Part shown: in pieces, positions 1 through 64,000 of the stretch
Layout: every line of letters begins with the position of its first letter
Position numbering within the stretch: position 1 is the stretch's first letter
NCBI RefSeq assembly: GCF_025024155.1
Contig: NW_026251728.1
Location: forward strand, 310,001 to 374,000
Direction of reading: 5' to 3'
Length of the DNA stretch: 64,000 nt
Source: Gamsiella multidivaricata
Taxonomy: Eukaryota; Mortierellomycota; Mortierellomycetes; Mortierellales; Mortierellaceae
Translations under genes and position numbers: made by a program
The notes under the pieces: model-generated
What the model was told of the DNA's origin: nothing
The model's input: the letters and a program-made list of their open reading frames with translations, nothing else
Database searches by the model: none

Positions 1-1317
1 CTGAGACTCACCCTGACGCCATGGCATGCTCGAGCGGACGAGACGATGCTCTATGGTTCAGGGGACTCTGAAGGGTCAATGCCGCTCAAGGATATGATGA
101 ACAAGTTTCTCTCTCGTACCTCTGCCATGCTCTCTTCTTCCCCGCCACGCGGTCTGCATTCTGCGTCTGATCCAAAACTCCCGTCTGCCAACGACCGCAG
201 ATCTCCTGCTCCTGATGATGTAAGCACACAAGCAAAAAATCAAAACGCTCAGTACGAGAGTGCACGATACACAACATCGACTTGGCCAGGATTACATCCT
301 ATATCAGACGCGACCGATGTACATTCAACTCCCTCCAGTCATGCGGAGCCATCAGGCGCGTCGTCTAGGCAACGAAAAGACGGTACAGTGCCTCCTAAGA
401 ACGCCGCGAGGAACAAAGCATGCGGCCCGCGAAAGGACAAAGGATTCCGTATCATGGATCCCTCAATTGTGTCGAACGCGTCTTCTAGCGTCTGCAGTAT
501 GCGCTCTGGTGAATATTTGAACACGGAACCCGAATCCTGCGCTCCTTCGTCACCAGCACCATCCCCTACCACGCTCTGCCGCCACACCTATCCTCAGCAA
601 CAACAACAGCCTCCCAGGAAGGGCTCTCTTTCTCCCCTATCATTGCCTATGAGCACAAATCATCACAGTGAGAAAAACATGCCGGTTCCACCTGTGATTC
701 CTCCTCGTCGCAAGGCACTCTCGCCGCCGATCCCACCTAACGAACCTGAGCATCCCCAGCCTATCCTTGACACGACCTCTACGCGATCCCAATCGACTGC
801 ACCGTTTACCACAACGAGAAAAGCACACGCAACCCAATCGCAGTCTTCATCCCATGCGCACTTCCAGCCTCAACAGGCGACCGTTACAACCTCTTCATCC
901 CCATTGTCGTCTCCAAGAACTACAACTCCAAATTCCACGCTGAGCGCTAGTCCTATCCAGCCTCCGTCTCCAATCGCGGACGCTACGCTGCCGATCCCTG
1001 TTCTGGGCACGAACAGAAACGTAACGTCCCCCCGTCGTCAGCAGCAGCAACAGCAGCTAGCAGATACGTCGGATTTGTATGGCGGTATTACAGCTATGAG
1101 GGCCTCAAGGGCATCGGTGAGAAATAGGGCAGGGCAATCAATCACGATAACAATGGCTACGCAGCAGCATTATGGGCAGCAGTACCATTCACAAACCGTA
1201 TACCCTCTGCGTCCACGTCGACGACAGGATAATGGCAGCAATACTGTCTCGCCGTTGGAGGTCCACAAAATGTATATGCCACGAACACCATACACCCCGC
1301 CTGTCAACAGCCACTAG
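1..1317 (+). CDS. Ser/Pro/Gln-rich protein, C-terminal part (5' truncated by window)
   Basis: The reading frame is open from the first base to a TAG stop. The ATG at 46 is therefore probably internal and the gene starts upstream of the window. The product is low-complexity: Ser, Pro, Thr and Gln dominate, with short polyglutamine runs (CAG repeats near 595 and 1040). Several proline-rich patches resemble SH3 ligands, for example PPVIPPRRK and SPPIPPNEP. No enzymatic domain, membrane segment or signal is visible in this part. Such tails are common in fungal signalling, polarity or cytoskeletal proteins, but I cannot name the family. That the frame is coding is supported by more than 430 codons without a stop; the function is unknown. 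Confidence 0.6.
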   Translation: MRLTLTPWHARADETMLYGSGDSEGSMPLKDMMNKFLSRTSAMLSSSPPRGLHSASDPKLPSANDRRSPAPDDVSTQAKNQNAQYESARYTTSTWPGLHPISDATDVHSTPSSHAEPSGASSRQRKDGTVPPKNAARNKACGPRKDKGFRIMDPSIVSNASSSVCSMRSGEYLNTEPESCAPSSPAPSPTTLCRHTYPQQQQQPPRKGSLSPLSLPMSTNHHSEKNMPVPPVIPPRRKALSPPIPPNEPEHPQPILDTTSTRSQSTAPFTTTRKAHATQSQSSSHAHFQPQQATVTTSSSPLSSPRTTTPNSTLSASPIQPPSPIADATLPIPVLGTNRNVTSPRRQQQQQQLADTSDLYGGITAMRASRASVRNRAGQSITITMATQQHYGQQYHSQTVYPLRPRRRQDNGSNTVSPLEVHKMYMPRTPYTPPVNSH

Positions 1318-1425
1318 GGCGATAATATACTAGGCAACATTCTTTTTGCTTCATGACTCTGTTGATGTTGAGATAAAAAAAAATATTCTGTGATGTTACA
1401 ACTAAGGCTAAAAAAAGAGAACATC

Positions 1426-1988
1426 CAAAAGAGAAGCTCCCTGGCGGGGAATTGAACCCCGGTCTTCCGCGTGACAGGCGGAGATACTCACCACTATACT
1501 ACCAGGGAATGAGCTTTCTGAAAGGCGATGATCAAGAATATTAATTAAGCAGACTTTTAATTTTCTCTAAGTGCAAGTTACCGTTCTATAAATGCAAGAT
1601 GCCTAAAAATTACGCACCGTTCCTCAATTGCATGACCCCAACTTTATTAACATTGGATCTGGATTAGGAGACGTGTATCGCGCAACAGGTCACGTAGGAG
1701 TTAGGTTAGGCTAGCTATGCGACATGGGTTATGAATTTGACGCCTCAAGCCAACATAGTTGGTAGAGGATGCGGCTCTGCCGTGCATGGAAGGCATCTAT
1801 GGCTTCAAGGCCTTTGCGGACCATGTGTCTCGTGCTCATGTGGCCGTTCCTCAATTGCATGACCCTTACCATCTGGAATTTTATTATAATAATAAAGCTG
1901 AAAGGACTACAAGGGGAAAAGGGTGCGCTCCTGATGAAGGACGGAGTGCTAGTCTCATACTCACTGCAGACCACAATTTCGCACTCGC
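1426..1988. repeat. Left arm of a 563-bp inverted repeat
   Basis: This segment is the reverse complement of 4012-4574. Every pair of matching positions sums to 6000, so there is no insertion or deletion between the arms. Reading both arms side by side I found one mismatch, near the inner end (1983 against 4017). The outer end carries a complete tRNA-Asp gene and its 3' trailer. The rest is A/T-rich non-coding sequence that also contains a 22-bp direct repeat (near 1617 and 1844). No target-site duplication is evident at the outer borders. Confidence 0.93.
1437..1508 (-). tRNA. tRNA-Asp (anticodon GTC)
   Basis: A 72-nt cloverleaf can be folded on the minus strand. It has a 7-bp acceptor stem (TCCCTGG pairing with CCAGGGA), discriminator G, a D-loop B-box-like start, the anticodon GTC at 1475-1473, and a T-arm GGGGTTCAATTCCCC. 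There is no intron and CCA is not encoded, as expected in eukaryotes. This copy is identical to the one at 4492-4563 because both lie at the outer ends of the inverted repeat. The two genes are transcribed away from the spacer in opposite directions. Confidence 0.95.
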
Positions 1989-2160
1989 ATAGACTCGCCG
2001 CAGGAGCGGCAACAGGTCATACTCCCAGCAATTTCCCTCGTTACAAAAAAAAAAAAAAAAAATAGCGCGCGGCATCGTTTTTTGTCACTAACAGTAGGTT
2101 CGCGATTGACATTTTATACGTGCAGGACGATTTTTATTTCAGTTGCTGAAGAGTGGCAAC

Positions 2161-3644
2161 TCAAATGCCCTTAGGGATGGGGCAACGCACAAGTCCTCTA
2201 TCCGAGAACGCAGTTCCCACAAGCATCACACCGCGTTTGCGATCAACTGCAGCCGTAGTGGAAGTCGAGATCAAGTTTCCGTCATCGACCAACACCGTCT
2301 CGACCAGATACTTGGGTGCACCCGAAACGGTGTTCGCCTCTGGGTTCTTGGACATCTTCACGATCTTGGATGGACCGTCAACGGATCTACCTTTTGTATG
2401 AAGGTGCTTAACCATGGTGAGGGGTTGGACATGACCCGCAACAAAAACATCGCCAGTGGCGGGGTCGTAACTGGGGTTGTCGTTATAAAAGTCCAGCTTG
2501 ATGTAGTCTTGAATGATGAGGGAGTGGTCCTCGTTGGGTTGGAGCACATGCATAGCACCGCCGTGGCAGGCGGAGAGGTAGATAAGTGAGCGATCGAGGT
2601 TGGCGGCCATGCCGTTGGCAGTGACAACGTGTTCGTATGCGACAAAAGTCTTTTCGGGCGAGTAGTAGACGACATTACTCCATGGTCGTCGCGAGAATTC
2701 TGATATTGTGCGAAAGAATAAAAAATAAACACGCGTTAATTCCTTGGCAAAAGTGTGTACATGAGAAAGAAAGAGCGAGAAAAAAAATGCGAAACATACC
2801 TTCGATACCCCTCATGATACCGGTTGAATGGCGATGGTCGTTCGAGACGTAGAAGGAGCGAGGTCCCAAGGCGACAATGTCATTAGGAGTTCTGATAAGT
2901 TTGTGCTGGATTGTTTCCTTGTACTGAACGGCCTTGTCGCCGATCCTGTACTCAAGAACCTCGATGACACTTCCTGTACGACGGTGGTTCACAGCAAAGA
3001 TGGTGAGCTCTGTGGGAGAACGCTCATAAATATCAAGTCCGTGGTACACTCTATCGACGTCCGCAGGAAGGCCAACCAACTCCATAACGTTGTACTTCCC
3101 CGACTAAGAGCGAGCGAGCGAGCCATTGAACCCAAAAATGCAGGTGAAGAAAAGGTAAGCCGGATATGCACAATTGACATCAAATAAACAGTTGTGAGAA
3201 GGGTCTTACAGGAATATCATAGACAACAAACTTGTCCTTGAACGCATTCTCGGCTGAGGTATTAACCGGGCCAATGGGAGGGTACCAGCCCTTACGCGAC
3301 TCGGCATGTCCGCAGGTTGTGAAAGCAAGACCCGAGGCATAATGGATGTGAACATCCTCGCAGGCTTCCAGCCCTTGAACAATCTCGCAGCCAGCAGTGT
3401 TGAACGGCTGCACCGTACCGAGAAGGAGTCCTGAGTCGATGATCACGTCCTTGACAAAGTTGTAGCTCAGGGCAGCAACTATCACGGCGATAGCAGCGTT
3501 GATCCTGAAAGTATTGCGCTTCCATGTGGACGACAACGACGAGGCGGTCTTCGTGCCGCTGGAAGACGAGGCCGTGCGGGTGATGGTTGTGGTTGTGGTC
3601 TTGATGACCTTGCTTGTTGGTTGCTTCTTTGGTGAGGTCGCCAT
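2161..3644 (-). CDS. Paraoxonase/arylesterase-like calcium-dependent lactonase
   Basis: Three exons give 425 residues: complement of 2161-2699, 2800-3103 and 3210-3644, with introns of 100 and 106 bp (GTATGT..CAG and GTAAGA..TAG). The start at 3644 (MATSPKK) is chosen because upstream in-frame Mets precede only low-complexity sequence. A single hydrophobic segment (about residues 49-63, NAAIAVIVAALSYNF) should anchor the protein with its six-bladed propeller outside the cytosol. Paraoxonase signatures are all present: an ED pair near residue 96 (ACEDVH), HGLDIY near 166, VNH near 184, TPNDIVALG near 219, TANGM and NDNPSYDPATGD in exon 3. These match the Ca2+ ligands and active-site His residues of animal PON1-3. 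Such enzymes hydrolyse lactones and aryl esters; the fungal substrate is unknown. The gene lies alone between the inverted-repeat arms. Confidence 0.85.
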
Positions 3645-4011
3645 TGCAAGAGACTTGTGGATTGGCAGGAATCGCGAGGACAGAGATGAATGAACGAATG
3701 AGAGCGTGGGATGTGGAGATGAAAGGGTAAAATGCGGGGGGACGCGGAGGTAGATTATTGTCAGTGTGCGTATAATTTCTGCAGTAGACTCTCTTTTCAT
3801 AAGCATGACCACAGAAAAACTTACTGGGCGATCAGCAACTGCCCGATCTTTCGGCTCAGAGGCACTCTCTCAGCCGAGCAACCGATCGACGAGTGCTTCT
3901 CAAAAGGTCCGTGCTTCAATGGCAGTGAACAACCGACTATGCAATTAAAGAGCGATCAATCTTTTTATATCGAGACGGTTGACCCTGCGAATCTACCAGA
4001 CCTATTGGCGA
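3645..4011. promoter_or_regulatory. 5' region of the paraoxonase-like gene (spacer side of the right arm)
   Basis: About 370 bp lie between the chosen ATG and the right repeat arm. The first part is a pyrimidine-rich (on the minus strand) leader typical of a fungal 5' UTR. The remainder holds no convincing gene. A + strand open frame that runs from here into the arm is an accident of the repeat sequence. Promoter function is inferred from position only. Confidence 0.35.
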
Positions 4012-4574
4012 GCGAGCGCGAAATTGTGGTCTGCAGTGAGTATGAGACTAGCACTCCGTCCTTCATCAGGAGCGCACCCTTTTCCCCTTGTAGTCCTTTC
4101 AGCTTTATTATTATAATAAAATTCCAGATGGTAAGGGTCATGCAATTGAGGAACGGCCACATGAGCACGAGACACATGGTCCGCAAAGGCCTTGAAGCCA
4201 TAGATGCCTTCCATGCACGGCAGAGCCGCATCCTCTACCAACTATGTTGGCTTGAGGCGTCAAATTCATAACCCATGTCGCATAGCTAGCCTAACCTAAC
4301 TCCTACGTGACCTGTTGCGCGATACACGTCTCCTAATCCAGATCCAATGTTAATAAAGTTGGGGTCATGCAATTGAGGAACGGTGCGTAATTTTTAGGCA
4401 TCTTGCATTTATAGAACGGTAACTTGCACTTAGAGAAAATTAAAAGTCTGCTTAATTAATATTCTTGATCATCGCCTTTCAGAAAGCTCATTCCCTGGTA
4501 GTATAGTGGTGAGTATCTCCGCCTGTCACGCGGAAGACCGGGGTTCAATTCCCCGCCAGGGAGCTTCTCTTTTG
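4012..4574. repeat. Right arm of the 563-bp inverted repeat
   Basis: This is the inverted copy of 1426-1988, ending outward in the second tRNA-Asp gene. The 2,023-bp spacer between the arms contains only the paraoxonase-like gene. The near identity implies either a very recent duplication or continuing gene conversion between the arms. The arms could pair in a cruciform or support inversion of the spacer. The sequence after the outer end (CGTTTTGC) does not repeat the sequence before the left arm. Confidence 0.93.
4492..4563 (+). tRNA. tRNA-Asp (anticodon GTC), second copy
   Basis: Same 72-nt gene as at 1437-1508, on the + strand, with anticodon GTC at 4525-4527 (tRNA positions 34-36) and no intron. 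The trailer continues as GCTTCTCTTTTG, and a run of about 20 T follows at 4605-4624 that can serve as RNA polymerase III terminator. The left copy lacks such a long T run on its sense strand within the repeat. Confidence 0.95.
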
Positions 4575-4784
4575 CGTTTTGCACTTCCAAGAAGTATTAT
4601 TGTGCTTTTTTTTTTTTTTTTTTTCAGACATAAAGGCGGAAAGGAAATATAAGCTTCAGGATGCTAAATGGATTGATGTTATCTATGCTTTTTTTTTATG
4701 ATATGGCAATTCTGAACGGCAGATAATAAACACACACTAGAGAATAAGGCATAAGGCTATCTTCAGGCTTCGCCCAAGACGTCC

Positions 4785-6012
4785 TTAAACAACAATTTCG
4801 TCTTCAATGGCGCGAGGTTCGAGACCCAAACGATCAAGGCAAGCATGGTAGCGTTCTGGATCGGTCTTCTTGAGGTATTTGAGAACGGTCTGACGCTGGT
4901 GAATTAACATGCGCAGACGGCGGTAGTTATGCTTGTCCTTCTTGTTGTTGATAACGTGGTTGTTCAAGTTCTGGATCCTGACTGTCATGACAGCAGCTGA
5001 AGTGATCGATGGACATGGATGCGAAAAAAAAGAAATGAAGCCGTTAGGGAATTGAATATTCATCAGTTAATAAGCCAGCTCTCTCTTCTTGACAGCAGTT
5101 CTTCCTGTAAAGTCGTGGTGGCGCTTCCAATACCTTGAACCTCGGGGCTGCCAGTGTCACCCTCAGCACGCTGAAATGCCTCCCTAGCCCTCCTGACGTT
5201 CTCCAGCGCCACCTGCTTTGCGTTCCCGTTCTCCAGTGCTGAGATACGACGGATCAACTCTGCCTTTTGTCTCTCGATCGGGAGCTGGACCCGCTCGTTC
5301 ACCAATGAGGATCGATTCATCAGCTCCTGGACCTGAGCCTGAGGGACCCTCTCAAAGATCAGATCTGCCTCCTGCTCATTCAAAAAGTGTTGGTATCCCG
5401 ATGGCTTTGAGGTCGACACCACCAGTGGAGTTCTGGACGATGATGAGAAGATAGAGGGCGATAATGGCGACTTAAAGAAGGAAGAGCTGGATTGTGATGA
5501 AGCACCGTCCTCGGTTGAGTTTGCACTCGATTCTGCCTCCGCGGGTTTGATAGCTGCAAGAGGAGATTGGAACACATTCTGCGGCTTGATGAGACTGCGT
5601 GTAAAGTCGGTTTCCTTGCCAATGATATAGTCTGGCGTCGAATTCTCGAACTCCTGACGCTTCCTCTCCTGCTTCAAAAGATTGTTCTTGCGGACCTGAA
5701 TTACGTTGTCCTTCCTTGATCGGCGGGGTCTAGCGAGCGCAGAAGCCGATGTGTGGAAAGAGGCGTTGGGGTTGGCCTTGGCGGAAGCAACTATATGGCA
5801 GTCGAAGGGAACAGGGTTGGAAGGTTAACTTCCAGTCGAAGCAGATCGCTTTCTTCTTTCAGGGCCGTTTTGCAATTAACAGTTCCAGGTCCTGGATCAG
5901 TATATCAAGTTCAGTTGCAGGTGCTGTCCCTGAGTGTCGATTCGATAAATTCTGTCAATAAGGTCGTACCCAAAGAGCGTGCTCCGGGCAATGTGGCACG
6001 AAGACCGAACAT
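4785..6012 (-). CDS. Mitochondrial small-subunit ribosomal protein uS15m
   Basis: Three exons (complement of 4785-4996, 5134-5790 and 5970-6012) give 303 residues. The 43-bp first exon encodes MFGLRATLPGARSL, a typical basic amphipathic mitochondrial presequence, and joins in frame to the long second exon. The S15 domain occupies the C-terminal third: EGDTGSPEVQ at the end of exon 2 continues as AAVMTVRIQNL in exon 3, then HNYRRLRMLIHQRQTVLKYL. These are hallmark uS15 sequences that contact helix 22 of small-subunit rRNA. The N-terminal half is a Ser-rich extension usual for fungal mitochondrial forms (yeast counterpart Mrps28). The gene diverges from POP5 over 169 bp. Confidence 0.92.
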
Positions 6013-6181
6013 GACGAGCGAGAGTGATGTGAAGGAATGCAGTGGTCTCCGAGAAGGATGCAGCCAGTACCGACTTCCGCTGATCTTCAAAAATAATAAA
6101 CAGCTGTAGGTGCAAGCCACTACAATGCCATTCCTTGCCTGAACTTCCCAACTCCACCCTACAGCAACTCTTTCAGCAATC
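6013..6181. promoter_or_regulatory. Short divergent intergenic region, probable shared promoter of uS15m and POP5
   Basis: Only 169 bp separate the two start codons, which point away from each other. No TATA box is obvious in either direction. The shared use is inferred from the spacing; no transcription factor site can be named with confidence. Confidence 0.4.
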
Positions 6182-6938
6182 ATGGTCCGCTTCAAGAATA
6201 GATACCTGCTATTCGAAATCGTCTATGCGGACACGCCACTGGGATGGACTTCGATTCCCGCGACACTAACTTCGGGAGCGGATGCTTCACACCATTCTGC
6301 AAAGCCTGATCACAGTCCGTTTGGAGACACTGGCAGGAACAATTGTCGCCTACCACCACTCGCCAATAAAGACATCATGCACGCACTTAAAGCCTCAATA
6401 GTAGAAAACTTTGGCGACTATGGAGCAGGACTGACTCAAAGGCCCCTCACCTGTAAGTTCCCGTCTCGTTGTCCGGCTCAGTTGGTTTTACTTGCCAGAC
6501 CCAACTGCACAATTGGCTTCTGACCACCAACTTTGATCTCAATAGTGAAGTACTTTTCACCGCACACCAACATTGGAATCCTTAGGATATCTAGGGAGGA
6601 AGTACACATTGTCTGGGGCGCCCTTACTTTCATCCGGGAACTCAAAGAAAAGCCATGCATCATCAAAGTTTTGCACACATCCGGTACGACAGGGATCATT
6701 TTTGTCCGCAATGACACCAAGCGACATTGAATAGTATGTATAAGTATTTACATTATATCGTTTCTCCATCTTTCTAGGCACAATCAGGAATTGCCAATTG
6801 ACTACGATCAAGTACGATCGCGACAGGATCATGTTCCTCAGAAACCAGGCGCAGCTCTTGCACGATACACAGACCTATACGCAACTCGGATTAGCATTCA
6901 AAGATTCTGCCGACAAAATCAATGCCCTCGAGCTCTAA
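6182..6938 (+). CDS. POP5: RNase P/RNase MRP protein subunit POP5
   Basis: Exons 6182-6452, 6546-6683 and 6778-6938 join to 189 residues. The N-terminus MVRFKNRYLLFEI is the diagnostic start of POP5 (archaeal Rnp2 family). Exon 2 carries GILRISREEVHIVWGALTF and exon 3 begins GTIRNCQLTTIKYDR after the spliced HTSG, matching the conserved HxxGTIRxCQ stretch. All three junctions keep phase (1, 1) and use GTAAGT..TAG, GTACGA..TAG. POP5 is a core protein that helps position the catalytic RNA for tRNA 5' maturation and pre-rRNA cleavage in the nucleus and nucleolus. The protein is slightly longer than human POP5 because of a Ser/Asp-rich insertion at about residues 35-65. Confidence 0.93.
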
Positions 6939-8245
6939 GAATAACCAACTCCATCTCTATCACCTTGTAACATAATGTTGTAAATAAATCGAAAGAGCTT
7001 TCTACTACTGCAATCCATTGTGCATAGCCTTGCAGTTAAGTCCCTTTACCCAGCAAGGAGCCATATTAGAACAATACCAACATAGTGACAGTATATAATG
7101 GAGGATTGAATGGATACACTGTCTAGCACAGGTTTCGACGCGTCTTTATTTAGGGAGCGGACGCTTGTTTGCCAACAATAACGCATAATAATATACTCTT
7201 TGACGTAGCCATTTCAAGGCTATCGATAGTAACTTTGAATGCTTCTTGATCCCCTCACCATATTGCTGATCGTAAATTCCCTGGGAGTAGCTAAAATAAT
7301 ATGTGTGATATGCTGCCTGAAAACCTCAAGCAAGTTGCTTGGTCGACAAAGCTATCGAAACATGCACAAAACTTTAAATGTTAGGAACCAAGGTGTAAGA
7401 CAGCATTTCCACCCTTTCTTATGTGCATGGCACAAGTCATGATGAGCAACCTTCAGCAGCCAAACCATCGTCTAAAATGGTCCGGGCAAAAGTGGCCGTC
7501 TAGGTATCGTCTTGTAATAGAAATGCGTTATTCTGATCGTCGGCCCTTAAACCATGGCGTCAATTGTGCCTCGGCCGCCAGCTCAGGGGATACAACGCGC
7601 ATCTTTCTCAACAATAGCCTCGCTACGGTTGCTCCATGCTCTTGTACTGTCATTCAATTGGTGATGCTGTAGTAAAAAAATGGCAGATACTGCCGTTTGG
7701 GATCCTTCTCCATCTTTCTCGCCTCAGCTAGCGCTCTTTCAGTTGAATACGCAAGCAGCCAACAGAGCTTTCACATTTACCTCCGTCGTGACATCTTGAC
7801 CCTGTTTAGCTGCAATGCCTTCAAAAAGCCCATCAAGACGCACCCAATACATCAATCTCGAGTGTCTCTGTGCTTCCTTCAGTATCATGAATATTGAACA
7901 CAATACCAACAAAGCTATAGTGCAGTGTCTAAACAGCGATCCAGTGCTTTGCTATCTAGCAGTGCTCCCTTCTCTGTTCTTCGGCTAGCGCATAGACTCT
8001 GAGACGTCGTCCTGTTGTCAAGGAGAGTAAAGTTCAGATGGTGGCAACAGCGTATTTTTGGATTGTATGTAGCCGCAGTTCTTCCAGTACGTGAGTAATC
8101 AGCAATATACGTACAATTATTTTTTTGAAGAACAACTTGGAACGTTTTCCCACTTTTCTGATCTGATCATCATCATTCTCATCGTCAACGACCTCTCACC
8201 ACCTACACAACCACCACCACCACCAACAACAACACTATACTCAAA
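6939..8245. other. 1.3-kb intergenic region, no supported gene
   Basis: The first 100 bp are the POP5 3' region with AATAAA-like motifs. The middle has only short open frames without splice-joined continuity or recognisable peptide motifs. The last roughly 150 bp, rich in CA/AC (CACCACCACC), form a likely 5' leader of MBF1. Confidence 0.5.
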
Positions 8246-8857
8246 ATGTCTGGAAACATTGGCTGGGACGACGAAATTGTTCTTCGCAAGCGTTCTGATC
8301 ACGCCAAGGTCACTCGCTCCTCCTCCGATATCAACGCTGCCCGCCGTGCCGGTGCAGTCGTCTCCACAGAGCGCAAGGTTGTCACTAATGCCGGACACGT
8401 TGGCGAGGATTTCCGCCGTATCGCCAAGTTGGCCGAGACTGATGAGATCGTCGCCCCTAAGGCCGTCTCAATGGATGTCGGAAAGGCTATCGCAAAGGCT
8501 CGCATCGAATTGAAGTTGAACCAGAAGGATCTCGGCGTCAAGGTCAACGAAAAGCAGACTGTGGTAAGTGTGGTTGTCGAGTAATTGTTCTCTTTCTCTC
8601 ACTGGCTGCGGCACTTGGGACCTATCTATCTTTTGGGGCGCTATCTTTTGGGGCGCTATCTTTTGGGGCGCTATCTTTGCTTGGATTCTCACAATCACTG
8701 TCCTATTGTTCCCTTATCGATTACCTAGATTAACGATTACGAGGCCGGACGTGCTGTCCCTAACCAGCAGATTCTTGGAAAGTTGGAGCGGGCCTTGGGC
8801 GTCAAGCTCCGTGGCAAGGATATCGGCTCGCCTTTGACCTTTGGAAAGAAGGCGTAA
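8246..8857 (+). CDS. MBF1: Multiprotein-bridging factor 1 (transcriptional coactivator)
   Basis: Two exons (8246-8563, 8729-8857) give 148 residues, the usual MBF1 length. The N-terminal MBF1 domain contains [10 protein letters not shown] and the long basic stretch up to about residue 70. The C-terminal Cro/C1-type helix-turn-helix (about residues 80-134) spans the intron: [20 protein letters not shown] then [23 protein letters not shown]1 bridges bZIP activators such as Gcn4 with TBP, and also helps prevent frameshifting on collided ribosomes. The 165-bp intron holds a 15-bp tandem triplication (see separate entry). The C-terminal [16 protein letters not shown] tail is typical for fungi. Confidence 0.97.
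8626..8670 (+). repeat. Intronic 15-bp minisatellite, three perfect copies
   Basis: The unit CTATCTTTTGGGGCG occurs three times head to tail at 8626, 8641 and 8656, followed by a partial unit. It lies inside the single MBF1 intron, about 60 bp after the donor site. Because the unit length is divisible by three, it also produces a spurious repeated peptide in one frame. Confidence 0.95.
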
Positions 8858-9152
8858 GGTGGTTCTTTCAATTCTCGTCATGCTCAAGACTACAGTATAT
8901 TTATTGCAATTGACGATGTTATACGGATCGCAGGCGCTTCAAGGACATACACCACCATTTAGACACCATAGATGTTTGTAAATACAACAGTAAAGATCTT
9001 TTTCAGTGCCTTCTTGTCCCTGTTGCTCCCTGCCTTTATGTGTCTGTGCGCCAGTGAAGAACAGTTCCGCGCAAAAGACCAGAAGACCAAAGCCACCGTC
9101 TGATACCATTTCAGGGCGTGTTGTAAAAGAAGCATCGTCCTTCAACGCGACA

Positions 9153-11946
9153 ATGATCAGCATTCACAGGACCATTCTACTATTGGACCACAGTCCGCAG
9201 GCTCGCAGGAAGGCGTGCTATGACAACACGAAGAAGGACGAGGCAGCAGACGAAGGTACTTGTGAAAAAGTGAGCAGCGGCATCTGGAGCAGAGGGCCAT
9301 TGCAGTTCCATGTTTGACCTGACTCCATCAACTTTCTGGCGATCGACTTATAGACAGTGATGATGAGTTCGAGCCGGAACCATGCTCAATGTGGTCGAGC
9401 TTCGTACACGCAGCATTACAGTACTCGCGGCTAGCGTGGGACCTCTCGCCCGTTGGGCAAAAATCGCAGGTACGGCCTCTTCATTTCGTTTGAACTTACA
9501 CGGGTGTTGCTTGATGGTTACTAACCACGCCTGATCCCTTTATCTAGATCTCGGTGCATGTTGCACCTGGGGGTCCAGCGATTTACAACAGCATTATATT
9601 GAATGCATGGACAGTACAGGAGCAGAGCTTAGGACATGTAAGCAGATCGTTGCCTCTGTCTTCATCTGTAAGAGCTATTATTTCACTTATGTAACAGCGT
9701 TTGCTAACTTCGTGTGCCGATTTTGGTGCTATCCATAGATATCATATCATCTGCAAGAGCTCCAGCACCAGGAAGATGCAGCTGCAATGAACGAACAGGA
9801 GATCGCGGCGACCTCCAAGGGTTGGATATTGTTGGCATTGCAGGGCGCCATCGCACATATCCTAGAGCCGATTTCTCAACAACCAGGATCTGCACCCAGC
9901 GCGCAGACTACGCCCCATCACTCAAGCATAACAGCTAATGTAATAATGGTCCTAACGGACATGGAGGACCAGCCCGAGGACCTGCCCGAGGACCAGCCCA
10001 GAGAAGGCGAAGAGGATACGGTTATGGATAATGATATGACTGTGGCCAGTGAACATGACAAAGGATGGCGATACGGCGACCTGGATATACGCAAAATCCT
10101 CGTAGAAGCACTTCAAACACTGCAGGATGCCCTGAGGAGCACAAAGTAGGCGGAAGATACTCACCAGCTTGGACGCGCTCAAACGAAAGACTATTCTCTA
10201 ATACTTGATATGCATCTTGAATGCGCTAATGCTCTAGAGTCGTCAATATCCATGTAGACTTTGTGCGGATATGTACCCAGAAGACTCAAAGGTTTACTGA
10301 TATTTCCAAGGAGCAGGTGGGTACTTTGCTGACTGATCAAAAATCACTCAAAAGGCAAGGCTTCTGTTATTCAAGAGTGCTTACTTCGCATTTCGGCCTA
10401 CTATTGTCTAAACAGATTTCGAGGAACTGCACGGCTTCAGTGTATTCGGTTATCGCAGAGGACGAGAATTCGACAGCGAAGGCGCTCACCAATCTATATC
10501 TCCTTCGGCACAAGGATGTGCAACTTCTTCGACTTCATAATCCACCTTTACAGCGCTACGACAGAGCAATGCCTATAGACCTCTTTTATAGGACAGATCA
10601 TACCCAGGCGCTATACCGAAAGAAAACAGACACGGACACCAGCAACGAAATAGCTACTACCCTTCAGATGACCCCTCGAAATGTTCGACAGGCAATAGAA
10701 CTGGACTACGGAGTAGAATGCGCAAAGAGTTCTCGTGAGTGCTTGCCATTTGAATTTCCTCCGCGTATTCGCACGTGTATTGCTACATCAGGGACGAAGA
10801 GTACTAACCGACCATATATTCTCCAACACCAATTGAATTATGGAAGTATTGCCTACTCAATGCGCGCATTTAGTGTCAATATCGCCATCAACGTTTGTTT
10901 CATCATTCTTTTCTTTCGTGCATGGTAAGGATTACTGATGTACAGTGCATAGGCGCTGCATGAAAATGCATAACAAAAGGACTTACCTGCATCATTTTGT
11001 GGATTACAGGGTCCGTGCATCTCCTAAAAACTTTGAACTCGGATGATGTTGCTTCGATGGCTCTTTTCGATCACGACGGCCAGCTCTTTGTTCACTGTCT
11101 TCATACATCATCGGATCCGCGCATCTTTTCAACAGAAGAAGCATTGCAATCTGAATTGAAACGAAAACTGAATGCATCTTCACATAATCATCACCTTGAG
11201 GTAAGTCATGGGTAGATTATCTTGTTGGCGTCTAGACGTCCTGGTTGGATGACACCTAACGGCTCCTTGCCCGATCACATCTCATTAGGATTTTGTAAAT
11301 GCCATCATTCGACCCAATACAATCACTTTAGGAGCAGATTATTTTGAGCAGGAGGGCAATACATTTACGGAGATTATTCCTTCAGCATTGAAACAGAAGG
11401 CTACATTTCAGACTGAGGGTGAAAGCGCGAATGTTAACGCTGCGGAGGATGCACCAAGCTCAGAGGGTGTTAACATGGCGCTGGTGCACACAACATCAAA
11501 GCTCGATCTCGAGACCCGATGGCTGGTCCAATGGGAAGGCGAGCGCATACATCCTATTCTTGTAAGTCAGCGCCCTTGCTATAACTGAACATAGGTTTCT
11601 GAGACCTTGAAGGATTTTACTCGAATTGACACTTTTTTTTTAAAAAAAAATAGCCTGCACATAATGTACACATCCAAAAGTTCAAGAGCGCCATCTGCAA
11701 AAGTAGCGTTGACAGTGCAGGATTAACGACAATACAGGGAGTACTGGACGCATTGATAGCGGATGCGCGTCCTTTGGTACTTCCTGGGGAGTTGCCACAG
11801 TCAACGATCTCGCCTCAACAACAACGATTTCGCGAGAGCGCTCAGGTCACCTTGGCGGACCTGTGGATGATTGGCCAACGCTTCAAGTCCGTGTCGCCGA
11901 GCCATGTTGAGGTAGGATGGGCTGACTCGTGCAAACGTCCCTCCCC

Positions 11947-11978
<32 letters not shown>

Positions 11979-12800
11979 TGCTGATATTCTAATGCCGTAT
12001 CTATTCCTATATTGACATAGGCGGCGAGGCTGATTGCAACCAAGATTACACCAAAGGGATTGGATCACCAGACGGTGAAGTTGACTCTTGTGCCGCCTAA
12101 TAAGCGTGCTGCTCTGCCCCATCTTTACACTGCTGGTGCGGGTCCCAATGTCGATGGAGGAGAATTTGGTGGCGATGGCTGGAACCGTAATAAGGGCACA
12201 TGGGGAGTCGGTGCTGGACGCGGCGGTCGCGGAGGACGGTTTGACAACAATCGCGCCGGTCGAGGAGGAGGTCCCGCAGGGCGTGGGAGAGGAGGGTCAG
12301 GAGGATTCCGAGGAGGTCATATCGGCAACCCCGTCAACATTACTGGTGGTGCCAATAATGATGATACGAACTATGATCCATCGACAGCAGGGCTCAATGG
12401 CGAGATCATGGTCAGCATGACTGGAAAGACGCAGCCGGTTCCGTACCTGGTCACGCAACCGCCGACGCGCGAGGAGATTGAAGAGTCGGAGCAGGAGTAC
12501 CTCGCCCAGCTGGGCGATGACGGGTGTCTGTTGAAGGCCTATTGGGGCTCCCGCGGCGCGCAGGGGTCGTCTATCGCAGCGGTGTTGAACTCTGTCACGT
12601 CGCTGGATTCTCCTTCTGCGTCGGCTCCTTCGAATCCACTAGGTCCGGCCACTCCAGCCATGGATCCACTGACTGCTGTTGCAATGGCTGCTCAACAGAA
12701 AATGAAGAAGTTGGCGACGAAGCGACCGAGATTGCAGGATTTCGCAGGTCGAACACCGGTATCAGAAAACGGTGGATACACGAATGCTCCGATCCAATAA
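9153..12800 (+). CDS. INTS13: Integrator complex subunit 13 / Asunder homologue
   Basis: Ten exons give 871 residues: 9153-9255, 9354-9469, 9548-9637, 9739-10145, 10238-10316, 10416-10734, 11010-11200, 11289-11561, 11654-11911 and 12021-12800. All junctions keep frame. The N-terminus HRTILLLDHSP matches the INTS13 start (HKTVFVVDHCP in animals), followed by SMWSSFVHAALQYSRLAWDL and LNAWTVQEQSLGH of the VWA-like domain. Exon 7 carries GQLFVHCLHTSSDPRIF, matching the beta-barrel region. The extreme C-terminus RPRLQDFAGRTP matches the conserved R..EFAGR cleavage-module-binding motif. An RG/RGG-rich insertion (about residues 640-700) is absent from animal proteins. INTS13 bridges Integrator's RNA endonuclease module to transcription factors. 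The assignment is from remembered motifs. Confidence 0.78.
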
Positions 12801-15246
12801 AGCACTCTGCAGTCGTTCTTCCTCATGTCAAAGTACATGTTTCTCTGACTTTGATCTTTTCGATGTGGTATGACATGATTATTTTGCATAATGAAGAGCT
12901 GAGGTTGACACTGTTACTATTGTACGACATTCAGGCCGGATAGATGCTTCGGTTGCATGAGTTCCCACTAACGGATCTGCATAGAAACGACTATTTATTC
13001 TTGCGTGATAGCGATGGACTATGGAGTGGCAAAGAGATGATTGAAGCATGCAGTAAAGTCTAGTCTCATGCAAAGCAAGCACCGCAAAGCAAAGCATGAT
13101 CTGCGTGTGAAAGCGAAGGATGGAGAGAAGGCAATCCATTAGCCGAGCCGCACAGCCATAATAGGTTTCTTGCGGGTAAAAAAAAGACCTAAAGTAGTTG
13201 TTTCGGGTCGCACAAAACTGGTCGCATACCATTCGGTACCCGTGCTTGCAGTGTTCGATACGGGCTACCAGAGCTATCATACTCATGTGGTTGTATAGTA
13301 GAGTATTTTGTGTGGTAGACAAAAGCAAGAACGCGTGCAATCTGGGTTTGGTTTGGTCTGGTCTGGACTGAAAATATGAGGAGGAGTGCGTGTGAAATTA
13401 TGTTTTCTACGGGATAGATTGAGACTCCAGCGGTAACGCAGGCCATATTTTTCGGAAATGTGGAGCAAGAGTCTTTTGGGTGTTCTTTTGTGGAGAGAGG
13501 TGTGTGTGAGAGAGTGACAGAGACCAGGTCGCTTTGAACAATCTTGTGAGTGTTCCAGAGTAGCCCCGGGATGTGCATCGCAAGAGTAGACCCTGTTTCT
13601 TTTCTGTTTTATTTAGGATGGGACATAGGCATAGGATCACAGGGGTATGGGCGCCATTTGGGTTCCTGTTTGCCAAGAAAGGTGTCCAGATGGATGTGGG
13701 GTGAGCGTGGTGGGGTTCATTCGGCCCCCTTACCCTCCCTAAAATCAAGATAACTTTATCTCAGATCAAAAGATATTTGAGATTCGAGAGGGAGAGGTTG
13801 GGGAGCATGTGAAAGGGGTAAAGAAAAGAAAAAAAAGGACCAGGGTCAGTTCTTTTTGATGCGCGTATGGGCCAACATCTCCCCCAAGCATTCGTTTGCT
13901 GCTGCTTCCTCCGGCAAACACACACACACACACGCTTTCGCCGTTTTTTTGTTTTTTTTGTTCATTCGTCTTTTTTTCTGTCGCCTCATTCACCCACTTC
14001 ATTTTTCCACGGTTACCACTTTTCATCCTCTTTCTTTATAACTTGCTACTTGCAATAGCTGTTCTCGTCTTCCTCACTGCTGGCCAGTCAAAAACGGTAG
14101 GGAAACAAAAAAAAAAGCCAGCTGCTCGGTACCGCAGGAGGTATACTCCAGAGAGCACCTTTCTTTGAACGAGACATGTGCTGCCTCGGGACATTTTTCC
14201 CTTGCGCTTTTGCTGTTCTGTCCTGTGGTTCGTCGTGTATCAACACCTCCCCCAGCGATGTGTTCAGGCTTTATCATATGTCTATTGGAGAGATATTCTT
14301 TTGCCCTTTCGCTGCTTGGCAGTCGATTTTAAGCATCAACAATTTTGTCCCCCAATTGGATCGTGGAGAATGCGTAGAAACGAGCGAGACTATATTTGTA
14401 TAAAAATGATGATGTTCTTGTGTGCATGTGTTGCAAAGAGGGAAAGATGGTTATCGGTCCTAGTGTCCAGGTATATCTATGTACGCCCACAATTCCCAGC
14501 ATCAAACAACAAATAAATCAAGGGAACCCAGCGGGAAACAAGAGTGGGAAGAAGAGGATGAAGCGCAGGCAGGCGCGCGTGGAGAGAGAGAGGAGGAGAG
14601 AGAGCGAGGGCTCCTTCGCTTGGAGCAAGAGTGAGTTGAGTGGGCGAGAGAGGAGGGGTCGCGGATGGGCCCAACCTTAATATTTTTCTCCAAACCCCAC
14701 AAATTTGGTTTTTGCGTACTCCACGCTCCGCTCGTACACATTACACACACAGGCACTCCCTCGCTATCTCTTTTCTTTCTCTTCTCAGCTGCTCTCTCTG
14801 TTCTCTCTCTTCTCTTCTCTCTCGCCCTTTGCTCATTCTGTTGTATTTATCGCACAAACATCCTTGATACATTCATTCATACGTCTTCACCTAAGAGTCC
14901 ATTACTGTTTCTCTTTCTCTCTCCCGCCCCTTCTCTCTCACTTTCTCACTTTCTCCTCTCCTTCCCCCTTTTCCCTTTTTGATCTGCTCTTCTTCACTCA
15001 TCTCTCCTTCACTCCCTTCCTCATCGAAAGAGTCGAATCATCGCTCTTTTTCACACCTTTAATTTTTTCACACCTTTTTTTTTTTGTTTGCGCACCCCTT
15101 CTGAATCCGACAAATAGATACACCGCATATCTATCAAGTCTTCGAAAGACCCGCCTTCGCCAGCCAACAACAACAACCACAACAGCAACCCTTAGTCTCC
15201 TTCACAGCCCCTACCAATCCCTCTTCTTGCACTCACTCATACGACC
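12801..15246. other. 2.4-kb intergenic region upstream of the Opi1-like gene
   Basis: It begins with the INTS13 3' region and contains a CA microsatellite (13919-13932). It then runs into about 500 bp of strongly pyrimidine-rich sequence (14750-15060, CT/TCT tracts), as often seen at fungal promoters and 5' leaders. Open frames here are low-complexity Ser/Phe/Leu strings from the CT tracts. I see no supported gene. Confidence 0.5.
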
Positions 15247-18200
15247 ATGCCGCCAGCCCCTGCAAGGGATCAGACCAAGGCTCAGCCCATGTCCATATCC
15301 CAACTCTGCCAACAAAACGACTCGGACGACGAGCTGAACCATCATCACGACGTCAAGGAGGAGCTCGACCAGGACCCATTAGATCTCAACGCTGACGATA
15401 ACGCTGGCCGCTACAGACAGAGCAACGGCCACAACGACCACCACAGCGGTCATTCTTCAGATGAGTTTGAGGAACTTGACGACTCGCCACGATCCAGGCC
15501 CGGACTTGAAGCCAGCGCACGAGACGCGGACGAGCAGCTTGCAGCAGAGGCACTCGGAGATATGGCCAATGCTGCGCGCACATCATCGGCATCCTCGGTG
15601 ACCTCGAATGGCGCGTTTGCGGCCCCGAATACTCCATTCATGTCGAGGATGTCGAGTTTTCCGATTGTGAACTCGGCATTGAAGGCCTATGAATCGGGCA
15701 AGCAAAACAGCAAGGTTATGAAGGTAAGAAGACCAGACTAGACCGGGGAGGGTATTCATCGTCGTCGTCTTTGTGGTTGCGTGCGTGGGGAGGGGATTTG
15801 TGCGTTTGTGTGTGGAGTTTGGCTGTTTCTGATATAATTTGTTGAGTCGGGGCATGGCATGGTATCGTTGAGTAGGATAGAATAGGACATGCTCGATTTG
15901 GTTTTTGGTCTTACTCACCCTATGTCGACATTATCGCCCAAGTGCTCACTTGTACACATGCGCATGCACGTTCTTCTCGCAAACACATGCCCACCCCTGC
16001 TCTGCCCTCTTCCTAGTCTACCCTGCCCTGCCCTGAGTGATGCGACTGTCGTCAGTCAGTGGGCATTTCTATTCCTTTTAATTATCCCTTCTGCTCAACC
16101 CTATATGCCACACCCTGAAGAGTGGTACCTCTTCTTCTACTCCACCTTCTCCCATGCTTGTGCTTGTACTTGTGCATCAACCGACATCGCATAGTATCCT
16201 CATTTTGTCATGCAATCATGTCTTGCCCCGTGGGGATGTGGCGATGTGTGGGGGATGATGGGCGTGGAGAAGGGGTATTTGTTAATTCCTCAAGCTATAT
16301 TGCATTTTCTTTTTATTCTCCACGCCGCCGCGATTGTCTTGCATACCATCCGACTTGATTTCTGCTCTGCTCTGCGGCCTGTAGTATCATTCCGTGGGGT
16401 GGGGTTGGATTGTTTGTATGAATGAATGAATGAATGAAAGCCTGTTTGTTATTTGAGAGCCTCCTCTCTCACTCTATCAGCCCGGCTATACCCATTAGTC
16501 CTACTTGTAATACATTTTGTGTGTTCGTATAATTAATGAATGTATTTATTATTGTGGTCTGGGCTGTCAGCGGTGCGGAGCAAGGGTGTGTGCATGTGTT
16601 CAATTATTTGCGGCTCTTACGTGTGCCAGTGAAAGGGGACTATTATTGCTGTGCTCATCTCTGCACTGCTCATCTATCTATCTATCTATCTATCAATGGT
16701 CGATGCTTTTATATTGCATCTTAATCCTAACCTTCTCTACTTTTACTTTTCCGCCCTCGATGACAGTATGGCGCCGAGATGGTCGAGTCCGGTGTCAAGT
16801 CGCTGTCCAAGCCCGTGTTCGATAAACTGGAGCCCAAGCTGGGCCAGCTCGACGACTTTGCGTGTCGCCAGTTGGACAAGGTACGGTGTCTATTTTTCGT
16901 TTGTTCGTCCTTTTTGATTGGCGTCATTCTTGGTGGCAATGAGGCCAAGGTCGCGTGTCGTGGGTTTGTGTATACAAGTATCATCCGAGGGGAGGGGAGG
17001 AGGAGGAGGAGGAGGAGGAGAGGGGGGGGGAGGATTGTCCCCCTGAGGATGTGTATGCATGGTATCATTTGATCCTTCATGACATTGTCTACCCTTATCT
17101 TCAAAAAATTCATCATCTCTATCTATGCATTCATCTTAGGGGCTATGTTTGTGCTGTTCTTCTGATCCTATGGAATGGGCCTAACGCGTTTTTTTTTCTT
17201 CTCCTTTTGCTCTCTTAAATAATTAAAAGGTCTATCCCTCAAAGTCGGATGCGCAAGTACTGCCTTCGCCAACCAACTCGGCGCGCTCTTCCAACGACAT
17301 TGTCCGCCCTGAGAATGGTCTCAATGGAGCACCGAATGGTAATGGTTCATACTTTCCATACCGCTCACGGCGCGACAGCATCGACAGCACCTCTTCCTCC
17401 AACACCAGCTCCCGGCCCAGCTTTGATATCCTTCGGTCACGCGCCAATAGGCATGAAGATGGTAAGATGAACAGTCGTTTAAGTAACAAGGGTTGGTACA
17501 GCCTCAGGATGTGCCTTTGCTGACCAGGTTGATTGTTTTTCTTTTTCTTTTTCTGTTTGCCTTGCTGTATTAGTCACGTTGAGACAACGATCGGATTCGC
17601 AATCCAGTCAGCGCAGTTTCCAGTATGTCAATGGCTATTACCCCCAACAACAACAGCAGCAGGTCGGAGCCCTCTCTTCGGCTCCATCTCAGCAGTTCTC
17701 GGGTTGGAGGGGTGTGGTGGCCACAGTCGGTACTGCTTCGGCAGCTGGTGTGGCCATCTTTAGCGAGGAGAGCATGAAGAGTCTCAAGTACTGCTTGCAG
17801 TGGCTTCAGGTAAATAATACAAAGCGTTATGTGAGTGCAATGCGTCCCAACAAAGCTAGGCAACCCATACTAACATGATTCCTCTGTTTGTTTCTTGCGT
17901 TCCGTAGTATGCCGTTCATCACATTGACCATCAAATCGGCCTGCTTCGACAGTTCTTGGTGTCTTTGGCCAATCCCTCGCAGAGCACTGCCATGATTCCC
18001 TCAAACGCCGCGTCGACATTGGCGTCGATCAAGAAGGAGGTCGTCGAGACGCTTCGTAAGGTCATTAATGTGGTGTCGCGATATGCTGGCGCCTGCTTAC
18101 CAGATCAGGCCAAGATCAGTGTGCGCCAGTTCATCCTCTCCATGCCCGTCCGCTGGGCTACGATCAACAATGAATCCGTCCCCTCCACACCCATGGGTTC

Positions 18201-18945
18201 GCCCTCACTGGGTCCTCAATCTGACCACAACCCTGAGCAGCAGGCGGCCCTGAATGAGACCTCGGAGCGGGCGACCAAGGTCTTGGTTCTTGCGCACGAG
18301 TCGTCTGATATGCTCAAGTCTGTGGCCTCTATCTTCAGGGACTCTGTGGACAAGGCTGAGAACTGGATGGACAAACTGCGATATGTGGGAATGAATCCCC
18401 AGAACAACAGCGAAGGCTTGCCCAGTTGGGCACCGACTGGATTCCCGGGCGCACCTAACGGCATGCCCGGTGGGTTCCCTGGCTCGGAGAGAAGCAGTGG
18501 CAGTTCTAGCACTGGACTTGAGCAATACTCATTGCGCCAGACACAGCATTCCTCGAATGGCACCAACGGCAGCAACGGCCATAATACGCACACGAACGGA
18601 GTGGGATCTCCGTCCCGCAGCCTGAAGGGATCGCCAAGGATGGGGGGCCGCGATAACCACAATGCCCGCCACGCGTACCGCCAGAAGAGCGCCATGTCTG
18701 GAGATGAGGACTCGGGCAGTGACGAGGAGGATGTGCCCGTGACAATGGACGATAGTGAGGATGAGATTATGCGTGGTCATGCGAACGGCCATGCGCCTCT
18801 GAAGCGGAGCATGGGATCTGGAACGCATGCCCAGGGCAACGCGGTCCGTCGTCGTAAGAAGAGAGGCGAGAGCGCTGAGATGGTTGCTGGACTTGGACAG
18901 AGCAACGGCGCGGATCCTCATGCGATCAAGCAGGAGCCGAACTAA
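15247..18945 (+). CDS. OPI1: Opi1-family phospholipid-responsive transcriptional repressor
   Basis: Five exons (15247-15723, 16767-16880, 17230-17461, 17574-17809, 17908-18945) give 698 residues. Exon 1 ends with MSRMSSFPIVNSALKAYESG and exon 2 starts KYGAEMVESGVKSLSKPV then DDFACRQLDK, the signature block of the Opi1 family. A second conserved helical region follows (GWRGVVATVGTASAAGVAIF; CLQWLQYAVHHIDHQIGLLR). In yeast Opi1 binds phosphatidic acid at the ER through a basic patch, and represses INO1 and other phospholipid genes when released to the nucleus. The N-terminus is acidic, with DEFEELD as a weak FFAT-like candidate. The C-terminus is acidic/Ser-rich with basic RRRKKR. The first intron is unusually long (1,043 bp) and holds tetranucleotide repeats. 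Confidence 0.85.
16418..16438 (+). repeat. ATGA tetranucleotide microsatellite in OPI1 intron 1
   Basis: About five copies of ATGA in the long first intron. It has no coding consequence. Confidence 0.85.
16672..16694 (+). repeat. ATCT tetranucleotide microsatellite in OPI1 intron 1
   Basis: Nearly six copies of ATCT about 70 bp before the acceptor site of intron 1. They may vary between strains. Confidence 0.85.
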
Positions 18946-19646
18946 AAGCGATTCATCTCTTTGTCGGTTCCTTTCCTTCAAGGCATATTGGGAATCCTCC
19001 TTGGTCCCATGGAAACTAAGCGGGAAATCGAGAGAAAGGAGGGGTGATCTTGCCTACACAGTTTGTGATAATACCATCAATCGCCCACTTGCCACGAACA
19101 CAACTCTCACCAAACCGACATTACAGGCGAACAAAGGAGAAACAAACAGCAAGCTGCTTTGTATTATGTCTACACCTTTTCTAGGAGTGATCGATCTTAC
19201 GGCTTCACTCTATCTTTTCTTTTTTTCCTTTTTTTTTTTGATTCCTTTATTGATATTATCTTGTATTCTAGCCTCCCCAAAGTTTTTGATAGCCCTTACT
19301 TTTTTTTTTGTAGGTGTTGTCATTGTTGTATTCTACTGTCCATAGTGTTTTTGTTATCCCAGGATGTTTTTTTTTTTTTTTTGGAAAATATACTCTTTTA
19401 TTTCATGTGTTCTCTGAGAATGTGCTTGATGCTGGTCATAGTGCGAGTATCGATAGAGTAATTCATCACTCCAGGCTTCAATGGGCTACTGTACATCTAA
19501 TGTCAGGACTTCCGCTAACAAACCCTTTGCAGCTTCCCCCCCCCTCCATGATCCCATGATCCTCGTTCAGGCCATAGCGACAGCGAGGACAGAAACGCTG
19601 CTGCATCCTTATCCTTGAAATCTTCCTCGGCCACTACCGCCATAGA
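18946..19646. other. 3' region of the Opi1-like gene, no gene seen
   Basis: This is T-rich sequence with several poly-T runs (19218-19240, 19361-19382) on the sense strand, consistent with a 3' UTR and downstream sequence. Short Phe/Leu-rich open frames are a consequence of the T runs. Confidence 0.45.
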
Positions 19647-20150
19647 TCATTCTCGAAGCGACCATGGCGGTTGAGAGGGCCTAGTCCAGGTTCCAAAACC
19701 AATGTTTCTGATCTGCAGGGGTAACATCATCGCAATCTGATTCATGGTATCAAGGGTCCGAGTCCCAGGGGTGCGGGTGAGGATAGGGATCTTTGTGTGG
19801 TGGACCTGGCGGGAGTATTCCTGCTGCATTAGTTCCCTTATCGGCTGGAAAGGAAGCTTCTCGAGTTTTGCTACCGGCGGATCGCGTCATCGGTGTTGGC
19901 AATCGCGCTTATGGATCTTGTTATCCTGGAAGCGTTGTGTCTTGTCATTGGAGACAACTGGTTTGATGAGCTTGTCGTTATAGTCCATAAACTGGTAATG
20001 GTCTAGGTACCCGATGCCGAAACTGGCCATAAGGAAGCCCCTTAGGATTTTCCTCATCCACACTTTCGTACTCCTGTTCGCCCGTCAAGGAGGCACCCTC
20101 CAGGGAGACAGGTTTTGGGGGTGCAGTGAAGGTCGGGTGCTACCGATGCT
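19647..20150 (-). pseudogene. Degraded minus-strand coding segment (family unknown)
   Basis: Conceptual translation gives coherent, non-repetitive peptide in two overlapping frames. One segment (about 20142-20040) reads SLTGEQEYESVDEENPKGLP. The adjacent frame continues with GYLDHYQFMDYNDKLIKPV to a TGA at 19889-19887. The same frame then resumes with LPFQPIRELMQQEYSRQVHH through to a stop at 19647. One frameshift and one in-frame stop without splice sites at the breaks suggest a dead gene rather than exons. No start or family is recognisable. It lies just downstream of the acidic membrane protein, in the same orientation, and could be a decayed duplicate of an unlinked gene. Confidence 0.4.
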
Positions 20151-20317
20151 GTTCAGGTTAGTTTATTTTTTTATTTTTCAGGATTTTGGAAAGTCTTGTG
20201 CTTGCTCTCCTGGGTCTTACTGCTGCTGCTGCTGGTCTGGCTGGCGTAGCCGCCGGTTTAAGGACGCTATAGACCGCTCTCCTCGTGTTCTTCTGCGCCT
20301 AGTCAAGGGACAGGAAT

Positions 20318-21220
20318 TTACGAGGGATGACTGGCATCGTCGTTGTTGCCAACGGTCGCGTCTGTGTTGCGTTTGGTGAAACGTGGATATAGATGGGTGA
20401 CGGATTTTAGAGCACCGATGACGGCTTCCATGGCGTTTGGGAACGCGTCAAGGATTTTAGTTTGGACACCCTGGGTCATTTCTGCGAGCTCTTCGAGTTC
20501 GTCGGCGATCTGCTTGAACACTTTGGCTACCCTGTCTTCCTTCTCCTCCTCCGCGTCCTTGTAGCCATATTCGCCGTCATAATCATCGTAATCCCCCTCA
20601 TCTTCGTCCTCTTCCTCCTCGCCTTCTTCCTCTTCCTCCTCGCCTTCTTCGCCATCGTCCTCTTCCTCCTTCTTCTCCTCCTGCTCGTCGTCGCCAGTCT
20701 CACTTTCAATGTCATAAAATGTCGCGTCTATGATACCGCTGGGTTGCTCGTCAGCCTCGATCACGGCAATACCGATCTCGGTCACCTTGCAGTCGGCAAT
20801 GATCTGTCCGTCCTCTGCCTCTTCATCCGCCATTTTCTCATCTTCCCCTGTCAGCTGAAGTGGGAGCCAATGCCATGACGAAGACGGAGGGACAGCAGAG
20901 CCTAGTCCAAATAGCGTCCATCTCTCGCCTCCAAGGTTCGACATCTGCCCCTGTTGCTGCTGCTGCAATGGCCGATGATTGCGCAGGGCTTGGGCTCTGG
21001 GCGAGAGATGTATAGGCGCAATCGAGAGATAGTAGACGCTTGCGGAGATGAGGAGAGCAATCGAAAAGGGGAGACTCAGAATGACCCAGGGATGACGCCC
21101 AAGCGAGCCAGTCTTTTTGTATGCTGCTTTCGTGAAGAGATCATGCTGCGATTCCGCTTGTGAGGGAGACACAGGAGCACTGGCTGGATCCTGACTGGGG
21201 ACTGAATGATAATGATACAT
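20318..21220 (-). CDS. Single-pass membrane protein with long acidic domain, unknown function
   Basis: This is one exon of 300 residues. The start at 21220 (MYHYHSVPSQ) is preferred. The frame stays open for 222 bp more, but that extension is His/Ser-rich and unlike the rest. A strong hydrophobic segment at about residues 40-65 (WVILSLPFSIALLISASVYY) follows a basic stretch (AAYKKTGSLGRH), suggesting a type II signal anchor. Downstream is a Glu/Asp-rich tract of about 60 residues (EEEEEGEEEEDEDEG) encoded by GAG/GAA repeats. A short amphipathic helix (VAKVFKQIADELEELAEMTQ) lies near the end. It is transcribed in the same direction as the ceramidase upstream. I do not recognise the family. Confidence 0.6.
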   Translation of the reverse strand: MYHYHSVPSQDPASAPVSPSQAESQHDLFTKAAYKKTGSLGRHPWVILSLPFSIALLISASVYYLSIAPIHLSPRAQALRNHRPLQQQQQGQMSNLGGERWTLFGLGSAVPPSSSWHWLPLQLTGEDEKMADEEAEDGQIIADCKVTEIGIAVIEADEQPSGIIDATFYDIESETGDDEQEEKKEEEDDGEEGEEEEEEGEEEEDEDEGDYDDYDGEYGYKDAEEEKEDRVAKVFKQIADELEELAEMTQGVQTKILDAFPNAMEAVIGALKSVTHLYPRFTKRNTDATVGNNDDASHPS

Positions 21221-21521
21221 TGAATGGTGGTGATAGTGGTCGGTAGAATATGTGAGGAAAATATAAAAGAGTAGGGGTTTTATGGCAGGCGGGCTAAAAC
21301 TATCCGAGAACCGTTGAACGAAAAGGCTGGTGGTTGTTGGAATGTGGCCTCGCCCAGCCCGCCTACGCCCAAATAATACAACAGAAAGATTAGTGTGAGC
21401 TGGATCAGCCTGAATTTCCATCTTCAACGACCACTTGTTCATATTCTCAATGGCTCGAAGGAACCAGAGGAGGGTAAAAGACGATATGTGTGCATTACTT
21501 CTTTATTATGTGAAAATATCA
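21221..21521. other. Intergenic region between ceramidase and acidic membrane protein
   Basis: About 300 bp hold the ceramidase 3' end and the promoter/5' leader of the acidic protein gene. The only open frame is the low-complexity upstream extension of that gene. Nothing else is seen. Confidence 0.4.
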
Positions 21522-22556
21522 TCACTCGTTCTTTTTCGACGCGGTCTTGTCTATGGCACCCACTACCGTGACCATCGGTAACCATCCTCCGGCTTTCATC
21601 TCGATCTTGGGTTTCCAGCCTTGAACAATAAGCCCGTCCAACATGATGACTGTCGACAGCAGGTACAACCCCATGCTGACAAAAGTATGCCACCACGCGT
21701 GCAGGTACAAGTCCATAACAATCCACCTACCCGACGTCGCATCCCGGATCTGCATCTGAAGACCCTGTGGCAACCACGCCAGCAACGGTGCCTCACAAAA
21801 GTTCAAGTCTATCATCCATACCGCAATCGCAAGCGCATACAGCCCAATGCCGACCTCGAAGGCCTGCTTCACATCTGGATACTCTGCCTTTCTAGCTCTG
21901 TAGACACGATAGACGAGGTAGAGAGTAACAAATTCCAATGACCCAAAAGTCACATGGAAGCTGTAGAACTGCGTGTTCCCTTCTGTAAACGCGACCAAGA
22001 AGGTGACGAGCATACCATGGACGGTGAGGAGGATCGGAAACCAGGCAGGCTGGGGGCCGAAGCGAGACTCGATTAGACAGAAGAATAGGGCGAGAACGGA
22101 GTAGAGCATGGGGAGTTCATCGAGCATCTGCATGTGGTGAAGGAGCGTGGCATGAAAGAGGAAGGAGCCAATGCCGACAACGGTGATTGTGCGGAAGGCC
22201 AGTTTGAAGCGGAAGAGACTTGGTGCCGCTACTCCAGGAGTGGTATGAGAGGAGCTGCCGCCGGAGGAGGATGTTGTACCGCTGGATGCCATGGAAGACT
22301 GCAGGCGACCAATTGAGTAACAGGCAGCTTCTCCGAGAAGGATCATGGCGAAAGAGGAGAACGAGTTGAAGAACTCAGCGATATAATAGGATACCACATA
22401 GTTCTCTGCAGGTCGAAAACAACAGTTGAGGATAAGTGTGAGTTTTGGGTTTATCGAACTGAAGCGGGTCATTCGAATGAGATGGCTGTTACCTTCACAC
22501 CAGTCAATCGAAGAGGTGGGTGGCCCCCAGTAGCCATCGCTGTTACTGATGCCCAT
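21522..22556 (-). CDS. Alkaline ceramidase (Ypc1/Ydc1/ACER family)
   Basis: Two exons (complement of 21522-22405 and 22493-22556) give 315 residues. The first exon encodes GYWGPPTSSIDWCE and joins to ENYVVSYYIAEF. Asp18, Trp19, Glu21, Asn23 and Glu32 thereby reproduce the Ca2+-binding set of ACER3. The catalytic zinc ligands are in SFLFHATLLHHMQMLDELPM and HAWWHTFVSMG. About seven hydrophobic helices are present, fitting the CREST superfamily fold in ER/Golgi membranes. The enzyme hydrolyses (phyto)ceramide to sphingoid base and fatty acid. A Ser/Gly-rich loop (SSGTTSSSGGSSSHTT) is inserted between the first helices. Without the 87-bp intron the conserved motif is interrupted, which supports the splice model. 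Confidence 0.93.
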   Translation of the reverse strand: MGISNSDGYWGPPTSSIDWCEGNSHLIRMTRFSSINPKLTLILNCCFRPAENYVVSYYIAEFFNSFSSFAMILLGEAACYSIGRLQSSMASSGTTSSSGGSSSHTTPGVAAPSLFRFKLAFRTITVVGIGSFLFHATLLHHMQMLDELPMLYSVLALFFCLIESRFGPQPAWFPILLTVHGMLVTFLVAFTEGNTQFYSFHVTFGSLEFVTLYLVYRVYRARKAEYPDVKQAFEVGIGLYALAIAVWMIDLNFCEAPLLAWLPQGLQMQIRDATSGRWIVMDLYLHAWWHTFVSMGLYLLSTVIMLDGLIVQGWKPKIEMKAGGWLPMVTVVGAIDKTASKKNE

Positions 22557-22739
22557 CTTGTTGTGATGAATGAGAGCGGAGCTGAGGCTGATGATCTTGT
22601 AGTGGAGGCACAGTCCAGAAAAAGAGAAGGTTCGGGACGCGTTCTTAGTATGATGTGCGACCTGCAGATTGTCGTGTAGCTTGCAGATCCTCCTTCGCGA
22701 CCCCTTCCGCCTTGACTCGACATGTACCTTTAAAAAATA

Positions 22740-23896
22740 ATTATGAGGGAACGAAGGAGATAGATAGAAACTATATTGCTGCCCATAGTGCCTTTGCTAC
22801 TCACAGCACCCGCCTTGCTGGGCCTCATCATTTTCAGTGCCATCTTCTGCCCACCTCAGCAACGCCTGCGAAATGCCCGCCTGTTCCAACACAAATCGGC
22901 GTGAATGCCACGCCCACTGTCGCGAAGATGAACATGACGATTACTGCCTCAAACGTTAGGCCGTCGCGATTGTTAGTGTCGATACTATCTGTGTTTTTTC
23001 AATCTATCAACAAGGCAGAGACGACAGATTCGGCAGGAGTGGTTACGACGAAGGAAATATTGTCGTTGTCAACATCACTGGCGCTGTCCCTACGTAGAAA
23101 TGTCTCGCAGACGACATTGTCCCTAGCGGAAGAGGTATCGACTACGGGCAAAGACCACTCACGCTCCGATCAAAGCAGTGACATCCACAACCACGCCAAT
23201 AGAGAAATCCGTGACAACCACGCCAGGAATAAAGATAGCTACAACATTGGAGATCACATCAACAACAACAACTACATCTGAGAAAGACGACGATCCACGT
23301 TCAAACTGACAAGAGTATCGACAGCAGTAGCTCTACTAGCAACAACGGGCATGAAGTCAACATCGACCCAGCCGGTCGAGGATGTTGTTTCTTCAGTGGA
23401 AAGTGTTATCACAACCATATACATATATTTCCGCCGCCTTCGTCGGCTACTGTGGCAACTGCTGCTGCTGCTGTTAGCACATCTCCTGCGCGTATTCTCT
23501 GACTATCGACTACTAAGCCGTTCTCCGGTACGATCGCCTCATCATTACCGACAACAAGTGCGGATACACTCACACCGAAGCAAAAAGGAGGATGATCTGG
23601 AAGATGTACAGGACGTGTAGGATGAAAGCGAAGAAGAGGAAGCAGAGGAGGAGGAGGGGAGGGAGTTGTTGCAACACAGCAATAAGGGGGGTGGGAACAA
23701 GGACAAAAACGATTTTGATGATGAGGAGGATGACCGCATTGGCAAGAGTGATATTGAGGATCCAGAGAACGAAACCCCAGAGCGCGCGTACGAGGACGAT
23801 GACTATGACTATGACCTCAATAACGATTCAAAACTGTTCGCCATATACAACGGGAGGAAGTATGGACCCAAGAAAGGCGCTGCGCCCAACAGTTAG
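22740..23896 (+). pseudogene. Decayed Ser/Thr-rich gene with acidic C-terminus
   Basis: Near 22786 one frame shows a signal-like hydrophobic stretch (VPLLLTAPALLGLIIFSAIF). Ser/Thr-rich peptide follows in shifting frames. From about 23351 one frame runs MKSTSTQPVEDVVSSVES to KKEDDLEDVQDV, then an in-frame TAG at 23618. The same frame continues through a very acidic block (DESEEEEAEEEEGREL) to a plausible end, LFAIYNGRKYGPKKGAAPNS, at 23896. The in-frame stop inside an otherwise coherent acidic region, and the frame changes upstream, argue for a pseudogene. I cannot name the family. A gene with many unrecognised introns is the alternative. Confidence 0.4.
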
Positions 23897-24099
23897 TGTT
23901 TCATGTATGAAAATTTTATGTAAATCTATGGAAAGCCAGACTAAAGATCTGATAAAGTCTGTTCTACCTGTAGAACAGGCCAAGAAAGAAAGGTGGAGCA
24001 CGAGAAGAGGAACTTGGTGAATCTCGAGCGGTGGGATCGACAAGGCTGTGGACCAGAAGAGTGACTAATCTGGGGGTGACCTTCGCAAAGCCTTTGACA

Positions 24100-24678
24100 A
24101 CGTCTCCAAGAGAATCTCCCCCTGTCCCCCCGGTTTTCGAAGACATTGGCCTTCAACAGCTGCGCAACCAAAGTGTGTTTGCATAGGACAATACACCACA
24201 CAGTGGAGCTGACAAAGGATGCAAACGAACCCGAACCTACTCCTATCAATAGAGTTGTTCGTTGTAAAAAGAATCTCATCATGAACTTTCTTCTCGGTTA
24301 GCTCCTTCAATCGCTCATCTTGCAGATGCGAGCCGATACCTGCGACGACTTTGTCTGGCTCAGCGCAGGAACACCTGGATCGAAGATAGATGGGGCGATG
24401 TTCAGAATTGACGAGGCCGTACGAATGGGCATCGAAAACGACACCTTGGTCAACCATACATCCTGATAGCTCGCATCTGTTTTCAGATGTCAATGGTCCT
24501 GGAATTGCGCCGGATTTTAAGACCCAGCTGGACGCCTTGATCTGGGAGTGAATGAATGATGAGAAGAATTTCTCATTGGAACAAGTTTTGAACGTTAACT
24601 GGAGTGTCCAGACTCTTGACGCTGTTCGAGGAACATCCATAAGAGGACCAGCCGGTGGTGGAACAGAGGACCAATAAT
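24100..24678 (+). pseudogene. Second broken + strand coding remnant
   Basis: Three frames contribute coherent peptide in order: TIHHTVELTKDANEPEPTPI (about 24195-24260), then MRADTCDDFVWLSAGTPGSK to NDTLVNHTS (24326-24466), then NGPGIAPDFKTQLDALIWE with a TGA at 24549-24551. The same frame reopens immediately as MNDEKNFSLEQVLNVNW and ends at 24678. No canonical intron repairs the breaks. The opposite strand has an open frame of 281 codons that begins with GTG; I consider it an antisense shadow but cannot exclude it. The remnant may belong to the same dead gene as 22740-23896. Confidence 0.3.
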
Positions 24679-24910
24679 GAGAATAGCAAGGATCGAGTTC
24701 TGATGAGTCCATAGAACCTATCTGGTGCATGGAATCAAAGTGATGGACGATACACAGAAAACATTCAGAGGCGGCTGCTTGGCTTGCCGACAATGTCATG
24801 GATAGATTAAAGACCCTGATAGGCAACAGGGCCTCAGAATTCAAAGCCAGAAACAAGCAGGGACTAGGCAGGTGAGCTGTCCGATGAAGAGATGCGGAGA
24901 AAGTCGCCAC

Positions 24911-26778
24911 AGATCAAGTCTCGACAGCGGGGGCTGCGCATCAGCAGCCGCAGCCGTAGCAGCAGGATTTACAGAAGGACGAGACAAACTATGACCCGAA
25001 ATGCGGATGGACCCAAGCTCGGCTGGGCTAAATGGGGAGATGCAAGGATACTTGGATACCACAAAGTATCGGTCGAATTCAGCTCGCGTGCTTTCGCCCT
25101 TGTCTTTAATTGCCCTGCAGCAAAGTATCTAGACAGTTCGACGCAGTGCAAACTGCATAGAGTGACCTAGCTGCTGTCAGTGGACAAAAATCTTATCAGA
25201 TTTTGTGGAGATTGAAGATCAGATAAAGAGAACTAGTGGTCTGTTCTTTTTTTTTTTTTTTTTTTTTTTTTTCATTAGATCAGGCTACTGTCGGTTGAGC
25301 CTCAGACGAGCACGATTGAGTGTCAGCCTTTTAGCTTCATGACCCGAGAAAGGGTGCAGCGGTATCTTTGGTCAGACGACTACCCGTTTGCATTTGTCTG
25401 CATTGATGCATTTATAATTGACCGACCATCTGTCCAACCATTCCAGCATGTTTAGATAGACTGCAAACATGTGTGCGATATAGGAGTCGCGTGTTTGCAG
25501 GAAAAATAAATAATATATACGATAATCGCACGACAGTCTAATTCTTGACATTAGCCCCCGAGTACATAGGAAGAAAAAAATGCGTTCAGGAAGTCAAGTG
25601 CCTGATCTGCAAAATCACTTTTCTTCGCCTTCAGTAGCGCACAACGGCATTTCATGCATTGCGAAAGTAGAGAGCTTAATGCTAGGTGCCGCGCATGCAC
25701 GATGGGGTACTCGCTGGGCTCTCCCCTTGACTGGAGAGGGGAGTGGTCAGTGCCAAAATAAGACAATGCCTGGGCCAAGGAACATATTTGTACGTAAGTA
25801 GCTCCAGCAATCAGTTTTTTGAGAAGACACACATGTACATGTAACCAAAGAAAAAAACATGGGCCAGAGCTGGGGATTGCATAGTTTGTTTTTTTCATGG
25901 GTATATACAGTAACAGCCATGAGGTGGATCTTCCGTAAGAAATTCATTTAGCCCAGGCAGGGTGAAACAGGCCCTGGGTCCTAACCAGGGCCTATGGTCC
26001 GTGTGCGTGGACTGGGCATGATCGCTACTTTTCATGTCGGGTGTTGTAAGACGTGCTAATGAACAGCATGAACGAGAGGGTCACTTCCTCTTCACGCTGT
26101 ACGTGTCGTTTAAAAGATTATCAGAACGTGGATCAATTGGACCAGGCAATAGCGATTTATGCGGGCGGAGGAGGAACAGGTCTGACCCTCATCCGATTTC
26201 TGGGGCACTCAATAGCCATTGCGCCCAACATGTTGCGCTCACCCAACCAAAAAAAATGTCTTGCATGGTTAGCGGAATAGCACCTCTTCTTGTGGCGTTG
26301 CTGTGTCCAAGGGCAACGATTGCTAAATGTGCCTTCATGGAAGCGTTTTTTTTTGAAGTCGATGTCTGAAATGGCCCTCAAGTTTCCTGCACCCCCTTGC
26401 TCCTTGAGAGTCCCCCCTTTTTGACATACTGAAAGTGTGATAAAACAGACATCTCTCCCCCTTTTCTACATGGCCCGTTCTTCTTTCGCGCCATAAGGGT
26501 CCAATAGCGGTTGTAAAATAAACTGATAAGACTAAATGCATCTTTGGATAATTACAGATGTTTGATTGTACTTCTTGCGAAGTTGATTATTATTGTAATA
26601 GTTTTCTATGATACAGAGCTACAATGATGATGATGATTTTTTTTTTTTTTGGCTTTTTTGGTTTTTTTTTCCTGGGAATATGGTATGTACAGGGCGAAAA
26701 AGCGAACCGACGGTATCGAAGAGTGAGATTATATACAGCAAAGTGGTCAAGGGGTTTAGTTTGTTGGTAAGGAGTGTT
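24911..26778. other. 1.9-kb region without supported gene
   Basis: The first 250 bp may still contain scraps of the upstream remnant (on + strand, LADNVMDRLKTLIGNR lies just before at about 24790-24840). A 26-nt T run is at 25247-25272. The remainder has only short open frames and AT-rich sequence. The final 150 bp are the 3' region of the Ecl1-like gene. Confidence 0.4.
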
Positions 26779-27307
26779 CTACCAGAAGAAACCACCCTTC
26801 TTGTTCGCTGTGCTCATTGTCGTCGTCATGGTATACTGAGGCCCTGCTGGAGACTTGCGGCGCGACTCGACGTCGGCGGGGTGACCCAAGGAGAAGGCAG
26901 GAGGGGAGATGCGACCCGAGCTCGTCTTGTTGTAGACATAGTTGGTCATGGGCGAAGTTGGTGGAGACGAATAGGCGGCTGCTGAAGAGCTGACACTGGT
27001 CAATGTTGGCGAGGACAAGGGCGAGTAGGTTGAGGTCTTTTGACGAGGGAAGGTCTGCAAATCAGGAGGGTAGGTGTAGCCGAGTGCTGGGTGCGATGCC
27101 ATAGCATCGGCCTTTTTGCAGCGATCAGAGCAGTAAAGACTTGACTAGAAGAGGCAAGGAAGAGAGAGTAGGCGTTAGCTTTCAACGGTCTTTCGAAGAT
27201 GTGCATGTGTTTATGCTATGGTGGTGCAAAAGCATGGGAAATCGAAAACTTACCTCCCAGGCAAGTGGGATGTGTTGTTCGCAGACGGGGCACCAGTTGA
27301 GATCCAT
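26779..27307 (-). CDS. Ecl1-family zinc-binding protein (life-span/stress factor)
   Basis: Two exons (complement of 26779-27144 and 27254-27307) give 139 residues. The spliced N-terminus MDLNWCPVCEQHIPLAWE joins SSLYCSDRCKKAD. This places two CxxC-like pairs (WCPVC and YCSDRC) in the arrangement of the fungal Ecl1/Ecl2/Ecl3 zinc-binding domain. In fission yeast these small proteins extend chronological life span and respond to nutrient and stress signals. The rest is Ser/Pro/Thr-rich (SPLSSPTLTSVSSSAA, RKSPAGPQ), again typical. The intron splits the two metal-binding pairs exactly and is needed to form the domain. The molecular function is not established in the family. Confidence 0.78.
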
Positions 27308-30300
27308 TGCTATTGGTGTGTGAGTGAGTGTGGAGAGAAAAAGATGGTAGGTGCGTAGGGATGGTTGCCAGGAGAGAAAGAAAGACTGAAGGGGCTCTGT
27401 GTCGTTTGCAGTGGTAGCAATTGAAAGTCGAGTGGTTTGTGCTGTAATGAACAAAAAAAAGACCTTGGATGTGGGGAAGAGGGCGGTAGTATTTATATCA
27501 GTGGTCGAGGCTGAAGCTGAGGCCGAGGATGAGGAATAAAGTGTCGAGTGGTACTCATACTTGGCAAGCAAACACGATGTTGTGATCCATTCAATCAAGG
27601 TGCTTATTTTTACAATAGAAAATAACGAATTGCCAGGCCAGGAACAACAATCGCGTATTATTCTTTACTGTCGTATCATATATAATACTACTGAATAAGA
27701 TAGAATAACAAACATCACTCTTTTCAATAGAACAGAATACAAATTACTCATTTGACTTGCGAATTATAAATGTCGCCCCTTCATGACTAACCCAGCTTTC
27801 TTGCCCAGTTCTTGCCTGTGATTCGTCCGTTTGGCTACCCGACTCGAAGAGTCATTCTTTGCTGTCCCTCCCTTGCCACCCCGCACTGCTTTGCTCAGTT
27901 GTCCTTTGTCCTTTTCATAAAACTCTTTTTTGCTGGGTATGACAGCGGCAGCCAAGCAAAGAGCACCATCCCCCCATCCTGGCCCATTCGCACGACTTTG
28001 ATTTGCCCCTTCACTGGGCGCAACACTTTTTACCCTCCCATCTTCCCCTGTAGTCCAAGCCAAGTAAGACGTCTCTTAGAAGAGGGCCAATGTGGTGTTT
28101 CCTTTATTGCCATGATGGCGTGAGCTCAAGCACGTACCACCACAATATTCTTTCACTGGTTGTGGTCAATGATCCATTAGTTCAAACCGACTATGTCCCC
28201 TCAATACGATCACGGTCTTTTATCGTACTGCGTCTCTTCCTATAGTAGCACGATTGCCTGCGGTCGGCTGCGGTCGCCTGTCGCAGCATGCTCCATTGAC
28301 TTAGTGTACCGTAATCAGACGTGCCACGACCGCAGCTCAACTGCACAAGGTGTTTGTAAGGCACTTTTTTCCCTTGCCCTGCACTTCTTCTTTATTGTTA
28401 CTGTTGTTACTGTTCTTACTTGAGGCTGGGCCCCCTGGCATGTCCCTCAGCTCCAAAGACATCACGAAAAAGTTGAATATAACAAACCTTTTGTTTCCAG
28501 GTCCAAAACAGGCATCATTTCCTATAAAGTCATCGGTTACGGCCCGGTCTGTATTTGGACATAATTCCGTGTGTAGATTTAGCGAATAGGATGCGAGTAT
28601 CGAGGAATGTCGCCAGAAACACAAACAGCGCCGCTGTAAAGAAACACAATCCCTTCAGCCTGGTTCGTCTTGCGCACTCTCCCGGTCGCCATCCGATGAT
28701 GCACCCGTGTCTCTCCTTTGCTTTCTTCGATGACGATCGATGGGAGCACAGTGTTTGCTGCCGCATCGAACTTCCTCACCGCCACGAATACCAGTTTTAA
28801 TAATTTCCTTTTTGAATGCTCAGTCATCTAGAATCCTCCATGCACTGCGTACTGGTGGCAATGGCGGTGCGTTGAATAGAATGCCAGATGAGTTTCATTT
28901 CATTTCAGCTGCGCCTGAATGAATGAACACAAACAACTATGTGTGATTGTTTGCTCCGATAGCCCCTGTTGTGCTGCTGGGTGACACGTATATGTTTTGT
29001 CGCTCGTATGGTCGCGAAAATGACGCCAAAGACTGTAGTTGAAGCGTATTCATCGGCCTTGCATTGGCTGCTTGGTAATGCCTTCTATTGCTTTCTAGTG
29101 CTTTCTACCACTTACTCATCGATCCTATGCCGTCTCCACCTCCTTTCGTCTCCTCTTCTTCCTTTCTTTACCCTGTCTCCCAACCACTGTTCTTTTCTTG
29201 ACCATGTCACCCACATTTTCCTCTAACGGCTCATTTTGCTCACCCGTTCACCAGGGGCCCTTGTTTTCATTTAACTGAAAATAAAGTGCATCAGCCGATC
29301 CCCTCATGTTTTTATTGTTCAGATGGTTTTCTTTTATTAGACGGATATCTTTTTGGTATGCATGTGTCCAGAAAACAACAGCGGGCTACAAACCTAACGT
29401 GAAAAAAAACAATGGACAGGGTCTTTCTACATTCCGGGAGCTCCAACGACTGGTTCATTCAGAAATACGCGCTGGCATCAGATGGTGTGTCTCTTTAACC
29501 ATTGATGCATGTGTATGCGTCTAAGCTATCATTAACATTTGGAAGTGGCCATGGTTCATGGCCAGATATTGCAACTGAGCAGGGTAACTACGTTGCTTAG
29601 GTCAGGGATACTATGTATATTCGCCCAGGAGATCTTGCAGAGGAGCAATTGTCTACCAAAGACAGGCCGCAGTGCCATGGCATTGTAGCATGTGGCATAT
29701 ATTTCACCACTTTCGCATGTTTTCCTGCTGTATCATGCGATGCTCACCATTCTAGTGCTACAGAGACCCGCTATTTCTCATCCCAGGAGAAGTGTATTTG
29801 TGTGCATCTTCACCCCCTTCCCCTCCACATTCTGCAGTAACCTGCGGCAAAAATGGCGAATTTTACTTGTGACAGTAATGTCACCTTTTCTTCCCTGGCA
29901 AGCACGTTATTCGTTAGTGGCAATGGCGTGTTTCCGCTATCCCATGGGCCATGGACTCGTACCAATCCAAAAGTCCACCTTCTGTCCGTGCGGTAAACAC
30001 AAGACTGATGCGTATCTCAAATCGGATGGTGCAAGAGTTGGGCGAAGCGCTTGCCAAGGCTGCAGGTCTAACATATCTGGTTCGCTATCACAATCTCTAT
30101 CGAGTCCACTGTTGTCTGCTGTTCATTCAGCACTGATCCGTCAATTACCGCCTCAGCCTTACTCTCGTTTTCACGACCCTGTGGGCAGTTGTTTCTAAAC
30201 TGAGGAAGAATGTGTCTTTTCAAGTTATCTTTTCATCCTCGCCGCTCCTAGGCGTCCAATCATGGTACATAATGAAGCGATATCTCTCAGTACTTCACCG

Positions 30301-33031
30301 TTCGTGGTCAATTGGGTTTGCTTCACAGCCCACTAGGTTCTTCAACCTAATTTGCTTTGTGGAGGATTCATAGTGCTGAAAGGCGGAGAGGCACAAATCG
30401 ATAGGGCAGACTTTAGTTTTTTCGCTGCTCTTTTGCTTTCATATATCCCGCACATCCTAATGCTTAACATTTGTATAAGCCCCTTAGGCCACATCTACAC
30501 ATCTATTCTCGTCCTAATTGCCGCACTCACTTCCTCCGCTGTCCCCTTGCCCTCTATACCCCTTCGTCGCGAGATTCTCCCTAGTTTCAAGTTTAAACAG
30601 CGTTCCAGTGGATCTTAGACCTCTGTGGAACCAGTGGGAGACCCTAGTCTAGTCTACGCTCGACCGAACCTGGCCAGTCGCAACTAGTCTTAGCTCCCCA
30701 GACTGAAAGTATGCTTGGGTGGTCTGTTCACAAGACAAGATTTTATTTTATAAGCGGAGAACTTGGCCTTATACGGCAACCATGCAAACGCCATCCCCTC
30801 GATTATCTTGTCGCGGCTAGTTAACGAACGCTAAAGCGATTTCGAAGTAGTCTATGTTCCTAATCACCAAAAGAAATACGAGATGGAAACAACAGATTGA
30901 ATTCACATGGAAGATATAGTCTGATGTGGCCTAGAAACATTGATAGCTCTAGAAAACACATCGGAGCTTGACTATGAGAACACAGATTAAAAAAATTTAC
31001 ACATCTTACTTTGTGGCTCCATCTCCTAGGGGTTCTTGACCTAGAGGCCTTCTCTGGAACAGGAAATGCGCAACGAGAATGGACTCAAAGAGCCATGTTC
31101 TCGAACCAGGAAGCATCGCTCTATACACGTGATGCATATCCTGCCGCATCGTTTCTATTCTCTGACGGAGATAAATTTTGTTCTTAACGATTCAAGTTCA
31201 TAGGGATGCGACGCGTTCGAGCGTCTACGAGCCTCATGCAATTATGTCTTAAAAAGTCAATGAGAAAGTGGATGAATATACAGGAATGCAGAGGTATTAA
31301 TCACTTTCAGTCATTCCCCGTTCGATATCTCCATACCTATATGGAAAGAATGAGGAAGCGATGTGATCCTTCCGATAACTATGCCCGTCAAGGCGCGATA
31401 AGGACCACTTCTGGATGCGCGCACTCCAATTACGACAATAAAGACGGGCACGGAGTGCCTGTTGAATATTTTCAGACTGTGTGTGGAAGTGCTGGACTTT
31501 ATCGCGGTCCTGAGGATAGCAGCATATTTCCTAGCGAAAGGGCGATTAAGCAAGCGGGATCAAAACAGGGAATTCCTGCGGCATGAGGATGCCGCGTAGT
31601 GAGGCATTAGGAGGAAGCGCCCTGAGATTGGCGGACAAAAAGTTGTCAGGCGCAGGCTGTGATGATACGCCCATCTTGATCACGATGCTTTGGTTCACCA
31701 AACATGTTTGCACATTGGAGCGCACGTTGCACAGAGACCATTCATGGCCTTCCACATACTGTTATTTTTAGAAATGACAGAACAGCAACGTATCATAGCT
31801 CATCCATCCTGGCGCCCTGGTACTTGGCTAGCATATCGGTATGTCGTAGATATACACACATGTTGTCGGTGATAAGGCCGTGGACCATTTTCAGCATCGG
31901 TAAGAATAAAAACCCTGCATACACGCTAGAATCGGGACATGCAAAACGTTGCTCACTTGCTGCCACCTCTGCAAACGGATATGACCATGCAAGTCTTTTT
32001 ATGGATCATCCTCGTAGTCTGAAGTTTACTTGCAGACAGGCAGCAGATTCGGGCGTAAATATACGCTTCAGGCACGGATATAAATGCTTCATGACGAAAG
32101 GAAAGAGGGAGCTGATAAGAGGGAAACAACCCTCGGTCGGTGATGAACAACAGGATCCGGTCTTGGGATTTATCCATTTGGGCCAGCAGAATTACCACAT
32201 AGTTCACCATCCTAAGTGCGACGTACGGAAGAGGCATTGTCAAGACCTTCGCTTGGGTGTTCAACTTTCTCCTTCAGATATAGTTGTTGGCTTAGCTGAT
32301 TCGTTCGGAATTTCTGTTGTGTCGATTGGATACAGCAATGCTTTACCCTGACCAAGCAAGACAAAAGTGCATACTATGCAGACAACAACCTGTTTCTCTC
32401 TCGCGTTGCTGTTGTCATCAGTCAAGGCGAGAGAGAGTCCTTTCTCGCGAATTGAGTCTTGCGGGAGAGATAATCGGTGGTGAATAGTTAAACGATAACG
32501 AGCGGAGGATCATCCCGTTGCTCGCTTGCTTTATCTGGTCGATTAACGATGATGGCCTTGCAGAAACAGGAGCAGGACGATTCATTTTTCGGAACTTGTG
32601 TTCGCTTCTATTATTGTTTTCTGTGCAGCTGCAGGTCTAAATTTCGTTTTTTCCCTTGCTCCGCTGCTCTGTTGTTCTGCTGTTGTTGTTTTTTGTTTGG
32701 TAGGTTTTTCTTGGTCTTGGTCGTCCTCTTTCTTCTCTCACTCCTTCTCCCAACCCACGCCCTCTCCACCTTCTCAGACTTCTACACCCTGTTTTCACGA
32801 CTTTCTCTCATCGTTGGTTCTTTCCCCACTCTCATTCCTCATCCTTGAACATTGATTTCTCTTCTTTCACGAATCCATTCCGCTTGAAATCGAATCGTGA
32901 AACCCATTGCACCGAGAAGGCGCACTTTTTCTGTTTGTTTTATTCATTTGCCATATTCAAATCCATCCATATTCATATCCTTATCCAATTCCATATCATA
33001 TCCATATTCATATATTTGCCATTACCATTTT
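27308..33031. other. 5.7-kb gene-poor region
   Basis: I found no gene I can support on either strand. The longest open frames (99 codons at 27764-28063 minus, from a TTG; 168 codons at 29692-30198 plus; 215 codons at 31704-32351 plus) have no recognisable domain, no joined exons and atypical composition. The segment before about 27700 is the Ecl1-like promoter. From 32550 the sequence becomes pyrimidine-rich, as in other leaders of this window, and may start the 5' UTR of the DIP2-like gene. A 7-kb interval of this kind is unusual next to the otherwise compact gene spacing. Confidence 0.45.
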
Positions 33032-33453
33032 TTATTCACAGCTAATCAGCAAGTGTTCTCGCAGCTGATCCCCCTTTGTCTCATTCATGCTGGCGCTCTC
33101 TTGTCTTGTTTGAACAGGTAAGCAGCGATAGGCATTGGTTGCCATTGGGTGGATAGCACACTCCATCTTGCCCTTATTTCCAGAAGTTTTATCATTGTAC
33201 CTGAAAATCAGAAAATAAAGACGAAACACGCGCACAGATGCTTACATCCCCCCCTCTTCCCCGCTCTTTGCGGGGAGAGAACGAGCGAAGGAGTGTGTGT
33301 GTCTTTGTGGATGTAATTCTCCGATACTGGGGCAGTTGGAAGGAGAGGAAGCCTAGGCGTTAGTAGGGTGGGAGGTTCAGCAAGAAGACAACATACCAGG
33401 ATTGCACACAGATAACACAGAGGTGGAGGCAGAGACAGCACAGGACATTCCAT
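33032..33453 (-). CDS. Small spliced gene, 110-residue hypothetical protein
   Basis: Three exons (complement of 33032-33200, 33246-33352 and 33397-33453) join in frame from an ATG to a TAA. Both introns are about 44-45 bp with strong signals. The first is GTATGT..TACTAAC..CTAG with a perfect branch-point heptamer; the second is GTAAGC..TTTTCAG. A further acceptor-like site (TTTTTTCTTCAG) precedes the ATG, suggesting a spliced 5' UTR. The peptide has several Cys (MECPVLSLPPPLCYLCAIL; MECAIHPMATNAYRC) and no recognisable family. The splice signals are the main evidence. It could instead be a spliced non-coding transcript. Its location is divergent from the large gene at 34351. Confidence 0.42.
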
Positions 33454-34350
33454 GTATCCGGGGCCTGAAGAAAAAAAAATCAAAATCCAGCGCGCTCATG
33501 CTCTCAGATCAGAGGCATGTCCCAATGTCCATGTCTTCAATAAAAATAGCATCAGAAAAAAAAAGGAACAAAAGGATTGCGCGAAGGGTAACCGCGGCAC
33601 GAACCACCTCCTCCAGTGTCAACATTTTTCATCCTGAAGAGAAGATCCATTATATCACAAACAAACATTCAGAACGAAGGAGGGACTGACCGTTTTCACT
33701 CCATCTTTTACGCTGATTACTCCATTCTCGTTCCACTCCGCCTCACTTGATTCAAACCTTTACTTTGCCTCCTTCGCTCTCTGATTCTCCCAAGCACACA
33801 CTCACGCTTTCTACACACATTGGCGCATTTGCAGCAGCGATTGTGGTTGTTTGGTGTCACACACAAGTTTTGTACACACTCAACACGCTATATACAGCAC
33901 GTTTGAGCAAGAAAACACTTGTGTTATCGGACACCAAACAATCAGGCATCATCATCGTTTAAAAGGCTGGGTTGAAGGGAACAAAAGGGAGTCAAGTTGT
34001 GCCCTGTTATGTCATATCGATTATTTCCTAGTATCCACACCCGCCCATCACCCTTATGATTCATTCTCCTTTCTTTTTTTTTTTGTTTGTAAACGATTCT
34101 TCGTCATTGCCCCATCCACAGCTTTTTTGTGCGTGTGTGCTTGTTGCTTATTGCCAATTGCTTGGAGTTTCGTTTATTGCTTATTACCTTGCATAACATA
34201 CATTTTCGCTGACCACACCTTCACACATCCACACCAGATACACCACTCAATTGCGCACACACAACATACAGCATACCATCCCACCCTATTATCCATTCGA
34301 CCCACTGCCTCTTTTCCATCATAGAGGAAACAACAACAGCAACAGCCCCC
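33454..34350. promoter_or_regulatory. Upstream region/5' leader of the DIP2-like gene
   Basis: About 900 bp, increasingly CA/CT-rich toward 34350 (CACACA, TCCATTC). This is typical of 5' leaders in this window. No other gene is seen. Assignment as leader is by position. Confidence 0.35.
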
Positions 34351-37300
34351 ATGGCCTCGCTTTCTATCAACACCACGCGGAACCACGTTCGTTCTACGTC
34401 CGGGGAGATGCACAATATGCAACAGGCCCACTATCAGATTCCCCGCGGAGCAACAAGCATGTCGAATCTCAGAGACAATGGTTACATTCACCCGGGGAGT
34501 CGACCCATCGGACATGATGCAGTCCACCACCGAGGACCACGACCAAGTAAGCAGAACCGCTCTGGATATCATCCCACACAACTGAAACCAATCGCGGTCT
34601 TGAACGATGTCCATAGCTACTGACTGACCTTACTTTATATTTATCCCCTCAATCTCAATATGATAGTCATGGAACGGTACGGGCCACCACTGCCTCCAGC
34701 CCAAGTACCGCATGGACCGTCCTACGATGACATGTATCGCCGGGCGCGGCCAAAGAACTTTCAGAACGGCCCCATATCTCCGCCAGGTACGATTAATTGA
34801 ATTAATATTGAGATTAATTAAGTCCTTCCTTCACGCAATGGTGTTATCAATTGGGCGATAAGATGCTTATCCCGCTTTTCACAAGTGAGAGCAGACGCAC
34901 AAGGGAAACCATTAAAGTATTTTGCCAATGAGGGGGGTGCGAAATCATTCGAGTGGAATGATCGGCTCTGACACTTATTCTATTTGTTCTATTGGAAATA
35001 TTAGTGGTCAATGATATGCCATGGCGACCTCAAACCAACCTGCCAAATGTCGAGCGACCTGAGATTAATGTTGAAGAATTGGCAGGCAAGCAGATGTTGC
35101 CTCTGGAGCCGCGATCGATCCTGGAACAGGCGGTTGACGAGTCCACGATGACCCCAATGAGTCGCTTTGTGAGCATTATGGAGGTCTTGAGGTTTCGGGG
35201 ATTGTACATGGCCAACACAAAGGCGTTTTCTGTCGTTGATATCAAAGGCAGAGAGACTTCTTCGTGGACATGGGAGAAGCTGCACGGGAGAGCAGAGAAG
35301 ATCAGTCAGACCATCCTCGAAAAGACACAGCTGCGCCGAGGCTCCCGTGTGGCCCTCGTCTATAGGAAATCGGAGATCATGGAGTTTCTGGCGGCGTTCT
35401 ATGGATGCATGATGGCAGGAATGACTGCGGTACCGATCAATGTCATCGAGGAGTTTGCGGAGATGACCTACATCTTGAATTACACCAAAGCGGAACTGGC
35501 ACTGACAACGGAATACAACCACAAGGCACTCAGCAAAGACTTGGCCTTGCACAAGGGCGTGGACTGGCCCCTTGGCGTCACTTGGTGGAAGACCGACACC
35601 ATGGGAAGCTGGAATCCAAAGAAGAAGGATGGCTGGCCCGACATTGAGTTTCCCGACCTCGCCTACATCGAATATAGCAAAGCACCCAACGGCGAACTGA
35701 AAGGCGTCGCTGTTAGCCATAGGACAGTGCTCTCACAATGTCACGCCATCAAGCAATCACTCGGCGCCAACCCTAATAGGGGCTGCAGCGCCGCTCCAGC
35801 CTCGCCTTCACCTTTCACCCCCCGTTCCCATACTGCCCCTGCAGATATCAAGACACCTTCAACCCCAACCAATCCCATTTCTCCATCACGGCGATTGAGT
35901 ACGACTCCTGTGGAGACAAAGAAAGCTGATGTCGTGCTGACTTGGCTTGAGCCACGGCAGCAAGTGGGTCTTGTACTTGGTGGTCTGCTGGGTGTCTATC
36001 GTGGAAGCCATACGGTCTTTATCCACAGTGGCGTCACGGACACACCGGGTCTTTGGGCCCATTGCGCACAACGATACCGTGTCACCTTGGCATTAGGAGA
36101 CTATGAGGGCGTGCGCGAGTTGCTGAGGTTCAGGCCCACAGATGGGGCCAAGAAGGAGGTGCCCGGTCTTACATGCCTCGAGACTTTTCTCATTGATGCC
36201 GTGATGGTCAAGCCGCTACTGGATCTTCAGTTCGCCAATGAGTTTTTGTCTGACCTGGGCGTTCCCAACCCTCAGCATGTTGTTGTTCCAATGTCGAGTT
36301 TGCCGGAGCACGGAGGCATGATTTTGAGTATGCGAGACCATTTGGTATTCCCAAGAGGCGCCGATGTGATCGACTTTGGGTTTGAGTACGAGATTCCAAG
36401 AGGACCCTTACCAGAGCCAGGAACGCGACGTCGACCACAGGGGTACCCACCAGCCTCGAATACCATTTGTCACTATCTACTGGACCGCGGTGCACTCAAA
36501 AGTAACATGATTCAGGTCCTTGCCACTGGAGAAGAGGCGCTTCTGCGGGCGTCTGAGCGTGGTGTTGTCCTCGTTGGCGCGTTTGGCTACGCCATGCCTC
36601 GAGGTAAGCATTGTGCAGTGATTCTTGCGGCTTGTATCAGGAAAAACGTGGAGCTGGATGCCGTTACTAACATGAATTCATTTTTTTTTAAGCAACACTG
36701 GCTATTGTGGATCCGGAGACTACGGCATTGTGCCAACCTAATCGTGTCGGAGAGATCTGGATCGACTCACCTTCAATTGCATTTGGATTCTGGGAGCTAC
36801 CCAAACACTCCCAGTCCATTTTCCACGCCTTGCCATTGATCGTTCCAGTGGACACCATGATCCCTGAGGTTTACGATCCCGTACCGGCCGGCTTTTTGAG
36901 AACCGGTCTTCTTGGTGGACTGATCGAAGGCCGTGTGGTGATTTTCGGACTGTACGAGGACCGGATTCAGCAGGAAATCGTGGATCTGGTTCATCCCGAA
37001 ATCGTCGAGTTTGATTACCATTACACTGCCGATCTTTCCAACACAATCTTGGATCGCATTGTCGGCTTTACGGCTTGGTACGTTGGATCGTACTCTACTG
37101 ACACAATTCATGCGTAGGATGGGATTTTCAAAATAACTGACTTTGTGAGCTCTATTTTTTTGTTTGTTTTCCAAATAGTATTGCGTTCGAGTGCATAGTC
37201 AATAATGAGCATCTGCCAGTGATATGCGCGGAGACTCCCAGGAGTCAACGTGGCGATCTGGTCAAATTAGCGGACTTTGCGAAGCAGGCAATGCTGGACT

Positions 37301-40300
37301 ACCACGGACTGCGACTCTACACCATCGCCATTGCCCCGACAGGAAGTCTCCCTCGAGCATTTAAGAACGGGAAGCGGGTACTACACCCGGTCTTATGCCG
37401 CAAGATGTTTGAGCTCGGCCGATTGAGGTTGATGCACATCCATACTTCCGTAGATGACACCGTCTTTAATATCCCTTTCGGAGACGATGCCACTGGTGGC
37501 ATTTGGGGTGTCGGTAAGCACTATAAATTACTCCGGGCCTTGCAATGGGCATCATTATTTTATTTCGAATACTAACAATGGTGCTCGTGGAACTTTCCAT
37601 TTCTACAGAGGCACTTGCTGTTCGTGAGGCGGCCCTACCCTCACATACGCGCATGGTGCAGTTCTCGTGCTGCGATTATCCTAAGGAAGTCTTGGACGAA
37701 AAGACCAAAATTAATTTATCGCAGTTCAGCAGTCTGCCAGAGATTCTTGTTTGGCGTTCTGTTGTGAATCAGGACGAGATTGCTTTCGTTGGAGTTGACG
37801 GGCGTGGCAAAGAAACCAAAGGGATGACGTTCCGCAAGTTCGGCATGAAGGTCGTTTCGATTGCGAACTACATTGAGAAGCGTGGCGGTTTCAGGACTGG
37901 AGCTAAGGTTGTGTTGCTATTCCCGAACGGAGTCGAATTTGCAGCAACGGTCTACGCATGTTGGCTCCTCGGCCTTGTCCCGATTCCTGTTCAGTTACCT
38001 GAGGCAGCGCGTCTGCATGAGGATATCACCCTCTTGATGGGACTCTTGGCAGAACTCAAGGTATCGCATTTGATCGGAAACACTGCTACGGACGACCTGA
38101 TGAAGCAGAAGACGACTATGATCCACATCAAAGCCTGCATTGGACCACGACAGGATGCCAGCGTTCCAACGGTCTTCAATGTATCGAAGGCGCCCAAATT
38201 CAGTAAGAACTTGGGCAAGGATTCCGGCTACATAGCGCCGCCCGCTGTTGCGCTCGCAAAGACTGCGCCAGCGATGGTCTTTGTTCACTACTCGAGCGAC
38301 ATGCGTCAAACCTTGGTGAAAGTGAGCCATGCTGCGTTGATGGCTCAGTGCAGGGCACAGAAGGTCCAGTGCCGATTCAAAACTGGTAGACCAATCTTGT
38401 CATGCTGGAGATCGTTCTCTGGTATTGGGCTGTTGTACTCTTGTGCTTTAGGCGTGTACGTCGGAGCGCCGACTGTGATGATCCAGTATTCGGACTTTAC
38501 AACGGACCCTCAGATCTACTTTGAGGCGCTCGAAAGACACGGAGGTATGGACCAAGGCCGTTTTGCACTTTTGTGTATTCCGATCTCTGAGTGCCACGGA
38601 AAACTGATAATTTTTTTCGTATTCTTTTCGCGCGGATTAAATAGCCAGGGATGCGCTTTTGAACTATGCAATGTTGGAGCAGGCGATGAACGCATCGGAA
38701 CCGGTCAGCGTGTCGTCGTTTAATTTCACTGGAGTGAAGAACTTTTTGTTGAACTCTGAAGGCAGACCCCGCACAGAGGTTAACCAAGCGATCGAGAGGC
38801 GGTTCGCACAGTCTCGACTGGAGAAGACCGTTATCAATGCCATGTTTGGACATATGATCAACCCGATGGTGACAACGCGATCCTACATGAATATCGAACC
38901 TGTGCGACTTCACTTATCTCTTAAGTCGTTGCGACGAGGAGTCATCCAGGTCACGACGGAGCAAGAAGATCCTACCGGTATTTGGGTTGAAGATAGCGGC
39001 ATTGTAAGTGCACCTTTGTGAGAAAAGAGCATTTTTTTGTTAGCGTTCTGTTGATCCTATTGCGCATCGCTAACCGTGAGGTTATTTCCTTTCTTTAGCC
39101 CATTTGCGGAACTACAGTCGCTATCGTGAACCCAGAGACGAGAGAGATTTGCTTGTCGCGTGAGATTGGTGAGATTTGGGTCTCGTCCGACGCCAACGTC
39201 CAATCTTACCAGGGTGCGGCGCGTGAGCATGGCGGACGCAGCCTGTCCAACGCATCGCCGCTAAGCGTGGAAGCGTTCCCGCCCAACGGCAACTCAGAAA
39301 AGCCGCAGTCGGAGCCAACGTCGCCGTCGGATGTCAACAGCCGTTACAACGTAACAATCGCCGGAGGAGATGCCAGGATTAATTACGTCCGCACAGGCGA
39401 GGTTGGGTTCCTCTGGAACTATTCTAAGGAAAGCTTCAATGGTGGCAAGCCAACCAGTCTGCTGTTTGTCCTGGGCTCGATTGGAGAGACTTTTGAGATC
39501 AACGGACTTATGCACTTCCCCAAGGATATTGAGGCGACCATTGAGCGCGCGCACCCTAATATTGCACCCAACGGAAGGTAATATTCACCACAAAGATTCA
39601 CGAAGTGCCATTGATCAAAGATCAGGACTGACCAACATTGTCTTGTATTCTTTTTTCGTTTGTCGTATAGCATTGTCTTTCAAGCTGATCAGGCCGTGGT
39701 TTGTGTGGTCCAGGTTCGCCAGGCGGATAACACAGTGGTGAATCTCAGTCTATCATTGTTGCACCAGGTTCTCGAAAAGCACCAGTTCGTGCCCGATGTC
39801 ATTGCGATCGTTGGGGAGGGTGTGCTGGCCAAGAACCGGTACGGGGAGAAGCAGCGCGGCAAGATGCTCAGTCTCTTTATGAGTGCAAAGATGTAAGTCA
39901 GCAATTGTCTTACTCCAAGTTGATGGCTATGTGAGACGGACTTCTTTGAATTATTGTTAACGTGTACGGGCGACATATCTATAGGCCTCTGCTGCACATT
40001 CACTATCCTCGTGGAAAACTGCCCAAGTCTGTCCCCGAGCAGATGCAACCCATAGTGCCCATGACCCCGATCATAGGTCGACATGGCGCCAGCGGAGCAG
40101 GGTACATTCCATCATCCCCTGGTGGACCAAATGTCGAAAAGCCCAGCTCTATCCGATCTAACCGATCCACGACATCTATGGCGTCTATGCGCTCAGTGCG
40201 ATCCTTTATTGGAACCATGTTCAGCAATCTCAAGGGCGGTCATGGTGGACATGGTGGTGTCGGACCAGGTCCTAACTTCAGTTCGACTAATGTAAGCAGC

Positions 40301-40903
40301 GGCGGAGCTTATCCCGCTGGATACAGTCATCACTCACACGGAAGCACAACTAGCATTGGTGGCTACCATGGATCTAGACCGGGGTCTGGATCCTCTATTG
40401 GGTTGAGCTCCTCGTTCACAGGGACGCTGCCCCCCTCGACTCCAACGGGACCATCGACGTTATCGAATGCGTCGGTCTCGTCTCCCTCTGCAGTTTCGAA
40501 CGGCAATATCTCACCCAGGAGTACGGACCAATATGGGGATGGGAGAACATTAAGCTCGGGAAGCATCCCTCAATGTGAATCCCCTGCTTCGGCCACGACC
40601 CTAGCTACGGCTACGTTCCCAGGTAACAGCAACAGAGCTACCCTGGCACCAGCCTCTGTCACTCCCTTGATCCCTTCGTCTCCATTGCTGGGTTGCGCCA
40701 CCACCGTAGTCCCTGGATCTACTGCCGCTACCGCAGAGACGGTGCAGGAAGACATGGCCAAAGTTTCTATTCGGATGCCAGAAGCGTCCAAGTCCGATGC
40801 TGGAAATACTAAGGCGACGAAGGGGAATGAACAACAAGGAACCGCCATTGTTGTGAACACGACGAACGTGCCATTTTCGGAGACGATGGACGGATTTCCT
40901 TGA
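34351..40903 (+). CDS. DIP2/Cmr2-type protein with two adenylation-like (FAAL-like) domains
   Basis: Ten exons give 1,849 residues: 34351-34546, 34667-34786, 35005-36603, 36693-37077, 37179-37513, 37609-38544, 38645-39003, 39099-39577, 39671-39892 and 39985-40903. The first AMP-binding-like domain (about residues 150-790) has TWEKLHGRAEKIS, SRVALVYRKSEIMEFLAAFY and PDLAYIEYSKAPNGELKGVA. The second (about 890-1560) has MTFRKFGMKVVSIANYIEKR and VHYSSDMRQTLVKVSHAALM. In both, the ATP-binding loop (normally SGSTGxPKG) is degenerate, as known for DIP2 proteins. Yeast Cmr2/Dip2 controls selected diacylglycerol species at ER and mitochondria. Animal DIP2 has an N-terminal DMAP1-binding domain; none is seen here, as in other fungi. 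The last about 290 residues are Ser/Gly/Pro-rich and probably disordered. Confidence 0.88.
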
Positions 40904-41081
40904 GTGAGCGATGCTCTCGAAATGTAGATCATACATGAAGGAAAAAAGAAAGACAACCATACCTTTCAACTACCCTTGTCTTCATACCTTTACACATGCA
41001 CTCATTGTAAATAAAATCCATAACGCAGTAATGCATAACAAAGTCGACTTTACTGTTTTTTGTGGTTTTTCTATATAGATT

Positions 41082-41471
41082 TCATAATACATGTTTATGG
41101 CGTTCACAAAGGCCTTGCGCCTTTGCGGGTCCTGTAAAGATATGCTTGGCTACTAATAGCCAAGGATGTCCAAGTTTTTGTGCTGTGAGCTGGTGCTTCT
41201 TGAAAGGGACGTTATTGACAAGATGTGCAATAATCGGCTTGCTGACAATTGTTGTGTTGCGTATGGTCTCGAGTCCAGATGCGAGGGCGACTGCTGTACC
41301 TTTGTACTCCCAGAAGAGACAGAAACAAAGCGCCATGTCCTGTCTTTCCATGGATTCTAACGGTGGTGTTGAGCTGTTATTTGTGTCCGTCCCATGTTGT
41401 TGATGGAAAAATAAATCTCTGCCTAAGCATGTATCCCAATTGTCTTGAGAGGCGCTGACAAGGCATCCCAT
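41082..41471 (-). CDS. Hypothetical 129-residue ORF
   Basis: An uninterrupted frame runs from ATG at 41471 to TGA. An in-frame TAA lies immediately before the ATG, so there is no further extension in this frame. Composition is protein-like and not low-complexity (VALASGLETIRNTTIVSK; HPWLLVAKHIFTGPAKAQ), with many C/G-ending codons. It has no membrane segment and no family that I recognise. It is convergent with the DIP2-like gene and divergent from the monooxygenase. It may be a small gene, an exon of a longer one, or chance. Confidence 0.3.
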   Translation of the reverse strand: MGCLVSASQDNWDTCLGRDLFFHQQHGTDTNNSSTPPLESMERQDMALCFCLFWEYKGTAVALASGLETIRNTTIVSKPIIAHLVNNVPFKKHQLTAQKLGHPWLLVAKHIFTGPAKAQGLCERHKHVL

Positions 41472-42112
41472 TTAGTCCGTCAATTGTTTTACAGACACCT
41501 GTGCCATCATCAGAGCATATTTTACATTGTATCCAAGAGAGAAGGGGGGAGGTGTGGTGTTTGTGTAGGTCGCTGCGAAGGAGTGGTTTCTGAAAACAGC
41601 CATAAAACAGAGAGAGGTGTGTTCTCGGCGTCGCATTATTCACATCGTTGCTCTTAGGACACCGCTGCTTCCGAATACAGCCCCAGATCCGCAGGGTCGG
41701 GTTCCTAAAGGATGGAGGAAGTATCACTGAGTCCATTATTTGCTGCCATGCTGGAGGTGACAGGAAGGCTGGTTCGTGAAGAATGCTATAGGAATCGGAG
41801 GCGGGGCAAACGGGTGGAATACGCTCGGGCCATCGCTCGTCGATTGAAAGAAAGAAAGAGAGAGAGCGAGGCGCCGCACGTATTTAAAGAGAGATTCGAT
41901 TCCCTTTTTTGAACGTTCATTGTTCTCCTCTCGACCTATCCACCTTCCCTTTGGATCGCCACCTTCGAACAATCATCGTCCTTTTACGGCAATTGCTTCC
42001 TGCCTCATTATCCACTGACCTCGCCTTCTGCTAAAGGCAAGCAGTAGTACAGCCAACGCAGAAGAAAAGGTACCTGTACACTCCAGGCAGTAGCAGGACC
42101 ATTTTTTAAAAT
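41472..42112. other. Intergenic region upstream of the FAD monooxygenase gene
   Basis: About 640 bp with no supported gene. An AG-rich stretch lies at 41845-41870. The segment after 41880 is CT-rich and likely the 5' leader of the downstream gene. Confidence 0.4.
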
Positions 42113-42479
42113 ATGGCGCCCGACCCCTCCGTTGTCATTGTCGGAGCCGGTATCGCAGGACTTGCGCTGGCGATCATGTTTGAACGTGCAGGGATGCATC
42201 GGTATGTGATCCTGGAAAAGGCGCCTGAGGTTCGCCCGTTTGGTAGCGCGGTTGCACTGAGCGCTATCATGCTGCGGTGCTTTGAGCAACTGGGCTTGCT
42301 GCCCGAAATCATCGCTGCGTCCAAACCTGCGGTCGGAAACGTATTCTTGGATGGCGATCTCAAGTATATTGGGAATTTTAGTTCCATCTTTATCGGACAA
42401 CGGTACGCGGATATTTTTTTCCGCTATTGGCACTCGCGTTTTTTGTTCTCGGTTTGTTGCCTTCTTTAGCTGCTGTGCT

Positions 42480-42515
<36 letters not shown>

Positions 42516-44924
42516 CATGTACCTCTGCATTAGATATGGATACTTCAACATCGTCATCCCTCGTCCAGACTTCCATCTGATCCTGTTTCGCCATGTCCCC
42601 CGCACAAGATTTACTTTTCCAAAAAAGTGCTCTCCCTGAACCAGACCTCCGAGAGTGCCCAGGTCCGCTGCTCCGACAACTCGGTCTTCTATGCCGATAT
42701 TGTCATCGGTGCCGATGGTGCCTACTCGGGTATTCGGCAGAGCCTCTACAGATCAATCCAAAATGCCCCCAGGAACGTGGCTCAATTAGGTAGAGGGGGT
42801 CTTGCTTCCGCATTTAAGAAACGATCGTCCAATGGCTCTGGTGGAGGCGGTGTTGGCCACAAAGGCGATATTCGGTTACCAAAGTCGGACCAGGAGCCGC
42901 TGAGATTTGACCAGCATGCAGTAGTTGGGCTCACGAACCCCTTGGACCCAGAGAGGTATCCGTTTCTGAAGGACAAGAGCTGTCAGGTCATCACCATTAT
43001 AGCAAGAAATGGAGTATCGGTACGAAGAATATCCTCTTTTATATTATCGTCGCCGCTATTAGTCTATTACTGTTTGGCTTTCGAAGAAGCTAACGCGGTG
43101 AAATATTTGCCCGGTAGACATGGCTGTTCCCAATGACGAAAAATCGAATCTGTTGGGGTATATCCTCTCGGACATTCGAGACGCCTTCAGAGCAAGAGCT
43201 GGCAGCCAAGGGCCTCTCTGCCAACTTCAAGGTCTCTGAATGGGGTCCCGAATCTGTCGACAAGATCTTGGACCTAGATTATGTCAAGAACCAGAAGTCG
43301 CCTTACGGTGGAACCATGCAGGATATCTTTGATCAAACCGAGAAAGGCTCACCTGTTAGAATCATGCTTGAGGACAAGGTACGCGTCTATATGGAATATA
43401 TATACAATAATAACAATAGTAACGATAATATAAAAGAACCGCTTGTCACCCTGCACTCTAACGCTCGTTTCTTTTCGTTCTCGTTTCATTTACCAGGCAT
43501 TCAAGACTTGGTATTATAAGAGGACAGTTCTCGTGGGTGATGCCTGCCACAAGACCATTCCGTTTTCTGGTGTAGGGGCCTTGCATGCGATCCTCGACTG
43601 CATCACCCTCGCCAACGCCCTGTACGACATGCCCGATGGAAACGCTTTCACGCTCGCAGACATTAATCAGGCCTTCCAGACCTACTACGCCCAACGCGTC
43701 GAGAGCGCCGCTGCGGCTGTCAAAGGCTCCGCGCAGGTATCTCAGTTTCTGAGCCGCACAAGTGCCGTGGGCCACATGATCCGCAAGGCGACCATTGCCA
43801 GCATGCCCGAGTCCATGATCATGATCGCGGCTGATCGCATCTTTGCCAAGCGTCCCATACTAAGCTATCTACCATTCATACCCGACTATGGTGCCCGCAA
43901 GAGCGTCCCACAGTCACTCGGACGTAGAGATCGCGAGGAGCTCGAGATGCTTAGGGGGAAACAGAGGCAACAGAAGGCCGAAGAGGTGCTGAGACAGAAA
44001 GAGGAGAAGCAGCGTAAAGTAGCGTCATCCCCAAGGTCTGGGCGGGACCTACCCAAGGATAGTGCCAACAGGATCTTGCACGCCGCCACAGCCTCGTCAT
44101 TTGGAAGCTCTCCCTCAGAACGGTCCTCACCCCTACCGCGGCACAACTTTTTGAGCGAGAACACGTCCGGACGATCGGTTGTGTCTTCCTCATTGACCCC
44201 CTCAACGGCCTCGATGGATCGGTTTGCGGTCTCAGGCGAGAGTGAGAACATTCCCCCGAATCAACAAGAGTTCATTGTGAGTAACAGTGACCAGTGGCTA
44301 GAGTCGGATGCTGCCTCAGATTCTGCGTCCATGTTCTCGTTTTCGAGTCGATATACCCTCCCATACGACGCCGAAGAGCTTGCATCCCAGTATTATTCTG
44401 GCCGGAGAGCTATCTATCCGTATGTGGATCCAGGTGCCGCCGCACATAACGCTGGAGAGAGGGCCTCAACTGGGTCAGTGATGTCGGCATTGTGGAGGAA
44501 ATATGGTATTCGCGGAACGGAATCGTCGGCGTCATTAGCTTCATCATCGGCGAGCAGTCGCAATATCACTCGTCCAGATTCAATAACTGGTATACATGGT
44601 GATGACAACGGCCAAGCAGAGCATAAAGATATCGCTAAGGCTGAACCGGAAACGTCGCCGTTGAGGAATAGAGCCACGGCACCCGAGGAGTCCGCAGGAT
44701 GGAAGCGTCTGGATCAAGAGTTCAAAGAGCAGAACGCGAGAGCATTGGCGTATTACTACGATATTGGATCAAATGACGCTGCGACAACAGAGCACGAGCT
44801 ACCAGTTACAGTAGAGGCTGCTGAATTAAGTGATGGGCAAGATCAGAGCAGAGTATCGACGGTGCGGTTCGGAGTGCAGCATGACATCGCGGACCAGAGT
44901 AACATAGGAGTCAAAAGACAATGA
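42113..44924 (+). CDS. FAD-dependent monooxygenase (PHBH/salicylate-hydroxylase-like), one frameshift
   Basis: Exons 42113-42402, 42534-43019, 43118-43378 and 43497-44924 encode about 821 residues. The protein is complete except for a 1-base frameshift in exon 2. The Rossmann motif is VIVGAGIAGLALAIMFERAG near the N-terminus. The DG motif is VIGADGAYSGIRQSL. The GD motif that binds FAD ribityl/pyrophosphate is GDACHKTIPFSGVGALHA in exon 4. Such flavoproteins hydroxylate or epoxidise small molecules with NAD(P)H and O2. Frame is lost between YFNIVIPRPDFHLILFRHVP and HKIYFSKKVLSLNQ, inside a run of five C at 42597-42601; a sixth C would restore it. The roughly 300-residue Ser/Glu-rich tail with a KQRQQKAEEVLRQKEE coiled segment is an unusual extension. 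Intron 1 contains a 33-T run. Confidence 0.8.
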
Positions 44925-45428
44925 TGAAGCCACAGATGCCGACGTGCATGCCACTGCCAAGTAATTCTAACTGTTCTAGGAGTAATAGGCGAAGTCGTTT
45001 AATATTATTCAATAAAGCAAACATCTAAACTGAATGCGAAAGTAGAGCTCACTTAAGAAGACAGCTTCCTAGACATAGTTCCCATACTACCGATCCTGGG
45101 GCAATGTGTCGATTCTGTCCTATCCAGGATCCCATGAAGATACGTTCACGTACCACAGAATAGTCCCTCTTCCTAGACTCCAATGCCTATGATGCATGCC
45201 TTGTCGTCCACTTTTGCGGCACAGGAAAAATCGTAATAGGCTCAGACACCTTTGTAAAATATTGATCGCGGCAATTGACCGCTACAGACCAAATAGAGAC
45301 TTGACGCTTAGCCATAAGTCGCCAATGCACATGAACGTTGCACACGTATAACCAAAGTGAGTGCATTACCCTTCGGCATCGTGAGTTGAGAATATTAGTA
45401 TCGGGTGTAGGTGACGTTCACGGTTATA
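44925..45428. other. Intergenic region downstream of the monooxygenase
   Basis: About 500 bp including the 3' region of the monooxygenase (AATAAA at 45011). I see no gene or repeat here. Confidence 0.45.
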
Positions 45429-45650
45429 TTATGGTAGTGAAGAGATACATTCTATCGGCCGGTATGTCATCGTAGAAAGTACGATACTAGAAGACACGCG
45501 AACGGCGAGTTTCAAGGAGGATTTTGGTGAGGATATCTGCCAAAGCCCATTACGGTGCATAGATGACCATATCCGGCACTTCCTGGATGCCATCGACATC
45601 CTTCGCAGTAACCTCAGAAGTTTGTTAAACTGTTCTGAGTCGCGTTGCAA
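45429..45650 (-). pseudogene. Short degraded coding fragment
   Basis: One minus-strand frame reads coherently as SEVTAKDVDGIQEVPDMVIY, then a TAA, then WALADILTKILLETRRSRVF, then a TAG, then YRTFYDDIPADRMYLFTTI. Two in-frame stops in about 70 codons of protein-like sequence suggest the remnant of a lost gene. A different frame of the same stretch has an ATG-less 73-codon open frame that looks basic and random. The parent family is unknown. Confidence 0.25.
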
Positions 45651-45819
45651 TGGACCAATTGGGGTTACACGAGCCCGATCAACCTTCTAAAAAAAACCTC
45701 GTACCAAATCCATGCAGCCCATCCTCGCAAGAATCCCATGCAAAAATATCTCGCTGTCAAAGCACAGCCAGAAACGCCGCTCTTTGCTTTTCTCATTCAA
45801 CATTACTTTGATCCCTGCA

Positions 45820-47154
45820 ATGTCCAAGGATGTACGGCGCCTCTTTGCGGCGCAAAAGGCCGCCAAGGCTGCTGCCGGCTCACCTGTCTCTACCGGGTCA
45901 GGATCACCTTCTCTTGCATCGTCCTCGAAACGGGTGACCCATCCACTCGCAAAGTACGATCCCAAGACCTTTCGACTGACGTGCGCAATCTGTGGACCAG
46001 CTCAACCCATCAAGTCCGATAGTCTATGGAGCGCGCACTTGGTCTCGAAAGCTCACCAAGAAGCGGTCGCTAAGCTCAGGGCGGTCAAAGAGCAGATGCA
46101 GAAACGGGAAGCAGAGGCGGCAGAACGACTGCGGTTACAGCAACAACAACAGCAGGCGCAAACACAGACCCAGGGTACAAAGAGGAAAGCATCAGGAGGA
46201 TTGGTTGCATATGCAGACAATAGCGAGAGTGAAAGCGACGAGGACGAGAAGAGCAAACCAATGTCAAAAATACCAGAGTCAAAACGCGCCAAGGTTGAAG
46301 ACGATACTGTGGATCGGGAGCAAAGACAGGCGGTAGCGGATATCGAGGAAGAAGAAGAAGTTGCTATGGCAGGACTACCAGCAGGCTTCTTCGATTCCGG
46401 TGCAGGGCCTTCTGCAGATCGGGAGGGTGAGAGTGGCCATGATGGGGCTCAGGAAGAGAGTATGGATGGAGTATTACCAGCTGGATTCTTCGACGATCCG
46501 GAGCAGGATGCCAGAGTTCGAACGGAAGTTGGCGGAGCGACTGCAGATCAACAGCAGCGACAGGTCGATGAAGAGTTCAGGGCGTTGCAGGCAGAGCTGG
46601 CACGCGATTTGGAGCGGCAGGAACAACAGGAGCAGGCATTGCGGTTAAGACAAGCATCTGGTGTGTCTGCGAGCTCGAATGCGGCAGCAACGAATGGAGC
46701 AGCGGCAGCGACCGACCAGATTCCGTACGAAGAAAAGGTCGAATTGGAGGAACAGGAGTTGGAGGAGAGTATCTTGGCACGGTCTGAGGAGGAGTATCAA
46801 CTATTTATTGAGATGCAGGAGCGACTTGACGGATTGCGGGAAAAAAAGAGCCGGTTGCTTGCAAATCAGCAATACGTCTCTGCACCTTCACCTTCTTCAA
46901 GATCAGTATCGGACTCAGCAGTAAGTAAATCTACCTCCAAGGCAGGGAAACAAAAGGGCAAGTCGATTCTGGATGTTGTCAGAGAGCAGGAAAAGGCCAA
47001 GAAGGAGAAGGAGCGCTTGGCTGCAAAGGAATTTGCAAAGCTCGTCGCGGCAGGTCAAGACGACAGCACAATGGTGAGCGATGACGAGAAGAGCGGTGAA
47101 GACGACGACGAAGACATAGAGGCCATGATGGACTGGCGGGCGAGGCGGTTTTGA
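45820..47154 (+). CDS. ZNF830/CCDC16-like coiled-coil zinc-finger protein
   Basis: This is one exon of 444 residues. The start at 45820 (MSKDVRRLFAAQKAAK) matches the family's N-terminal helix; an upstream in-frame Met at 45712 is unlikely. A matrin-type C2H2 finger is visible at about residues 57-83: CAICGPAQPIKSDSLWSAH then KAH. The LPAGFFDS and LPAGFFDD repeats, each followed by acidic residues, are characteristic of ZNF830. So are the EEQELEESILARSEEEYQLF helix, the coiled coil near residues 350-375 and the terminal MMDWRARRF. Human ZNF830 associates with spliceosomes and DNA-damage responses. Middle segments are Gln- and Asp/Glu-rich with a basic NLS-like KRKASGG. Absence of introns is unusual among its neighbours. 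Confidence 0.82.
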   Translation: MSKDVRRLFAAQKAAKAAAGSPVSTGSGSPSLASSSKRVTHPLAKYDPKTFRLTCAICGPAQPIKSDSLWSAHLVSKAHQEAVAKLRAVKEQMQKREAEAAERLRLQQQQQQAQTQTQGTKRKASGGLVAYADNSESESDEDEKSKPMSKIPESKRAKVEDDTVDREQRQAVADIEEEEEVAMAGLPAGFFDSGAGPSADREGESGHDGAQEESMDGVLPAGFFDDPEQDARVRTEVGGATADQQQRQVDEEFRALQAELARDLERQEQQEQALRLRQASGVSASSNAAATNGAAAATDQIPYEEKVELEEQELEESILARSEEEYQLFIEMQERLDGLREKKSRLLANQQYVSAPSPSSRSVSDSAVSKSTSKAGKQKGKSILDVVREQEKAKKEKERLAAKEFAKLVAAGQDDSTMVSDDEKSGEDDDEDIEAMMDWRARRF

Positions 47155-47375
47155 TCACCCCCAAAGCGATAGCTGAAAATAAAGTCCGTGTTCTTTACCA
47201 TTACCACTCCTTTGGTGCTTGACAAGGCAAAGCACACATATTTAACAAAAGGATCTATAGCCTTTTTATTCGCATTACAAAGCAGCGTCATTAATGGACA
47301 AAAAAGAAAGAAGAAAAGTAAAGAGCGTAGCTACTGGCTTTTTTCTAATTGTCAATATTGCTCGACCCTCGGCGA

Positions 47376-50300
47376 TTACTCGGCACCTCGACAGATAGCA
47401 CGCGTGGTCCATGGATCCATTCCTGCCGAAATCAGATCCTGTGCTTTCGCACCAACGTTTTTGCGCCAGGCCTCGCGATTTCTATCGAGATGGCGCTGCA
47501 GAATGTAACTGTCGCCTTCATAGCCTTGATCGTAGCTCCACTCAAGGTCCACGAGAGTATAGTTCTGCTTTAGGCGTTGGCTGAGGTACTCGAGCGATCG
47601 GTCGTCATCACAGACACGCGCGTGCTTGATAACAAGACGTAGTAATGTATTCTGGCTGGACTGGAGAAAATCGCCGAACGTAAAAATATCATCGACTTTT
47701 CCGTCCACATACTGGACCTCGATCGCCCTGAGTGTGTTTGCATTTCCGGATAGTCCCAAGGTTAGCTCTCGGAGATTGACGTGCGATATCGAGAGACGAC
47801 ATAGGGTCCGATTCGTCTCCAAGAATCCTTGTACAGCCATACCCATAGACCCGAGTTTGCCAAAGGAGTGACTCTCCATCCGCAACGTTCGCAAAGTGGG
47901 ATGTTGCTGCAGGCTGTCGAGGACCATTGCACCGCCAGTCGGCGTCAACTTGTTCTCGGCGAGATCCAGGTATTCTAATCTACAGACTGGGTCTGACGCC
48001 TTCAGGGCCTCGCAAAGGAGCGAGGCCACCTCATCACTCATGCCGGTATCCTTCAGCTTCAGGATGGTCAGTCGGGAGCATGCACTCGTGAATAGATCCT
48101 TGAGCAGCATCGGGTTCGATACGCCTTGCTGGAACAACAGCGAACCGCTAAAAGAAACCATGGCGATCTGAAAGTCGGCTCGTAATGCAGCTCCTAGCGC
48201 CTGTGCTCCTGCTAGCGTACCTCTGGGCAATTCGATCTTGAGCTTTGTGAGTGTAGGGGGTGGATAGGCTGGATTAGAGATGACTCTGGCCAATGTCTCG
48301 GCAGTTTGGTCTCCGCAGCCGCTACCCATAATTACGAGAGACTCCAGCTTGCTGAGATCCAGTTCACGGACCATTCTTGCACACAACTCGTCAGATGGCT
48401 CCTGAATCCTCGGAAACACTAGTTCGATACAATGCAAGCGACGCATTAACCGGATGATGCTTTCGGTAGCGTCCAGTCCCAGCTCATCCTTGGAGTCGGA
48501 GACATCTAGACACCTCAATTGCTTCCCACTCACGACTCGTTCCAATGCCATGGCTGCTTCATCACCAAAGCCGGCGTAAGGAAGGGACAGTTTCTGCAGC
48601 TTGTCTCCCGCGGCCTCGATGATCTCACAACAGCCCAAGTCTTCGATCAAGTTTTCGCCAAGGTCGAGCTCGCGAATGAACTCCAGTTTCCTGAGCAGTG
48701 CTGCAATATATTCAACGCCGTCGCTCGGGATCCTGCAGTTATGGATTGCCAGCGTATTGAGGTTCCAGCAGTCCGAAAGTCCGTTCGTGATCGAAACTAG
48801 ACGATTCAACTTGAGAGAGACATCCTTCAAACGGAAGACGGCCAGATTCTTGCAGGCATGTAGGATGGCTTCCAGCACTTCATGGCCTTCCTTCAGAGAG
48901 ATACCCGTCAGTTCCAAAGAGCGCACCATGGGTAATTCTTTTGGGATGTTTACTCCGCGGCCTGGAATCAGATCCTTGATGTGCTTGAAGTGGAAGTAAC
49001 GAACCTTGCCGGAGACCATAATCTTGAGGACAGCAGGCAGCTTTCTCTTGCCCATGGACGCAACCTCCCTGTACTCGTGGCATGTCAGCGTCAGCTTCGC
49101 GACATTGGTCTTGTTAAGCGAGTCACCTAGGGTTCTGAGGTCCTGGAACACATAGTGACGCAGGTGTACATCGAGCTCGTTGAAGGCGCCGGCTCGAGAC
49201 ATGGCAGCCATGAACGAACCGATAGATTCGCTGGAGGACAAAACCACTGTGACGATGCCGAACCGCTTGTCGAAGTCGCCTCTGTTCAGCACGATCTCGT
49301 TCTCGAACGCGTGGTCTTGTCTCTGGTGGTAAGTGGAGCGGTAATGGTCCAGGCAGATCCATTTAACATGGCCGTTCCCGTCCACTGTCCTGAACAAATT
49401 ACCGAGAGCACGATCCTGATCCTTCCTTTCCAGGAACGATGCCAACCGCCGGAGATCCGCGCCTTCGATCTGTACAACATCGTCCAAATGATCATGCATA
49501 GACTTGATACTGTCCATCTTTGTCAATTGTCGAGTGTTGTCGTCGCTTGCGAGGCTACCGCCATTGTCCATACCTGGCACATTATAGTCGAGCGTGCGCT
49601 GATAGGCGGTCAAGTATTGGATAGAGACCGCGACCTTTTGTTCCAGGTTATCAGTGAGATGGTCCGGTAGATCCACGGCGCTTATGGTGGACAGCGCTGG
49701 GATGGCTCCACTCGCTAGTTTAATGCCTAGCTTGAGCGCATGGAGGAGACGCAAGATATGGGGACCGTACTTGCGAAAGAACTCCTTGGGACGCGTGATC
49801 TCGTATCCTTCATGTCTTGCGATATGGATATGGTTCAAATTGTGGGGTCCAGACGGGGTTGTGTGGGTACCACACTCGCAGAGGAAGTAGAGCCGGAACT
49901 TGACGTTTGCGTATCGGCTGATGATCAAGGAGGGATTGAGCCCCTGGTAGGCGACCTCGGGAAGGACGATAAAGAGCCGAGGCAGCGTGTACTCATGCAG
50001 CTCGAAGGTCTGCGCCAAAACCGCCTCCGTCTTTGCTAGCAAGATGTCCATCTTGCTTAGGATCTGGCGCTGGAGCCCCGTGTTGTTTTTCTCGAGCATG
50101 ACCAATTCTGAAAGTTTGGCATCGGACATCTGCACGCTCTGCTGGAGTTTATCGAGCTGTGATTGAAGATTATTCAGTGCATTTATGATAGCCTTGCCAG
50201 ACTGGCTGGTTTCCTCGCTCTGCTCATTCAAGCCGACAAATAATGGTTCGCCGCCCCGAAGGCGGAGTGATTGCTGGTCAGTCCCGGTCTGGAAGGGTAA

Positions 50301-50699
50301 GGGAGCACCCAGCTCCTGGCTTGCCACTTGATGGTCAGGAACGACATCCAGTAACTCTCCAGGATAGGATGCAATCCTTGTGGGGAACAATCTATTTCGA
50401 AGTAAAAGAATTAATAAACAATCAGTTTCCCAGGAACTCCTTCGTATGCAGACCATGATGCGCCATTATGCACTGAGGCGCAGGTTGTTTAGACGGTGCG
50501 ATACTTGCCTCTCTTGGTGCTCGTTCTCGAGAAAGGGTACTGATGTACCATGGAGCTCGAACTTGTCTCCAAAGTGGAAGAATGCGTCCCGGATATCCTC
50601 CAGCAGGATGTACGAACGGCCATCACTTCCTTCTCGAACAGGGATCTTCTTGACTACCTCGTTCAATTGAACATTTTGGAACACTTGTGGCATATCCAT
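47376..50699 (-). CDS. Large leucine-rich-repeat protein with N-terminal conserved module (NLR-like architecture)
   Basis: Two exons (complement of 47376-50391 and 50509-50699) give 1,068 residues. The intron is GC-AG: the GCAAGT donor at 50508 is required to join EHQE to RLFPTRIASYPGELLDVV in frame. Residues 1-90 form a compact module. A coiled coil follows (about 115-190, LQSQLDKLQQSVQMSDAKLS), then an alpha-helical region (LYFLCECGTHTT; HIARHEGYEITRPKEFFRKY). The C-terminal half carries many LRRs, for example LRKLEFIRELDLGENLIEDL and CRLEYLDLAENKLTPTGGAM. I recall similar multi-copy proteins from Mortierellaceae but cannot verify it. No NACHT/NB-ARC P-loop is visible. A role in recognition or signalling is inference. 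The start is the first ATG of the spliced frame. Confidence 0.78.
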
Positions 50700-51841
50700 T
50701 GGAAGAGCGCGCCGCGCCTATGCTCGCGAACTAGGCACAGTCGACAGGGCACACGAAGATGTTTGACTTGAGCGAGTTTCGGAAGAGGGTTGGTGAAAGA
50801 GGAGATGGGGTATGCGGATAGTGAACCAGTGAGGTTGAAGAGGACTGGGGAAGATGAAAGGGATAACGTATGTGAATGAAGATGACAGGGGAGGGGGTGG
50901 TAGCGTTGCTTGCCTGTAGGTGTGCCCTTTACTCTTTGGCTGCCGCTTCGCTGCTGTCGTGGTTCGGTCTCGACCAAACACCGTTCCTAATATGAGAAGT
51001 GCCTGCTCCTTTGTGGTCCCTCCACTCACTTCTGTTCCCGCTCTGAGAAAAGGCGGAGTGAAGTTGGTGGGCAGTGGAAGTTCACAGGAGGGCAAGAGCA
51101 GACACAATTCCCGAGGCGAGGACACGAAACGTTACAGGCCGAAGGTTGGAGGTCAAGAGCAAGGGAAGGAGCAGACTTTGGTTCCGACGAAGGGCCTCTT
51201 TTATACCCTCAGCGTCCCCGAGGAGGATGGATGAGGGAAGTGAGGCAATGCGTGTGTGTGCAATGGGCTCCATGGGCCCTTTATTTGAGGGAGTACAGCA
51301 TGACAAAGAATATATCTGAACGTCGTTAGCCTTCCTGAGTGTGTGTCCAAATGTACAGGGGTCCTATATATTCATTACGCGCAAGGATTCATAGTTAACT
51401 ATGATGAAGCGATTGCATAAGCTGGGAGGTAGACCATCACCAAGCTAGGTCGGAAAGCGTGCGCGCGCAGTCCATTGAAGCCATGAGTAGACTAGGCAGG
51501 GAGAGAATGGGAGGCACACAGCAGGCACCGTAGGTAAGCAAGGAAGCGGATGCAGTGCACCACACAGAGCGGACAAAACCTTCTCAGATGCAACTGCGGT
51601 TGTTTGGTGGTCCCTGGCCGAAGATGTTTTTCAGGTACGGCCACTGCTCTCAAGGCTCATTGTAATTATACTCTTCCCGTGATATCGTGGCAGGCTGAAT
51701 ATGAAAGCAGTGTGTGGTGCTCATCATCGTCTTCTCTTCGTTCCTCTCCATCCGACCTTCTTTCTCATCCCCTCTCTCGACTCGATCCTCCCTCCACTCC
51801 ACGCTCAAACTCTCATATATCCACTTCACAGATATAATTAT
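50700..51841. promoter_or_regulatory. Divergent 1.1-kb region between the LRR gene and the ArfGAP gene
   Basis: This region contains the 5' leaders of two divergently transcribed genes. Short open frames occur but no splice-joined or recognisable peptide. The last 150 bp are CT-rich (TCTTCGTTCCTCTCC) ahead of the ArfGAP start. Regulatory content is inferred from position only. Confidence 0.35.
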
Positions 51842-53740
51842 ATGCCGACCATGACAGTCTCTGAACCAACCAAGCAGGAGACGCTCGACTTTTTCAAGCG
51901 CCTTAAGTCACAGCATGCCAACAAGGCAAGTCCTCAGGAATAAACCATCGCAGGCGAGGGATATATCTGGGGGATGGTGGAAAGCTCTGAGCAATCCATG
52001 GCCTTAATTGACCATCGCCATCGTCTTCTGCACCCTGCTGGCACCCTTCTGCACCTTCAATCGACCACAGAGCCACAGATCGTATCAGCCTTCTAGATCA
52101 TTGTTAACATTTTTGTGCTATTGCTCTCTCCCCTATATTTAATAGATGTGCGCTGACTGCAATGCAAAGAACCCCGACTGGTGCTCTATTCCCTTTGGTA
52201 TCTTTCTTTGTTTCGATTGCAGCTCTGTCCACCGCAACCTCGGCGTTCACATCTCATTTGTCAGGTACCATTCTCTATTCTCTACTTTGGGATTGTCGCA
52301 ATGCCTGACTTCGGTAATAATATTCTTACCTGGATTCCGTCACACTGACAGTTGTTTTTCAATTCTCTGATGATGTTACTATTGCAGATCTTCGTTGCTG
52401 GACTCTTGGACATGGGATCAGCTTCGCACCATGAAGGTTGGTGGTAACGCCGCATTGAATGAGTTCTTCAACAAGTCGCCAATGGGGAGTAGCAGGGATG
52501 CAAAGACGAAATACACCTCCAAGGCCGCTGTTGCATACAAGGAAAAACTGGAGCAGCGTAAGGCAGAAGACGCGATCAGGTATGAACGAGTCTCCGATAA
52601 GCACTCATGGATAACAAGATGTATTAACGGCTGCCCTGCATAACATCAAGACTGCATTTATCTAATCGACAAACGCAATTGTAAACACCAACGACAGCAA
52701 TCCTGGCCGTCTCGTTCCTGAGGCTAACGCGGCTAAGCCAGTAGCATCCTCCGTCGCCTCTGTCGCCGACGAGGATGATTTTTTCAACACCTGGAACGAG
52801 CCCAAGAAACCTTCCTCAGGGACATCGACACCCACGTCTTCCTCGACTCCTCCTCCTGTCTTGGGCATGGGCGCCTCATCTCCAGCGACATCATCTCCTC
52901 AGCGTGCTGGACTGGTGCGCCCACAGCGATCGACTTTGACTGCCAAGAAGCCCACCGTTGGTGCTTCTAAGCCCATGAAGCTGGGCGTCAAGAAGGTTGC
53001 TGGCGTGAATTTTGAGGAGGCCGAGACTAGAGCGAAGGCCGAGGCTGAAAGGATTGCTGCCTTGGGAGCTGAAGCTGCTGAGCAGGAGAGATTGGAGAAG
53101 CAGGCTGCTGCTGAAAGGGCGGCTCAACGTGCAACAGAACTGGAGAGCACAAGGAACCAACCACAATCAGCCCCGAGCCTTGTCAACTATTACCAAGCTA
53201 ATTCTGCAGGAGATACCCCATCAAGGGCCAACGAGGATGGACTGGCCCGTCTCGGAATGGGCATGGGTCGTATGGGTTTCGGTGCTGCTCCTTCAAGCCG
53301 TCCCTCAAACAGCTACGTTTCAAAGCAACGTATGAAATCTAATCTGTTTCCAATCTCAATTGAGTCGTCTGCTGCAGCATCCGTAACTGCATTCATGTTG
53401 TCTGACCGCCTCCCATCCAATTTCTTTTAATACGATAGCCGAATCGACGACTGCTCGCGAAAAGTTTGGTAGCCAAAAGGCCATTTCTTCTGACCAATAT
53501 TTCGGTCGCAACAACTACGACTCTAAGGCACAGTCAGAAGCCCAGAACCGTCTTCAGGCATTCTCAGGAGCAACCGCTATCAGCAGCAACCAATATTTTG
53601 GTCGCGATGAGGCCGGGCCCCAGGAGGAGGAGGTTGACCAGCTTAGCGCTGACTTTGCTGCTCTTGGAAACGCAGTGATGAAAGGCGCCGATCTTCTTAA
53701 CACGGTCCTCAACGACATGACTTCGCACTACAACTACTAA
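51842..53740 (+). CDS. GLO3: ArfGAP2/3-type Arf GTPase-activating protein (Glo3)
   Basis: Five exons (51842-51925, 52146-52264, 52388-52579, 52698-53329, 53439-53740) give 442 residues. The zinc finger is C30-x2-C33-x16-C50-x2-C53 ([15 protein letters not shown]). The arginine finger is Arg58 in [14 protein letters not shown], and [14 protein letters not shown] follows. The C-terminal Glo3 motifs are present: [18 protein letters not shown] and a second [11 protein letters not shown]. Glo3 stimulates GTP hydrolysis on Arf1 during COPI retrograde Golgi-to-ER transport. A basic, Ala/Glu-rich helix ([18 protein letters not shown]) lies in the coatomer-binding middle. Intron 1 has a GCAAGT donor: ANK joins MCADC in phase 0, and no GT donor fits. 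Confidence 0.93.
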
Positions 53741-53948
53741 GGAACGCGGGCGTTTTGATCCTGAATCTTTTGTCGCTTCTATGCCTGGAGTCCACATCGC
53801 ATGTTTAGACCTGTCTGCTTTTCTTTAGAGATAGAATTCCGTTTTGTTTGTAGTACCATAATTATTCCCTTACTCTCCTGTGGATGTCATGTTTAGATTC
53901 AGATTGAAGCGTTAATCATATTAAAAACCGCAGTATGTTTATTTCCCT

Positions 53949-54674
53949 CTATGCCTTGACTTGTGATGCGACATGCTCCGTCGTTGGCGTGTACTTGACC
54001 CAGTTCCACTTAAGTCCTCCGCGGATCTCGACGGGCTTGCCTTCGTTCAGGACCTTGCCCTTCCAAACCTCGACACCATATGCCTTGCCGTGATCCAGTT
54101 CTGGTCCACGAAGCTTGACAGAGGTGACTTTGTAATAGCAATCCGTGAAGCCCTTGCTGATCAGCTTCGTTGTTGTCTATGTAGGACAGGATCACAGCGA
54201 GTTATAGGTTGTGTGAATATTCATCTCCAGTCCTTGAACTTTACGCCTTCATATCCTGCAGATCCAATTGATGTCCATTGAGTAATGTATTGAATCGAAG
54301 ATGCCAGCACCATGCTCGTCGCGTTCCTGAATTCCCGACACACTGTGAAATATCCTTCGACGCCTCCAGATCAGTTCGCAACTGAATAGATCCTGCTTGA
54401 TATTGTTGAAATGATTATTTTTCCTCGTCCAAACGGATAATCTCCAAAGCGGAGAAGACTACCTATATCCTGCTGTCGAGTGTCCATTCTGACGTCCAGT
54501 GGTTCTAGTTGCCGGAGCGAGTGCCTAGGTCGAGCCACTTACGATGTTCTCTCCGACACCGCTGGCGTCCATGACCTTCAGCGCCCGGTAAAGGGTCTTG
54601 GGCTGTGTCGACTTTATGATAAAAGGCAGCGCATTGGTAGACTTTGTGAGAATTTCCTTTGCAATAGCAGACAT
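53949..54674 (-). CDS. Mitochondrial small-subunit ribosomal protein mS34
   Basis: Two exons (complement of 53949-54176 and 54543-54674) give 119 residues. The match to MRPS34 is in CYYKVTSVKLRGPELDHGKA followed by YGVEVWKGK, equivalent to CYYRIT..LDHGKAWG in animals. Exon 1 carries LYRALKVMDASGVGENI, equivalent to the FGVGR helix. The 366-bp intron uses GTAAGT..TACATAG and is long for this window; nothing coding is seen in it. mS34 sits in the body of the mitochondrial small subunit. The gene is head to head with MAD1, 217 bp apart. Exon 1 is the least certain part, since the N-terminal match is weaker. Confidence 0.75.
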
Positions 54675-54891
54675 GATGGATTATGTCAAGAGTAGTGAGG
54701 GCAGGAGAGGTAAGCTGAAGGATGATGCTCAGGACACCCGTCTTTGTTTTTGTTTAAGCGCCGGCATGACTGTTTGGAAAGGCTCCACGTGAGACTTTCC
54801 ATTTCCAAAAACCGCTGGTACCACAGACAGCGCTCCTGTCGCGCCTTGCTCCCTTGTTCCCTCATCCCATCGCCATTCAGCGCCACTTGAC
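54675..54891. promoter_or_regulatory. Divergent region between mS34 and MAD1, probable shared promoter
   Basis: 217 bp separate two start codons pointing outward. No gene or TATA element is seen. Shared regulation is inferred from the spacing. Confidence 0.35.
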
Positions 54892-57800
54892 ATGAGTCTG
54901 CCAAACGGCGATCCCAACTCGCCGCACCGCTTCATGGGTAATTCTGCACCACAGCGATCTACACCAAGTAATGGTCAGGAGGTCAGGATGCCATTCTCTC
55001 AGAAACTCACTGCAGGCGCCACGTTGACTCCAGAATCTCCTCGCGCGGCGTCTTCCACTTTTATGTGCCAACAGGCTGGGTCAGAATTGGAGAATGTTCC
55101 AGCGTCGATGGTAATCAGTTGAATTTGAAGCACAAAGTGCCATGGGACACTGTTCTCGACATCAGTCGAGGAAGGAGTTGTCCCCTACAGCATACTGACT
55201 ATGACAACAATCGTCTTGTTTGTCAACCACTGTAGGGTCTCTTTGACCGAGTCTCGCCATCTTGGAGCAGAGGCTCGAATGCAGCACTGGATCAGGAGAA
55301 TGCCATTCAGTACTCCAGGATAAGGGGGCGCGTAATTGAACCCGAAGGTACTCATGCTGAGACTTATCAAAGGAGGTCATGGAAATCAGTGAAGAGGACT
55401 CGGCACTGAGAACCAATGTTGCCTGCCTCTTTAACATTTTCATTAGAGTACGAGCAGACGCGCAAAAAACTGAAGGATACGCAGTATGAGCTCTCGAGCA
55501 CGAAAACAGAGCTGGAGCGAAAAATCATTACTTTGGAGCAGGCCGCCAGGGAATCAGAGATCCTCAAAAAGAAGCTGATGAGCAGGGTGGATTCTTTGGA
55601 AAGCGATCGACGGTTTTTGTTCGAGCAGGAAAAGAGCCTGAATAAGAAGTACCAGGCCCTTGAAGAGTCGTCCATAGAGTTCAAGGTAAGGTTTTACGCG
55701 CTTGATTCGCATTGCATTTGAAAACAAACAGAATCAGGCCCTCAGACTCACCAACAACACCTCGCCCTTTGTTAGACATCTTCAAACGAAATCATCAAAA
55801 ATCTTCGAGAAGAGAACATGGATCTCAAGGAACGTCTTTCGCAACTCCGGGAGACGAGTCGTGCTACAGAAAGCGAACTTTCTCACAGGGTCAGAACCTT
55901 GACGGCATCATTGACGCACCAACAACAGACATTGGCCGAGAGTCAGGGCACCACCCAGTCGCAGAGCAGCCTTGCGGAGGAAAAACATCGACAGCTGACG
56001 GAGGCGCTGATCAGGATCGGCGAGCTCGAGGATCAGAACAGGCAGCTGCGAATCAATGAGCAAGGACTGGAGGATGTTGTCCGCGTGGAGAAAGAACTCA
56101 AGAACCAAGTCGCATATATTAAACAGCTAGAGGGCATCAATCGGCAGTTAACGGCGGACTGTAAGCATTACAAGGAGATGTATAGGAATGTTGAAGTACT
56201 CAAGGAGGAGAAGACTGGATTGGAGCAGAGGCTAAAAATGCTGGAAAGTCTTCGCGATAAGTGCGGTATGCTGGAAGTGCAGAAGGAGGTTCTCCTCAAG
56301 GAGAAGGATCAATGGTAATTTGCACTCGTCCAGCTATGGTATAGAATGGGGACCTATTTTGTAAAGTCAAAGACTAATTGTCTGGTACTGTTGTCTTATT
56401 AGGACCGCGTTCTTGGAGTCCTCCGACATAACGGATTTCAACTCGCCATATGATCTCGCCAAAACCATTGCTAGTCTACGTGCAGAAAAGGCATCATTAA
56501 TAGAAGTCAAAGGCGAGTTTGAGGCGGCCTTGAAATATCGCGATACACAGATCAAACAGCTGGAAGCGCAGATCGAGAAACTGAAGTACACTCTTGTCGA
56601 ACAGGAGGAATATTGCAGGAAACAGGCATTCATTGCACGACAGCACGAACGGTCCAAGGAGCTTGCGCTTCGTCAAGCTGAGAGTCTTAGGGAGCAATTG
56701 GTATGTTTATTGCAAGACGAATGCTTTTTATCCTTAAGCCATCATTATTACGCATTCCGACTTTGAAATTGAGCTATTCTTTTGCCCCTCTTCATAGAAA
56801 TCATACGATACCGAAGAAGCGCAGTTGATGGGAGGGTCGTACGACAGCCAGAAGACAGCCAGGATCGAGCAACTTGAAAAACTTGTTCAGGAATATCATC
56901 AGAAACTCGAGAGTGCCATCTCCTCAGTAAGCAATGAAATGCAATCCGAGCAGCCATCAGCAGAATCCGTGAGGAGCTTCGAGTTACTGCGGGCAATGCA
57001 AGAGGAGAATGCCGCGACGTTCAGCCAACTGAACAACGAAAAGCAAACCTTGTTTGATGGTAAAGAACTAGCGCACACCTTTGTGGTTGGTTTGAAGACG
57101 AGGATCCACGGCAGAGTTTGTATGCTAACATGTTTGCGCGTTTTTTGGTCGATAAATTTTAGTCAAGTTGCAGCTTGAACAGGAAATCCAGCTTTTGCGA
57201 AAGGAAAACGCTTCGTTGGACGCCAAGGTCCTGGAGCACGAAATGGCAATCGGGGCAGGAGCATTCAATCCTGCGGCCTCGCGCGTTCTGGAGTTGAAGG
57301 ACAGTCCCGCCTCGCGGCACCAAGCCATCCGTCAACACATCCTTGACTCTTTGAAGGAGGAGAATAGTGCGCTTTTGAAGGCCGTAGCGCAATTGCAACA
57401 TCAGCTACAGTATCATGCAGAATTGCAGGCAAACGACAGTGACGATCAGGAGGTGGCTCTTCAGGATGAAGGACTTATTCCTGCAGCCAGTTATAATCGT
57501 CTCAAGGCAGATCATGAACGGCTACAGGACGAATTGGCTGAGAACGTAAAGCGCTCAAAACGTCTCAAAGAGGTATGCTTTCAGGATTGCAAAAGTGTAT
57601 TTCTACACTGTATTTGTTTGCGCTTATTAATTAACGATGCGTTGTGTCTATATCTTCATTAGTCATGGACGTTGAAGGCGGACGAATTCTTGGATGCTGT
57701 CCGGTCCTTGCTGGGTTACAAGGTCAACTTTCTGGACAATGGCCGTGTTGAATTGATCTCTATCTACAGCCCTGAAGATCAGCAGTCCTTAATTTTCACT

Positions 57801-58067
57801 TCAGGGCTCCATGACGAGGGAACCATGCAGCTTGTGGGCTCTGGCAGCCAAAAGTACATGGAAGAGCACAAGGAGACGTTTGAGCACTGGGTCAACCAAC
57901 TGGGCAGCATCCCTGCATTCCTGAGTCGCATCACATTGGACTTGGTGGAGCAACAAGCGCAAGAGCAATTGCAGCAACAGGAACCTCAGCGAGTATTCCA
58001 GACGCCGCGATACCCACGTCTCGATGAGGACAACACGCAAAACTCTGACATGATGATGGATATGTGA
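54892..58067 (+). CDS. MAD1: Spindle assembly checkpoint protein Mad1
   Basis: Eight exons give 827 residues: 54892-55110, 55236-55347, 55447-55685, 55776-56314, 56403-56700, 56798-57059, 57163-57572 and 57663-58067. About residues 110-690 form a near-continuous coiled coil (LEYEQTRKKLKDTQYELSST; QLTEALIRIGELEDQNRQLR). The conserved NPAASRVLELKDSPASRH precedes it toward the C-terminus. The Bub1-binding RLK motif is KRSKRLKE at about 690. The RWD-like head is FLDAVRSLLGYKVNFLDNGR to HWVNQLGSIPAFLSRITLD. Mad1 recruits Mad2 to unattached kinetochores and catalyses mitotic checkpoint complex formation. The Mad2-interaction motif is not obvious by eye. The second exon (residues 74-110) is the weakest part of the model. 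Confidence 0.9.
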
Positions 58068-58543
58068 AAGACGAAGTCCTTTCAGTGTACAATATTGGTG
58101 TATGATGGCAAATAAAACAGGCAAAATATACTTGCTAACGTCGATTCTCATTCATCCTACGCATACATCTCTGTTTTAAATACTGAACGCGCCCCCGGGA
58201 CGAACTCACAGCCACCGCTCAATTAGGAAGCAGGCGGCGTGGTATTTTGTTCTCCTCATTTTTGCAGGCGCCTTCGTCTACATACTTCTACGGCTGTCAC
58301 TACTTTATTTGTCTTGGCCCAAGCAATGAATAGATAAAGGATTACTAATCTATCATATGTTCCTTTTCCTTTAAAGCGCATTCTTCATGGACGCCAGATC
58401 TGCTTCCTTCATGAAAGCACTAATCGGAACAACTTCAGCTATTCTCTTTCTTCTTCTTCTTCCTCAGGTTCAATTTACAAACTCGTTTTATTGTAGGAGT
58501 CATATCACTATGTTTATTATTATTATTATTATTATTATTATTT
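58068..58543. other. Convergent intergenic region between MAD1 and the lipase gene
   Basis: About 480 bp between two convergent genes, including an ATT microsatellite at its right end. There is no gene. Confidence 0.5.
58513..58543 (+). repeat. ATT trinucleotide microsatellite
   Basis: About ten tandem ATT units directly after the stop codon of the lipase gene (on its 3' side). It is non-coding and probably length-polymorphic. Confidence 0.9.
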
Positions 58544-61500
58544 TCAAACAGCAACACTTCCTCTCGCAGAAGCCGCAACAATTTCCTCCTTTTCCTTCTG
58601 GGCCTCGGGGCTGGTCACCGGGATCGCATGCTTACCCGCCAAGATAAACTCGTACGTCAACGGCAAATGATCCGACCACATCCTTCTCGAAAACAACATC
58701 TCGTCAAACACATGTTCCGGCTCCGGGACCGCATACATCCTGTACAGCAGTTTGTCCGTATTCTGTGAATCCGGGTGCAATGATCCCGGCGAAGTCGTCG
58801 TCGTCGTCTGGAACGTCCGCACAGAATCCGAAGAATGCTGACGCTGAAGTGGCGGATGAAGATGTCCTCCGGTAGTGTGCGACGCCCGGGGTGGCGATGA
58901 AGGTGAGGACGAGGGGCTGGTCGAGTACAGACCCGAGCGTACCGTCGATTTGATGGACCGGATCGACGCATTATCGGACTCATCCTCCTCCAGGTGTCGA
59001 TGCAGATGCTGCGAGATCGGTTTCGGGACCAACAATGAGGCAGGATCGCGTTCAATCGGATGGTCCCACTCAAACTGATGGATAATATTGTTAATCGGAT
59101 GCTGTTTCGTCTCCGCGTTCTCGAGCTCCTTCTCTAACAACGTCGGGCGGATCCAGAGTACCTTGCCAGGGGGTACCAACACCGGCGAGATCTTGCTAAG
59201 ATCGATCGACGCCTCTGTCTCGTCCTCCCCAAAGAAATCGCCCGCATCCGCATACGTTTCCTGATGTTTCAGCATCTCCCGCTGCATCGCTCGTCGAATA
59301 TCCATGAACTCTTCCAGCAATTTCTCCTCCTTTGTCAGATTCCAGCGGATCACCTTCTGCACAATCTCGAGACCGATACTCATCTGTGCAGACTTCTTCT
59401 CCTTTCGCTTGCGTTGGCGCTCTCTTTCCTTGGCCTCCTCTCGTTCCTGACGTGCCCGGTCGATGTGCTCGCCCTCATCCTCCAGGAGCTCCTCGAGCGT
59501 CTCGGATGAGTCGTGAAGGACTTCTATTTCAGTCGAAGTGGCACCCATTCGAGGTGAAGAAGGGGGCGACGGAGTTGCTGGCGGCGAGGGGGGAGGTGGC
59601 GGACGCATCGCCAGAAGGGCCCGCATGGCATGCCCGATGTTTCGAACGCTTCCCAGCGAGAGACGTCCGACGACATCATCGCCATACGAGAGACTTGTTA
59701 CGAGCTATGAATGTCCATGAAATATAAAGAAACCAATTAACAAAACCGGTCGAGCAAACCCCCCCCCCCCCCCCGATAATGAATAACAGTAAAAAAAATG
59801 GTGTTCCTATTTACCTTGATGGCACGCTTGCTCATCCTGGGGCACATCACCTTGGGTATGCCGTAGGCATAGCACCTCACACGACGACCCGGTGGCAAGA
59901 ACGACTCGGCATTGTTTTGAGGCAGATATCCTGGCAAATAAAGTCGTCCTCTCGCATCGTCCACTTCCACTCCCAAACCCAATCCAGAGGCCAGTCCAAG
60001 TCCCACATGTGGAGCAGTCGTCGCAGTCGCACTGGAATGGCTAGGCACCTCTGGCGTGAAGCCCGTGGCGGGATCCGCCCAGAGCATCGACAAGATCGAT
60101 GCAATACCCGCACCCAAGGAATGTCCGACCAACAGCAGCGAATAGTCCGGTCGTGACTCGAGTGCAGCCTTGACCTTTTCTTGGATACCGATCGTATCAG
60201 CCGAGGCGATCGTCCTCGCAGCCTTAAGGAACCCACCATGCACCTTGAACGGTCGCTTCCTTCGCTGTTGCTGAGCTTCCCTGTCGACTATGTTTCCTTG
60301 AGAATCGACCAGCGGGGTGGTATCATGGTCGAGCCACAGATCGGCAGCATCGCAGGTCAAGTCGATCATGAGGTCATGCAACGACTTTGTACCACGAAGA
60401 ACCAACACGATCTGCTTGGACTCGACATCATCCAACAGGTAGTAGCGAGGACTGTAGTAGCCATCCTGGATCGTCGCCGCGGTATCAGAAGAGTAAAGGA
60501 TAGAACCCAGGGGGGTGCCGGTATAACAATGGAAGTGATGATCGCTCGTACTGGTCGTACGAGGCAACTCAGTAGCTAACGGCGACGCAGACGGAGTCGT
60601 GTGCAAACTAGCGGGCGCTGGTGGCGCCGAAGGAGCCGTCGAGACCGGGATGGGTGGTGGAGGGTATCTCTCTGGTGCGCCCATGAACTCTAACGCCGTC
60701 GATCCATACATCGCCGAGCAGAACCTCGAGAACCTGTAAGACGCTGCCAAAAAGTTGGTCAACTCTGGGTTCGGCGATCCTGATCTCATCGACGGCGTGC
60801 CTGGCGCATAAGCAGAGAACGAGGCCGCAGTACGACCCTCGCGCTGCTCTCGAAGCTCCAGGATCCGTTCTTCTTGCAAGCGCTCCTCGGTCGTCAACCC
60901 ACGATGACCCTTGGTCCACTCCTCGGGCCACGCCGCAAGTGCGCTCCATGCCGTGCTCGACCCCAGCTCTTCGTCCTTGGATTCCAAACACTCTCCGATA
61001 AGACGACCCTGGGTCCTGACTCGGATCGTTTCCCACTGCTCTGAGGTCGCAAACTGGATCGCGACATAGGCCATGAGGAGGCGCATGCCCTCCAAGGCAG
61101 GATAACCGCCAGCTCCACCCTCACCGTCGCCAGATTGGATGAATTCGCGGTTGAGGATGGCCCAGACCTCACGGAAGGTTTCGCCGGTCTGGGATGTGCT
61201 ATCGGGTCCGAAGAGTGTGTCCATGAGATCTAGACCGTCCTGGACAGTGGTGAGGGCCAAGTTGACGGAGCCATCAACGGTCTCCAGAATCGTTTGGACC
61301 AGGATATCGCTAAAGTTGATTCCCAACAAGGCCTAACATATTCATATTTATAAAAAAGAAAAAGAAAATGTATTTAGCATACTTTCTTGACTTTTAACGC
61401 TAACGGGCGATGAACTAACAATACTTACAGCGCGGAAGGGTAATGAGGCAATAAACGCTGGTGAAAGTCTAAAAACACATCGACAAGCGCAATGTTAATT

Positions 61501-61753
61501 CTTTTTTCCCACCTCTTCGCCAAAGGTGCTTTGCTTGAGCAATTTCATACCCTCGACTGCCTTCATCGTTCTGTCCGACAACGCCCTTGACAGCGTATCC
61601 CAGGACCGTATCCAGACCCGAGACGATCGTCCTTGCGACGCCCAGGGACATACTCGTCGATACCATAGCGACCTTGAGAGCCGAAGAGATCGCGACCTGC
61701 GAAAGCGAAATGTAGGTCGACAGCGGGATCGGTGGGTTGGTTGACAGGGTCAT
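58544..61753 (-). CDS. Class 3 (sn1-specific diacylglycerol-type) lipase
   Basis: Model: complement of 58544-59704, 59815-61332, 61429-61457 and 61513-61753, about 982 residues. The nucleophile elbow is VGHSLGAG with Ser at about residue 495, preceded by VLVLRGTKSLHDLMIDLTCD and VHGGF. RAIK joins LVTSLSYGDDVVGRLSLGSV across the 110-bp intron, which holds a 17-C run. The catalytic His candidate is in RRMWSDHLPLTYEF near the C-terminus. This matches sn1-specific diacylglycerol lipases. The N-terminal helices (ISLSQVAISSALKVAMVSTS) may insert in membrane. Two uncertainties remain. The small third piece could start at 61468 instead, but only 61457 keeps frame. The open frame continues upstream to about 61975 through Thr/Ala repeats without an ATG, so the true start may lie in a further exon. 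Confidence 0.8.
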
Positions 61754-63364
61754 GGTTGGGTTCAACGTGGTTGTAGTTGTGGTGACAGCTCGTGATGCGG
61801 TTGCTGAAGGTGCTGCGATCGCCGTTGCTGTTGTTGTTGTCGCTGCTGCTGCTGCTATTGTTGTTGTTGTTGTTGTTGTTGCAACAGCAGTTGTGATCAA
61901 ACTGCTGTTGATATTGGTGCTATCGCTGGTCTTTCTTTCCTCTGCCTGGTTGAAGTTGCCTGTTGTGGACGTCAAAAGAAAAAAAGAAAAATAGAAAAAA
62001 AAAAAAAAAAAAAATGTTGGTCAGTGCGCTGCGCTGTTGTGTTCTTTTGTTTTGATAGACATATCTCTCAGACTGCATCAAACAAAAAAAAAAAAAAAAA
62101 AAGTACCATTGTATTCATGGACAAGGACCCTTGGAGAATCGACCTGGGTTTGTGAACGCAGGTCATCTCCCGGCAAGGATGGGTATAAGTTTGACTGGGA
62201 CATTTAAAAGTTGTTTTCCTGTAGTTTCCTGGTTTTGAATGTTCTTGTTGTTGCTGTTTTACCAGAGTGGATTCGATATCAAAGAAGGAAGCAAATGAGG
62301 GGATGTGTTATTACTATTATTATTTTTTTTTGTTGTTGGTGGAGGGAAAACACGAGCTACATGAAGGTTCATTTTATACTTTTTTCCCTTTTCCCCCTTC
62401 AGGGCCCAAGCAAAAAAGGCCGCTCGCATGTGCAAATATGAAGATCCACTTTCCTTCCTGAGAAGCACGCGCCTCTCAAGGAATGCATGGCAAACCCAAG
62501 TATTAGTCTTCCGTCTCACCATCTTGTCCTTGGACCCCGCCTTAACACTCGCACAGAGCAAGAGCAAGAGCAAGAGAGAGAGAGGCCAAGAAACCGGCCT
62601 AATCTGGATCAAGAATAATAAAAAATGCCAAGACGCTTGCAAAAAGTACGCCATGCGATTGAAATCCAGCTGAGCAATCCTAAATCATATACTTTAGACC
62701 GCGCCAACAAAAAATACACTTCGCCCCAAAAAAGGGGACACAGCGAATGCGGATATGCCGGATGCCATAAACAACCTCAGCATCAAACACCAACAGCATC
62801 GCTTTGCAGGGACACAGGCCCAGATAGCGAACAAGCAGGTAGACCACACCTAGGCGAAAAAAAAAAATGCATGGGCCAATTTCTGGTCAGTCTACGACTT
62901 TTTTTTTTTTTTTTTCGCCACCAATTTTGACGTTTACTTTGAACAGACAAAGAACGTGCTTCTTGGCATCCATTCCGTTCCTCTGTCCTTCCCCCACATA
63001 CATTTCCTGTGCTTTGAAAATGGCCCTGGATTCTACTCCACATACATGTGCATGCATGGATAATACAGTCTTGGCTTTTTTTTTTTTTTTTTTTGCACTT
63101 TTGAAACGAGACAGGAGATGATGTCTTCAGCAAAATACTCGGACAGATTTATTATGAGGTACTTGAAAAGAAAAAAAGAAACGGATGCTGTTGTCGTGGA
63201 GAGTCATGTCCCTTGAAGGTTGTAATTGTGAGTGTGATTGTGATTGTTCCCGGTTGTCTTCCGTCGTGAGTGCTTCTTTTTTTTTTTCTTTTTTCTTTTT
63301 TTTTTTTTTTTTGTGCAGTTTTACCACTGGAATTCTTTAATTGCTTCTTCGTCTTAATCTCCTT
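61754..63364. other. 1.6-kb region upstream of the lipase gene
   Basis: 61754-61975 is an open frame of Thr/Ala-rich repeats (TTG/CAA microsatellite at 61855-61880) that may be part of the lipase first exon. A candidate upstream mini-exon starts with ATG at about 62165. The rest is non-coding and notable for many A or T runs of 15-25 nt (61997-62014, 62083-62102, 62899-62915, 63069-63092, 63280-63312). The right end is the VAC8 3' region. Confidence 0.4.
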
Positions 63365-64000
63365 TTACTTCTTCTCAACATATGGCGACTCCAAGTGCTG
63401 GTCCAACATGCTCAGGACCCGTCTTGCCAACCCGACAATCTCACTCTCGTCTGTCAGGGCATCATCCATCTGCTGTTGGTGTGGCGAGCCCGACTCCAGT
63501 GTCTGGGTCAACCGTGCGACGGCGGGTATAATGTCGTGCGAGCCGGTAATCAGTTCGACCAAATGATCGTCGCCCCCCTCCAGGAACTGCACAATCGTCC
63601 AGATCGCAATGTGTTGGAATGTCGTGTCAACGCTGTCCAGGAACCGAGAAAGATATCCGTGCAGACCGCCCTCTGGCTCATCCCAGACATCAATAAATGG
63701 TCGATAGTTCTGGACCTTCGAAGACAGGTTTCCAATCGCTGCCGCACTGTTGCCCTGCACCTCCACGCTTGACGAACCCGTAAGAGGGATCAGCACATCA
63801 AGTGCGCCCAACTCAAGCAACCTAGGCTTCAGATCGTCTAAGGAAAGAAAAGAAATGAATATAGAAAAATTTGGAATTTATGAAAAACGGAAATGCATTG
63901 CTATCAAAACACAAAATATAAACTATACACTTACCGCTCAAAGCCAAAACTGCGACGCAGGCCGTCATCTCGGACTGGACGCTGAGGGGCACATTCAGCA
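63365..64000 (-). CDS. VAC8: Vac8-type armadillo-repeat vacuolar protein, C-terminal part
   Basis: The last exon is complement of 63365-63837. Part of the preceding exon (63935 to the window edge) is present, joined through GTAAGTG..CTTAG, giving 179 residues. Armadillo repeats are visible in SEMTACVAVLALSDDLKPRL and EVQGNSAAAIGNLSSKV. The C-terminal GGLHGYLSRFLDSVDTTFQH followed by IAIWTIVQFLEGGDD is almost invariant in fungal Vac8. Vac8 is a myristoylated vacuole-membrane adaptor for inheritance (Vac17), nucleus-vacuole junctions (Nvj1) and autophagy (Atg13). The 5' part with the acylation site lies outside the window. Confidence 0.92.

Follow-up and report, generated by a model that had tools for sequence, protein, structure and literature searches.

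Near-identical inverted repeats headed by tRNA-Asp genes in Gamsiella multidivaricata, and a LINE-like retrotransposon family that sits upstream of tRNA genes

Inverted repeats that begin at tRNA genes have been described in Saccharomyces. In the flip/flop region of chromosome XIV, 24 kb of DNA that has inverted repeatedly lies between two 4.2-kb inverted repeats (IRL and IRR), both of which start at a tRNA-Ile gene (PMC9731477). Ty elements or LTRs are reported 15, 40 and 117 bp upstream of the tRNA-Ile gene of one arm in three strains (PMC9731477). Neighbouring tRNA genes of the same isotype were surveyed in PMC2888827, where clusters are defined within 1 kb and consist mostly of parallel pairs. 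Non-LTR retrotransposons that target the upstream side of tRNA genes are known from dictyostelids according to PMC5006619 and a 2018 review (PMC5911963), and the fungal elements with such targeting described there are LTR elements of yeasts. In the table of the review the tRNA-upstream non-LTR entries are all dictyostelid (PMC5911963).

The locus described here lies in a 64-kb window of Gamsiella multidivaricata DNA (the whole stretch that was analysed). A repeat search and blastn both found an inverted repeat with a left arm at 1426..1988 (forward strand) and a right arm at 4012..4574 (reverse strand). The arms are 563 nt each, their positions sum to 6000 and a 2,023-nt spacer lies between them. 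The repeat search prints 100% identity for the arms; the base check with blastn gives 99.822% and reveals a single mismatch: the sixth base from the inner edge, position 1983, is A in the left arm and G in the complement of the right arm. The first-pass annotation, made from the letters of the window, had described the arms in the same way, including one mismatch at the inner edge. The inverted repeat is real. In blastn comparisons similarity ends abruptly at both the inner and the outer arm edges and the flanks beyond are unlike, the pattern of a recent local inverted duplication. Since this is the only inverted repeat of at least 60 bp reported in the 64-kb window, a chance origin is excluded.

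Each arm ends outward in an intact tRNA-Asp gene (anticodon GTC), at 1436..1508 on the reverse strand and 4492..4564 on the forward strand; the first-pass annotation had also recognised an intact tRNA-Asp gene at each outer end. Both genes were found by ARAGORN, and Rfam places a tRNA at both sites, one base shorter. They read outward, and the outer arm edge follows directly after the TTTT run 3' of the tRNA. The tRNA-Asp sequence has 8 matching places in the genome.

By layout, the Saccharomyces flip/flop repeats are the closest precedent. Both systems have near-identical inverted repeats that start at a tRNA gene, a retrotransposon just upstream of the tRNA (in yeast in some strains) and unrelated genes enclosed (PMC9731477). 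They differ in scale and content: the yeast arms are 4.2 kb long with two protein-coding genes and flank a 24-kb spacer, whereas the Gamsiella arms are 563 bp long, hold no recognised host protein-coding gene and flank a spacer of 2 kb. Inversion and homogenisation are described across strains and species in Saccharomyces, while the Gamsiella locus is known from one assembly. The inverted repeat belongs to a known kind, the recent duplication of a local segment in inverted orientation, to which conversion and inversion of the flip/flop sort may have been added.

The spacer holds one gene model, at 2161..3644 on the reverse strand, with three exons (3644-3210, 3103-2800 and 2699-2161) and a spliced product of 425 aa. 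This agrees with the single gene counted there from the letters. The predicted protein is arylesterase/paraoxonase-like: it matches Arylesterase in Pfam (PF01731, E 9.2e-15) and a Gamsiella multidivaricata hypothetical protein at 100% identity. A protein search gave 66 hits, of which P0002-P0029 are at 57-74% identity and are followed by weaker and non-fungal ones. The hits P0002-P0029 bear the names of fungi that we take to be Mortierellaceae. Among the top hits, those from Dissophora, Modicella, Entomortierella and Mortierella are up to 65-74% identical. In a genome search this gene was the only close copy found, and C124 carries a distantly related sequence at 32-33%. The arms stop short of both its start (3644) and its stop (2161). 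Because the edge of the right arm is 368 bp from the start codon and the protein is conserved in the family, the enclosed gene looks like an ordinary gene and a bystander.

Both arms contain the same 205-bp fragment of a LINE-like retrotransposon, recognised from its genome matches and from comparison with longer copies, at 1639..1843 (forward strand) and 4157..4361 (reverse strand). The fragment is bounded on both sides by an identical 22-bp sequence in both arms. In the left arm this direct repeat lies at 1617..1638 on the tRNA side, 109-130 bp upstream of the tRNA, and at 1844..1865 on the inner side; in the right arm it lies at 4362..4383 on the tRNA side and 4135..4156 on the inner side. 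From their similar length the 22-bp repeats may be read as a target-site duplication. The fragment lacks the A-tail of other copies and the final ~12 bp before it, which makes it an atypical insertion. Since both arms share the insert together with its flanking repeats, the insertion preceded the copying of the arm. When 22 other copies are aligned, the insert departs from their most frequent base at five positions, and each of these variants is present in other copies. The number of private positions is thus 0/205, which suggests that the insertion event itself is young.

The 205-bp piece has at least 39 other matches in the genome, at least 38 of them full length and one a 147-bp partial; the family search (a 675-base query, with the best 40 of 106 candidates scored) makes this a lower bound. 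At other sites the piece forms part of a longer element whose 5' ends vary. An A-run stands ~12 bp behind the core in 24/25 rows outside the window. Of these rows, 8/25 have a direct repeat of 18-20 nt around the core that does not involve the A-run, 6/25 have a shorter or A-rich repeat, and in 11/25 none was found. The insert's family thus has the A-tail, the variable 5' truncation and the target-site duplications of a LINE. One reading frame (L061:855-3026) contains RNase H only, with no reverse transcriptase seen, the copies read being 5'-truncated. This frame had 11 hits, other Mortierella proteins among them. A reading of the 205-bp repeat as a SINE with tRNA-like boxes of its own was rejected, since the repeat belongs to the longer, variably truncated element.

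The first-pass annotation had raised the possibility that the arm is an ordinary repeat family. A genome search bears this out for the 205-bp retrotransposon part only; the arm stretches 1509-1638 and 1867-1988 matched at the two arms and nowhere else in that search.

The placement of the family in the genome was compared with tRNA-like places pooled from Rfam (the best 63 of 1,149 candidates, all above cut-off), the tRNA-Asp search (8) and a B-box pattern. The merged list holds 182 places, 111 of them from the pattern only. Reversed-pattern controls returned 17 rows against 96 and 16 against 78, so about one fifth of the pattern rows would be chance. Among the matches outside the window, of which there are at least 39, 27/39 have a tRNA-like place no more than 3 kb away, where 3.05% would be expected (binomial 3e-32, a figure to be read with the copies in duplicated blocks not being independent). 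Of these 27, all except one (26/27) are on the 5' side of the tRNA. Among the 12 matches away from any listed tRNA, three are on C142, where ARAGORN gives tRNA-Ala genes beside them that the list had missed, and two (C72 and C115) are less than 1 kb from a contig end. Inspection of the flanks of the matches on C1 and C122 showed no tRNA.

The same tendency was found when counting started from the tRNA genes. In flanks of ~1.5 kb around 38 tRNA loci (30 from the Rfam listing and 8 from the tRNA-Asp search, both window genes included) the element was present upstream of 14/38 and downstream of 1/38, and none was upstream of 24/38. The single downstream case is the upstream element of a neighbouring tRNA-Lys. 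In 7/14 upstream cases the gap between element and tRNA is 127-140 bp, and the window arms stand at 130; these seven correspond to five loci, two of which are duplicated pairs. At loci selected for carrying the element, 16 tRNAs have it upstream in 15 cases and downstream in one, with four gaps of 118-136 bp. Larger gaps in L051, L060 and L061 contain other repeat copies.

Side and distance are therefore non-random, as in families that target tRNA genes. The LINE-like family sits on the 5' side of tRNA genes, often with ~130 bp between its nearest edge and the tRNA, which makes it a candidate tRNA-targeting retrotransposon. It resembles the dictyostelid elements TRE5, NLTR-A and NLTR-B, which are non-LTR, in some cases with an RNase H domain, and have a preferred distance 5' of tRNA genes (PMC5006619, PMC5911963). 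It differs from them in belonging to another host kingdom and in its distance (~110-130 bp against ~50 bp or 2-6 bp), the Gamsiella placement being read from genome copies (PMC5006619, PMC5911963). A literature search at the level of titles and the beginnings of abstracts returned no tRNA-targeting non-LTR element in fungi, and a search for Mortierella non-LTR elements near tRNA genes gave nothing relevant. The retrotransposon beside the repeat is the more novel part of the locus than the repeat itself.

Repeats of the same sort occur at other tRNA genes of this genome. The merged list contains 24 neighbouring pairs within 15 kb, and the DNA of both members was read for 8/24. Two of the eight join different tRNAs (C119 and C124) and six the same tRNA. 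Apart from the tRNA-Asp pair of the window, the same-tRNA pairs are a tRNA-Thr pair on C68 (inverted, 3,751 bp, 99.893% identical), a tRNA-Lys pair on C49 (inverted, 1,058 bp, 100%), a tRNA-Ile pair on C103 (inverted, 375 bp, 100%), a tRNA-Met pair on C46 (direct, 857 bp, 99.8%) and an older tRNA-Lys pair on C68 (inverted, ~320 bp, 77.5%). With the window included 5/6 are inverted, an excess that is suggestive and, by a sign test worked by hand (about 0.2), not significant. Each of the four young inverted pairs has a different spacer (207, 2,023, 3,632 and 5,160 bp). The tRNAs read outward in two of these pairs and inward in the other two (tRNA-Lys and tRNA-Ile). The tRNA is near the arm end in the window and in the C49 pair, 710 bp inside the arm in the tRNA-Thr pair and mid-arm in the C103 pair.

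A control for inverted repeats away from tRNA genes covered the 64-kb window and 20 loci chosen for the retrotransposon. In these 20 loci (121,807 bases) a single inverted repeat reached 300 bp, formed by two retrotransposon copies in L051. Like the eukaryote clusters in PMC2888827, the Gamsiella pairs are adjacent identical tRNA genes, head-to-head or tail-to-tail. Unlike those clusters, 4/5 young Gamsiella pairs with long identical flanks are antiparallel and their members stand 0.6 to ~10 kb apart. Near-identical inverted repeats with other spacers are also present at tRNA-Thr, tRNA-Lys and tRNA-Ile. This points to tRNA loci being repeatedly duplicated nearby in inverted orientation, whether or not gene conversion followed, and not to a special cassette.

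The locus was probably formed by an insertion at a tRNA-Asp locus and the subsequent inverted copying of a 563-bp block to a site ~2 kb away, likely by a template switch. A tRNA-Asp locus would first have received a retrotransposon fragment ~110-130 bp upstream of the tRNA, the usual place of the family. Next, the tRNA and its terminator, together with the 480 bp of 5' flank that hold the insert, would have been copied as one block in inverted orientation; the most likely route is a template switch at microhomology during replication or repair. The outcome would be two intact outward-reading tRNA-Asp genes around an unrelated enzyme gene, and the extra tRNA copy may have been retained because it was harmless or useful. 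Gene conversion between the arms could follow, and the spacer could occasionally invert. In this history the template switch, the choice of the original arm and the reason for retention are what we infer; the two arms, their shared insert and repeats, the sharp ends and three more near-identical inverted tRNA repeats were observed, all in one genome.

Template-switch inverted duplications (ODIRA, PMC10766186; MMBIR; fold-back) resemble the locus in having an inverted neighbour copy, sharp junctions and short homology at the junction. ODIRA as described in PMC10766186 yields an inverted triplication with palindromic junctions, while Gamsiella has one extra copy and a 2-kb spacer and would be at best a secondary product. 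On either side of the inner junction the short strings CTCGC and TCGCC occur; they are weakly suggestive and compatible with a microhomology switch.

The main rival to template-switch copying is an older inverted repeat whose arms have been kept identical by gene conversion, with an occasional crossover flipping the enclosed gene. Saccharomyces offers a precedent of the same layout, with homogenised inverted repeats headed by tRNA-Ile and recurrent inversion (PMC9731477), and several separate tRNA repeats in the Gamsiella genome are all 99.7-100% identical. The five young pairs fall in that range and the sole other pair is at 77.5%; if conversion keeps older repeats alike, pairs of intermediate divergence would likewise be missing. 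At each arm end, however, identity of ~100% gives way directly to none, without a half-diverged zone between, and such abrupt ends argue for a young copy. An older, converted repeat is rather improbable. The first-pass annotation had proposed either a very recent duplication or continuing gene conversion, and that pair of readings is supported. Inversion of the spacer would be possible whether the arms are a young copy or converted older arms, and flipping of the enclosed gene is mechanistically reasonable in view of the yeast precedent (PMC9731477).

Perfect repeats are a known assembly hazard, and one arm could in principle be real and the other a mis-join or an inverted chimera. Such an artefact is very unlikely here, given distinct outer flanks on both sides and a distinct interior on a single 488-kb contig, one mismatch between the arms, and similar structures of other sizes and orientations at three other tRNA loci. 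Artefactual palindromes, moreover, mostly have little or no spacer.

Chromatin boundaries in fission yeast can be formed by tRNA genes and by inverted repeats that carry B-boxes, and the gene in the spacer is neatly framed by the arms. The tRNA-tipped arms could accordingly be imagined as a boundary, cruciform or switch for the paraoxonase-like gene, and the first-pass annotation had suggested a tRNA-bounded cassette. This suggestion did not hold up, and such a function is most improbable: the other inverted tRNA repeats frame spacers of other lengths, two of them with convergent tRNAs, the tRNA lies away from the tip in the tRNA-Thr and tRNA-Ile pairs, and the arm stops short of the start and stop of the gene. 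A conserved tRNA-paraoxonase cassette was likewise rejected, the other tRNA pairs enclosing other spacers. A cruciform is unlikely to extrude with 2 kb between the arms. Neither the cassette nor the cruciform reading is supported. A transposon with long terminal inverted repeats that carry tRNA genes and enclose one captured host gene would have the observed outline, but it can hardly be entertained and was rejected: the only gene modelled between the arms is an arylesterase, comparison of the outer flanks by eye showed no target-site duplication, and the two arm stretches searched in the genome have no dispersed copies.

The preferred history of insertion followed by inverted copying leaves room for a wider reading, which is offered tentatively and is more doubtful than that history. 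tRNA genes of this genome may be centres of two linked processes: LINE-like insertion ~110-130 bp upstream, and repeated inverted copying of tRNA blocks, perhaps triggered by breaks or stalled forks there and leaving arms able to convert and to flip genes.

The value of the locus is that it is one of several such tRNA pairs in one genome and a pointer to a candidate retrotransposon targeting the 5' side of tRNA genes. The loci are small and suited to PCR tests of conversion and inversion between tRNA-bearing arms. The pairs suggest that tRNA gene number has changed several times through near-identical inverted local copies in one early-diverging fungal genome. A LINE that targets the upstream side of tRNA genes outside dictyostelids would, if true, be an independent origin of that strategy.

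Besides the pair in the window, the genome contains three near-identical inverted repeats with tRNA genes (C, contig; L, locus whose DNA was read). These carry tRNA-Thr (C68:57964-69095; L009, L010 and L071), tRNA-Lys (C49:12594-19869; L022, L023 and L072) and tRNA-Ile (C103:46236-47192; L073). Four additional closely spaced antiparallel pairs of tRNA-like places (entries merged from Rfam, tRNA-Asp sequence or B-box pattern, some pattern-only) are known from coordinates alone: C7:5656-6699, C148:322155-322446, C108:291752-298542 and C52:7770-17877. The members of the C7 pair are identical across 27 matched bases.

The LINE-like retrotransposon family lies mostly 5' of tRNA genes (window 1639-1843 and 4157-4361; L043-L062), and the gap between the tRNA gene and the nearest edge of the copy is frequently about 130 bp. 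The host of this tRNA-adjoining family is a Mortierellomycota fungus; the non-LTR rows considered from the table of PMC5911963 are dictyostelid throughout.

The motif TGCAYTTA, counted on either strand in the 140 bp upstream of 52 tRNA genes (loci L009-L038, L043-L070 and L073-L075), was found at 15 of them versus 1/52 in each of two control stretches, a contrast that is biased because the motif was chosen after inspecting the same sequences. In the window arms it lies at about -88 and -67 relative to the tRNA. TGCAYTTA is a candidate for an upstream promoter or binding element.

In two pairs of retrotransposon copies, exactly equal gaps separate the two members from a tRNA-like place: 941 bp in one pair (C57:317252/318397 and C57:340379/341524) and 1,347 bp in the other (C27:74990/76541 and C4:100593/102144). 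The matching gaps suggest that other blocks, too, were duplicated recently, in one case from contig to contig.
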